From Oscillospiraceae bacterium (GTDB taxonomy: Bacteria > Bacillota > Clostridia > Oscillospirales > Ruminococcaceae), in the NCBI GenBank assembly GCA_017541275.1, contig JAFXZM010000016.1, positions 1 to 34,127 of the forward strand: a stretch of 34,127 bases of DNA. Reading direction: 5' to 3'. The notes under the pieces are model-generated. The model ran no database searches, was not told the origin of the DNA, and worked only from the letters and a program-made list of their open reading frames with translations. Of the stretch, positions 1 through 34,127 are shown in pieces (the first letter of the stretch is position 1; each line of letters starts with the position of its first letter). The position numbers and the translations under genes were made by a program.

Positions 1-354
1 ATGGAGTATCTGCAAAACGGCGAGCGCTCGATCCTGATGTCCTCGCATATCACCTCTGACCTTGAAAAGATCGCCGATATGGTGACTTTCATTGACAGGG
101 GAAAGATCCTGCTGACGGGCTTCAAAGACGAAATAATCGAGCAGCACGGTATTCTCAAGTGCGACAAGGACAAGCTGAAAGAGATCGACGCGGAGGATAT
201 TGTCAGCATCCGCACCAACAATTTCGGTGCGGAGGTCATGGTGCATGACCGTGAGAATGCCTCCTACAAATACCGGGACTGCGTGATCGACCCTGCAAGC
301 CTTGATGATATCATGCTCTACTATGTTCGCCGTGATGCAAAGGAGTGGTCGTAA
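1..354 (+). CDS. ABC transporter ATP-binding protein, C-terminal part (5' end outside window)
   Basis: This is the tail of an ABC-type ATPase. The visible part begins just before the H-loop: a SSHITSDLEKIADMVTFIDR segment holds the switch histidine and the usual strand that follows it in ABC-2 exporters. About 80 residues of accessory C-terminal domain follow. Walker A, the signature motif and Walker B are absent, so the real start lies upstream of the window and the in-frame ATG at position 1 is probably internal. Its TAA overlaps the ATG of the next gene by one base (TAATG), so the two are translationally coupled. It would energise the two membrane proteins that follow. The transported substrate cannot be read from the sequence; peptides or antimicrobials are common for this class. 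Confidence 0.85.
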   Translation: MEYLQNGERSILMSSHITSDLEKIADMVTFIDRGKILLTGFKDEIIEQHGILKCDKDKLKEIDAEDIVSIRTNNFGAEVMVHDRENASYKYRDCVIDPASLDDIMLYYVRRDAKEWS

Positions 355-1121
355 TGAAGCTCTACAGATCACTGTTTTTCAGAGAGATGAAGCTGACCCG
401 CAAGCGCTTCTTTCTAATGACGCTGATGATCCTTCTGCTGGCGCTGCTGATGTTGATCCCGATCATGCTCGGCGGCTTCTCTGAACCGGACGGAGGTGAG
501 GAATCGCCCGTGGAAATGGTATTGCTTTTCGTGGGGATGGTCTCTCTGACAGGCGGCTTTATGGCAGGCACGAACAACGGCTTGCAGAAAGCAGATATCA
601 ATTCCGGCTGGAAACGGTATTCCTTTATTCTTCCGCCAACAGCAAAACAGCAGGCAATGTCTGATCTTCTGGTAAAGCTGTGCTATATCCTGTTTTTCGG
701 GCTGCTGTCAGCAGCATTTACCTGGATATATACGATCGCAGCAGATTTTAACGCTTTCGGGTTGATGCTGAACATTTATCTCGGCGCCGTCTGTGCTGTG
801 ATGCTGGTCGATATCGCATACTGTTACATTGTGATGTTTGCAAAGGATAAAAACCAGTTGAAGGTACTCGGTGTCATTGCATTTCTGGGTGCGGGATTCA
901 TACTTCGTGCAGCCAATTTGTTTTTGAAGTGTTTGAATGTAAAAACGCCCAGTCAGCATGATGAGAACGGTGGTGACATGATTTCGGACGAAGCGTTTAA
1001 CAGATTTGTGACTGTCCTTTGTTCCGGAAAAACGACACTGTGCATCCTTGCTGCATTTGCTGTGATATGCGCTTTATTCTTCCTTGTTATGTGGCGGTCG
1101 CACGAAAGGAGAGAGCCGTAA
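354..1121 (+). CDS. ABC-2 type transporter permease
   Basis: A protein of about 255 residues with roughly six hydrophobic segments. It opens with a basic cytoplasmic stretch (MKLYRSLFFREMKLTRKRFF), typical of ABC-2 permeases, and ends in basic residues after the last membrane segment. I chose the ATG at 354 because it has an AGGAG at 341-345 at good spacing and overlaps the ATPase stop; a GTG at 345 is in frame but sits inside that Shine-Dalgarno sequence. It overlaps the next gene by one base. It probably forms the membrane pore together with the next protein. The family is assigned from topology and neighbours rather than from a diagnostic motif. Confidence 0.75.
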   Translation: MKLYRSLFFREMKLTRKRFFLMTLMILLLALLMLIPIMLGGFSEPDGGEESPVEMVLLFVGMVSLTGGFMAGTNNGLQKADINSGWKRYSFILPPTAKQQAMSDLLVKLCYILFFGLLSAAFTWIYTIAADFNAFGLMLNIYLGAVCAVMLVDIAYCYIVMFAKDKNQLKVLGVIAFLGAGFILRAANLFLKCLNVKTPSQHDENGGDMISDEAFNRFVTVLCSGKTTLCILAAFAVICALFFLVMWRSHERREP

Positions 1122-1822
1122 TGACGGGACTTGTTTACAAGGAATGGAAGCAGAACCGCTGGTTTATTCTTTCCATGATCCTATGCGGTGCTATGCCTGT
1201 ATTATTCCTTTTGGAAAAGGATATTATCGGTGACATCAATACTGTTCGCACATTCGGAACGATATGCGCTTTTCTGGTTGCAGGCGGTCTGCAAACCTTG
1301 GTGCTGAGAGGCGATGACCGAAAGCTGTGGGGGTACTGGATCACTTCAACTTCTGATGGCTACAAGGGCTTTCTGCGTGTGAAATATGAAATGGTTTTGG
1401 GGATGGTCGTGCTGTTTATGTTCAGCCTGCAAATGTTTGATGGATTACTCTGTGCTGTTGCTTTCGATCTAGGTACCACAGAGATCAAAGACCTCAGCAA
1501 TATCAGTGTGCCGCTCATATTCGTACAGCTGCTTCTGCGTGCTGTTGATATCCCCTTCACGCTGCGTTACGGCAACAAAAAAGGCAGCCTTATCAAGCTG
1601 ATATATTCTCTTGTATTTGCCATCATCATATCTGCAATGATACTTACTAATTTCTGTAATTTCAGCATTGCCTTGTTTGAAACAGCCGAAAAGCTGTTCA
1701 GCGGTGATAATCTGTCTATGGTATTCGGCGTTTTCAGCGTTTCGGTACTTGTGATATATTATCTGTCATACCGCATTTCGTGCAGGATATACCTGAAGGG
1801 GGTGGAGCAGTATGACCGCTAA
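1121..1822 (+). CDS. ABC-2 type transporter permease-like membrane protein
   Basis: A 233-residue membrane protein starting MTGLVYKEWKQNRWF, the 'Y-K-E-x' opening common in ABC-2 membrane subunits. About six hydrophobic segments follow, with a basic C-terminus. The longer open frame from 1019 is rejected because the ATG at 1121 has an AAAGGAGAG ribosome site just upstream and forms a TAATG overlap with the previous stop. Its own stop lies inside the next gene. It is most likely the second half of a heterodimeric exporter with the preceding permease. Specificity is unknown. Confidence 0.7.
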   Translation: MTGLVYKEWKQNRWFILSMILCGAMPVLFLLEKDIIGDINTVRTFGTICAFLVAGGLQTLVLRGDDRKLWGYWITSTSDGYKGFLRVKYEMVLGMVVLFMFSLQMFDGLLCAVAFDLGTTEIKDLSNISVPLIFVQLLLRAVDIPFTLRYGNKKGSLIKLIYSLVFAIIISAMILTNFCNFSIALFETAEKLFSGDNLSMVFGVFSVSVLVIYYLSYRISCRIYLKGVEQYDR

Positions 1823-2663
1823 AAAAGAGAATGCAAAGCGCCTCGGAATCTATCTTTTGATTGTGTTTGCATTCATGCTGATATTCGCTCTTTTTATAAA
1901 GCCTATGAATGCGTCAAATACGGTGTTCTATATCATATACATGATATTTTCATTCTCCCCTGCCATTGCAAGCCTCCTCACAAGAGCTGTCACAAAAGAG
2001 GGATTTCGTGATATGAAGCTGCACCTGAATTTCACCGGCAATCTCAAATGGTACCTGCTGGCGTTCGGGCTTCCGCTGATATTCTTTTCAGCAAGGATCT
2101 TGCTCCCCGTTATCGTAAGCGGACACAGCGAATGGCTCGGCGGGTTCACGTTTCAGAATGTGCTGGCAAGTGCGTTCATGCTTGCGGCATTATCGGCTGT
2201 TCAGTCGATCGGGCTGCTCGGTGAAGAATTGGGCTGGCGTGGGTATATGAATCAGAAAATGGAGCCGCTGTTCGGCACGGTCGGTACTTGTCTGGTCGGT
2301 GGTATTGTGTGGAGCCTGTGGCATCTGCCAATGGATATTGCTGGCTGGCTTGACGGCGAAGGCACACTTTCCGATTCGCTGATGATGTGTGTCGGAAGAA
2401 TGCTCCTGCTGACGTGCTTTGGTACATTCCTGATGTGGCTGACGAAAAAGACCGACAGCGTATTTCCTGCGGTGGTGGCGCATTTCATGTTCAATCAGAG
2501 TCAAGGAGCTTTGGGTGAACTTCTCTCGCAGGGCGATATTCCCGAAAACGCTGATCTTGGAATGATTGCAAGTGTGTTTGAGTATGTTCCGATGATTTTG
2601 CTGGCGGTCGTTTTCATGGGATTGCTTTTGTTTGAAAAGAAGAAATCTCCTGAAACTGTATAA
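1812..2663 (+). CDS. CPBP family intramembrane metalloprotease
   Basis: A 283-residue polytopic membrane protein with the hallmarks of the CPBP (CAAX protease and bacteriocin-processing, Abi) family. Glu138 and Glu139 followed by Arg143 sit in GEELGWRGYMN. His171 is in SLWHLPM and His224 in VVAHFMFN; together these are the expected catalytic and metal-binding residues. The start overlaps the upstream permease stop and has a GGGGGTGGAG ribosome site. Members of this family prenyl-process proteins or confer immunity to and process peptide bacteriocins. Position behind an ABC exporter suggests peptide maturation or self-immunity, but no precursor peptide gene is visible in the window. A strong hairpin closes the operon. 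Confidence 0.85.
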   Translation: MTAKKENAKRLGIYLLIVFAFMLIFALFIKPMNASNTVFYIIYMIFSFSPAIASLLTRAVTKEGFRDMKLHLNFTGNLKWYLLAFGLPLIFFSARILLPVIVSGHSEWLGGFTFQNVLASAFMLAALSAVQSIGLLGEELGWRGYMNQKMEPLFGTVGTCLVGGIVWSLWHLPMDIAGWLDGEGTLSDSLMMCVGRMLLLTCFGTFLMWLTKKTDSVFPAVVAHFMFNQSQGALGELLSQGDIPENADLGMIASVFEYVPMILLAVVFMGLLLFEKKKSPETV

Positions 2664-2670
2664 CGTATAT

Positions 2671-2697
2671 AACGCTCTCGGTGTGTCTGAGAGCGTT
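2671..2697 (+). terminator. Rho-independent terminator of the ABC/CPBP operon
   Basis: A perfect 9-bp stem (AACGCTCTC / GAGAGCGTT) with a 9-nt loop starts 8 bases after the CPBP stop codon. It is followed by the T-rich run ATTTCTTTT. Confidence 0.8.
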
Positions 2698-2737
2698 ATT
2701 TCTTTTCAGTTGTTAACTTTTCCTCATAATCATCACG

Positions 2738-3031
2738 AACAACTCTAAACTTCGTGCAACTGGTGCCGAGCTGACCGCCTACATTGATACGGCGTAGCAG
2801 AAGTCCTCCGATGTGACTGCTTTTATCCAGGCAGTACATAAGTATGAACATATCACTGAGCTTACGCCTGAGATCATGCATGAGCTTATCAACAAGATTG
2901 TCGTACACGCTCCCGACAAAAGCAGCGGTCATCGTACTCAGCAAATCGAGATTCACTACCGTTTCGATGTTGCAGTAACGACTGCTGTTGCTGACAGCAT
3001 GAAGTACGACAAAAAGAGAAAGGCTGCGTAA
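2738..3031 (+). pseudogene. Remnant of a large serine recombinase (C-terminal DUF4368-like region)
   Basis: In one frame this stretch reads as the C-terminal tail of the large serine recombinases found on Tn4451-type and other integrative elements. The diagnostic parts are ELTPEIMHELINKIVVHAPD followed by KSSGHRTQQIEIHYRF. An in-frame TAG at 2795-2797 breaks it, there is no start codon with a ribosome site, and the resolvase catalytic domain is missing. An intact relative would have several hundred residues upstream; here that space is an ABC operon. It is therefore a decayed remnant, probably left by a departed mobile element. The stop codon lies within the hairpin at 3022-3049. Confidence 0.7.
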
Positions 3032-3049
3032 CCGCTTGGTTACGCAGCC
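3022..3049 (-). terminator. Terminator for the gpsA-end minus-strand operon
   Basis: A perfect 12-bp stem with a 4-nt loop. Read on the minus strand it is followed by TTTCTCTTTTTG, giving a proper U-rich tail about 80 bases beyond the gpsA stop. On the plus strand the same hairpin contains the stop codon of the recombinase remnant and lacks a good T run. Confidence 0.7.
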
Positions 3050-3129
3050 ATATCTTCAAATCTTAAATACTTCTTTACCGGCGCACTTCGTGAGGGGCCT
3101 CACTTTTTGCATATGCGTAAATGAATGAA

Positions 3130-4128
3130 TCAGCGCAGTTTTTCGTATTCATGCTTCTTGGGGCGATCCATCAGAGCAAAGACAGCCTTCTTGACATCGG
3201 CGTCCTCATAGAGCACCTGATAGAGCGCCTCAGTGATCGGCATTTCGACGTCATAGCGTTTTGCGAGGCCGTAGGCGGCGCGGCAGCAGTAGTAGCCTTC
3301 GACGGTACCGACCTGCGCGACGGCATCGGCCGGCCGGACGCCCTGACCGATCAGGATACCGGCGCGGCGGTTGCGGGAGTGCATGGAGGTACAGGTCACG
3401 ATGAGGTCGCCGAGGCCGGTGAGTCCGGCGAAGGTATTGGTGCGGGAGCCGAGAGCCTGACCGAGCCGTTCGATCTCATGAAGACCTCTGGTCATCAGTG
3501 CAGCCTTGGTGTTATCGCCGTAGCCGAGGCCGTCCGAAATACCGGCGGAGAGCGCAATGACATTTTTCAGAGCGCCGCCGAGCTCACAGCCGGTGACATC
3601 GTCATTGATATAAACGCGGAATGTGCCGGAGGAGAACCACTCCTGCACGAGATAGGCCGCGGCCTTGTTGGCGGAGGCAGCAACGACCGTTGTCGGGATA
3701 TTTCTGCCGACCTCCTCCGCATGCGAGGGGCCGGTCAGAACGACGTAGGTTCCCTGCGGGAGCTCTTCGGCAAAGACGGTGCTCATGAGCTTAAAGGAGC
3801 TTTCTTCGATACCCTTGCCGGCATTCACGATGACGGTGCCCTCCCTGAGATACGGTGCGACCTTCTGGCAGGTGCTGCGGACAAAAGCCGAGGGAATCGC
3901 AAAGAGCACGAGATCGCTGTCGGAGATGACAGAGAGATCGGTCGTGAGGGAGATGCCGTTTGGAATTTTGACGCCGGGGAGCTTTTCCTTCTGTTCGCCG
4001 TCGCGCCGCATTGCCTCGATTTCCTCCGGGAGCGCGCTCCAGAGAGAGACCTCATGCTGCTGCGTGGTATAGAGCATCACGGCGAGCGCAGTGCCGAAGC
4101 CGCCGCCGAGTACGGTAATTCTGGCCAT
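3130..4128 (-). CDS. gpsA: Glycerol-3-phosphate dehydrogenase [NAD(P)+]
   Basis: A 332-residue cytosolic enzyme that reduces dihydroxyacetone phosphate to sn-glycerol 3-phosphate, the backbone for phospholipids. The N-terminal Rossmann motif is ITVLGGGFGTALAVML. The family blocks NAGKGIE, TGPSHAEEV, GGALKNVIALSAG (with the conserved lysine) and GLTGLGDLIVTC then SRNRRAG follow in order. Length matches the family. The start has GGAGG seven bases upstream. It is the last gene of a minus-strand run, 81 bases after ktrA, and may be cotranscribed with it. Nothing in it looks truncated. Confidence 0.96.
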   Translation of the reverse strand: MARITVLGGGFGTALAVMLYTTQQHEVSLWSALPEEIEAMRRDGEQKEKLPGVKIPNGISLTTDLSVISDSDLVLFAIPSAFVRSTCQKVAPYLREGTVIVNAGKGIEESSFKLMSTVFAEELPQGTYVVLTGPSHAEEVGRNIPTTVVAASANKAAAYLVQEWFSSGTFRVYINDDVTGCELGGALKNVIALSAGISDGLGYGDNTKAALMTRGLHEIERLGQALGSRTNTFAGLTGLGDLIVTCTSMHSRNRRAGILIGQGVRPADAVAQVGTVEGYYCCRAAYGLAKRYDVEMPITEALYQVLYEDADVKKAVFALMDRPKKHEYEKLR

Positions 4129-4209
4129 TGAAAATACCTCCGTTTTGATGATGATGAGTGAATGCTTTTGTATGTATGCGAAGGACTGTGTAGCAGCAGT
4201 CCGTCCGTG

Positions 4210-4854
4210 TTACAGCTTAAAGCATTTGCGGATATCCTTCAGGCTTCCGATGACGAGAATATCATCCGAGCTGTGCAGTGCAGAATCCGCCATGGGAATG
4301 GAGAGCTGATCGTTATGCCGGATTGCGATGATATTGAGCTGATATTTCCGGCGGATATCGAGTGATGCAAGCGTTTTGCCCTCCCATTCATCCGGGACGC
4401 GAATTTCATAGATCGAAACATTTTTGTCCATCTGAATGTAATCAAGGATGCTGTCAGAGGCAGCTTTTGTAGCGAGCCGGATCGCAGTCTGCTTTTCCGG
4501 ATAGACTGTTTCGTCCGCGCCGTTGCGCAGCAGGAATTTTTCCTGAACGTCATTCTGTGCGCGGGAGATGACCTGCTTCGCGCCGAGCTCCTTCAGGAGC
4601 GCGGTTGTTTCGAGTGAATTCTGGAAGTTTCCGCTGATCGTGACGATGCAGACATCGTAATCGGGAATACCGAGGGATGCCATGAATTCGGCGTTTGTGC
4701 TGTCGCCGATCTGTGCATTTGTGACCAGCGGCAGAATCGCGTTGATACGGTTCTCATCGCGGTCAACGGCCATGACCTCGCAGTTCATTCTGCTCATGCG
4801 CTTGGCGATGTGGACACCGAACTGTCCCACGCCGATAATCAGTGCTGATTTCAT
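4210..4854 (-). CDS. ktrA: Potassium uptake regulatory subunit (TrkA/KtrA family, RCK domains)
   Basis: A 214-residue cytoplasmic gating subunit of a potassium transporter. Residues 1-130 form an RCK-N (TrkA-N) Rossmann domain with GVGQFGVHIAKRM as the nucleotide-binding loop and Asp-rich VDRDENRI at the end of the second strand. Residues about 135-214 form an RCK-C (TrkA-C) domain. The length and single RCK unit match KtrA rather than the double-unit TrkA. It starts 12 bases after the stop of the membrane subunit gene, an arrangement normal for Ktr systems. By family knowledge it binds ATP/ADP and switches the channel on and off. Confidence 0.93.
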   Translation of the reverse strand: MKSALIIGVGQFGVHIAKRMSRMNCEVMAVDRDENRINAILPLVTNAQIGDSTNAEFMASLGIPDYDVCIVTISGNFQNSLETTALLKELGAKQVISRAQNDVQEKFLLRNGADETVYPEKQTAIRLATKAASDSILDYIQMDKNVSIYEIRVPDEWEGKTLASLDIRRKYQLNIIAIRHNDQLSIPMADSALHSSDDILVIGSLKDIRKCFKL

Positions 4855-4866
4855 AATAATAACTCC

Positions 4867-6207
4867 TTATCCGACAGTAACTTTTTCGAGCGGCAGCTTC
4901 GAGGGTGTGTTGCCCGAAGCGACCGCGGCATAGATCAGGGTGAGGCCGCCGACTCTGCCCGCGAACATCAGACACATGAGAATGATATGCGAGGGGAGTG
5001 ACAGGCCGGTCGTGATGCCGAGTGTCAGGCCGGCCGTACCGAGTGCGGAGCCGGTCTCAAAGAGGCAGGTCACGAGGGGCAGCGATTCGATGATGCTGAT
5101 CGCGATGCCGGTTGAAAGGAACAGCACGGCATACATAAAGAGAATCGCACCGGAGCTGCGGACAGCCTCCTCCGGGATACGCCGCCGGAAGCACTGGACG
5201 TCATTTTTCCGGCGGAAAACGCTGAATGCTGCAAGAAGCAGCACAGCGACGGTCGAGGTTTTCATGCCGCCTGCGGTCGAGCCGGAGCAGCCGCCGATCA
5301 GCATGAGCACAGTCATCACGGCCTGACCGGATTCGTGCATCTGCGAGAGATCGGCTGAATTGAAGCCGGCCGTGCGTGCAGTGACAGACTGGAACATTGA
5401 ATGCAGGATGCGTTCCGTGAGCGGTTCGCCGCTGTATTCCGAAAAGAAAAAGAAGATCGCGGGAATGAAAATCAGGAAAGCCGTCGCTGTGAGGACGAGC
5501 TTGCTCTGAAGCCGGTATTTTTTGAGATGATGCTTATGCTCGGCGATATCGTCCCATGTGAGGAAGCCGATGCCGCCGGTAATAATGAGCAGCATAATGA
5601 CTGTATTCACGTAGGGATGCGTGCCGTATGAGGTCAGCGAGGAAAATTTTTCCCGCACGCCCATGAGGTCAAAGCCGGCATTGCAGAACGCCGAGACCGA
5701 ATGGAACAGCGAATACCACAGACCTTTGAAGAAGCCGAAATCCCTGCAAAAGACCGGGCTGAGCAGAGCCGCGCCGGTCAGCTCGATGACAGCCGAGGTG
5801 CGCAGAATGAATTTCGTGAGATGCAGGATGCCGCCGACCTGCGGCGCAGAGATCGAATCCTGCATAATGCTGCGCTGCCAGAGCCCGATCTTTCTGCCGG
5901 AAAGTCTTGCCAGCGCAAGGCCGATCGTGATGACACCCATGCCGCCGATCTGAATGAGGCCGAGAATGACGGCCTGTCCGAACAGAGACCAGTGTGTCGC
6001 GGTGTCCTGCACGACCAGACCGGTCACGCAGGTCGCGGAGACAGCAGTAAAGAGGGTATCCGGAAAGGGCGTGACGGTCCGGCTGCTGGATGAGACCGGC
6101 AGCATGAGAATCAGGGCACCGCAGAGAATGAGCAGAAAAAATCCGGTGATGATAACGCGGAATGAATGCCGGCTCTGAGAGACCGGCTTTTGTTTTGATT
6201 GCTTCAT
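4867..6207 (-). CDS. ktrB: Potassium transporter membrane subunit (TrkH/KtrB family)
   Basis: A 446-residue membrane protein with four repeats of membrane helix, pore loop, membrane helix. All four selectivity-filter segments are visible with their glycines: SATCVTGLVV, AFCNAGFDL, VTARTAGFNS and GSALGTAGLT. The mostly non-charged filter loops and the length match KtrB, the Na+-dependent potassium uptake subunit. The start is MKQSKQKP with AAAGGA upstream. It lies between the C_GCAxxG_C_C gene and ktrA with short gaps of 19 and 12 bases, so it is probably expressed from the cysK promoter. Confidence 0.94.
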   Translation of the reverse strand: MKQSKQKPVSQSRHSFRVIITGFFLLILCGALILMLPVSSSSRTVTPFPDTLFTAVSATCVTGLVVQDTATHWSLFGQAVILGLIQIGGMGVITIGLALARLSGRKIGLWQRSIMQDSISAPQVGGILHLTKFILRTSAVIELTGAALLSPVFCRDFGFFKGLWYSLFHSVSAFCNAGFDLMGVREKFSSLTSYGTHPYVNTVIMLLIITGGIGFLTWDDIAEHKHHLKKYRLQSKLVLTATAFLIFIPAIFFFFSEYSGEPLTERILHSMFQSVTARTAGFNSADLSQMHESGQAVMTVLMLIGGCSGSTAGGMKTSTVAVLLLAAFSVFRRKNDVQCFRRRIPEEAVRSSGAILFMYAVLFLSTGIAISIIESLPLVTCLFETGSALGTAGLTLGITTGLSLPSHIILMCLMFAGRVGGLTLIYAAVASGNTPSKLPLEKVTVG

Positions 6208-6226
6208 TATGATCCTTTCCGCTGCG

Positions 6227-6589
6227 TTATTTGTTCAGCATATCTTCGAGCAGGGCAGCGGCATCCGTGACACAGCCGCGGCAGGAGCGCAGGACATTTC
6301 CGGTCAGGCCGCCCTTGAGCTCGCGGCAGAGCAGCGACCGGTTCATGTCGGTAAACTGCTGCTCAAATTCCGCGATGCGCGGGTCATCCTCGCCGTACTG
6401 TTTTTTCAGGACGGTCTCAGCCGCGAGCACCGCCCCGCATTTTCCCATTCTGCCGCCCGCCATGGGAGCGGCCGCCGCAGCGGCCTCCTGCGGAGTCATG
6501 CCGGCCTCCGCTGCGAATGCATTGAGCACAGCGGCGGAGCAGCTCATAAATCTGCTGTGATTTTCGATTGCTTTTTCCGTCTTTGTCAT
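6227..6589 (-). CDS. C_GCAxxG_C_C family redox-active protein
   Basis: A 120-residue cysteine protein. The spaced motif that names the family is present in variant form: SCSAAVLNAF, then GGRMGKCGAV, then LLCREL, then SCRGCVTDA. The ATG at 6589 is chosen because GGAGG lies eight bases upstream; the frame stays open to 6688 but that stretch overlaps cysK and lacks a start signal. Family members are putative thiol or metal-dependent redox proteins of unknown substrate. It sits 22 bases downstream of cysK, which fits a sulfur or thiol link, and 19 bases ahead of ktrB. Confidence 0.82.
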   Translation of the reverse strand: MTKTEKAIENHSRFMSCSAAVLNAFAAEAGMTPQEAAAAAAPMAGGRMGKCGAVLAAETVLKKQYGEDDPRIAEFEQQFTDMNRSLLCRELKGGLTGNVLRSCRGCVTDAAALLEDMLNK

Positions 6590-6611
6590 GAGACAGCCTC
6601 CGATATGTGAA

Positions 6612-7541
6612 TTATTCGCCGAACAGCGGCGTAGAGAAATAGCGCTCAGCGGTATCGGGCAGGATGGTGACGACAGTTTTGCCCTCACCGAGTTTTTCGG
6701 CGAGCTTCAGGGCCGCCGCGACGTTAGTGCCGCTTGAAATGCCGCACATAATGCCCTCCAAGGCTGCGAGCTGTTTTGCGGTATTGATCGCATCCTCGTC
6801 GGTGACGATATGGATATGGTCGAAGATATGCTGATTCAGGATCGGGGGGATGACGCCGTCGCCGATGCCCATCTGGAGGTGTGTGCCGACCGTGCCGCCG
6901 GCAAGAATCGCCGCGTGCTCCGGCTCAACGGCCCAGATTTCCATATCGGGGTATTGTGATTTCAGCGTTTCGCCGATGCCGGTGATTGTGCCGCCGGTTC
7001 CGATGCCGGAGCAGAAGCCGTCAATTTTGCAGGCGGTCTGTTCCAGAATTTCGAGTGCGGTATAGTATTTGTGCGCATAGATGTTGTTGACGTTCTCGAA
7101 CTGCTGCGGCACAAAGACATTGGGGTCTTTTTCAGCCATATCGAGAGCAGTATCGAGGCAGGTCTGGATGCATTTGCCGATATCGCCGTCATCGTGGATG
7201 AGGATGACCTCGGCACCGTAATGCTTCACGAGCTTGCGGCGTTCCTCGCTGACGGAATCCGGCATCACAATAATAGTTTTGTAGCCGCGCACAGCGCCGA
7301 CGAGCGCAAGCCCGATGCCCTGATTGCCGCTTGTCGGCTCAACGATGACTGTTTCCGGCCGGATGCGGCCTTCCTTTTCGGCCTGACGGATCATGTTGTA
7401 GGCGGTGCGGGTTTTGATGGAGCCGCCGGCGTTGAGGCCCTCAAATTTCACGAGAATTTCGGCATTGCCGGGTTTGTTCATGCGGTTCAGTCGGATCATC
7501 GGGGTATGGCCGATTGCGTCGAGAATTGAGTTACAGATCAT
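6612..7541 (-). CDS. cysK: Cysteine synthase (O-acetylserine sulfhydrylase)
   Basis: A 309-residue PLP enzyme of fold type II that makes cysteine from O-acetylserine and sulfide. The PLP lysine is predicted at Lys43 in NAGGSIKTRTAYNMI; most relatives have K-D-R where this has K-T-R. The substrate loop EPTSGNQGIGLA, the phosphate-binding GTGGTITGIG and SSGTNVAAAL follow. The ATG at 7541 is preferred over upstream in-frame starts (7559, 7562) because only it has a GGAG at about ten bases. It leads a minus-strand run of five genes and has a clear promoter at 7578-7606. Confidence 0.94.
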   Translation of the reverse strand: MICNSILDAIGHTPMIRLNRMNKPGNAEILVKFEGLNAGGSIKTRTAYNMIRQAEKEGRIRPETVIVEPTSGNQGIGLALVGAVRGYKTIIVMPDSVSEERRKLVKHYGAEVILIHDDGDIGKCIQTCLDTALDMAEKDPNVFVPQQFENVNNIYAHKYYTALEILEQTACKIDGFCSGIGTGGTITGIGETLKSQYPDMEIWAVEPEHAAILAGGTVGTHLQMGIGDGVIPPILNQHIFDHIHIVTDEDAINTAKQLAALEGIMCGISSGTNVAAALKLAEKLGEGKTVVTILPDTAERYFSTPLFGE

Positions 7542-7577
7542 AATATGCGCTCCGTTCATCAATAATAGTTGTATTAC

Positions 7578-7606
7578 ATTATATCACATAATGCAAAAAA
7601 GTGCAA
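7578..7606 (-). promoter_or_regulatory. Promoter of the cysK-ktr operon
   Basis: On the minus strand a TATAAT (7583-7578) is preceded by TGA, giving an extended -10 (TGnTATAAT). A weak TTGCAC lies 17 bases further up. It is about 37 bases before the cysK start codon. Confidence 0.6.
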
Positions 7607-7663
7607 TGGGAACCGTAAAATAAAATCAGCAGCAAAACATTGAATCTTTTTTGTTATTCGCTC

Positions 7664-7692
7664 TTGCGTTTTCTGACGGAATATGGTATAAT
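7664..7692 (+). promoter_or_regulatory. glyA promoter
   Basis: TTGCGT at 7664-7669, a 17-bp spacer and a perfect TATAAT at 7687-7692 lie 54 bases ahead of the glyA start. It is arranged back to back with the cysK promoter. Confidence 0.65.
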
Positions 7693-7745
7693 GTGTGTAT
7701 CTGCCTGAATGAATAACGGCAAAATTTTGAAAGGATGAAAAAACT

Positions 7746-8998
7746 ATGTTCAATGATCTGATTGATACCATTGGCTATGTTGCGAAGTGCGACCCGGCTG
7801 TCGGCGAGGCGATGCAGAAGGAGCTTGCAAGACAGCGCCGCAATCTGGAGCTGATCGCCAGCGAGAATATCGTGTCTCCGGCAGTTATGGCCGCAATGGG
7901 GAGCGTGCTCACCAATAAGTATGCCGAGGGCTACCCGGGCAAGCGGTATTACGGCGGGTGCGAGTGCGTGGATATCGTTGAAGAAATCGCGATCGAGCGT
8001 GCAAAGGAGCTGTTCGGCGCAAAATTTGCAAATGTGCAGGCACATTCCGGCGCACAGGCAAATACGGCAGTTTATTTTGCACTGCTTCAGCCCGGCGATA
8101 CTGTTCTGGGCATGAGCCTTGCACACGGCGGTCATCTGACCCACGGCTCACCGGTCAATCTCTCCGGCAAATACTTCAACTTCATCTCCTACGGCCTCGG
8201 CGACGATGAATACATCGACTATGATGCCGTCGAGAAGCTGGCAAAGGAAAACAGCCCGAAGCTGATCGTGGCGGGTGCATCCGCATATCCGCGTGCAATA
8301 GACTTTCAGCGTCTTGCAGACATCGCACATTCCGTCGGTGCGCTGCTGATGGTTGATATGGCACACATTGCCGGTCTGGTCGCAGCCGGACTGCATCAGT
8401 CTCCGGTCGGCCTTGCGGATGTTGTCACCACAACGACACACAAGACGCTCCGCGGCCCGCGCGGCGGTCTGATCCTCACCAACGACGAGGAGCTTGCAAA
8501 GAAGATCAACAAGGCAATTTTCCCCGGTATTCAGGGCGGCCCGCTCATGCATGTCATCGCCGGCAAGGCAGTCTGCTTCGGCGAGGCACTGAAGCCGGAG
8601 TTCAAGGCATATGCAAAGCAGATCGTTGACAATGCGCAGGCGCTTGCCAAGGGGCTGCTCGACCGCGGCTTCGATCTTGTTTCCGGCGGCACAGACAATC
8701 ACCTGATGCTTGTTGACCTCCGTCCGGTTCACATTACGGGCAAGGAAATGGAGCACCGTCTTGACGAGGTCTACATCACCGTAAACAAGAACGCGATTCC
8801 GAATGACCCGGAGAAGCCGATGGTAACGAGCGGCATCCGCGTGGGAACACCGGCAGTGACCAGCCGCGGCCTCAAGACTGAGGATATGAGAAGATCGCGG
8901 AATACATGTACCTGACAGCGACACAGTTCGAGACCAAGGCGGACGAGATTCGCGAGGGTGTCTGCGCGCTGTGTGCAAAGTACCCGCTTTACGAATAA
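7746..8998 (+). CDS. glyA: Serine hydroxymethyltransferase, frameshifted near the 3' end
   Basis: The enzyme interconverts serine and glycine with tetrahydrofolate and supplies one-carbon units. The PLP lysine is Lys233 in [38 protein letters not shown] and the serine/folate site segments are all present. As sequenced, the frame stops at 8915 after 389 residues. The expected C-terminus ([20 protein letters not shown] and the rest) is found intact in the +1 frame, ending at the TAA at 8996-8998. One A is missing from the run at 8891-8892; restoring it gives a 417-residue enzyme of normal length. Because the gene is usually essential, a sequencing or assembly error is as likely as a true mutation. 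A promoter and a terminator flank it, so it is monocistronic. Confidence 0.93.
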
Positions 8999-9030
8999 GA
9001 ATTTACAATTACAGGGCTCAGAAAAACAGG

Positions 9031-9056
9031 CAGGACAGCACAAAAATGCTGTCCTG
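9031..9056 (+). terminator. glyA terminator
   Basis: A perfect 10-bp stem (CAGGACAGCA / TGCTGTCCTG) with a 6-nt A-rich loop lies 32 bases after the restored glyA stop. The T run is short (CTTT). Confidence 0.7.
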
Positions 9057-9100
9057 CTTTGATGCGTATGACCATTTTTCAGAAAGAGGTTTAACAAATC

Positions 9101-10471
9101 ATGGATTTTGATGTGATGCAGATATTACTGGACTGCGGCATCATTCTTTTTGCGACCAAGGCGGTCGGCATGCTGACGCGGAAGCTCGGACTGCCGCAGG
9201 TTGTCGGCATGATTCTCGCCGGCCTGCTGATCGGCCCGGCATTGTTTATCCACACATCCTTCCCCGGGCTGATTCACCCGACGCAGGCGGAAATGAACGT
9301 CCTGAAGAGCTTTTCGCAGATCGGCGTTGTCTTTATCCTGTTTTCCAGCGGACTGGAAACGGATTTCGGCGAGATGAAGCGGAGCGGCGTTGCGGCGACC
9401 TGCATCGCGCTGATCGGCGTCATCGTGCCGATCGCACTGGGCACGCTGACTGCGCTGCTGTTCATGGGCGGCATCGGCGAATTCCGCGATCATGAAAAGC
9501 TGATGAATGCGCTGTTTATCGGCTGTATTCTTTCCGCGACCAGCGTCGGCATCACGGTTGAAACGCTGCGGGAGCTGGGAAAGCTCAAGACCAAGATCGG
9601 CACGACGATTCTCAGTGCGGCGATCATTGACGATGTCATCGGCATCATAGCACTGAGCCTTATCACAGGTCTCGGCGGCGACGGCAGCGTCGGAGAGACC
9701 CTGCTGCATGTCGCGGGCTTTTTTGCATTTACGGTCGGTGTCGGCTGGCTGATGCGAAAGAGCTTCGGCCTGCTTGTCAGAATCTATCCGCACAAGCGCA
9801 GAACCAGCATATTTGCCTTTGCGGCATGCTTTTTCTTCGCATACGCAGCGGAGAGATTTTTCGGCATTGCTGCGATTACCGGCGCATACATGGCCGGCCT
9901 GATGCTTTCCGGTCTGGGCGACAGTCATTTTGTAGACCGCAAGGTCATCGTGTCGGGCTACATGTTCTTCACGCCGATGTTTTTCGCGTATATCGGCATC
10001 AGCGCCGATTTCAGCGGCTTCCGGCCGTCGAGCATGTGGTTTGTGCTGGCATTTGTGGCAGCGGGCATCATCGGCAAGATTGCGGGATGCGGTGCAGTCG
10101 CACGGTGCTTCCGGTATGATAAAAAGGAATCGCTGGCGGCGGGCTGCGGCATGATTGCCCGCGGCGAGGTTGCACTCGCGGTTTATGCGACAGGCTCCAT
10201 GCTGATCTCGAAGAACGGCGGCATTGACCCGCTTGTTGCAACGATCTTCCTCATCATCACAAGCTCGATTCTCTGCCCGATCCTCTTAAAGCTGGTGTTC
10301 CGCGGCCATCAATCTGCCGAGCTTCCGGCAGGGGGTTCCCATGCTGTCACGATTGCATCTGAGGCGCTTGAGAATGTGCATCATGATCTGGACAATGAGC
10401 CGGATGAGCCGGACGAGCTGTATCATAACGACGAAAATACGAATCACAGAAGCGTCACCGGAAAGCGGTAA
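9101..10471 (+). CDS. Cation:proton antiporter (CPA2 / NapA-KefB-like)
   Basis: A 456-residue membrane protein with about twelve hydrophobic segments. LFSSGLETDF and LSATSVGITVETL are family blocks. AAIIDDVIGI carries the ion-binding Asp-Asp pair seen in NapA-type electrogenic Na+/H+ exchangers, in place of the Gln-Asp of KefC. There is no TrkA-N domain at the C-terminus, only a short acidic tail of roughly 60 residues (ENVHHDLDNEPDEPDELYHN). The ribosome site AAAGAGG precedes the start. It probably exports Na+ (or K+) in exchange for protons. It heads a tight plus-strand run with the next three genes (gaps 16, 26 and 3 bases). Confidence 0.9.
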   Translation: MDFDVMQILLDCGIILFATKAVGMLTRKLGLPQVVGMILAGLLIGPALFIHTSFPGLIHPTQAEMNVLKSFSQIGVVFILFSSGLETDFGEMKRSGVAATCIALIGVIVPIALGTLTALLFMGGIGEFRDHEKLMNALFIGCILSATSVGITVETLRELGKLKTKIGTTILSAAIIDDVIGIIALSLITGLGGDGSVGETLLHVAGFFAFTVGVGWLMRKSFGLLVRIYPHKRRTSIFAFAACFFFAYAAERFFGIAAITGAYMAGLMLSGLGDSHFVDRKVIVSGYMFFTPMFFAYIGISADFSGFRPSSMWFVLAFVAAGIIGKIAGCGAVARCFRYDKKESLAAGCGMIARGEVALAVYATGSMLISKNGGIDPLVATIFLIITSSILCPILLKLVFRGHQSAELPAGGSHAVTIASEALENVHHDLDNEPDEPDELYHNDENTNHRSVTGKR

Positions 10472-10487
10472 CGGCACGGGAGGATGC

Positions 10488-10961
10488 ATGCAGTATCAGA
10501 TCAGAAAAATGTCGGAGCGCGAATACGGATTGCTGGAAGCATTCCTGTATGAAGCGATCTTCGTTCCCGCGGGCGTTCCCGCACCGCCGCGGGAGATCAT
10601 CCGTCAGCCGGAGCTTCAGGTGTATATTGCGGATTTCGGCAGGAAAGCGGGGGACTGTGCCCTTGCAGCCGAAGCAGACGGCAGCGTAATCGGTGCGGTC
10701 TGGGTGCGGATCATGGACGATTACGGACACATTGACGATGAAACGCCGTCTTTAGCGATCTCGGTTCAGGAAGGATACAGGGGCAGCGGGATCGGAACGG
10801 CACTGATGCAGGCGATGCTTGCGGAGCTGAAGCGTCAGGGCGTTTTTCAGGCATCGTTATCCGTCCAGAAAGAGAACCGTGCCGTCCGGCTGTATCAAAG
10901 GCTTGGGTTCGGTATTGTCAGTGAAACCGAAGAAGAATATATTATGCTGTGCAGGCTGTGA
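10488..10961 (+). CDS. GNAT family N-acetyltransferase
   Basis: A 157-residue protein with the GNAT acetyl-CoA binding signature: ISVQEGYRGSGIGTALMQAM (motif A, Q/RxxGxG/A) and then ENRAVRLYQRLGFGIV (motif B). The ATG at 10488 has GGGAGG just upstream; the longer frame from 10341 lies inside the antiporter gene and is rejected. Such enzymes acetylate amines on small molecules or proteins; the substrate cannot be inferred. It begins 16 bases after the antiporter stop. Confidence 0.88.
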   Translation: MQYQIRKMSEREYGLLEAFLYEAIFVPAGVPAPPREIIRQPELQVYIADFGRKAGDCALAAEADGSVIGAVWVRIMDDYGHIDDETPSLAISVQEGYRGSGIGTALMQAMLAELKRQGVFQASLSVQKENRAVRLYQRLGFGIVSETEEEYIMLCRL

Positions 10962-10987
10962 GCCGCACACGGGGAAAGGAGAACCGC

Positions 10988-11512
10988 ATGGAACTGTTTG
11001 ATTTATATGATGCCGACCGCATGCCGCTGCACAAAACGGCAGTGCGCGGCGGCGGCATCCCGGAAAACAGCTATCATATTGTCATTCATGTCTGTATCTT
11101 CAACAGCCGCGGTGAAATGCTGATACAGCGGCGGCAGGCGGACAAGGCAAACTGGCCGGATCTATGGGATCTGTCCGTCGGCGGCACAGTATCCGCCGGC
11201 GAGCGGAGCAGTGAGGGCGCAGAGCGCGAGCTGCGTGAGGAGCTGGGCATCGAGCTGCCGCTGCGGAATGTGCGGCCACATCTTACCATTCACTATGACA
11301 CCGGCTTTGACGATGTTTATGTGCTGAATTGCGATTGTGAGCTCAGCAGTCTGAAGCTTCAGCAGGAGGAGGTTCAGGAGGTAAAATGGGCATCGTGTGC
11401 AGAGGTTGAGGCATTGCTGGATGCGGCGCAGTTTGTGCCGTACCGCAAGGAATACATCCGGCTGCTGTATGCGCTCCGGAGCGGGCGCGGCACATGCAGA
11501 AAGGAGCACTGA
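10988..11512 (+). CDS. NUDIX hydrolase
   Basis: A 174-residue protein with a perfect Nudix box (G-x5-E-x7-R-E-U-x-E-E-x-G-U) at residues 66-88, running from GGTVSAGE to RELREELGI. The opening ELFDLYDADRMPLH and the IQRRQADKANWPDLWD region resemble the isopentenyl-diphosphate isomerase/YfcD-like subgroup. Members hydrolyse nucleoside diphosphates linked to other groups; the substrate here is unknown. AAAGGAG precedes the ATG at 10988. It ends 3 bases before maf, so it is surely cotranscribed with it. Confidence 0.9.
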   Translation: MELFDLYDADRMPLHKTAVRGGGIPENSYHIVIHVCIFNSRGEMLIQRRQADKANWPDLWDLSVGGTVSAGERSSEGAERELREELGIELPLRNVRPHLTIHYDTGFDDVYVLNCDCELSSLKLQQEEVQEVKWASCAEVEALLDAAQFVPYRKEYIRLLYALRSGRGTCRKEH

Positions 11513-11515
11513 AGC

Positions 11516-12076
11516 ATGAAGCTGATACTTGCGAGCGGCTCACCGCGCAGAAAAGAGCTGCTTGAAAAGCTGCAAATACCCTTTGAGGTCATTGTCTCTG
11601 CATGCGATGAAACGCTTGACGCAGAGATTCCGGCGGAGCAGGCAGCGGAGATGCTTGCCGTGCGGAAGGCGGCAGCGGTCGCGGCGGAGCATCCCGAGGC
11701 GGTCGTGATCGGCGCAGACACAACGGTGATACTCGGCGGCGAGATACTGGGCAAGCCGAAGGATGAAGCTGAATGCAAGCGCATGCTGAATATGCTTTCA
11801 GGCAAAGTCCACAGGGTCATCACCGGCACAGCGGTATTTCAGAACGGACGTTCATTCAGCTTTTCCGAAGAAACGCTGGTGCAGTTTTATCCGCTGACGG
11901 AGGAAGACATCGACCGGTATGCAGCGAGCGGCGAGCCTTACGACAAGGCCGGCGCATACGGCATACAGGGGCTCGGCGCACTGCTGGTCCGCGGCATTCA
12001 GGGAGACTATTATAATGTAGTCGGTCTTCCGGTTGCACGGCTCCGGCATGAGCTGAAGCGTCTGGGATTGATATAG
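11516..12076 (+). CDS. maf: Maf family nucleoside triphosphate pyrophosphatase
   Basis: A 186-residue house-cleaning enzyme that hydrolyses non-canonical or pyrimidine nucleoside triphosphates. The N-terminal signature LILASGSPRRKELLEKL, the central GADTTVILGGEILGKPKDEA and YDKAGAYGIQG with its catalytic aspartate are complete. Family length is normal. It begins 3 bases after the NUDIX stop, and the pairing of two nucleotide-cleaning hydrolases is sensible. Confidence 0.94.
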   Translation: MKLILASGSPRRKELLEKLQIPFEVIVSACDETLDAEIPAEQAAEMLAVRKAAAVAAEHPEAVVIGADTTVILGGEILGKPKDEAECKRMLNMLSGKVHRVITGTAVFQNGRSFSFSEETLVQFYPLTEEDIDRYAASGEPYDKAGAYGIQGLGALLVRGIQGDYYNVVGLPVARLRHELKRLGLI

Positions 12077-12110
12077 ACAGAACGGAGGAAGCATCGGAAA
12101 GATCCAATGG

Positions 12111-12195
12111 GCTTTGCCGGCGTTTGCTTTCTTTCAAAAGTTCGCAGGATATCAAAGGGCAGCGCCTCTGGTCGCACATCGCAATCCGCGATTCA
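12111..12195 (+). repeat. Degenerate dispersed repeat in the maf-ileS gap
   Basis: The first part (12111-12148) aligns with 28430-28467, sharing GCTTTGCCGGCGT and TGCTTTCT. The second part (from 12156, AGGGCAGCGCC to CATCGCAAT at about 12185) aligns with 22678-22706 inside the miniature element. No gene is supported between 12077 and 12219. Confidence 0.5.
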
Positions 12196-12219
12196 GCCGC
12201 TCTCTGTACAAATAGTGCC

Positions 12220-12248
12220 TTGACTTTTTTGGCAGGATATGCTATACT
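12220..12248 (+). promoter_or_regulatory. ileS promoter
   Basis: TTGACT at 12220-12225, a 17-bp spacer and TATACT at 12243-12248. The start codon is 60 bases past the -10, which leaves a leader of only about 50 nt. Confidence 0.7.
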
Positions 12249-12307
12249 TGTTTGTGTATGTTCACTGCAAGTTTTCAAATAACCAATCAGAAAGGAAGCA
12301 CACGCAT

Positions 12308-15300
12308 ATGAGCAATTATCAGCCGCTCGACAGCCGTCCGAAGCTCGCACAGATTCAGGCGGACATGCTTGCAAGCTGGAAAGAGGACAAGGTCTTTGAG
12401 CACTCTGTCCATAACGGCCAGTCCGAGGAGGTCGTTTTTTATGACGGGCCTCCGTTCCCGACCGGTATTCCGCATCACGGCACCGTTCTGGTGTCCTTCA
12501 TCAAGGATATGATCGCCCGCTATCATACCATGCAGGGCTATTCGGTTCCGCGTGTCTGGGGCTGGGACTGTCACGGTCTGCCGATTGAAACGCAGGCAGA
12601 AAAGGCACTCGGCATCGACAGCAAGACCGAAATCGAACGCACCATCGGTATCGGCAAATTCAATGACGCCTGCCACGAGATTGTTTCCAAAAACAACGAC
12701 ACATGGCGCGAATATGTCGATCAGATGGCGCGCTGGGTCGATTACGACGGCGCCTATAAGACCATGAACCTGTCCTATATGGAGTCGGTCATGTGGGCAT
12801 TCAAGCAGTGCTATGACAAGGGTCTGATCTACCGCGATTACCGCGTGACACCGTACTGCTGCCGCTGCGAGACATCGCTTTCCATTTCGGATACGAGAGA
12901 ATCTGACTCCACACGTCCGCGTCAGGACCGCTGGATCATCACAAAGTTCAGGACTGACGAGCAGCTTGACGGCAAGCAGGTTTTCTTCCTTGCATGGACG
13001 ACAACACCGTGGACGCTTCCCTCGAACCTCTGCCTTGCAGTCGGCGAGAATCTGGATTATGCGTATGTAGCGGTTGAGGACGAAGTGTTCATTGCCTGCA
13101 AGGCGACCCTCAAGGGCTTCCCGAAGATTTTTGGCAAGAAGCCGGTTATTCTGAAGGAATGCAAGGGCGCAGACCTTGTCGGCAAGACTTATGAGCCGCT
13201 GTTCCCGTATTTTGCGGATATGGCGAAGGAGGGCGCCTTCCGGGTTGTTACGGCGGATTACGTCGGCTCGGAGGAAGGTGTCGGTATCGTTCACACCGCG
13301 CCGGCCTTCGGTGAGGACGACTACTGGACCTGCCGCAGACATCATATCCCGATGGTCAACCCGGTCGATGAGAAAGGTCACTTCACCAAGGAGGTCACCG
13401 ATTTCTACGCCGAGACCGATGCAAAGACCGTCATTGAAATGAACCCGACCGTTATCCGGTTCCTTTATGACAACGGCAAGGCTGTCGCGGACGGCACGAT
13501 TGAGCATAATTATCCGCACTGCTGGCGCTGCCGCGAGCCGCTGATCTACAAGGCGATGGATGCGTGGTATCTGAATATTGAGAAGCTGAAGCCGCGTCTG
13601 ATCGAGCTCAATAATGAGCAGGTCAACTGGATTCCGGAATCCGTCAAGGATTCCCGCTTCGGCAAGTGGCTTGAAAATGCGCGCGACTGGAATATCTCCA
13701 GAAACCGCTACTGGTCTACCCCGATCCCGATCTGGGAGTGCCCGGACTGCAAGAAGCGTGTTGTGCTGGGCAGCCTTGATGAGATCGAGCAGAAGTCCGG
13801 CGTCCGCCTCGAAAATCTGCACAGACAGTACGTGGATGAGATCACATTCCCGTGCGAATGCGGGGCGGTGATGAAGCGTGTGCCGGAGGTTCTGGACTGC
13901 TGGTTCGAGTCCGGCTGCGTGCCGTTCGCACAAAAGCACTATCCGTTTGAGAACAAGGAGTGGTTCGAGTCGCACTTCCCGTGTGACTTCATCGTCGAAT
14001 ATACCGGGCAGATCCGCTGCTGGTTCTATTATCTGCATGTCATGGCAACCGCGCTGTTCGACCGCCCGGCATTCAAGAACTGCGTCGTTCACGGTACAAT
14101 TCTCGATGAGAACGGCAAGAAGCTCTCGAAGTCCAACCACAATTACACCGACCCGATGAAGCTGATGAAGGAATTTGGCACGGATGCATTCCGTCTGTAC
14201 CTGTTCCAGTCCAACGCAATGCTGGTCGGCGACCTGCGGTTCAAGGATTCCGGCATTCAGGATATGCTTCAGCAGTTGATTCTGCCGCTCTGGAATGCCT
14301 GCAACTTCTTCATTTCCTATGCGAACATCGACGGCTATCATCCGGCAGAGCTGCCGCAGCCGCAGTCTGAGAATCAGCTTGACAAGTGGATTCTCGCGCT
14401 GCTGGCCGAGACCGAGCAGAAGATCTCGGAGAACATGGCCAAGTATTACGTCAATCACTACACCGACAACCTCGATGCGCTCATGGACGGCCTGACAAAC
14501 TGGTTCATCCGCCGTTCGCGCCGCCGTTTCTGGGGCAAGGAGATGACCGCCGATAAGCAGAGTGCTTATGATACGCTGCTGTATGTTCTGGTGAATACCT
14601 GCAAGCTGTTCGCGCCGGTCGCGCCGATCCTCTCCGATTATCTTTACCGCATCCTGACGGGCGCGGAGTCGGTGCATCTTGCTGCATGGCCGAAGATTCC
14701 GGCAGAATATCAGAATCCGGCGCTGCTGCGTGAAATTTCGATTGCACGGAATGTCATTTCGCTTGCACATGCACTGCGCAACAAGAACAACATCAAGATT
14801 CGTCAGCCGCTGAGCACGCTGAAGGTCGCGCTGGTCTCGAAGGATGCAGCGGAGATTGTGACACGCTTCACGGATATCATTGCAGAGGAGCTGAACGTCA
14901 AGGAGGTCGCCGTCACGGACGATGTTTCCGCGATTGCCAGTGTGCAGTATGCGCCGAACTTCAGCGCGATCCGCGACCTGTATCCGGACCGTATTCCGGT
15001 GCTCATCAAGGCGATCAAGTCCGGCAGCTTCCGTATGACCGAGGATGCAGCAGTCCTGACGATCGACGGTAAAGAGGAAGCGCTGAACGCCGATATCATC
15101 CTTGTGACCTATCAGGCAAAGGACGGCGGCCACATCATGAGCGAGCACGGCATCGTTGTTTCACTCGACCTGACAATTACGGACGAGCTTCGCGCAGAGG
15201 GTGTTGCGCGTGATATGATCCGAATGATTCAGGATGCGAGAAAGCAGAGCGGCTGTGAGATTTCCGACCGCATTGTGCTGGAGATCGCAGGCAGTTATCC

Positions 15301-15427
15301 TGAGAGCTTTGCCGATTACATCTGCGGCGAGACACTTGCATCGCTCGGTACAGTTTCGTCTCCGCTGACGGAATTTGATGTTGAGACCGAACAGGGCAAT
15401 ATCCATGTCAAACTCGCAAAAGCATAA
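12308..15427 (+). CDS. ileS: Isoleucyl-tRNA synthetase
   Basis: A 1039-residue class I synthetase that charges tRNA-Ile. The HIGH motif is the variant H-H-G-T at 56-59 within PPFPTGIPHHGTVL, and the KMSKS loop is K-L-S-K-S at 605-609. GWDCHGLPIETQAEKALG, the editing domain block AWTTTPWTLPSNL and a Cys pair (CPDC then CECG) are also seen. Length and motif style resemble the eukaryote-like type 2 IleRS rather than the common bacterial type 1. The ATG at 12308 has AAAGGA upstream; the frame upstream of it covers the promoter. It is monocistronic with its own promoter and terminator. Confidence 0.95.
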   Translation: MSNYQPLDSRPKLAQIQADMLASWKEDKVFEHSVHNGQSEEVVFYDGPPFPTGIPHHGTVLVSFIKDMIARYHTMQGYSVPRVWGWDCHGLPIETQAEKALGIDSKTEIERTIGIGKFNDACHEIVSKNNDTWREYVDQMARWVDYDGAYKTMNLSYMESVMWAFKQCYDKGLIYRDYRVTPYCCRCETSLSISDTRESDSTRPRQDRWIITKFRTDEQLDGKQVFFLAWTTTPWTLPSNLCLAVGENLDYAYVAVEDEVFIACKATLKGFPKIFGKKPVILKECKGADLVGKTYEPLFPYFADMAKEGAFRVVTADYVGSEEGVGIVHTAPAFGEDDYWTCRRHHIPMVNPVDEKGHFTKEVTDFYAETDAKTVIEMNPTVIRFLYDNGKAVADGTIEHNYPHCWRCREPLIYKAMDAWYLNIEKLKPRLIELNNEQVNWIPESVKDSRFGKWLENARDWNISRNRYWSTPIPIWECPDCKKRVVLGSLDEIEQKSGVRLENLHRQYVDEITFPCECGAVMKRVPEVLDCWFESGCVPFAQKHYPFENKEWFESHFPCDFIVEYTGQIRCWFYYLHVMATALFDRPAFKNCVVHGTILDENGKKLSKSNHNYTDPMKLMKEFGTDAFRLYLFQSNAMLVGDLRFKDSGIQDMLQQLILPLWNACNFFISYANIDGYHPAELPQPQSENQLDKWILALLAETEQKISENMAKYYVNHYTDNLDALMDGLTNWFIRRSRRRFWGKEMTADKQSAYDTLLYVLVNTCKLFAPVAPILSDYLYRILTGAESVHLAAWPKIPAEYQNPALLREISIARNVISLAHALRNKNNIKIRQPLSTLKVALVSKDAAEIVTRFTDIIAEELNVKEVAVTDDVSAIASVQYAPNFSAIRDLYPDRIPVLIKAIKSGSFRMTEDAAVLTIDGKEEALNADIILVTYQAKDGGHIMSEHGIVVSLDLTITDELRAEGVARDMIRMIQDARKQSGCEISDRIVLEIAGSYPESFADYICGETLASLGTVSSPLTEFDVETEQGNIHVKLAKA

Positions 15428-15437
15428 ATGAAAAAAT

Positions 15438-15467
15438 GAGCCCGCTGTACGCAAATACAGCGGGCTC
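15438..15467. terminator. Shared terminator between ileS and the speE operon
   Basis: A perfect 12-bp stem (GAGCCCGCTGTA / TACAGCGGGCTC) lies 10 bases after the ileS stop. On the minus strand it is followed by ATTTTTTCATTT, so it is a canonical terminator for the leftward operon. For ileS it offers the hairpin with a weaker tail. Confidence 0.7.
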
Positions 15468-15489
15468 CGCTTGTCGATATAGGGTCTCC

Positions 15490-15537
15490 GACGGAGTCCC
15501 CATTTTGGAGCATCGCGCAGCGATACCTTTTCGGCAG
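15490..15537 (+). repeat. Dispersed intergenic repeat, copy 1
   Basis: A 48-bp stretch beginning GACGGAGTCCCCATT and containing GCGATACCTTTTCG. It matches 33943-33990 at about 42 of 48 positions in the same orientation. The core ATCGC-GCA-GCGAT can form a small hairpin. Confidence 0.65.
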
Positions 15538-15541
15538 ACTG

Positions 15542-15571
15542 AACCCCCGGCCTTGTTGAAGACCGGGGGTT
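15542..15571 (-). terminator. Hairpin after speE
   Basis: A 9-bp stem (AACCCCCGG / CCGGGGGTT) with a 12-nt loop lies 10 bases beyond the speE stop on the minus strand. There is no clear U run on that side, so it may only protect the 3' end, with the hairpin at 15438-15467 doing the termination. Confidence 0.45.
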
Positions 15572-15581
15572 ATGAATGCTG

Positions 15582-16445
15582 TTATTTTTTCCGTTCCTCA
15601 GCATCCTCCATGAGATCCTCGACATATTTGGGCAGCATAAAAGCGCCGGTATGGAGGTTCGTGGTATAATACCAAGTCTCGATGCCGCGTTTTTTCCAGC
15701 GTTTTGCATCGAAATCGCGCAGCGGGTGATATTTTTTCGAGGCGAATCCGAAGAGCCAGTAGCCTGCGGGGCAGGTCGGGATATGCGCCTGATAGACGCG
15801 GCAGATGGGGAACACGCGGAACGCTTTTTTGTGCATAGCCTGACAAGCGCCCTCATCCTCATCATAGAAGGGGCTGCCGTGCTGATAGACCATGATGCCG
15901 TCGTCCTTGAGCGCCTTATAGCAGAGCCCGTAGAATTCCTTGGTAAACAGGCCGGCCGTATGGCCGAAGGGGTCAGTCGCGTCATTGATGATGAGATCAT
16001 ATTCGCCGTGGCGGGTACGCAGCGCACGCAGGCCGTCCTGATTATAGATCGTGACACGGGGGTCATCGAGGCCCTTCGCATTGTCAGGGAAATACTCGCG
16101 GCAGACATCGACGAACATTTCATCGGGCTCGACGACGTCGATTGTTTTGATCTCCTCGTAATGCGAGAGTTCTCTTGCGACGCCGCCGTCGCCGCCGCCG
16201 ATGACCAGTACATGCTTCACGTCCGGGTGAACGGCCATCGGCACATGCACGATCATCTCGTCGTAGATGAACTCATCCTTCTCAGAGAAAATGACGCTGC
16301 CGTTCGAGACAAGAAACCGTCCGAATTCAGCGGAGTCAAAGACGTCGATGCGCTGAAAATCGCTCTGACCGCTGTAGAGCTGTTTTTCGCAGCGAATGGA
16401 GGCTTTGACATTGTCCGTATGCATTTCGGAAAACCAGAATTCCAT
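15582..16445 (-). CDS. speE: Spermidine synthase (polyamine aminopropyltransferase)
   Basis: A 287-residue cytosolic enzyme that moves an aminopropyl group from decarboxylated SAM to putrescine. The SAM-binding motif VLVIGGGDGGVARE (GGGDGG at 83-88) is followed by VVEPDEMFVDVCREYFP. The catalytic loop INDATDPFGHTAGLFTKEFY matches the DxxDP pattern with an Asn-Asp-Ala-Thr-Asp form. GGAGG precedes the ATG at 16445. It is the last gene of a minus-strand run that starts with an arginine/ornithine/lysine-type decarboxylase, which supports a polyamine role. Confidence 0.95.
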   Translation of the reverse strand: MEFWFSEMHTDNVKASIRCEKQLYSGQSDFQRIDVFDSAEFGRFLVSNGSVIFSEKDEFIYDEMIVHVPMAVHPDVKHVLVIGGGDGGVARELSHYEEIKTIDVVEPDEMFVDVCREYFPDNAKGLDDPRVTIYNQDGLRALRTRHGEYDLIINDATDPFGHTAGLFTKEFYGLCYKALKDDGIMVYQHGSPFYDEDEGACQAMHKKAFRVFPICRVYQAHIPTCPAGYWLFGFASKKYHPLRDFDAKRWKKRGIETWYYTTNLHTGAFMLPKYVEDLMEDAEERKK

Positions 16446-16469
16446 GAGCTGTTCCTCCTGTTTCTGAGT

Positions 16470-16685
16470 TTATTTGCCGAGGGCTTCCTGAAGAAGCTGA
16501 GCGCGTTCTTCTTCGGAAAAAAAGCCGGCGGGGCAGAGCTTCTCAGCGAGCTCCTCCGGTGTAATGGTCTGATTCGGCTGAGACAGCGCAGTTTTCAGCA
16601 GATTCAGAACAGTATCGTACATCACTGCATGCAGGCCTTCGGCAGCCGGGTGTTCCGGCTCTTTTTTCTTATTTCTGAAAAACAA
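16470..16685 (-). CDS. Small hypothetical protein
   Basis: A 71-residue soluble protein that I do not recognise. It has a basic N-terminus (FFRNKKKEPEH), then predicted helices with no membrane segment. The C-terminal part (TPEELAEKLCPAGFFSEEER) looks like a small helical fold. The start would be TTG at 16685 with AAAGG ten bases upstream; no good ATG is available. It ends 24 bases before speE and begins 20 bases after the next gene's stop, so it belongs to the operon. Function unknown. Confidence 0.55.
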   Translation of the reverse strand: MFFRNKKKEPEHPAAEGLHAVMYDTVLNLLKTALSQPNQTITPEELAEKLCPAGFFSEEERAQLLQEALGK

Positions 16686-16705
16686 GTCAATCGTACCTTT
16701 CCTTA

Positions 16706-17119
16706 TTATTCCTCATACAGCAGCTTTGTACCGCGGACGAACCAGCCGTGATATTCATAATACCGGTCGTCGTATCCCTCATAGTAATCCTCGGTCTCGA
16801 CGATGCAGAGCTGTCCCTCATAGTCTCTTGTTGTTTCCTCAAGATGACTGAAAGCGAACAATACATAGCCAAAGATACAGGAAGCCGCAGCCGCGGGGAT
16901 CCAGAGCAGGCCGCAGATGATTTTCGCAGTTTTATTCGGGATATGCAGGACAGCCTGCAAAACTCCGGCAGCAATGCCGGCGGCGATCAGAATGGTCAGT
17001 GATTCGCGCAGCCAGATGCGCAGCATCAGCCCGCAGAACTGCTCCAGCACGAAAGACACGGCAAGAAACAGTGCGCCGAAGCCCATTGACCAGAGCAGAA
17101 TGCTTTTTTTCAGGTTCAT
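16706..17119 (-). CDS. Hypothetical membrane protein
   Basis: A 137-residue protein with about three to four hydrophobic segments in the first 95 residues. A hydrophilic tail rich in tyrosine and acidic residues follows (ETEDYYEGYDDRYYEYHGW). GAGGTGATATCGC precedes the ATG. No family motif is recognised. It lies between two other membrane-associated proteins in the speA-speE interval. Confidence 0.6.
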   Translation of the reverse strand: MNLKKSILLWSMGFGALFLAVSFVLEQFCGLMLRIWLRESLTILIAAGIAAGVLQAVLHIPNKTAKIICGLLWIPAAAASCIFGYVLFAFSHLEETTRDYEGQLCIVETEDYYEGYDDRYYEYHGWFVRGTKLLYEE

Positions 17120-17151
17120 GCGATATCACCTCACTGTTTGCAGATGACAGA

Positions 17152-17685
17152 TTATTGTTGTTTTTTCGGTACCGGATTCGGGTCCTTCAGCTTGATATCG
17201 TTTGGGCGCAGTGAATTGGTCAGTTCGCTGTTCTTGGTCACGATGCGGTAGCGCGAGCCGATTTCGAGCAGAAGCAGACAGGCAGCCGGAACCAGATTGC
17301 TTTCCTTAAGCTGCTGATAGCCGAGCTTTCCGTAGGAGACAGTGACGGTTTTGTTTTCTTCGCAGGAAGCGGTCAGCTTTGTGAGCCCGACGGTAATTCT
17401 GCTGATCTGATGCTCCTTTTCGATTGCTTCGATTTCTTTGGCGAGTATGCCGATGAATTTCGGCTTTTCAAAATTTTCGGCTTTTTTCTCGACCAGCTCC
17501 ATTTCCGCGAGATATTGCTTCCGCTTTTCCTCCTCAGTCTGCTTTGAGGAGGAACCTATCAAATGACCGATAAGACACATACCTGCAATTACAAAGATAA
17601 ATATCAAAACTAAACTTAAATTGTCAGATTGATTCTGCGCCATCTGATCCGGCGGGTTTGAGGGACACAATAAAAGCCAGTTCAT
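17152..17685 (-). CDS. Hypothetical single-pass membrane protein
   Basis: A 177-residue protein. After a polar N-terminus there is one strong membrane segment at about 24-43 (LSLVLIFIFVIAGMCLIGHL). A charged, probably coiled segment follows (KQTEEEKRKQYLAEMELVEK), and then a likely beta-rich cytoplasmic domain to about residue 165. The N-terminus lacks a cleavable signal. GAGG lies seven bases before the ATG. I recognise no family. Confidence 0.6.
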   Translation of the reverse strand: MNWLLLCPSNPPDQMAQNQSDNLSLVLIFIFVIAGMCLIGHLIGSSSKQTEEEKRKQYLAEMELVEKKAENFEKPKFIGILAKEIEAIEKEHQISRITVGLTKLTASCEENKTVTVSYGKLGYQQLKESNLVPAACLLLLEIGSRYRIVTKNSELTNSLRPNDIKLKDPNPVPKKQQ

Positions 17686-17744
17686 ATTTGCCTCACTTTC
17701 TGTCTGTCAGCATTATCCGTCCCTGACCGGCAGCTTCAGAGCGG

Positions 17745-18293
17745 TCAGACCTTTTCGCAGCGGATGCCCTTGCTGTCGAGCAGAGCAGTCAGCTCTTCGC
17801 GGCTTCCCTCGGAGTAGCCGTCATCGTGGAGACACATGTATATCTGCTGGTTTTTTTCGTAGGAAAACCGCAGAACGACAGCGTTTTCTCCTGCGAAATA
17901 GCACACGGCTTTTTCCAGAGCCAGCTTATTGCTGACCTCATTGCCCTCAAAGGCGTGGTGTGCGGTAATGCTGCTGCCGTCACAGGTATAGGTGCGCGGG
18001 GCAAACAGCGACTTGTATTTGAGGGAGGTACGGTGCGAGGACTGTTTCAGAAAGACCGATTTGTACAGCACAAGAACGCCAAAGATCACAAATGCGGCGG
18101 CAAGCAGGAGGTCAGAGAGCGAGCGGTCGTGATATTTCAGCTGCATATATCCGATCAGCCCCGCAGCAAACAGCCAGAAGATGCCCAGCAGCACCGCGAT
18201 GATGCGGAGGGCAATGACCTTTGGCTGCTTCCGGAGCTGCGCATTGATGAAGTCGATATCCTGTTCTGTGAGTGTCGTCTGATTTACGATCAT
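17745..18293 (-). CDS. Hypothetical protein, two membrane segments, YcxB-like architecture
   Basis: A 182-residue protein. Two hydrophobic segments lie at about 28-50 and 62-80, followed by a soluble domain of about 100 residues. The order (paired TM segments, then a strand-rich tail that ends in a 'LLDSKGIRCEK' type motif) resembles YcxB-like proteins of Firmicutes. That call rests on layout only. GGAGGA precedes the start, and the ATG is 11 bases after the decarboxylase stop, so coupling is likely. Confidence 0.6.
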   Translation of the reverse strand: MIVNQTTLTEQDIDFINAQLRKQPKVIALRIIAVLLGIFWLFAAGLIGYMQLKYHDRSLSDLLLAAAFVIFGVLVLYKSVFLKQSSHRTSLKYKSLFAPRTYTCDGSSITAHHAFEGNEVSNKLALEKAVCYFAGENAVVLRFSYEKNQQIYMCLHDDGYSEGSREELTALLDSKGIRCEKV

Positions 18294-18304
18294 GAATGTC
18301 CTCC

Positions 18305-19753
18305 TCAGCGCAGCACATTGAGGTGTTCGATTGCGGGGTCTTCCGTACCCTGCATGGAGCAGCCCTTTTCTTTTGCATAGCGGATATAGTTGATGATATC
18401 GTCAGTAATGATTTCACCGGGGGCAAGAATGGGGATGCCGGGGGGATAGCACATGACGAATTCCGAGCAGATGCGGCCGCTTGTCTGTTCGAGCGGGAGC
18501 ATTTCCTTATCGGCATAGAAAGCTTCCTGCGGGGTTGCGACGACCTTGGGCGCGATATATTCCTGAGAGAGCATGCCGGTCGTATCGCAGGAGTAAAGGC
18601 GTTTGATATCGGCGAGCGCACCGACGAGCCGTTCAATATCCTGCATGCGGTCGCCGATTGAGATATAGGCGAGAATGTTGCCGATATCGCCGAACTCGAT
18701 CTGGATATCGTACTCATCGCGCAGCAGGTCATAGACCTCGATGCCGGCAAGGCCGATATCGCGGGTATAAACGGAGAGCTTAGTGACGTCATAGCCGACG
18801 CAGCTTGTACCGTTGCAGAGCTCGGTGCTGTAGGCGTAGTAGCCGCCGATTGCATTGATCTCGTCGCGGGCATATTCGGCGATGCGCATGACCTTGGAGA
18901 AGGATTCGCTGCCGCGGAGCGCGAGATTTCTGCGGGAGATATCGAGGCTGGAGATGAGCAGATAGGAGGCGGAGGTAGTCTGGGTGAGATTGATAATCTG
19001 CCGGACATAGCCCTCATTGACGCCTTTATTCAGCAGCAGCAGGGAACTCTGAGTGAGGCTGCCGCCGGATTTGTGCATAGAAACGGCGGCCATATCCGCA
19101 CCCGCAGCCATGGCAGAAACGGGCAGCATATCGTTGAAATAGAAATGTGTGCCGTGCGCTTCATCTGCAAGCACGAGCATCCCGTGTGCATGCGCGAGCT
19201 TCACGATATTGCGGATATCGGAGCAGATGCCGTAGTAGGTCGGATTATTGACCAACACCGCAACGGCATCGGGATTTTCGTTGATTGCCTGCTCGACCTG
19301 AGAAAGCTCCATGCCGAGGGAGATGCCGATGCGCGGTTCGACATCCGGATTGACGTAAACGGGAATTGCGCCGCAGAGCACGAGTGCATTGATGACGCTT
19401 TTGTGGACATTGCGCGGCACGATGAGCTTCTGGCCGGCCTTGCAGGCAGAGAGGATCATGCTCTGCACGGCGGAGGTTGTGCCGCCGACCATGAAGAATG
19501 CATGAGCCGCACCGAAGGCATCTGCTGCGAGGTTTTCCGCCTCCAGGATGACGGAAACCGGATGACAGAGATTGTCAAGCGGCTTCATGGAATTGACGTC
19601 GATGCCGACACACTGCTCGCCGAGCAGCCGCACCAGCTCGGGATTTCCTCTGCCGCGCTTGTGGCCGGGCACATCAAAGGGGACAACGCGCTGACGGCGG
19701 AGGCGTTCCAGCGCCTCATAGACAGGCGCTCTTTTTTGCATTTCGAGATTCAT
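18305..19753 (-). CDS. Arginine/lysine/ornithine decarboxylase family PLP enzyme (SpeA-like)
   Basis: A 482-residue fold type I PLP decarboxylase. FDVPGHKRGRGNPE is the family opening block. MVGGTTSAVQSMILSAC binds the PLP phosphate, LVLADEAHGTHFYF contains the cofactor aspartate, and Lys228 in VSMHKSGGSLTQSS is the PLP lysine. The length fits the short biosynthetic Firmicutes type (YaaO/SpeA-like). Substrate choice (arginine, lysine or ornithine) cannot be fixed by eye. With spermidine synthase at the end of the same operon, a polyamine biosynthesis role is likely. The ribosome site is weak (AAGAAAG), and the gene has a long leader behind a consensus promoter. Confidence 0.9.
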   Translation of the reverse strand: MNLEMQKRAPVYEALERLRRQRVVPFDVPGHKRGRGNPELVRLLGEQCVGIDVNSMKPLDNLCHPVSVILEAENLAADAFGAAHAFFMVGGTTSAVQSMILSACKAGQKLIVPRNVHKSVINALVLCGAIPVYVNPDVEPRIGISLGMELSQVEQAINENPDAVAVLVNNPTYYGICSDIRNIVKLAHAHGMLVLADEAHGTHFYFNDMLPVSAMAAGADMAAVSMHKSGGSLTQSSLLLLNKGVNEGYVRQIINLTQTTSASYLLISSLDISRRNLALRGSESFSKVMRIAEYARDEINAIGGYYAYSTELCNGTSCVGYDVTKLSVYTRDIGLAGIEVYDLLRDEYDIQIEFGDIGNILAYISIGDRMQDIERLVGALADIKRLYSCDTTGMLSQEYIAPKVVATPQEAFYADKEMLPLEQTSGRICSEFVMCYPPGIPILAPGEIITDDIINYIRYAKEKGCSMQGTEDPAIEHLNVLR

Positions 19754-20114
19754 TGCTTTCTTCAGACCTGTTCCTTTACTGAAACTGAGCAGCGGACGGA
19801 ATATCGAGTCGGTGTCCGCATAAAATGTCGGAATAAAAGTTTAACAAAAGTGCTTCTGCGGAGCTGCCATTATCTTTCTGTAACGAATCGTGCGAGTTTC
19901 GCATTCCCGTCTGATTCAACGGACACAATCCGGAATCTGCATATTCCGGATTATTTCAGCAGCACAGTTCTTCGGATGTGTCAGCACGACCGAAAAGGGG
20001 CAGAGAAATAGAAAAAAGCACCTGCACGAAGCCATCGTACCAAGGCGGAAGCGGGCATAAAGCGCTGCCGCGGCGAGAGAATGATGATCCGAATGCAGAT
20101 TGCCTTTGAAATAT
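19754..20114 (-). promoter_or_regulatory. Long 5' leader of the decarboxylase operon
   Basis: About 360 nt separate the promoter at 20121-20149 from the start codon at 19753. The leader contains a perfect 10-bp stem with a 6-nt loop at 19927-19952 (AATCCGGAAT / ATTCCGGATT) and smaller hairpins such as TGCGA-AAC-TCGCA. A 39-codon frame (MASCRCFFLFLCPFSVV...) runs on the minus strand inside it but has no convincing ribosome site. I recognise no known riboswitch class. A structured leader on a polyamine gene suggests post-transcriptional control, but this is inference. Confidence 0.45.
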
Positions 20115-20120
20115 GTATGT

Positions 20121-20149
20121 ATTATACCATATTCGGGCCGTGCTGTCAA
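20121..20149 (-). promoter_or_regulatory. Consensus promoter of the decarboxylase-speE operon
   Basis: On the minus strand a perfect TTGACA (20149-20144), exactly 17 bp, and a perfect TATAAT (20126-20121). This is the best sigma-70 type promoter in the window and implies strong basal transcription. Confidence 0.8.
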
Positions 20150-20328
20150 GGGATGCGGCGCAAATAATCACGGCGACAGTAATTCCATTTTATGCGGTAT
20201 CAGCGATGCATTGATAATGAGGCTCTTGCACGCTTCGCTGTGCATTTGCACCGCAAACGCACTCAAACTCCGCCGGAGGCATCATAGGAAAGAAAAAGCT
20301 GCTGCCGTGAACTGAATCTGGCTGGGGC

Positions 20329-20357
20329 TTGCAATTCCGGCGCAGATATCGTATAAT
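20329..20357 (+). promoter_or_regulatory. Plus-strand promoter ahead of a candidate small RNA
   Basis: TTGCAA at 20329-20334, a 17-bp spacer and TATAAT at 20352-20357. No coding region starts downstream until the sigma factor gene at 20692. Confidence 0.5.
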
Positions 20358-20425
20358 GGATACAGCGCGAGCCCGGAAACGGATCTCCGCAGCCCAGAAC
20401 CGGTACTGCTGCTTCGGAAAAGAAA

Positions 20426-20448
20426 AAACCGTCCGGAGCGGACGGTTT
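20426..20448 (-). terminator. Minus-strand terminator of the small RNA
   Basis: A perfect 10-bp stem (AAACCGTCCG / CGGACGGTTT) with a 3-nt loop. On the minus strand it runs into TTTTTTCTTTT. Confidence 0.7.
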
Positions 20449-20465
20449 CTCAAGAGAGAGGGTTT

Positions 20466-20501
20466 CGGATTCTGAAGAGAGGGCTTGAGAATCCGTTTTT
20501 T
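20466..20501 (+). terminator. Plus-strand terminator of the facing transcript
   Basis: An 8-bp stem with a 14-nt loop, followed by six T residues on the plus strand. Confidence 0.55.
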
Positions 20502-20513
20502 GAGTTCAACGTC

Positions 20514-20542
20514 ATTATAGCACACTCCGGCTGAAAAAGCAA
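20514..20542 (-). promoter_or_regulatory. Minus-strand promoter for the candidate small RNA
   Basis: On the minus strand TTGCTT (20542-20537), a 17-bp spacer and a perfect TATAAT (20519-20514). Confidence 0.5.
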
Positions 20543-20588
20543 CAGGAAGCGGAGAAGTTCTACAGATATTATAAAAAAGAAGTGCAAA

Positions 20589-20608
20589 ATTTGTGACATC
20601 CCACAAAT
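20589..20608. repeat. Inverted repeat upstream of the sigma gene, possible operator
   Basis: ATTTGTG-ACATCC-CACAAAT is a perfect 7-bp inverted repeat about 85 bases before the sigma factor start codon. It could be a binding site for a dimeric regulator. Confidence 0.35.
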
Positions 20609-20691
20609 ATCAAAAATGGATAAGGAATCAGCCCCTGCCGGGACGTATGCAAAATGAAAGCAGCTTTCAGGCAGAGAAACGGAGCAAACAT

Positions 20692-21243
20692 ATGGAACAA
20701 GGTGCAGACAGCTACCGCCGGTATCTCGGCGGAGAAGAAGCCGCATTCTCTGAGATCATATCGGAATACCGCGGTCCGATCACATTTTTCATACAGCGCT
20801 ATGTACACGATCTCTGTGCGGCAGAGGATATTGCCGCCGATGTGTTCATGGATCTGGTCGTACACCGGCACAGATACCGTTTCGGAACGTCGTTCCGGAC
20901 GTATCTGTTCATGCTTGCGCGCAGCCGTGCGCTCGATCATCTGCGAAAGATGAAGCGCCGGCCGAGCGTTCCGCTGGAGGAAGCGGAGCTGACGCTTGCA
21001 GACGAGCAGGATCTTGAGCAGGAGGTTCTGCGCGGCGAACGGGCGCGCATGCTGCACGAGGCGATTGCGCAGCTCCCGGAGGAGCAGCAGATCGCGGTGC
21101 ATCTGGTGTATTTTGAGGAGCGCTCCTATGCGGACACCGCACGGATCATGAAGAAATCGAAAAAGCAGGTTGACAATCTGCTTTACCGTGCAAAAAGCGC
21201 ATTGCGGAGCATCATCGGAGAGGACGGTGAGCGGGAATCATGA
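20692..21243 (+). CDS. RNA polymerase ECF-type sigma-70 factor
   Basis: A 183-residue sigma factor with only regions 2 and 4, as in the extracytoplasmic-function group. Region 2 covers about residues 15-85 (AFSEIISEYRGPITFFIQRY then AEDIAADVFMDLV and YLFMLARSRALDHLRK). Region 4 covers about 120-175 (LPEEQQIAVHLVYFEERSYA then KKSKKQVDNLLYRAKSAL), a helix-turn-helix that reads -35 DNA. The ATG at 20692 is chosen for its GGAG seven bases upstream; in-frame GTG 20593 and ATG 20647 lack clear ribosome sites. It overlaps the next gene by ATGA, the usual sigma/anti-sigma coupling. Confidence 0.92.
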   Translation: MEQGADSYRRYLGGEEAAFSEIISEYRGPITFFIQRYVHDLCAAEDIAADVFMDLVVHRHRYRFGTSFRTYLFMLARSRALDHLRKMKRRPSVPLEEAELTLADEQDLEQEVLRGERARMLHEAIAQLPEEQQIAVHLVYFEERSYADTARIMKKSKKQVDNLLYRAKSALRSIIGEDGERES

Positions 21244-22025
21244 GACAGACAAATGAAGAATTCATGGCTGAGGTCATGCGCCGCAGCGCCGCCTACCGTG
21301 TGCGGCGGCGGAAGCAGATCACAGGAACGGCAGCGGCGCTTTGCATGGCGGCGGTCGTGGGCTTCGGTGCATTCGCACTGCGCACGCGGTCTGCCGACCG
21401 CATGAATACGGCAGATAACGCGGTCAGCTCCCAAGCCGCAGCGCCGGCAGACAACAGCTCTGCGGCTGACGCAGCAATGGCTGAAGAAGTGAATAGTGAA
21501 GCCGAGTACTGCCGCGAAGAAGCCGCGGAATCTGCTTCCTATGCGGACGCCGCCGAGGATAATCTGAAGGATGATGATACCGATGCGCCTGAGTATGAGG
21601 GAAACACCGTATTTTCGGAGATGACCGACGAAGCGCTCTGCGATTATTACGGCATTGCCGGGCTTCCGTCGTTCCTGAGCGGCAGAGTGCTCAAACCGGA
21701 CCGCACCATTGAGGAGCATACATTCTGGATCCTGAAAGGACCGGAGCAGAATGTTCACGGGATTACCCGCATGTCGGACGGTGCAAACGGCACGATTGTG
21801 GATGACCGCAACACCTGGATCTACCGCGAAGAGGAAACCGGGTATACGATCTATGTGACGCTCTCCCGCGAGGGACTGTATCAATACACCGCGGACGAAA
21901 ACGCGGAGCTTTACAGCGTCGCTGAGCGCGTGCGCGATTTCTATTTTGTTGTTGAAGGGCATTTTCCGGACGAGGAGGAGCTGGTCGGGAAATGTGCCGC
22001 CGGTCTGAATTTTTACTGGAACTGA
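21240..22025 (+). CDS. Putative anti-sigma factor, single-pass membrane protein
   Basis: A 261-residue protein with a short basic cytoplasmic N-terminus (about 26 residues), one membrane segment at 27-47 (ITGTAAALCMAAVVGFGAFA) and a long acidic extracellular part. Residues about 55-120 are low-complexity Ala/Glu/Asp. A folded domain at about 125-260 follows (FSEMTDEALCDYYGIAGLPS, later EETGYTIYVTLSREGLYQYT). No zinc-binding anti-sigma motif (HxxxCxxC) is visible. The anti-sigma call rests on the ATGA overlap with the sigma gene, topology and position. It could instead be an envelope sensor. Confidence 0.65.
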   Translation: MRQTNEEFMAEVMRRSAAYRVRRRKQITGTAAALCMAAVVGFGAFALRTRSADRMNTADNAVSSQAAAPADNSSAADAAMAEEVNSEAEYCREEAAESASYADAAEDNLKDDDTDAPEYEGNTVFSEMTDEALCDYYGIAGLPSFLSGRVLKPDRTIEEHTFWILKGPEQNVHGITRMSDGANGTIVDDRNTWIYREEETGYTIYVTLSREGLYQYTADENAELYSVAERVRDFYFVVEGHFPDEEELVGKCAAGLNFYWN

Positions 22026-22051
22026 ACGCATCTGACAGGGAGGTGCTTGTG

Positions 22052-22564
22052 ATGAAGCGCAGACAAATGCAGATGACAGCAGCTCTTGCGGGGGCAATGC
22101 TCCTGCTTGCGGGCTGCGGAACGAAAACGGAGGAGAGCAGCACAGCACTAGGGTATGCGGACGCAGAGGATCTTGATATTATCCGCGATGACAGCAGTGA
22201 CGGGCAGCCGTTTTCAGTCGCAGACGCAGCAGCGGTGCAGCACACTGCCGATCTGAATACGCTGACCGTCAGTCTCGAACAGACTGAATTCACTGCGGGA
22301 ACCACGGAGATCGGGGTGCTGCTGCGAAATGACGGAGACAGGGAAATCTTCTGGAACGGCGGTGATTTCCGGCTGGAGTATTCCGATGAACACACCGCAG
22401 GCTGTGCATCGCTTCTGGAGGACGATACGCCGATCTTCAGCATTCCGCCGCAGGGCAGCACATCTTATACGATAGATACCACAGGCTGGGGCATAGGCAG
22501 TCTGAAAGCCGGCGAATATGCGGTGCTGTTCGGAGACAAGCGCCTGACATTCACCGTAAATTAA
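22052..22564 (+). CDS. Putative lipoprotein
   Basis: A 170-residue exported lipoprotein. The signal peptide ends in the lipobox LLLAGC, giving acylated Cys22. An acidic spacer follows, and then a beta-rich domain from about residue 70 (LNTLTVSLEQTEFTAGTTEI, ending DKRLTFTVN) that looks immunoglobulin-like. GGAGG lies eight bases before the ATG; the longer frame from 21992 overlaps the previous gene and is rejected. It follows the putative anti-sigma gene by 26 bases. The stop codon lies within the 8-bp target duplication of the inserted element. Confidence 0.75.
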   Translation: MKRRQMQMTAALAGAMLLLAGCGTKTEESSTALGYADAEDLDIIRDDSSDGQPFSVADAAAVQHTADLNTLTVSLEQTEFTAGTTEIGVLLRNDGDREIFWNGGDFRLEYSDEHTAGCASLLEDDTPIFSIPPQGSTSYTIDTTGWGIGSLKAGEYAVLFGDKRLTFTVN

Positions 22565-22910
22565 AAGGGTATGTAACTTTTTAGGTGGTTGAAGTTTTAC
22601 CCGAGCATTCAAAATTCCTTTGTGAAACAAAATAAAAGTTTCGCTCAAGCCTTTTCAAAGGCTTGCGGGAGTCCGGAGGGCAGCGCCCTCCGGTCGCGCA
22701 TCGCAATGTGCGAAATTCCCTTGCGTCAGGAGCTCCGCAGGGGTGAATCGAGCAAAACGATCCGGCGGATCGTTTTGCCGAGAGGGGCGCCCTGCGATAG
22801 AGGGCGCCCCTGAGCGAATCGCTGTGCGATTCGCCGCCTGTTCCTGAAACAAATTATAACCACCAAAAATGCAACAGAAACCACCTAAATCTTTACATCC
22901 CCAATTAAAA
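22559..22910. mobile_element. Miniature inverted-repeat element with 8-bp target duplication
   Basis: The element proper is 22567-22902 (336 bp). Its ends are imperfect inverted repeats: 22567-22590 against 22879-22902 match at 20 of 24 positions, with GGTATGTAA outside and TTAGGTGGTT inside. It is flanked by the perfect direct repeat AATTAAAA at 22559-22566 and 22903-22910, the footprint of a transposition event. It has no coding capacity, so it needs a transposase supplied elsewhere. Inside are five hairpins: 22647-22664, 22673-22693, 22752-22778, 22783-22811 (11-bp stem) and 22814-22834. A second copy of the left half is at 34011-34127. It splits the lipoprotein gene from the serpin gene but leaves the serpin ribosome site intact. 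Confidence 0.75.
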
Positions 22911-22931
22911 TTACAACAGGAGGATACAGCA

Positions 22932-24209
22932 ATGAAAACAGCAGGAATCAAAGCAGCAGCACTGATCTGCACAGCGGCACTCTGTATGCCGTTCGCAGCC
23001 TGCGGAAAGCAGGGGAAGTCCGGCGGGCAAACCGTACAGGCAGCCGATCTGACGAAAGACATCAAGCCGCAGAGCGTAACCGATACCGCACCGGACGAGC
23101 AGTTCTGTGCCGGGCAGACCGCCTTTGCGCTGCATCTGATGCAGGAAACACTGAAAGAAGATTCGGAAAACGTCCTGATTTCGCCGTATTCGGTAATGCA
23201 GGCGCTCGCGATGACCGCGAACGGCGCAAAAGGGGAAACGCTTTCGCAGATGGAGCAGGTACTCGGCGGCATACCGGTCGGCAGCCTGAACGGCTACCTG
23301 CACAAGCAGCGCAGTCTGCTTCCGGATACGGACGAATGCAGATTCCGCGATGCGAACTCGGTCTGGTTCCGCGACGATGCGAGCCGGCTGACCATGCAGC
23401 AGGATTTCCTGCAAACAACCGCCGATTACTACGGCGCGGACGCATTCAAGGCGCCCTTTGACGACAGCACCCTGAATGATGTGAACAACTGGATCAGCGA
23501 CCGCACCGCCGGCAGGATCCCGAAGATGCTCGACAGGATCGGCCAAGAGGATGTGATCTATCTGGTGAATGCAGTGGTGTTCGATGCGAAGTGGGAAAGC
23601 CCGTATGACGGCGAAGAATTCAGCAGCGTCGAATTCACGGCGCTGAACGGAAAAACGCAGACGGCAAATATGATGTTTTTCGATGAATATACGTATCTTT
23701 CCGATGTACACGCGACCGGCTTTGTCAAGCCCTATCAGGGCGGACAGTATGCCTTTGCGGCGCTGCTGCCGGAGGAAGGGCTTTCGGTCACGGATTACGT
23801 TGCCGGCCTGACGCCGGAATCGCTCCGCGAAACGCTGACCTGCGCGCAGCACACGGCGGTCGATGCAGGACTGCCTGCATTCAGCTATGATTTTGATGCC
23901 GAGCTGTCCCCGATGCTGAAAAGCATGGGCATGACGGATGCCTTTGACCCGGACATTGCCGATCTAACGGGCATGGCGTCCAGCTCAAACGGCAATATCT
24001 ATATCAGTCAGGTATTGCACAAAACCCACATCGACGTCAACACCGAGGGCACATCCGCAGCCGCCGCGACCGTTGTGACGGCATGCGATAGCTGTGCGCT
24101 TCCGGAGGATGTGAAGCATGTGACGCTGGACCGGCCGTTCCTGTATATGATTATTGATACTGAGAACAGCCTGCCGGTATTCATGGGCGTACTGACGGAG
24201 CTGCCGTAA
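22932..24209 (+). CDS. Serpin family protease inhibitor, lipoprotein (copy 1)
   Basis: A 425-residue serpin with a lipoprotein signal: the lipobox-like FAAC gives Cys24. The core has NVLISPYSVMQALAMTANGA, VYLVNAVVFDAKWESPY-like segments, and the serpin signature LDRPFLYMIIDTENSLPVFM. The reactive-loop hinge is intact (EGTSAAAAT at 372-380), so it should be inhibitory. The following loop is VVTACDSCALPED, with two cysteines near the expected scissile bond; P1 cannot be fixed by eye. The start at 22932 has AGGAGG. It is a paralogue of the second serpin about 860 bases downstream. By family knowledge it would trap serine or cysteine proteases at the cell surface. Confidence 0.93.
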   Translation: MKTAGIKAAALICTAALCMPFAACGKQGKSGGQTVQAADLTKDIKPQSVTDTAPDEQFCAGQTAFALHLMQETLKEDSENVLISPYSVMQALAMTANGAKGETLSQMEQVLGGIPVGSLNGYLHKQRSLLPDTDECRFRDANSVWFRDDASRLTMQQDFLQTTADYYGADAFKAPFDDSTLNDVNNWISDRTAGRIPKMLDRIGQEDVIYLVNAVVFDAKWESPYDGEEFSSVEFTALNGKTQTANMMFFDEYTYLSDVHATGFVKPYQGGQYAFAALLPEEGLSVTDYVAGLTPESLRETLTCAQHTAVDAGLPAFSYDFDAELSPMLKSMGMTDAFDPDIADLTGMASSSNGNIYISQVLHKTHIDVNTEGTSAAAATVVTACDSCALPEDVKHVTLDRPFLYMIIDTENSLPVFMGVLTELP

Positions 24210-24240
24210 CGCCGGAACAGAAAAAGGGGGGGCGGTCAAC

Positions 24241-25056
24241 ATGAAAAAGAGAATGCTCACAGTCTTTGCAGCGGCGCTGCTGCTGACCGGCTGCGGCGAA
24301 GAACGCGATGAGATCGGCGCGGAGCTGATTCAGGCGCCTGCACCCGCCGTCACGGAGATTACCCAGGCAGCAGCACAGCCGGATTCGCAGACCGCCCCGC
24401 CGGAGGCGGAGATCAACCCGTATGAGGTGCAGATGCAGGAGATGACGGAGCAGGAGCTGCTGAACTACATGCACAGAGCGGAGTCCGAGCAGCCGCTGCT
24501 CAATGCGCTCTGTCCCGTGCTGACTCGCAGGTACACTTATGTTCCGCAGCGCACGGCGGCGACCCGCGAGGAGGCAAATGTCATTGCTGCCGAGCATCAT
24601 GACAACACAGAGCGGATCGCGGAGGAGCCGGGCATGTACTGGGTCTATCGCGGCGAATCGCGGGCGCTGAAGCGGGAAGAGGAGATTCTGATTCTTTCCG
24701 GCGATTTTTACGATCCCGAAACGCAGACTGTGTGCGGCGCTGTGACTGATGAGCGTGTAAAGCTGCTTGCGGCGGCTGACCTGTATGCGAGCTGCGGCGC
24801 AGCGGCACTGGATTCCGGCACATTTCTGTGCGATGATGACGGCATCGCTGCCTGCACGGTGTACTATCTCGATTACAGCGCGGGCGGTGACTGGGGCGTA
24901 CCCGATCAGGTTGTGCTGAAGCGGCGGCGGATTTCTGTTGATATGCAGACCGGAGCTGTTTCCGGATTGCAGCAAAGCAGTCTGGATGATGCGGAGCTGC
25001 TTCGGGCGGATATCCCCGGAACAGAAACCGAAATGCCTGACCGGGCAGAATCATAA
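24241..25056 (+). CDS. Putative lipoprotein between the two serpins
   Basis: A 271-residue lipoprotein with lipobox LLTGC (Cys18). A Pro/Ala/Thr/Gln-rich linker at about 27-62 precedes the sequence EMTEQELLNYMHRAESEQP and a domain of mixed strands to about residue 230. The EMT(D/E)xEL element echoes the putative anti-sigma protein (EMTDEALCDYYG), so the two may share a domain. It begins 31 bases after serpin 1 and ends 11 bases before serpin 2. Family unknown. Confidence 0.75.
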   Translation: MKKRMLTVFAAALLLTGCGEERDEIGAELIQAPAPAVTEITQAAAQPDSQTAPPEAEINPYEVQMQEMTEQELLNYMHRAESEQPLLNALCPVLTRRYTYVPQRTAATREEANVIAAEHHDNTERIAEEPGMYWVYRGESRALKREEEILILSGDFYDPETQTVCGAVTDERVKLLAAADLYASCGAAALDSGTFLCDDDGIAACTVYYLDYSAGGDWGVPDQVVLKRRRISVDMQTGAVSGLQQSSLDDAELLRADIPGTETEMPDRAES

Positions 25057-25067
25057 GGAGAAAAACA

Positions 25068-26351
25068 ATGAAATACAGAAGATCTATGAGCTTTGCGGCG
25101 GCGATGCTGCTGCTCTGCGCCGGACTGACCGGCTGCGGAAAACAGGAATCTGACACACCCGCCGGACAGACGGTACAGGCAGCCGATCTGACGGCGGATA
25201 TCAAGCCGCAGGCCGTGACGGGCGCAGACCCGGACGAGACCTACTGTGCGGGGCAGACGGCCTTTGCACTGAAGCTGATGCAGGAGACCCTGAAAAAGCA
25301 GCAGGACAATGTGCTGATCTCGCCGTACTCGGTGATGCAGGCGCTCGCGATGACCGCGAACGGCGCAAACGGTGATACGCTGGCACAAATGGAGCAGACG
25401 CTCGGCGGGCTGCCGATTGCCGACCTGAACCGGTATCTGTACACGGTGCGCACGAATCAGCCGAACACGGAAGCGTGCAAGCTGGAGTGTGCAAACTCTC
25501 TCTGGATCCGGGACGACGGCGACCGGATAGAGGCGAAGCCGGATTTTCTGCAAACCACTGCAGATTATTACGGCGCACCGGCGTATAAGCGGCCGTTCGA
25601 TCAGAGCACGGCAGACGAAATCAATAGCTGGTGCAGCGAGCACACCGACGGGATGATTCCGCATGTCATCAGCGAGATTGATGAGACCGAATTAATGTAT
25701 CTCATCAATGCGGTCGTGTTTGATGCGAAATGGGAGAAACAATACGAGAATGACCCGACAGACCGTGATTTCAAGGCGCTGGACGGCAGCACGCAGACGG
25801 CGCAGATGATGTATTCAGACGAGCATCTGTATCTGACCGATGCGCATGCATGCGGATTCATGAAGCCGTATGCGGGCGGAAAGTATGCGTTTGCGGCGCT
25901 TCTGCCGGAGGAGGGGCTGTCCGTAACGGATTATGTCGCCGGCCTGACGCCGGAATCGCTCCGGAAAACGCTGACCGGCGCGGACAGGGAGGACGTGTAT
26001 GCGGGGCTGCCGGAGTTTACCTATGATTTTGATACAGAAATGACGGAGCAGCTCTCGAACATGGGCATGCCCGGTGCGTTCAGCGAGGGCGCAGATTTCA
26101 GACGCATGGCCAAAACAGACAATGGCTTACTGTATATTGACAAGGTGCTGCACAAAACGCACATTGAGGTTGATCCGAAAGGAACAAAGGCAGCAGCGGT
26201 GACGGCGGTAATTATGACAAACGAATGTGATGCAGAAACGCCGGAGCCGAAATATGTCATTCTGGACCGACCGTTCCTGTATATGATCGTAGATACGGAA
26301 ACGGGTTTGCCGGTATTCATGGGAATCCTGACGGAAATACCGGGTAAATAA
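25068..26351 (+). CDS. Serpin family protease inhibitor, lipoprotein (copy 2)
   Basis: A 427-residue serpin with lipobox LTGC (Cys23). It is a close relative of copy 1: GQTVQAADLT, NVLISPYSVMQALAMTANGA, FAALLPEEGLSVTDYVAGLT and LDRPFLYMIVDTETGLPVFM are shared or nearly so. The hinge is KGTKAAAVT, a little less canonical than copy 1 (Val in place of one Ala). The loop then reads AVIMTNECDAETPEP, very different from copy 1, so the two should inhibit different proteases. AAGGAG precedes the ATG. A strong terminator follows at 26368. Confidence 0.93.
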   Translation: MKYRRSMSFAAAMLLLCAGLTGCGKQESDTPAGQTVQAADLTADIKPQAVTGADPDETYCAGQTAFALKLMQETLKKQQDNVLISPYSVMQALAMTANGANGDTLAQMEQTLGGLPIADLNRYLYTVRTNQPNTEACKLECANSLWIRDDGDRIEAKPDFLQTTADYYGAPAYKRPFDQSTADEINSWCSEHTDGMIPHVISEIDETELMYLINAVVFDAKWEKQYENDPTDRDFKALDGSTQTAQMMYSDEHLYLTDAHACGFMKPYAGGKYAFAALLPEEGLSVTDYVAGLTPESLRKTLTGADREDVYAGLPEFTYDFDTEMTEQLSNMGMPGAFSEGADFRRMAKTDNGLLYIDKVLHKTHIEVDPKGTKAAAVTAVIMTNECDAETPEPKYVILDRPFLYMIVDTETGLPVFMGILTEIPGK

Positions 26352-26367
26352 CTGAAGAAGCGGCGCA

Positions 26368-26397
26368 GGGGAGAGAAAACAAGAGTTTTCTCTCCCC
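26368..26397 (+). terminator. Terminator of the sigma-serpin operon
   Basis: A perfect 13-bp stem (GGGGAGAGAAAAC / GTTTTCTCTCCCC) with a 4-nt AAGA loop, 16 bases after the second serpin. The same hairpin recurs at 28505-28540. Confidence 0.85.
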
Positions 26398-26438
26398 ATT
26401 ATATGTACCGCTTTTGCAGAGACTGATATTGAAACAAT
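26398..26438 (+). repeat. Conserved tail after the terminator, copy 1
   Basis: Starts ATTATATGTACCGCT and contains AGACTGATATTGAAACA. It aligns with 28548-28592, which follows the same type of hairpin. Confidence 0.55.
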
Positions 26439-26477
26439 AAAAACCCCGAACGTCCACATCTCGGCCGCCGTCCGTAC

Positions 26478-26507
26478 TTGACAAATCCGTATGAGATATG
26501 GTATAAT
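26478..26507 (+). promoter_or_regulatory. degV promoter
   Basis: A perfect TTGACA at 26478-26483, an 18-bp spacer and a perfect TATAAT at 26502-26507, 62 bases ahead of the degV start. Confidence 0.75.
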
Positions 26508-26569
26508 TTCTGTGTAAACGGTACAGGAAACTGTGCCGGTTGAACTGATGATACGGAGGAGACCAAAAA

Positions 26570-27445
26570 ATGGCAGATTACATTATAGCAGCGGCCTCGA
26601 CCGCCGACCTGCCTGATACCTACTATGCAGAGCATCAGGTGCCGGTGATCCGGTATACGTATTCGATCGGAATGAACGTCTACGAAGACGACTGCCGGGA
26701 GGAATCCCGGGCGAAAGCGTATCTTGACATGCGGCGCGGCACGGTTTATTCGACATCAATGATTAACGCGGCAGCGTATGCAGATTTTTTCCGCAGTCTG
26801 ATGCAGACAGGGAAGCATGTGCTGTTTCTTGATATGTCGCGGGAAATGTCCAGCTCCTATCAGGCATCGCATGAGGCGGCGGAGCTTGTGCAGGCGGAAT
26901 ACCAGGAGCAGCGGCTTGTGCTGATGGATACGCGGTGCATCTCCGGCGGTCTGGGTCTGCTGGTAACGGAATGTGTGCGGCGCATGGAGGAGGGCAGCTC
27001 TTTCGATGACGTCATCAAATGGTGCGAGGCGCACAAGCTGAAGATCATGCACCGGTTTACGGTTGATGACCTGAACTATCTGAAGCGCGGCGGCAGGGTC
27101 TCGAATGCGTCGGCGATGATCGGCTCACTGCTGTCGATCAAGCCGGTGCTCTACGTACCGGATGACGGCAAGCTGACGGTTGCGCAGAAGGTACGCGGCA
27201 GAAAAGCAGCGATCAATGCGCTGTTTGAGGGCGTAAAGCGCGACATAAAGAATCCGGACGGCCAGACAATCGTAATCAACCATGCCGACTGTCTGGATGA
27301 CGCGAACAAGCTGCGGGAAATGCTGCTGAAGGAGTACCCGTCGCTGACCGGCGTCAACATATCGAATCTGGGCGTAATCATCGGCTCGCACTGCGGGCCG
27401 GGGCTGCTGACCGTGTTTTATTTCGGCGATCAGCGCAAGCCGTAA
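26570..27445 (+). CDS. DegV family fatty acid-binding protein
   Basis: A 291-residue DegV protein. The opening AAASTADLPDTYY, then VYSTSMINAAAYADFF, LDMSREMSSSYQASHEAA, and HRFTVDDLNYLKRGGRVSNA with SLLSIKPVL are the family blocks in order. By family knowledge DegV (FakB-type) proteins hold a fatty acid and present it to the kinase FakA for phosphorylation. No fakA is in the window. GGAGGAG lies just before the ATG. It is followed after 21 bases by an unrecognised gene in the same direction. Confidence 0.93.
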   Translation: MADYIIAAASTADLPDTYYAEHQVPVIRYTYSIGMNVYEDDCREESRAKAYLDMRRGTVYSTSMINAAAYADFFRSLMQTGKHVLFLDMSREMSSSYQASHEAAELVQAEYQEQRLVLMDTRCISGGLGLLVTECVRRMEEGSSFDDVIKWCEAHKLKIMHRFTVDDLNYLKRGGRVSNASAMIGSLLSIKPVLYVPDDGKLTVAQKVRGRKAAINALFEGVKRDIKNPDGQTIVINHADCLDDANKLREMLLKEYPSLTGVNISNLGVIIGSHCGPGLLTVFYFGDQRKP

Positions 27446-27466
27446 GCAGAAGGAGGCAATCGGAAT

Positions 27467-28327
27467 ATGTCAAACGGCATTCAGCCGCAGGAGCTGATCG
27501 GGCAATACTGTGACCTGAACGCAGTGTATCACAAAAAATACAGTGCGGCGGCAGCGGAGATTGACAAAGCGATGCGGCAGATTGCAGCAGAGCAGACGGA
27601 GCCGGACGATCTGGAGCTGTTTGCAAACTGCTTTCAGATTGTCATGCAGTACGATATTTTCTACCGGCTGCTGGAGGAGATCGGCTGTGAGCTGACAGAC
27701 AGCTACGAGGCGCGGGCAGCGATGCGGCAGGATTATGAGGCATGGAAGAGCGGCGGCAGGCCGGGCGATTCCGCATGGCTGACGCAGGCACATCCGGCGG
27801 TCAAGATCAGGCTGTTCAGGGCGATGGACGCGCTTTCTCTGGCCGTGACGGATTTTGATGAAATCCCGAAGGAGGGGATTCTGATACCGAAGCAGCAGAA
27901 GAAAACCTACGGAGAATTTGAAATGGTGACGATTGCCGATGCAGAGATCACGGATGACGGCGGACTTGCGGAAGCGGGCGATCCGGCCGGCAGGAACTTC
28001 ACGATGCGGGATGCAGACGGCGCGGTGTATCATCTCAGTGACGTTCACCGATCGCGTGTTCCGGGCGGCCTGAAGCTGGAGGGCGGCAGACATTATACCG
28101 CAGCAGGCACGATCGAGGGCTATACGGGCAGTGTGCCGCGCCAGATCGAGCTGGAGCTGCTGCGGGAGAACGGAAGGAACAGCTATATTTTCAGCTACAG
28201 CACAGAGGGCACGGACGATGCGGAAGCACCGGCAGACCCGCGCTGGGCGGAGTATGACGCATGGGTCGCGCAGCGGATTGAAAACCGCCGCAGACACAGA
28301 GCGGCATTTCTCGCAAAATACGTGTAA
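27467..28327 (+). CDS. Hypothetical protein, 286 residues
   Basis: I do not recognise this protein. It is soluble, acidic and without signal or membrane segments. Residues 1-130 look all-helical (GIQPQELIGQYCDLNAVYHK onward). The middle, about 140-235, is strand-rich (YGEFEMVTIADAEITDDGGL, then YTAAGTIEGYTGSVPRQIEL). It ends in a basic helix (RIENRRRHRAAFLAKYV). AGAAGGAGG precedes the ATG and the gap to degV is 21 bases, so the two are cotranscribed. A strong terminator lies about 180 bases downstream. Confidence 0.7.
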   Translation: MSNGIQPQELIGQYCDLNAVYHKKYSAAAAEIDKAMRQIAAEQTEPDDLELFANCFQIVMQYDIFYRLLEEIGCELTDSYEARAAMRQDYEAWKSGGRPGDSAWLTQAHPAVKIRLFRAMDALSLAVTDFDEIPKEGILIPKQQKKTYGEFEMVTIADAEITDDGGLAEAGDPAGRNFTMRDADGAVYHLSDVHRSRVPGGLKLEGGRHYTAAGTIEGYTGSVPRQIELELLRENGRNSYIFSYSTEGTDDAEAPADPRWAEYDAWVAQRIENRRRHRAAFLAKYV

Positions 28328-28429
28328 GCGGCATCGCTTCCGTGATGAAATGTGAAGGAAGCGGACAGTTCAGGGGGTTCAGCACGTAACCTGCGATTGC
28401 GATGTCGAATAAAAGTTTTTGGTGCGTCA

Positions 28430-28467
28430 GCTTTGCCGGCGTCTGCTTTCTATCAAAAAGCTCGCGG
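28430..28467 (+). repeat. Dispersed intergenic repeat, related to 12111-12148
   Basis: Shares GCTTTGCCGGCGT and TGCTTTCT with the maf-ileS gap at about 30 of 38 positions. It is preceded by AATAAAAGTTT, a string also found inside the miniature element (22631 on). Confidence 0.5.
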
Positions 28468-28504
28468 AATTCCCCTATCGTTCAAAAGTGCGAAAAGAGG
28501 GGGC

Positions 28505-28540
28505 AAGGGGGAGAGAAAACAAGCGTTTTCTCTCCCCCTT
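28505..28540 (+). terminator. Terminator after the degV operon
   Basis: A perfect 16-bp stem with a 4-nt AAGC loop. It is nearly the same sequence as the terminator at 26368-26397. The rest of the gap 28328-28627 holds only repeats, with no gene. Confidence 0.8.
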
Positions 28541-28547
28541 TCCAAAT

Positions 28548-28592
28548 ATTATAAGTACCGCTCATGTACAGACTGATACTTGAACAGTCAAT
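28548..28592 (+). repeat. Conserved tail after the terminator, copy 2
   Basis: Starts ATTATAAGTACCGCT and contains ACAGACTGATACTTGAACA. It pairs with 26398-26438 as a direct repeat. Confidence 0.55.
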
Positions 28593-28627
28593 CCGCGATT
28601 TTGCCACTCCCAAATGTGAAAAATCTC

Positions 28628-28656
28628 TTGCATTTTTTCGGGAAATATGTTAGAAT
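28628..28656 (+). promoter_or_regulatory. Promoter of the SseB family gene
   Basis: TTGCAT at 28628-28633, a 17-bp spacer and TAGAAT at 28651-28656. The leader is about 155 nt. Confidence 0.5.
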
Positions 28657-28818
28657 AGAAGTAAGGCAATACCGCACAGGGCTGTTGAAGCAGATGAGCA
28701 GTCAGATTTTTCGTCGGGAAAAATGAAAATGACGCCGCCAATCCGTCAGGCGGGCTTTGTGCGGTGTTGCTTTAGCGCCGAATCAGGCGTATTACGGGAA
28801 AAAACTGGAGGACTAGCA

Positions 28819-29748
28819 ATGGCAGAACCGAATCAGAAAATGGAACCGGTCACCAACCCCGTCCTTGTGGATGCAATGGCGACCTTTAAGCTTGACCTGA
28901 CCAACAGAGAAAACGAAAAGGCGTTTCTGGAGGCAGCGATCGACGCCAAATATCTGCTCCCTGCAAAGATCGAGCAGATGCCTGAGCAGGCGACGGAGGA
29001 GGGACAGATTCCGACCCGCATCGCGTTTCAGGTTATGACGAACCCGAAGGGCGATAAGTTCATGCCGGCATTCACGGATGAGATCGAGCTGAAGAAGAAC
29101 CGCAAGCCCGACAGCGAGCCGCTTCAGATCGCAGTGGTCGATTTCCGTGCGCTCTACAACTTTATCAAGCAGAACGAGGGCATTAACGGCATCGTCATCA
29201 ATCCGTTCGGCAGCGCACTGTGCCTTGTGCGGCAGCAGGTCATCGCGATCGGCGAAAACGATTTCAAGATCGTCGTAGCACAGCCGCGTCCGCAGCCGCA
29301 GATCATCGACCTGACAACGCCGCAGCCGAAGCCGGCGAATGTGCTCGGCGCACCGGAGGATGACAGCAAAGCGCGTGCAGATATGATCCGTCAGGCGATG
29401 GCAGACATGGAGGCCGCGAAGGAGAGCGAGGCATCTGATGACGCAGAGGAGGAGGCAGATCCGCTGACCGACGAGCTGCTCAATGCGCTGAAGGCCACGC
29501 TGAAGAAGCAGAAGTCCGTGAAAAAGGCCTATATCAAGGCAGATACCGAAAACGGCGAGCGTTACCTGCTGGTCGCACTGGAGGCTGACGAGGCAGAGAT
29601 CGAAAAGATCGGCGAGGCAGTCTCGACCGAGTGCAAGGATTATTCCGACCTGCCGTTTGAGTGCGTTCCGGTCTCCAACATCCGCGCCAAGGATCTTGCA
29701 GCGGAGGAAAAGCCGTTTTATGAGAAAAAGCGTTTCGGCATTTTCTGA
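28819..29748 (+). CDS. SseB family protein
   Basis: A 309-residue cytosolic protein. Residues about 20-150 match the SseB N-terminal domain, with ENEKAFLEAAIDAKYLLPAK, MPAFTDEIELKKNRK, VVDFRALYNFIKQNEGINGI and VINPFGSALCLVRQ. A Pro/Glu-rich acidic linker at about 160-215 follows, then an SseB C-terminal domain (TLKKQKSVKKAYIKADTENG, ending YEKKRFGIF). SseB raises serine sensitivity in E. coli when overexpressed; the mechanism is unknown. The ATG at 28819 has GGAGG eight bases upstream, and the longer frame from 28723 is rejected. Confidence 0.88.
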   Translation: MAEPNQKMEPVTNPVLVDAMATFKLDLTNRENEKAFLEAAIDAKYLLPAKIEQMPEQATEEGQIPTRIAFQVMTNPKGDKFMPAFTDEIELKKNRKPDSEPLQIAVVDFRALYNFIKQNEGINGIVINPFGSALCLVRQQVIAIGENDFKIVVAQPRPQPQIIDLTTPQPKPANVLGAPEDDSKARADMIRQAMADMEAAKESEASDDAEEEADPLTDELLNALKATLKKQKSVKKAYIKADTENGERYLLVALEADEAEIEKIGEAVSTECKDYSDLPFECVPVSNIRAKDLAAEEKPFYEKKRFGIF

Positions 29749-29899
29749 TTTCGGGTAAAATCAGAACGCCGGGAGCGTTTTGGGGAGCAGTCCCGTATCG
29801 GGAACGGAACTGCGTCTGAACGGGCAATTACGGCAATGAGAGTGCCGTTTTGCATATGTGTACCGATGAGGTATGCGATGATACGAGGGGGTATTCACG

Positions 29900-31711
29900 A
29901 TGAAAAAGCGAACTTTGCCGGCAATGCTGCTGGCAGCAGCTTTGGCCGTAAACGGGACGGCCGGACTGCAAACGAACCGCGGGAGGGGTGTCTGCACGGT
30001 CAGTGCCGCATCCGATACCGACGATGACTGGCTGCATGCAAAGGGCAGCCGTCTGTACGACAAGAACGGCAACGAGGTTTGGCTGACCGGCGCAAACTGG
30101 TTCGGCTTCAACTGTACCGAGTGCGTTCCGCACTATCTCTGGAGCGGCGATATCGACGATATGGTCAAGGATATCGCAGAGCACGGCGTGAATGTGCTGC
30201 GCCTGCCGGTCTCGACCGAGCTGCTCTATAACTGGATGGTCGGCGACCCCGACCCGATCGGAAGCGTCAATCCGAATGACGACCCGAATTATCCGATCAA
30301 TGTGGATCTGATTAATCCGGACGGCTCGACGATGAACAGCCAGCAGGTCTTTGATGTGCTGCTTGCAAAATGCAAGAAGTACGGCGTCAAGTGCTTTATT
30401 GACATTCACAGCCCGGAGAGCAACAATTCCGGCCATAATTACGGCCTCTGGTACGGCAAGAGCTTTACCGGCCGGGACGGCAAAGCGGTCACGGTCACGA
30501 CGGATGTCTGGATCGAAACCCTTGCATGGACAGCCGATCATTACAAGAATGATGATACGCTGATCGGCTATGACCTGAAGAACGAGCCGCACAGCAAGTA
30601 CGGCGGCGCGCCGATCGACGCGATCTGGGATGATTCCAATGAGCCGAACAACTGGAAGAAGGCGGCAGAGGACTGCGCGAACGCCATTCTCGCGAAGAAC
30701 CCCAATGCACTCATTCTGATTGAGGGCGTCGAGGGCTTTGAGGGCCACGGTGCATGGTGGGGCGGCAATCTTCGCGGCGTCGCGAAGTATCCGGTCATGC
30801 CGACAAGCGGAACCTCGCAGATCGTCTATTCTCCGCATGACTACGGCCCGATCGTCAGTGCGCAGACCTGGTTTGAAAAGGACTTCACCGAACAGACCCT
30901 GCTCGATGACTACTGGTATGACACATGGGCATATCTGGTCGAGGAGGACAAGTATCCGCTCCTGATCGGCGAATGGGGCGGCAGACTGGACGGCGGCGAC
31001 AACGAAAAGTGGATGGGTCTGCTCCGTGATTACATGATCAAGCACCACATCAATCATACCTTCTGGTGCCTGAACGATGACTCCGGCGACACCGGCGGCC
31101 TCTGGAAGGATATCCAGTTCGGCGTGACCCGGAAGGACGACGGAACCATGGAGGGCAAGACCACGATCAACTGGGATACCGTAAAATACGATACCTATTA
31201 CTATCCGTCAATCTGGAAAACGCAGACGAGCAAGAAGTTCATCGGTCTCGACCATCAGGTCGCGCTCGGCTCGAACGGGATCTCGCTCAATGATTTCTAC
31301 GCAAAATACGCCTCCACCGAGGGCAGCAACCTCGACGGCGGCAAGACCGCATCCGGCGAGATTGTGGAACCGGTCAAGACGGATGCAACGGTCACAACGA
31401 CCGAACCGACTGTGACAACGACCCTGACCACCACGACCTCCTCCACCAGCTCGACGACTACTTCGACGTCGAGCAGTGCCAGGCAAGACAGCGAAACGGT
31501 TTACGGTGACACAGACTGTAATGGCAGTGTCAACATTCTTGATGCTGTGCTGCTCGCTCGGCTTATTGGTGATGCGCAGGGGGTTGAGATCGAAGAACAG
31601 GGAAAGAAAAACGCAGAACTGACCGGCGACGGCACTGTCGGTACCGCCGATCTAAACAAACTTATGATGTATATGGCGAAGCGGATCACACTGAATGATC
31701 TGAAGCCGTAA
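29900..31711 (+). CDS. Secreted GH5 endoglucanase-type glycoside hydrolase with C-terminal dockerin (copy 1)
   Basis: A 603-residue secreted enzyme. A signal peptide (MKKRTLPAMLLAAALAVNGT) precedes a GH5 barrel at about 40-475 that opens WLTGANWFGFNCTE. The acid/base is Glu229 in DLKNEPH and the nucleophile Glu358 in LIGEWGG. A Thr/Ser linker at about 490-530 leads to a type I dockerin at about 535-603 with two calcium-binding repeats, DTDCNGSVNILDAVLLARL and ELTGDGTVGTADLNKLM. The dockerin docks on cohesins of a scaffoldin, so this is a likely cellulosome subunit. Beta-glucan or cellulose is the likely substrate; mannan cannot be excluded. GAGGGGG precedes the ATG. Confidence 0.95.
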   Translation: MKKRTLPAMLLAAALAVNGTAGLQTNRGRGVCTVSAASDTDDDWLHAKGSRLYDKNGNEVWLTGANWFGFNCTECVPHYLWSGDIDDMVKDIAEHGVNVLRLPVSTELLYNWMVGDPDPIGSVNPNDDPNYPINVDLINPDGSTMNSQQVFDVLLAKCKKYGVKCFIDIHSPESNNSGHNYGLWYGKSFTGRDGKAVTVTTDVWIETLAWTADHYKNDDTLIGYDLKNEPHSKYGGAPIDAIWDDSNEPNNWKKAAEDCANAILAKNPNALILIEGVEGFEGHGAWWGGNLRGVAKYPVMPTSGTSQIVYSPHDYGPIVSAQTWFEKDFTEQTLLDDYWYDTWAYLVEEDKYPLLIGEWGGRLDGGDNEKWMGLLRDYMIKHHINHTFWCLNDDSGDTGGLWKDIQFGVTRKDDGTMEGKTTINWDTVKYDTYYYPSIWKTQTSKKFIGLDHQVALGSNGISLNDFYAKYASTEGSNLDGGKTASGEIVEPVKTDATVTTTEPTVTTTLTTTTSSTSSTTTSTSSSARQDSETVYGDTDCNGSVNILDAVLLARLIGDAQGVEIEEQGKKNAELTGDGTVGTADLNKLMMYMAKRITLNDLKP

Positions 31712-31724
31712 TAATTAGCACGGA

Positions 31725-31756
31725 GCCTTCCGGCGCGGTACCGCAAACCGGAAGGC
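31725..31756 (+). terminator. Terminator between the two GH5 genes
   Basis: A perfect 9-bp stem (GCCTTCCGG / CCGGAAGGC) with a GCGGTACCGC palindrome in its loop, followed by ATTCGTTT. It may lower but not prevent read-through into the second gene. Confidence 0.6.
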
Positions 31757-31854
31757 ATTCGTTTAGAACACGATGCAGAGCGGAAAAGAGGGCCGCTTGG
31801 CATATACCGACCCGTGCCATGTACCGCACGGAATTTTCAGGAGGGGGAATTACC

Positions 31855-33738
31855 ATGAAATCCAAAGCTTTGCTGTCAGTTCTGCTGGCAGCAGTCGTCG
31901 CCGGAACGGGATTTACGGCGCCTGCAAGTCCGATTCTTCAGGACGCAGCGCTGAATGTCTCCGCCGCCGATGACAACAACGACGACTGGCTGCACTGTGA
32001 GGGCAGCCGCATTTACGACATGAACGGCAATCAGGTCTGGCTGACGGGCGCCAACTGGTTCGGTCTGAACTGTACCGAGAACATCCCGCACGGCCTGTAT
32101 GCCAGAGATGTTGATGACTTCGTGCAAGACATCGCAAACCACGGCATCAACATCATCCGTTTCCCGATCTCCACGGAGCTGCTGCTTTCGTGGATGAACG
32201 GTGACCCGCTGCCGGTCAGCTCGGTCAACGCCTCGTACAACCCGCCGAAGGATGTGATCGGCGAGGACGGAACCGTCACAAAGGCCGGCACCTACGGCAA
32301 TACCAACAAGGACTTCGTGCAGGAGGACGGCAAGACGCTCAAGAATTCCATGGAGATCTTTGACGTCATCATGGGCAAGCTGAAGCAGTACGGCGTTAAG
32401 GCGCTGATCGACGTTCACAGCCCGGCCTCGCACAATTCCGGCCACAACTACGAGCTGTGGTACTACGAGCCGACAAGCGACAAGGCGGACGACATGGCCG
32501 TCGGACACTTCTCTAAAAAGCAGATCACATGGGATGACTGGAAGGATTCGATCACATGGCTCGCGCAGAAATACGCGAATGATGACACGATCGTCGCCTA
32601 TGACCTGAAAAACGAGCCGCACGGCAAGCGCGAATATTCCGGCACGACCTGTCCGTCGAATATCGCAAAATGGGACGATTCGACCGACCTGAACAACTGG
32701 AAATATTCCGCGGAGGAATGCGCCAAGTCGATCCTCAAGGTCAATCCGCACGCGCTGATTCTGGTCGAGGGCATCGAGCAGTCGCCGATGTTCGAGAAGG
32801 GCTATGACTGGGATACGCCGGATCAGTTCATCACCGACCCGAAGCGCGACGAGCCGAGGTGGTACGGTGCATGGTGGGGCGGCAACCTCCGCTGTGTCAA
32901 GGATCTGCCGATTCTGCCGCAGTCCGGTCAGATCATCTATTCGCCGCATGACTACGGCAAATCCGTTTATGAGCAGACATGGTTCAAGAAGAACTTTACC
33001 GAGGAAACCCTGCTGGACGACTACTGGCGTGACACATGGGCATATATCAATGAGCAGGACATCGCACCGCTGCTGATCGGCGAGTGGGGCGGCCACATGG
33101 ACAAGGGTGACAACGAAAAGTGGATGAAGATTCTGCGCGATTACATGATAAAGAATCACATCAACCACACGTTCTGGTGTCTGAACCCGAACTCCGGCGA
33201 TACCGGCGGCCTGCTTGACTCGATGTTCAAGAACTGGGATGCTGACAAATACGGCCTGTTCGAGCCGTCGCTGTGGCAGACAGACGGCGGAAAGTACATC
33301 GGCCTTGACCATCAGAAGGCGCTTGGCAGCAACGGCATATCCGTTTCAGAATTCTATGCAAGCGGCGCCAAGAGCAATATTGACAACGGCGGCACATCGC
33401 CGCACGGTCATGAGATCACAGTCACAACGACGACCGGCACAACCACGACCACCACGCAGACCACCACAACAACGACCACATCAACAATCGGCCCGAAGCC
33501 GAACATTGTCTGGGGCGATACTGATTGCAACGGCAGTGTTGATGTACGGGACGCAGTGCTGCTGGCGCGGGCAGTGGGCGATGACAAGACGCTGAAGGAT
33601 GACGAGCTGACCGATGAGGGCAAGGCGAATGCCGAGGTCACGCATGACGGCACGATTGATGCCAGCGATCTCTCGAAGCTGATGCGATTTTTTGCAGGCT
33701 ACATCAAGGAAAATGACCTTGCAACAGCAACCAAATGA
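31855..33738 (+). CDS. Secreted GH5 endoglucanase-type glycoside hydrolase with C-terminal dockerin (copy 2)
   Basis: A 627-residue paralogue of the preceding gene with the same layout: signal peptide (MKSKALLSVLLAAVVAGTG), a GH5 barrel opening WLTGANWFGLNCTE, Glu254 in DLKNEPH as acid/base and Glu410 in LIGEWGG as nucleophile. It carries extra loops before the acid/base (a segment with GEDGTVTKAGTYGNTNKDFV) and before the nucleophile (QSPMFEKGYDWDTPDQFITD). The linker at about 520-548 is almost pure threonine. The dockerin at about 553-620 has DTDCNGSVDVRDAVLLARA and EVTHDGTIDASDLSKLM. AGGAGGGGG precedes the ATG at 31855. The loop differences suggest a different substrate preference from copy 1. 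Confidence 0.95.
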   Translation: MKSKALLSVLLAAVVAGTGFTAPASPILQDAALNVSAADDNNDDWLHCEGSRIYDMNGNQVWLTGANWFGLNCTENIPHGLYARDVDDFVQDIANHGINIIRFPISTELLLSWMNGDPLPVSSVNASYNPPKDVIGEDGTVTKAGTYGNTNKDFVQEDGKTLKNSMEIFDVIMGKLKQYGVKALIDVHSPASHNSGHNYELWYYEPTSDKADDMAVGHFSKKQITWDDWKDSITWLAQKYANDDTIVAYDLKNEPHGKREYSGTTCPSNIAKWDDSTDLNNWKYSAEECAKSILKVNPHALILVEGIEQSPMFEKGYDWDTPDQFITDPKRDEPRWYGAWWGGNLRCVKDLPILPQSGQIIYSPHDYGKSVYEQTWFKKNFTEETLLDDYWRDTWAYINEQDIAPLLIGEWGGHMDKGDNEKWMKILRDYMIKNHINHTFWCLNPNSGDTGGLLDSMFKNWDADKYGLFEPSLWQTDGGKYIGLDHQKALGSNGISVSEFYASGAKSNIDNGGTSPHGHEITVTTTTGTTTTTTQTTTTTTTSTIGPKPNIVWGDTDCNGSVDVRDAVLLARAVGDDKTLKDDELTDEGKANAEVTHDGTIDASDLSKLMRFFAGYIKENDLATATK

Positions 33739-33745
33739 GAAAAAG

Positions 33746-33781
33746 CGACCGGAGACTGCTGAAACGAGCGGTCTCCGGTCG
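33746..33781 (+). terminator. Terminator after the second GH5 gene
   Basis: A perfect 11-bp stem (CGACCGGAGAC / GTCTCCGGTCG) with a 14-nt loop, followed by TTCAGTTTGTC, starts 8 bases after the stop. Confidence 0.75.
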
Positions 33782-33942
33782 TTCAGTTTGTCGGAAAACC
33801 CGCGGCGAGCGCAAATAAGCTATGCAGCCGGCAGTGCCCGGCTTAGCCGTAGAGAAAGTGGTATCTCCGATGAATTGATACTGGGGCTCTCGCTCGCTTT
33901 GCTATCCCCCCGCTTAAGGGCTATCCCCGGCAGAGGCTTGGG

Positions 33943-33990
33943 GACGGAGTCCCCATTCCGGATCATCGCGAAGCGATACCTTTTCGACAC
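33943..33990 (+). repeat. Dispersed intergenic repeat, copy 2
   Basis: Matches 15490-15537 at about 42 of 48 positions. It lies in the gene-free stretch 33782-34127, which otherwise holds only GC-rich hairpin-like sequence and the start of the miniature element. Confidence 0.65.
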
Positions 33991-34010
33991 GCAAAACGGT
34001 TGATTATATT

Positions 34011-34127
34011 GGGTATGTAATTTTTTAGGTGGTCGGAAAAATAAGGTTAAAACAAATAGTTTTAATTTCGCCCATATTAAAAGTTTCGCTCAAGCCTTTT
34101 CAAAGGCTTGCGGGTCGAGGGCAGAGC
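34011..34127. mobile_element. Second copy of the miniature element, cut by the window end
   Basis: Begins with the same terminal repeat as 22567 (GGGTATGTAA then TTTTTAGGTGGT). After about 50 diverged bases it rejoins the first copy at AAAAGTTTCGCTCAAGCC with the same AAGCCTTTTCAAAGGCTT hairpin. The right end and target duplication lie outside the window. Confidence 0.65.

What the first reader, a model, noticed from the sequence alone, without database searches (positions are those of the whole stretch)
22559..22910. A 336-bp non-autonomous transposable element with perfect 8-bp target duplication
The ends match as inverted repeats (20 of 24), AATTAAAA is exactly duplicated on both sides, and a second copy starts at 34011. 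The interior has no gene but is packed with five hairpins, unusual for a simple deletion derivative. It inserted exactly at the stop codon of a lipoprotein gene, inside the sigma-serpin cluster. It could act as a transcript-processing or termination module as well as a mobile element.
Basis: seen in the sequence. Interest (0 to 1): 0.72.

Follow-up and report, generated by a model that had tools for sequence, protein, structure and literature searches.

The report
Mobile element carrying a hairpin RNA cassette
A small jumping DNA element of an uncultured Ruminococcus carries inside it an apparently older row of seven RNA-like hairpins, which many related bacteria keep without the jumping ends, often just behind a gene.

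Summary
In detail: 22567-22902 is a 336-bp insertion with imperfect inverted ends (20 of 24) and an exact 8-bp duplication, AATTAAAA, containing the upstream gene's stop codon. It is a mobile non-autonomous element: the left end recurs in 8 of 30 genus genomes (68 places in one); 10 of 14 complete copies have perfect duplications, all different, against 0 of 182 mismatched pairings; a sister species has the empty site. The ends are ISL3-type: they flank an ISL3 transposase in another genus, and another ISL3 element has near-identical ends. No ISL3 transposase was found in 30 genus genomes. The interior is not a deletion remnant but an independent cassette of about 205 bp with seven hairpins, found in 28 of 30 genus genomes (20 without that left end) and 33 of 123 sampled genera. 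It covaries, folds better on the plus strand, and tends to lie co-directionally behind genes. Best reading: an ISL3 MITE spreading a 3'-UTR-type structured RNA. No terminator signature; RNA function is inferred, untested.

The parts
22559..22566 (.). target-site duplication, left copy (AATTAAAA), containing the TAA stop codon 22562-22564 of the upstream gene
22567..22590 (+). left terminal inverted repeat, ISL3-type (GGGTATGTAACTTTTTAGGTGGTT)
22591..22627 (+). left subterminal stretch, element-specific
22628..22836 (+). hairpin cassette (core), also found without these ends in other species
22646..22665 (+). hairpin H1
22673..22693 (+). hairpin H2
22694..22713 (+). hairpin H3
22718..22743 (+). 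hairpin H4 (CCCTTGCG / CGCAGGGG), found by eye and by folding the segment; the consensus structure has only two of its pairs
22748..22781 (+). hairpin H5
22783..22811 (+). hairpin H6
22814..22834 (+). hairpin H7
22858..22902 (-). right end: terminal inverted repeat plus a second, subterminal GGTGGTT repeat
22903..22910 (.). target-site duplication, right copy (AATTAAAA)
21992..22564 (+). upstream gene (190 aa); its stop codon lies in the target site
22932..24209 (+). downstream serpin gene; the mechanically listed ORF start 22869 lies inside the element, the likely start ATG 22932 follows AGGAGG (my reading)
34011..34127 (+). left part of a second element of another subtype, cut by the contig end

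Best explanation
The feature is a miniature transposable element of ISL3 type that has picked up, and spreads, an apparently older structured RNA cassette. Shown: the ends, the 8-bp duplications into A/T-rich targets, the copies, one empty site, the independence of the cassette, its covariation, its strand bias and its lean to positions behind genes. Inferred, mobility: an ISL3 transposase acting in trans binds the terminal GGGTATGTAA..AGGTGGT repeats (and the subterminal GGTGGTT repeat of the right end) and inserts the element with an 8-bp stagger at A/T-rich 8-mers; in this genome (window 54.5% GC) such sites often lie at TAA stop codons and gene ends. Inferred, cassette: inserted co-directionally behind a gene it is transcribed as part of the 3' UTR or of the spacer between two genes of an operon; the seven consecutive hairpins then protect the upstream message from exonucleases or serve as a cleavage site for a double-strand-specific RNase, uncoupling upstream from downstream gene. 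Here it separates the gene ending at 22564 from the serpin; in the sister species stop and start are about 22 nt apart.
For: Mobility: 10 of 14 complete elements with perfect, all different 8-bp duplications; pairing left and right flanks of different elements by the same search gives 0 perfect of 182. 111 unique end flanks have A/T 0.71, then 0.91-0.96 at six positions, then 0.65 across -8 to -1, against 0.42-0.59 at -30 to -11; 106 of 111 have at least 6 A/T of 8. Empty site in G028. ISL3: in G202 a left-type end lies beside an ISL3 transposase (PF01610, 2e-60) and a right-type end 7.4 kb away; a 41%-identical ISL3 element in L143 has ends GGGTATGAAACTTTAAGTGTGG / GGGTATATAACTTTTAGTGTGG and exact duplication GATAAATT. 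Cassette independence: 28 of 30 genus genomes, 20 of these 28 without the left end; 38 of 148 family genomes, 33 of 123 genera. Structure: 57 pairs, 97.4% of cells paired, 29 pairs with two-sided change, covariation 0.338 against 0.130 shuffled (0 of 500) and at most 0.087 slid. RNA strand: 89 G-U against 32 A-C cells; plus strand folds better in 63 of 90. Position: the gene on the 5' side points at the cassette in 54, away in 21, none in 3 of 78; 3' side 26, 28 and 24; mobile copies lean the same way, left side 45 toward, 24 away, right side 16 and 18.
Against: No ISL3 transposase in any of 30 genus genomes, so the trans partner is unproven in the host; multi-copy insertion sequences are often lost from metagenome assemblies (recalled), but that is an excuse, not a test. 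The 7.4-kb G202 unit has no matching 8-bp duplication (AAAAAATA against AATTACAT). 3 of 14 complete elements lack a duplication, and the 7-of-8 match of one more is weak, since 13 of 182 mismatched pairings do as well. The empty-site species is only about 70% identical there; a second attempt was not clean. 21 of 75 scored cassettes have the 5'-side gene pointing away. One covariation measure, further pair types, is not in excess (54 against 58.2). Sequences are related, so the probabilities overstate; the G-U count uses an alignment fitted to the model. Three of five insertion sites shared by G000 and G028 hold the element in opposite orientations, which a strictly orientation-dependent RNA role does not predict. 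No transcription data.
Confidence: 0.72

Rival explanations
1. Purely selfish MITE with a DNA-level palindrome load: the hairpins have no RNA role and are kept symmetric by template switching or gene conversion between arms, or act as DNA (supercoiling, protein binding).
For: The helices are local hairpins, which template switching can keep symmetric; the elements behave as ordinary transposons; opposite orientations at three of five sites shared by two species.
Against: Order of different hairpins and linkers kept in the best-scoring copies from other genera; G-U in excess of A-C and plus-strand folding advantage in 63 of 90; orientation bias relative to the upstream gene. A strand-symmetric DNA process predicts none of the last three.
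Confidence: 0.22
2. Transcription terminator module delivered behind genes by transposition.
For: Position behind genes.
Against: 0 terminator-like sites on either strand of 21900-23300, shuffles 1.6 on average (a consensus scan); in the window the element lies inside an operon-like pair whose spacing in the sister species is about 22 nt.
Confidence: 0.08
3. Simple internal-deletion derivative of a resident insertion sequence.
For: Shares both end types with the ISL3 unit of G202.
Against: The interior matches the independent cassette, which occurs without the left end in 20 of the 28 genus genomes that have it.
Confidence: 0.05
4. The ends belong to another family with 8-bp duplications, such as IS256.
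For: IS256-type elements also make 8-9 bp duplications (recalled).
Against: IS256 transposase (PF00872) in 0 of 8 genomes that carry the ends; the ends match ISL3 elements. Other families were not searched.
Confidence: 0.03

Closest known systems
ISL3-family insertion sequences and transposons, e.g. Tn7546 (PMC9782665, passages read)
   Same: GGG-starting ends and 8-bp A/T-rich duplications; the paper gives inverted repeat GGGTCTTCGGA and duplication AAAATAAG for Tn7546, the same 8-mer as the duplication in L122
   Different: 336 bp, no transposase, structured cassette inside; no ISL3 transposase found in 30 genus genomes
ERIC, Correia/NEMIS and YPAL repeats (PMC2229807, passages read)
   Same: small mobile repeats whose transcripts fold strongly; the review reports RNase III processing proposed for NEMIS and an apparent role of ERIC in mRNA stability
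   Different: the review describes most of them as having a stem loop formed by pairing of the two ends; here the cassette is seven separate hairpins, found in most genomes of the genus without the mobile ends
bcr1-bcr18 repeats of Bacillus cereus (PMC3446304, passages read)
   Same: multi-copy intergenic repeats, some MITE-like, some with conserved RNA structure; 84 of 165 and 62 of 155 were part of an mRNA in two strains
   Different: no sequence relation tested; here mobile ends and structured cassette can be separated into two evolutionary units
REP/BIME palindromes (PMC3733652, start of the abstract seen in a search listing)
   Same: high-copy extragenic palindromes
   Different: about 205 bp with seven different hairpins, against 20-40 bp palindromes; tag sequences and RAYT transposases not tested

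Membership tests
ISL3 family (as a non-autonomous derivative) | 8-bp target duplication | tested here: met
   10 of 14 perfect, 1 of 14 with 7 of 8, 3 of 14 none; 0 of 182 mismatched pairings perfect; 8 bp for an ISL3 element in L143
ISL3 family (as a non-autonomous derivative) | terminal inverted repeats like those of ISL3 elements | tested here: met
   same end types beside a PF01610 transposase in G202; near-identical ends of L143
ISL3 family (as a non-autonomous derivative) | A/T-rich target (recalled as typical) | tested here: met
   106 of 111 flanks with at least 6 A/T of 8
ISL3 family (as a non-autonomous derivative) | ISL3 transposase available in the host | tested here: inconclusive
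   0 of 30 genus genomes; many assemblies incomplete; controls rang in 4 of 14 named genomes
MITE | short, no transposase gene, inverted ends, target duplications, many dispersed copies | tested here: met
MITE | precise empty sites in relatives | tested here: met
   window locus against G028, one site; a second attempt at G000:C57 was not clean because the left flank did not align
MITE | shown to move when the transposase is supplied | not testable with these tools
   needs an experiment
Known Rfam RNA family | reaches a gathering score | tested here: not met
   0 in the window; 3 matches at E up to 5, all far below gathering scores
Structured intergenic repeat (ERIC/NEMIS/bcr type) | conserved secondary structure with compensatory changes | tested here: met
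Structured intergenic repeat (ERIC/NEMIS/bcr type) | transcribed and affecting message stability | not testable with these tools
   no expression data
REP/REPIN with RAYT | tagged short palindromes and a RAYT transposase | not tested
   -

The most novel reading that the evidence does not exclude
The cassette is an undescribed class of structured 3'-UTR RNA, spread over a bacterial family and present in up to at least 74 copies per genome, and at least one group of Ruminococcus has turned it into a self-spreading 3' UTR by placing it between ISL3 ends, so that a transposon distributes a post-transcriptional regulatory module to stop codons.
Probability: 0.45. Interest if true: 0.82.

Novelty: new variant of a known kind. 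Interest (0 to 1): 0.64.

Why it matters
It separates the two halves of a bacterial MITE: a mobile vehicle (ISL3-type ends, seen in 8 of 30 genomes of one genus) and a passenger with its own, wider distribution (about 205 bp, 33 of 123 sampled genera). If the passenger is a 3'-UTR RNA, the old question whether structured bacterial repeats are selfish or useful becomes testable: the same cassette can be compared with and without transposon ends, in both orientations, at orthologous genes. It may also help to explain broken assemblies: many of the ends listed in G028 lie near contig ends.

Tried and rejected
IS256 origin: PF00872 in 0 of 8 end-carrying genomes. Rfam: nothing at gathering; weak matches treated as chance. 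Autonomous copy in the genus: no ISL3 transposase by protein or by PF01610 in 30 genomes. L124, an IMG/VR contig whose right end is followed inward by foreign sequence, was considered as an autonomous copy; a scan of viral contigs for that sequence found only L124 itself, so it stays open. G187, of another genus, also gave one match to the end pattern; its surroundings look like a coding sequence, not an element, and it was dropped. Phage and plasmid collections: 2 phage records with a 60-base match, none in plasmids. A first gene-orientation count by ORF length alone was indecisive (58 toward, 52 away, 1 none of 111), I think because of shadow ORFs; the codon-scored counts replaced it. A helix closing H1-H3 (AGTTTCG with CGAAACT) was considered by eye; it competes with H3 and is mostly invariant, so it is not claimed. 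A second empty site (G000:C57 in G028) is not clean: element absent but left flank not alignable. Papers: the searches that bear on this repeat listed no description of it; some searches were about ISL3 and bcr repeats. The library holds only open-licence papers.

Limits of counts: one search scored at most 81 and at most 16 candidates per genome, so copy numbers are lower bounds; the 28 genomes range from 1 to 74 matches. '20 of 28 without the left end' uses the pattern at up to 2 mismatches; the looser pattern also finds one end in G022, which is one of those 20. One search used 78 of the 79 matches (one at the edge of L187 left out), and its regions were chosen around high-scoring matches. 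The 14 elements are those whose two ends lay in one locus fetched by then; its search tried 3 left and 7 right offsets (control). In one search only flank matches of at least 250 bases were kept; one search had listed two weaker pairs (143-144 bases), one same and one opposite, that were dropped.

Full report
WHAT IS THERE. The window (G000:C39 of a 2.04-Mb, 66-contig, 75.6%-complete assembly) holds at 22567-22902 a 336-bp insertion. Its ends match at 20 of 24 positions as inverted repeats, and AATTAAAA stands on both sides. The upstream ORF 21992-22564 ends with TAA at 22562-22564, inside the duplicated 8 bp, so insertion left the gene intact. The second copy at 34011 is real but cut by the contig end. 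Genes around: a sigma-70-type factor at 20593-21243, a serpin after the element and another at 25068-26351. Whether the gene before the element encodes a lipoprotein was not tested; it has only a below-cut-off Big_14 match.

MOBILITY. The left end occurs in 8 of 30 genomes of the genus at up to 2 mismatches: 68 places in G028, 16 in G004, 9 in the own genome, 5 in G029, 2 each in G011 and G027, 1 each in G014 and G026; the reversed-pattern control gave 0 in all 30. The right end was sought only in those eight genomes: 5 of 8 have it, 67 places in G028, 13 in G004, 11 in G000, 4 each in G027 and G029. An exact scan of genome contigs found 41 stretches, all in three assemblies titled uncultured Ruminococcus (the own genome may be left out there). 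Among loci fetched by then, 14 distinct elements had both ends in one locus: 10 with a perfect 8-bp duplication, all ten different, 1 with 7 of 8, 3 with 2 to 4 mismatches, counted as none. The same search on left and right flanks of different elements gave 0 perfect of 182, but 13 of 182 with at most one mismatch, so the 7-of-8 case counts for little. In G028, 31 of 68 left ends have an 8-mer that fits some right end as a duplication, against 10 and 16 in two controls; in G000 5 of 9 against 0 and 0. Over 111 distinct end flanks the last eight bases are A/T-rich (0.71, then 0.91-0.96 at six positions, then 0.65; 0.76 and 0.62 at -10 and -9; 0.42-0.59 at -30 to -11), and 106 of 111 have at least 6 A/T of 8. 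G028 has the empty site: the two flanking genes match at G028:C364 9005-10269 and 10278-10803, 8 bases apart, and the joined flanks align without the element, 182 of 265 columns identical. There stop and start are about 22 nt apart; taking the element and one duplication out of the window gives 23.

WHICH TRANSPOSON FAMILY. IS256 transposases are absent from all 8 end-carrying genomes. In a family-wide scan 6 of 396 genomes matched the end pattern: G000, G004, G011 and G022 of the genus, G187 (one match, in what looks like a coding sequence) and G202, of another genus. In G202 a left-type end lies next to an ISL3 transposase (PF01610 2e-60, with the ISL3 zinc ribbon and helix-turn-helix), and a right-type end lies 7.4 kb away beyond a type I restriction-modification set and a TIR-domain gene. 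The outer flanks of that 7.4-kb unit do not match as a duplication. A 41%-identical ISL3 element on an IMG/VR contig (L143) has ends GGGTATGAAACTTTAAGTGTGG and GGGTATATAACTTTTAGTGTGG and an exact duplication GATAAATT. A published ISL3 transposon, Tn7546, has the 8-bp duplication AAAATAAG (passage read), the same 8-mer as one copy here (L122). The ends are therefore ISL3-type. The gap is that no ISL3 transposase was found in 30 genus genomes.

THE INTERIOR IS A SEPARATE THING. The search with the whole locus showed that about 22628-22837 alone matches, at 74-91% in the listed rows, in many genomes that lack the ends. Paralogues in G015 share about 205 bp and little beyond; in G002 and G009 some flank is shared as well. 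A covariance model of 32 copies finds the cassette in 28 of 30 genus genomes, 1 to 74 matches each among at most 81 scored candidates; 20 of these 28 have no left end, though G022, one of the 20, shows one end under the looser pattern. In the family it is found in 38 of 148 genomes and 33 of 123 genera. Of 18 copies from other genera printed, the better-scoring ones keep the order of hairpins and linkers such as GGGGTGAATT; weaker ones (for example L212, L214-L217, L219) have replaced or lost hairpins. So the mobile element is a vehicle plus a passenger; that the passenger is older is inferred from its wider distribution.

STRUCTURE. In 32 genus copies, 57 pairs in seven helices give 97.4% paired cells (shuffled 86.1), 29 pairs with a change on both sides (18.6), covariation 0.338 (0.130; 0 of 500 shuffles reach it), against at most 0.087 when slid; one measure, further pair types, is not in excess (54 against 58.2). 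The fourth helix of that structure has only two pairs; folding its segment gives a longer hairpin, H4, with mean energy -10.0 against -6.7 (sd 0.38) in 50 rounds of simple letter shuffling. In 90 copies from genus and family, G-U cells outnumber A-C cells 89 to 32, and the plus strand folds better than its complement in 63 of 90. This asymmetry is what selection on RNA of the plus strand predicts and a strand-symmetric DNA process does not. Cautions: relatedness is not corrected for, and the G-U count uses a model-fitted alignment (the folding comparison does not).

POSITION. For 78 cassettes in nine genomes, codon-scored gene calls put a gene pointing at the cassette on its 5' side in 54, pointing away in 21, none in 3; on its 3' side 26, 28 and 24 (binomial p 0.00018 for 54 of 75, Fisher p 0.0097 between sides). 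The mobile copies lean the same way: left side 45 toward, 24 away, 6 none; right side 16, 18 and 2 (p 0.015 and 0.86). A stop codon lies within 10 nt for 16 of 61 'toward' genes, a start within 10 nt for 0 of 42 'away' genes; 14 of 111 ends have the stop inside or abutting the target. In other genera two cassettes are often found facing each other (for example L249, L231, L237, L220), as expected if each of two convergent genes carries one. Against a strict orientation rule: of five sites occupied in both G000 and G028, three hold the element in opposite orientations.

MECHANISM. Shown: transposition signature, family of the ends, independence, structure, strand and orientation bias. Inferred: the cassette is transcribed with the upstream gene and its hairpin row protects or processes the message. 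Known parallels are the proposed RNase III processing of NEMIS and the stability effects of ERIC (passages read) and the transcribed bcr repeats (passages read). Termination is unlikely here: 0 terminator-like sites. In the window the expected effect is to uncouple the gene ending at 22564 from the serpin.

NOVELTY. ISL3 transposons, MITEs and structured repeats are each known. What I did not find described, in the paper searches and in Rfam, is this cassette or an ISL3 MITE carrying such a passenger. I rate it a new variant of a known kind, with a fair chance that the cassette is a new RNA class.

Noticed in passing
G000 and G028: C11/C2 (L019, L102), C45/C343 (L023, L277), C12/C449 (L139, L086): Of five insertion sites occupied at the same position (within 2 bases) in both species, three hold the element in opposite orientation (left end in one, right end in the other, same adjoining flank), two in the same orientation; G027 and G028 share three ends, all in the same orientation. 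Repeated independent insertion at hot targets, or in-place flipping, would be needed.
   Followed up: partly
L138 2530-9921 (G202:C16:63029-70420): 7.4-kb unit with ISL3-type ends carrying a type I restriction-modification set and a TIR-domain gene next to an ISL3 transposase; no matching target duplication.
   Followed up: partly
L124 1-8333 (IMG/VR contig): Phage-like contig that ends on both sides in this element family; the right end at 77-103 is followed inward by sequence unlike the other copies. That it is a phage is my reading of its ORFs; no family search was run on them.
   Followed up: partly
L231, L232, L220, L225, L229, L237, L238, L249: Cassettes in facing pairs, plus copy then minus copy, some tens to a few hundred bases apart, in other genera.
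   Followed up: partly
window 33760-34003: Further palindromic modules (for example around GATCATCGCGAAGCGATAC) directly before the second element; similar modules sit beside cassettes in G002 and G015.
   Followed up: no
L186 (G002) and L075 (G028): Behind what looks like the same gene, G002 has a bare cassette and G028 the mobile element, both facing the same way, with different sequence between gene and cassette.
   Followed up: partly
L112 (G028:C71): One element inserted inside the right end of another (nested copies).
   Followed up: no
window 31819-33738: GH5 cellulase with a dockerin domain, a cellulosome-type protein.
   Followed up: no
window 25068-26351: A second serpin gene, one ORF beyond the first.
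   Followed up: no
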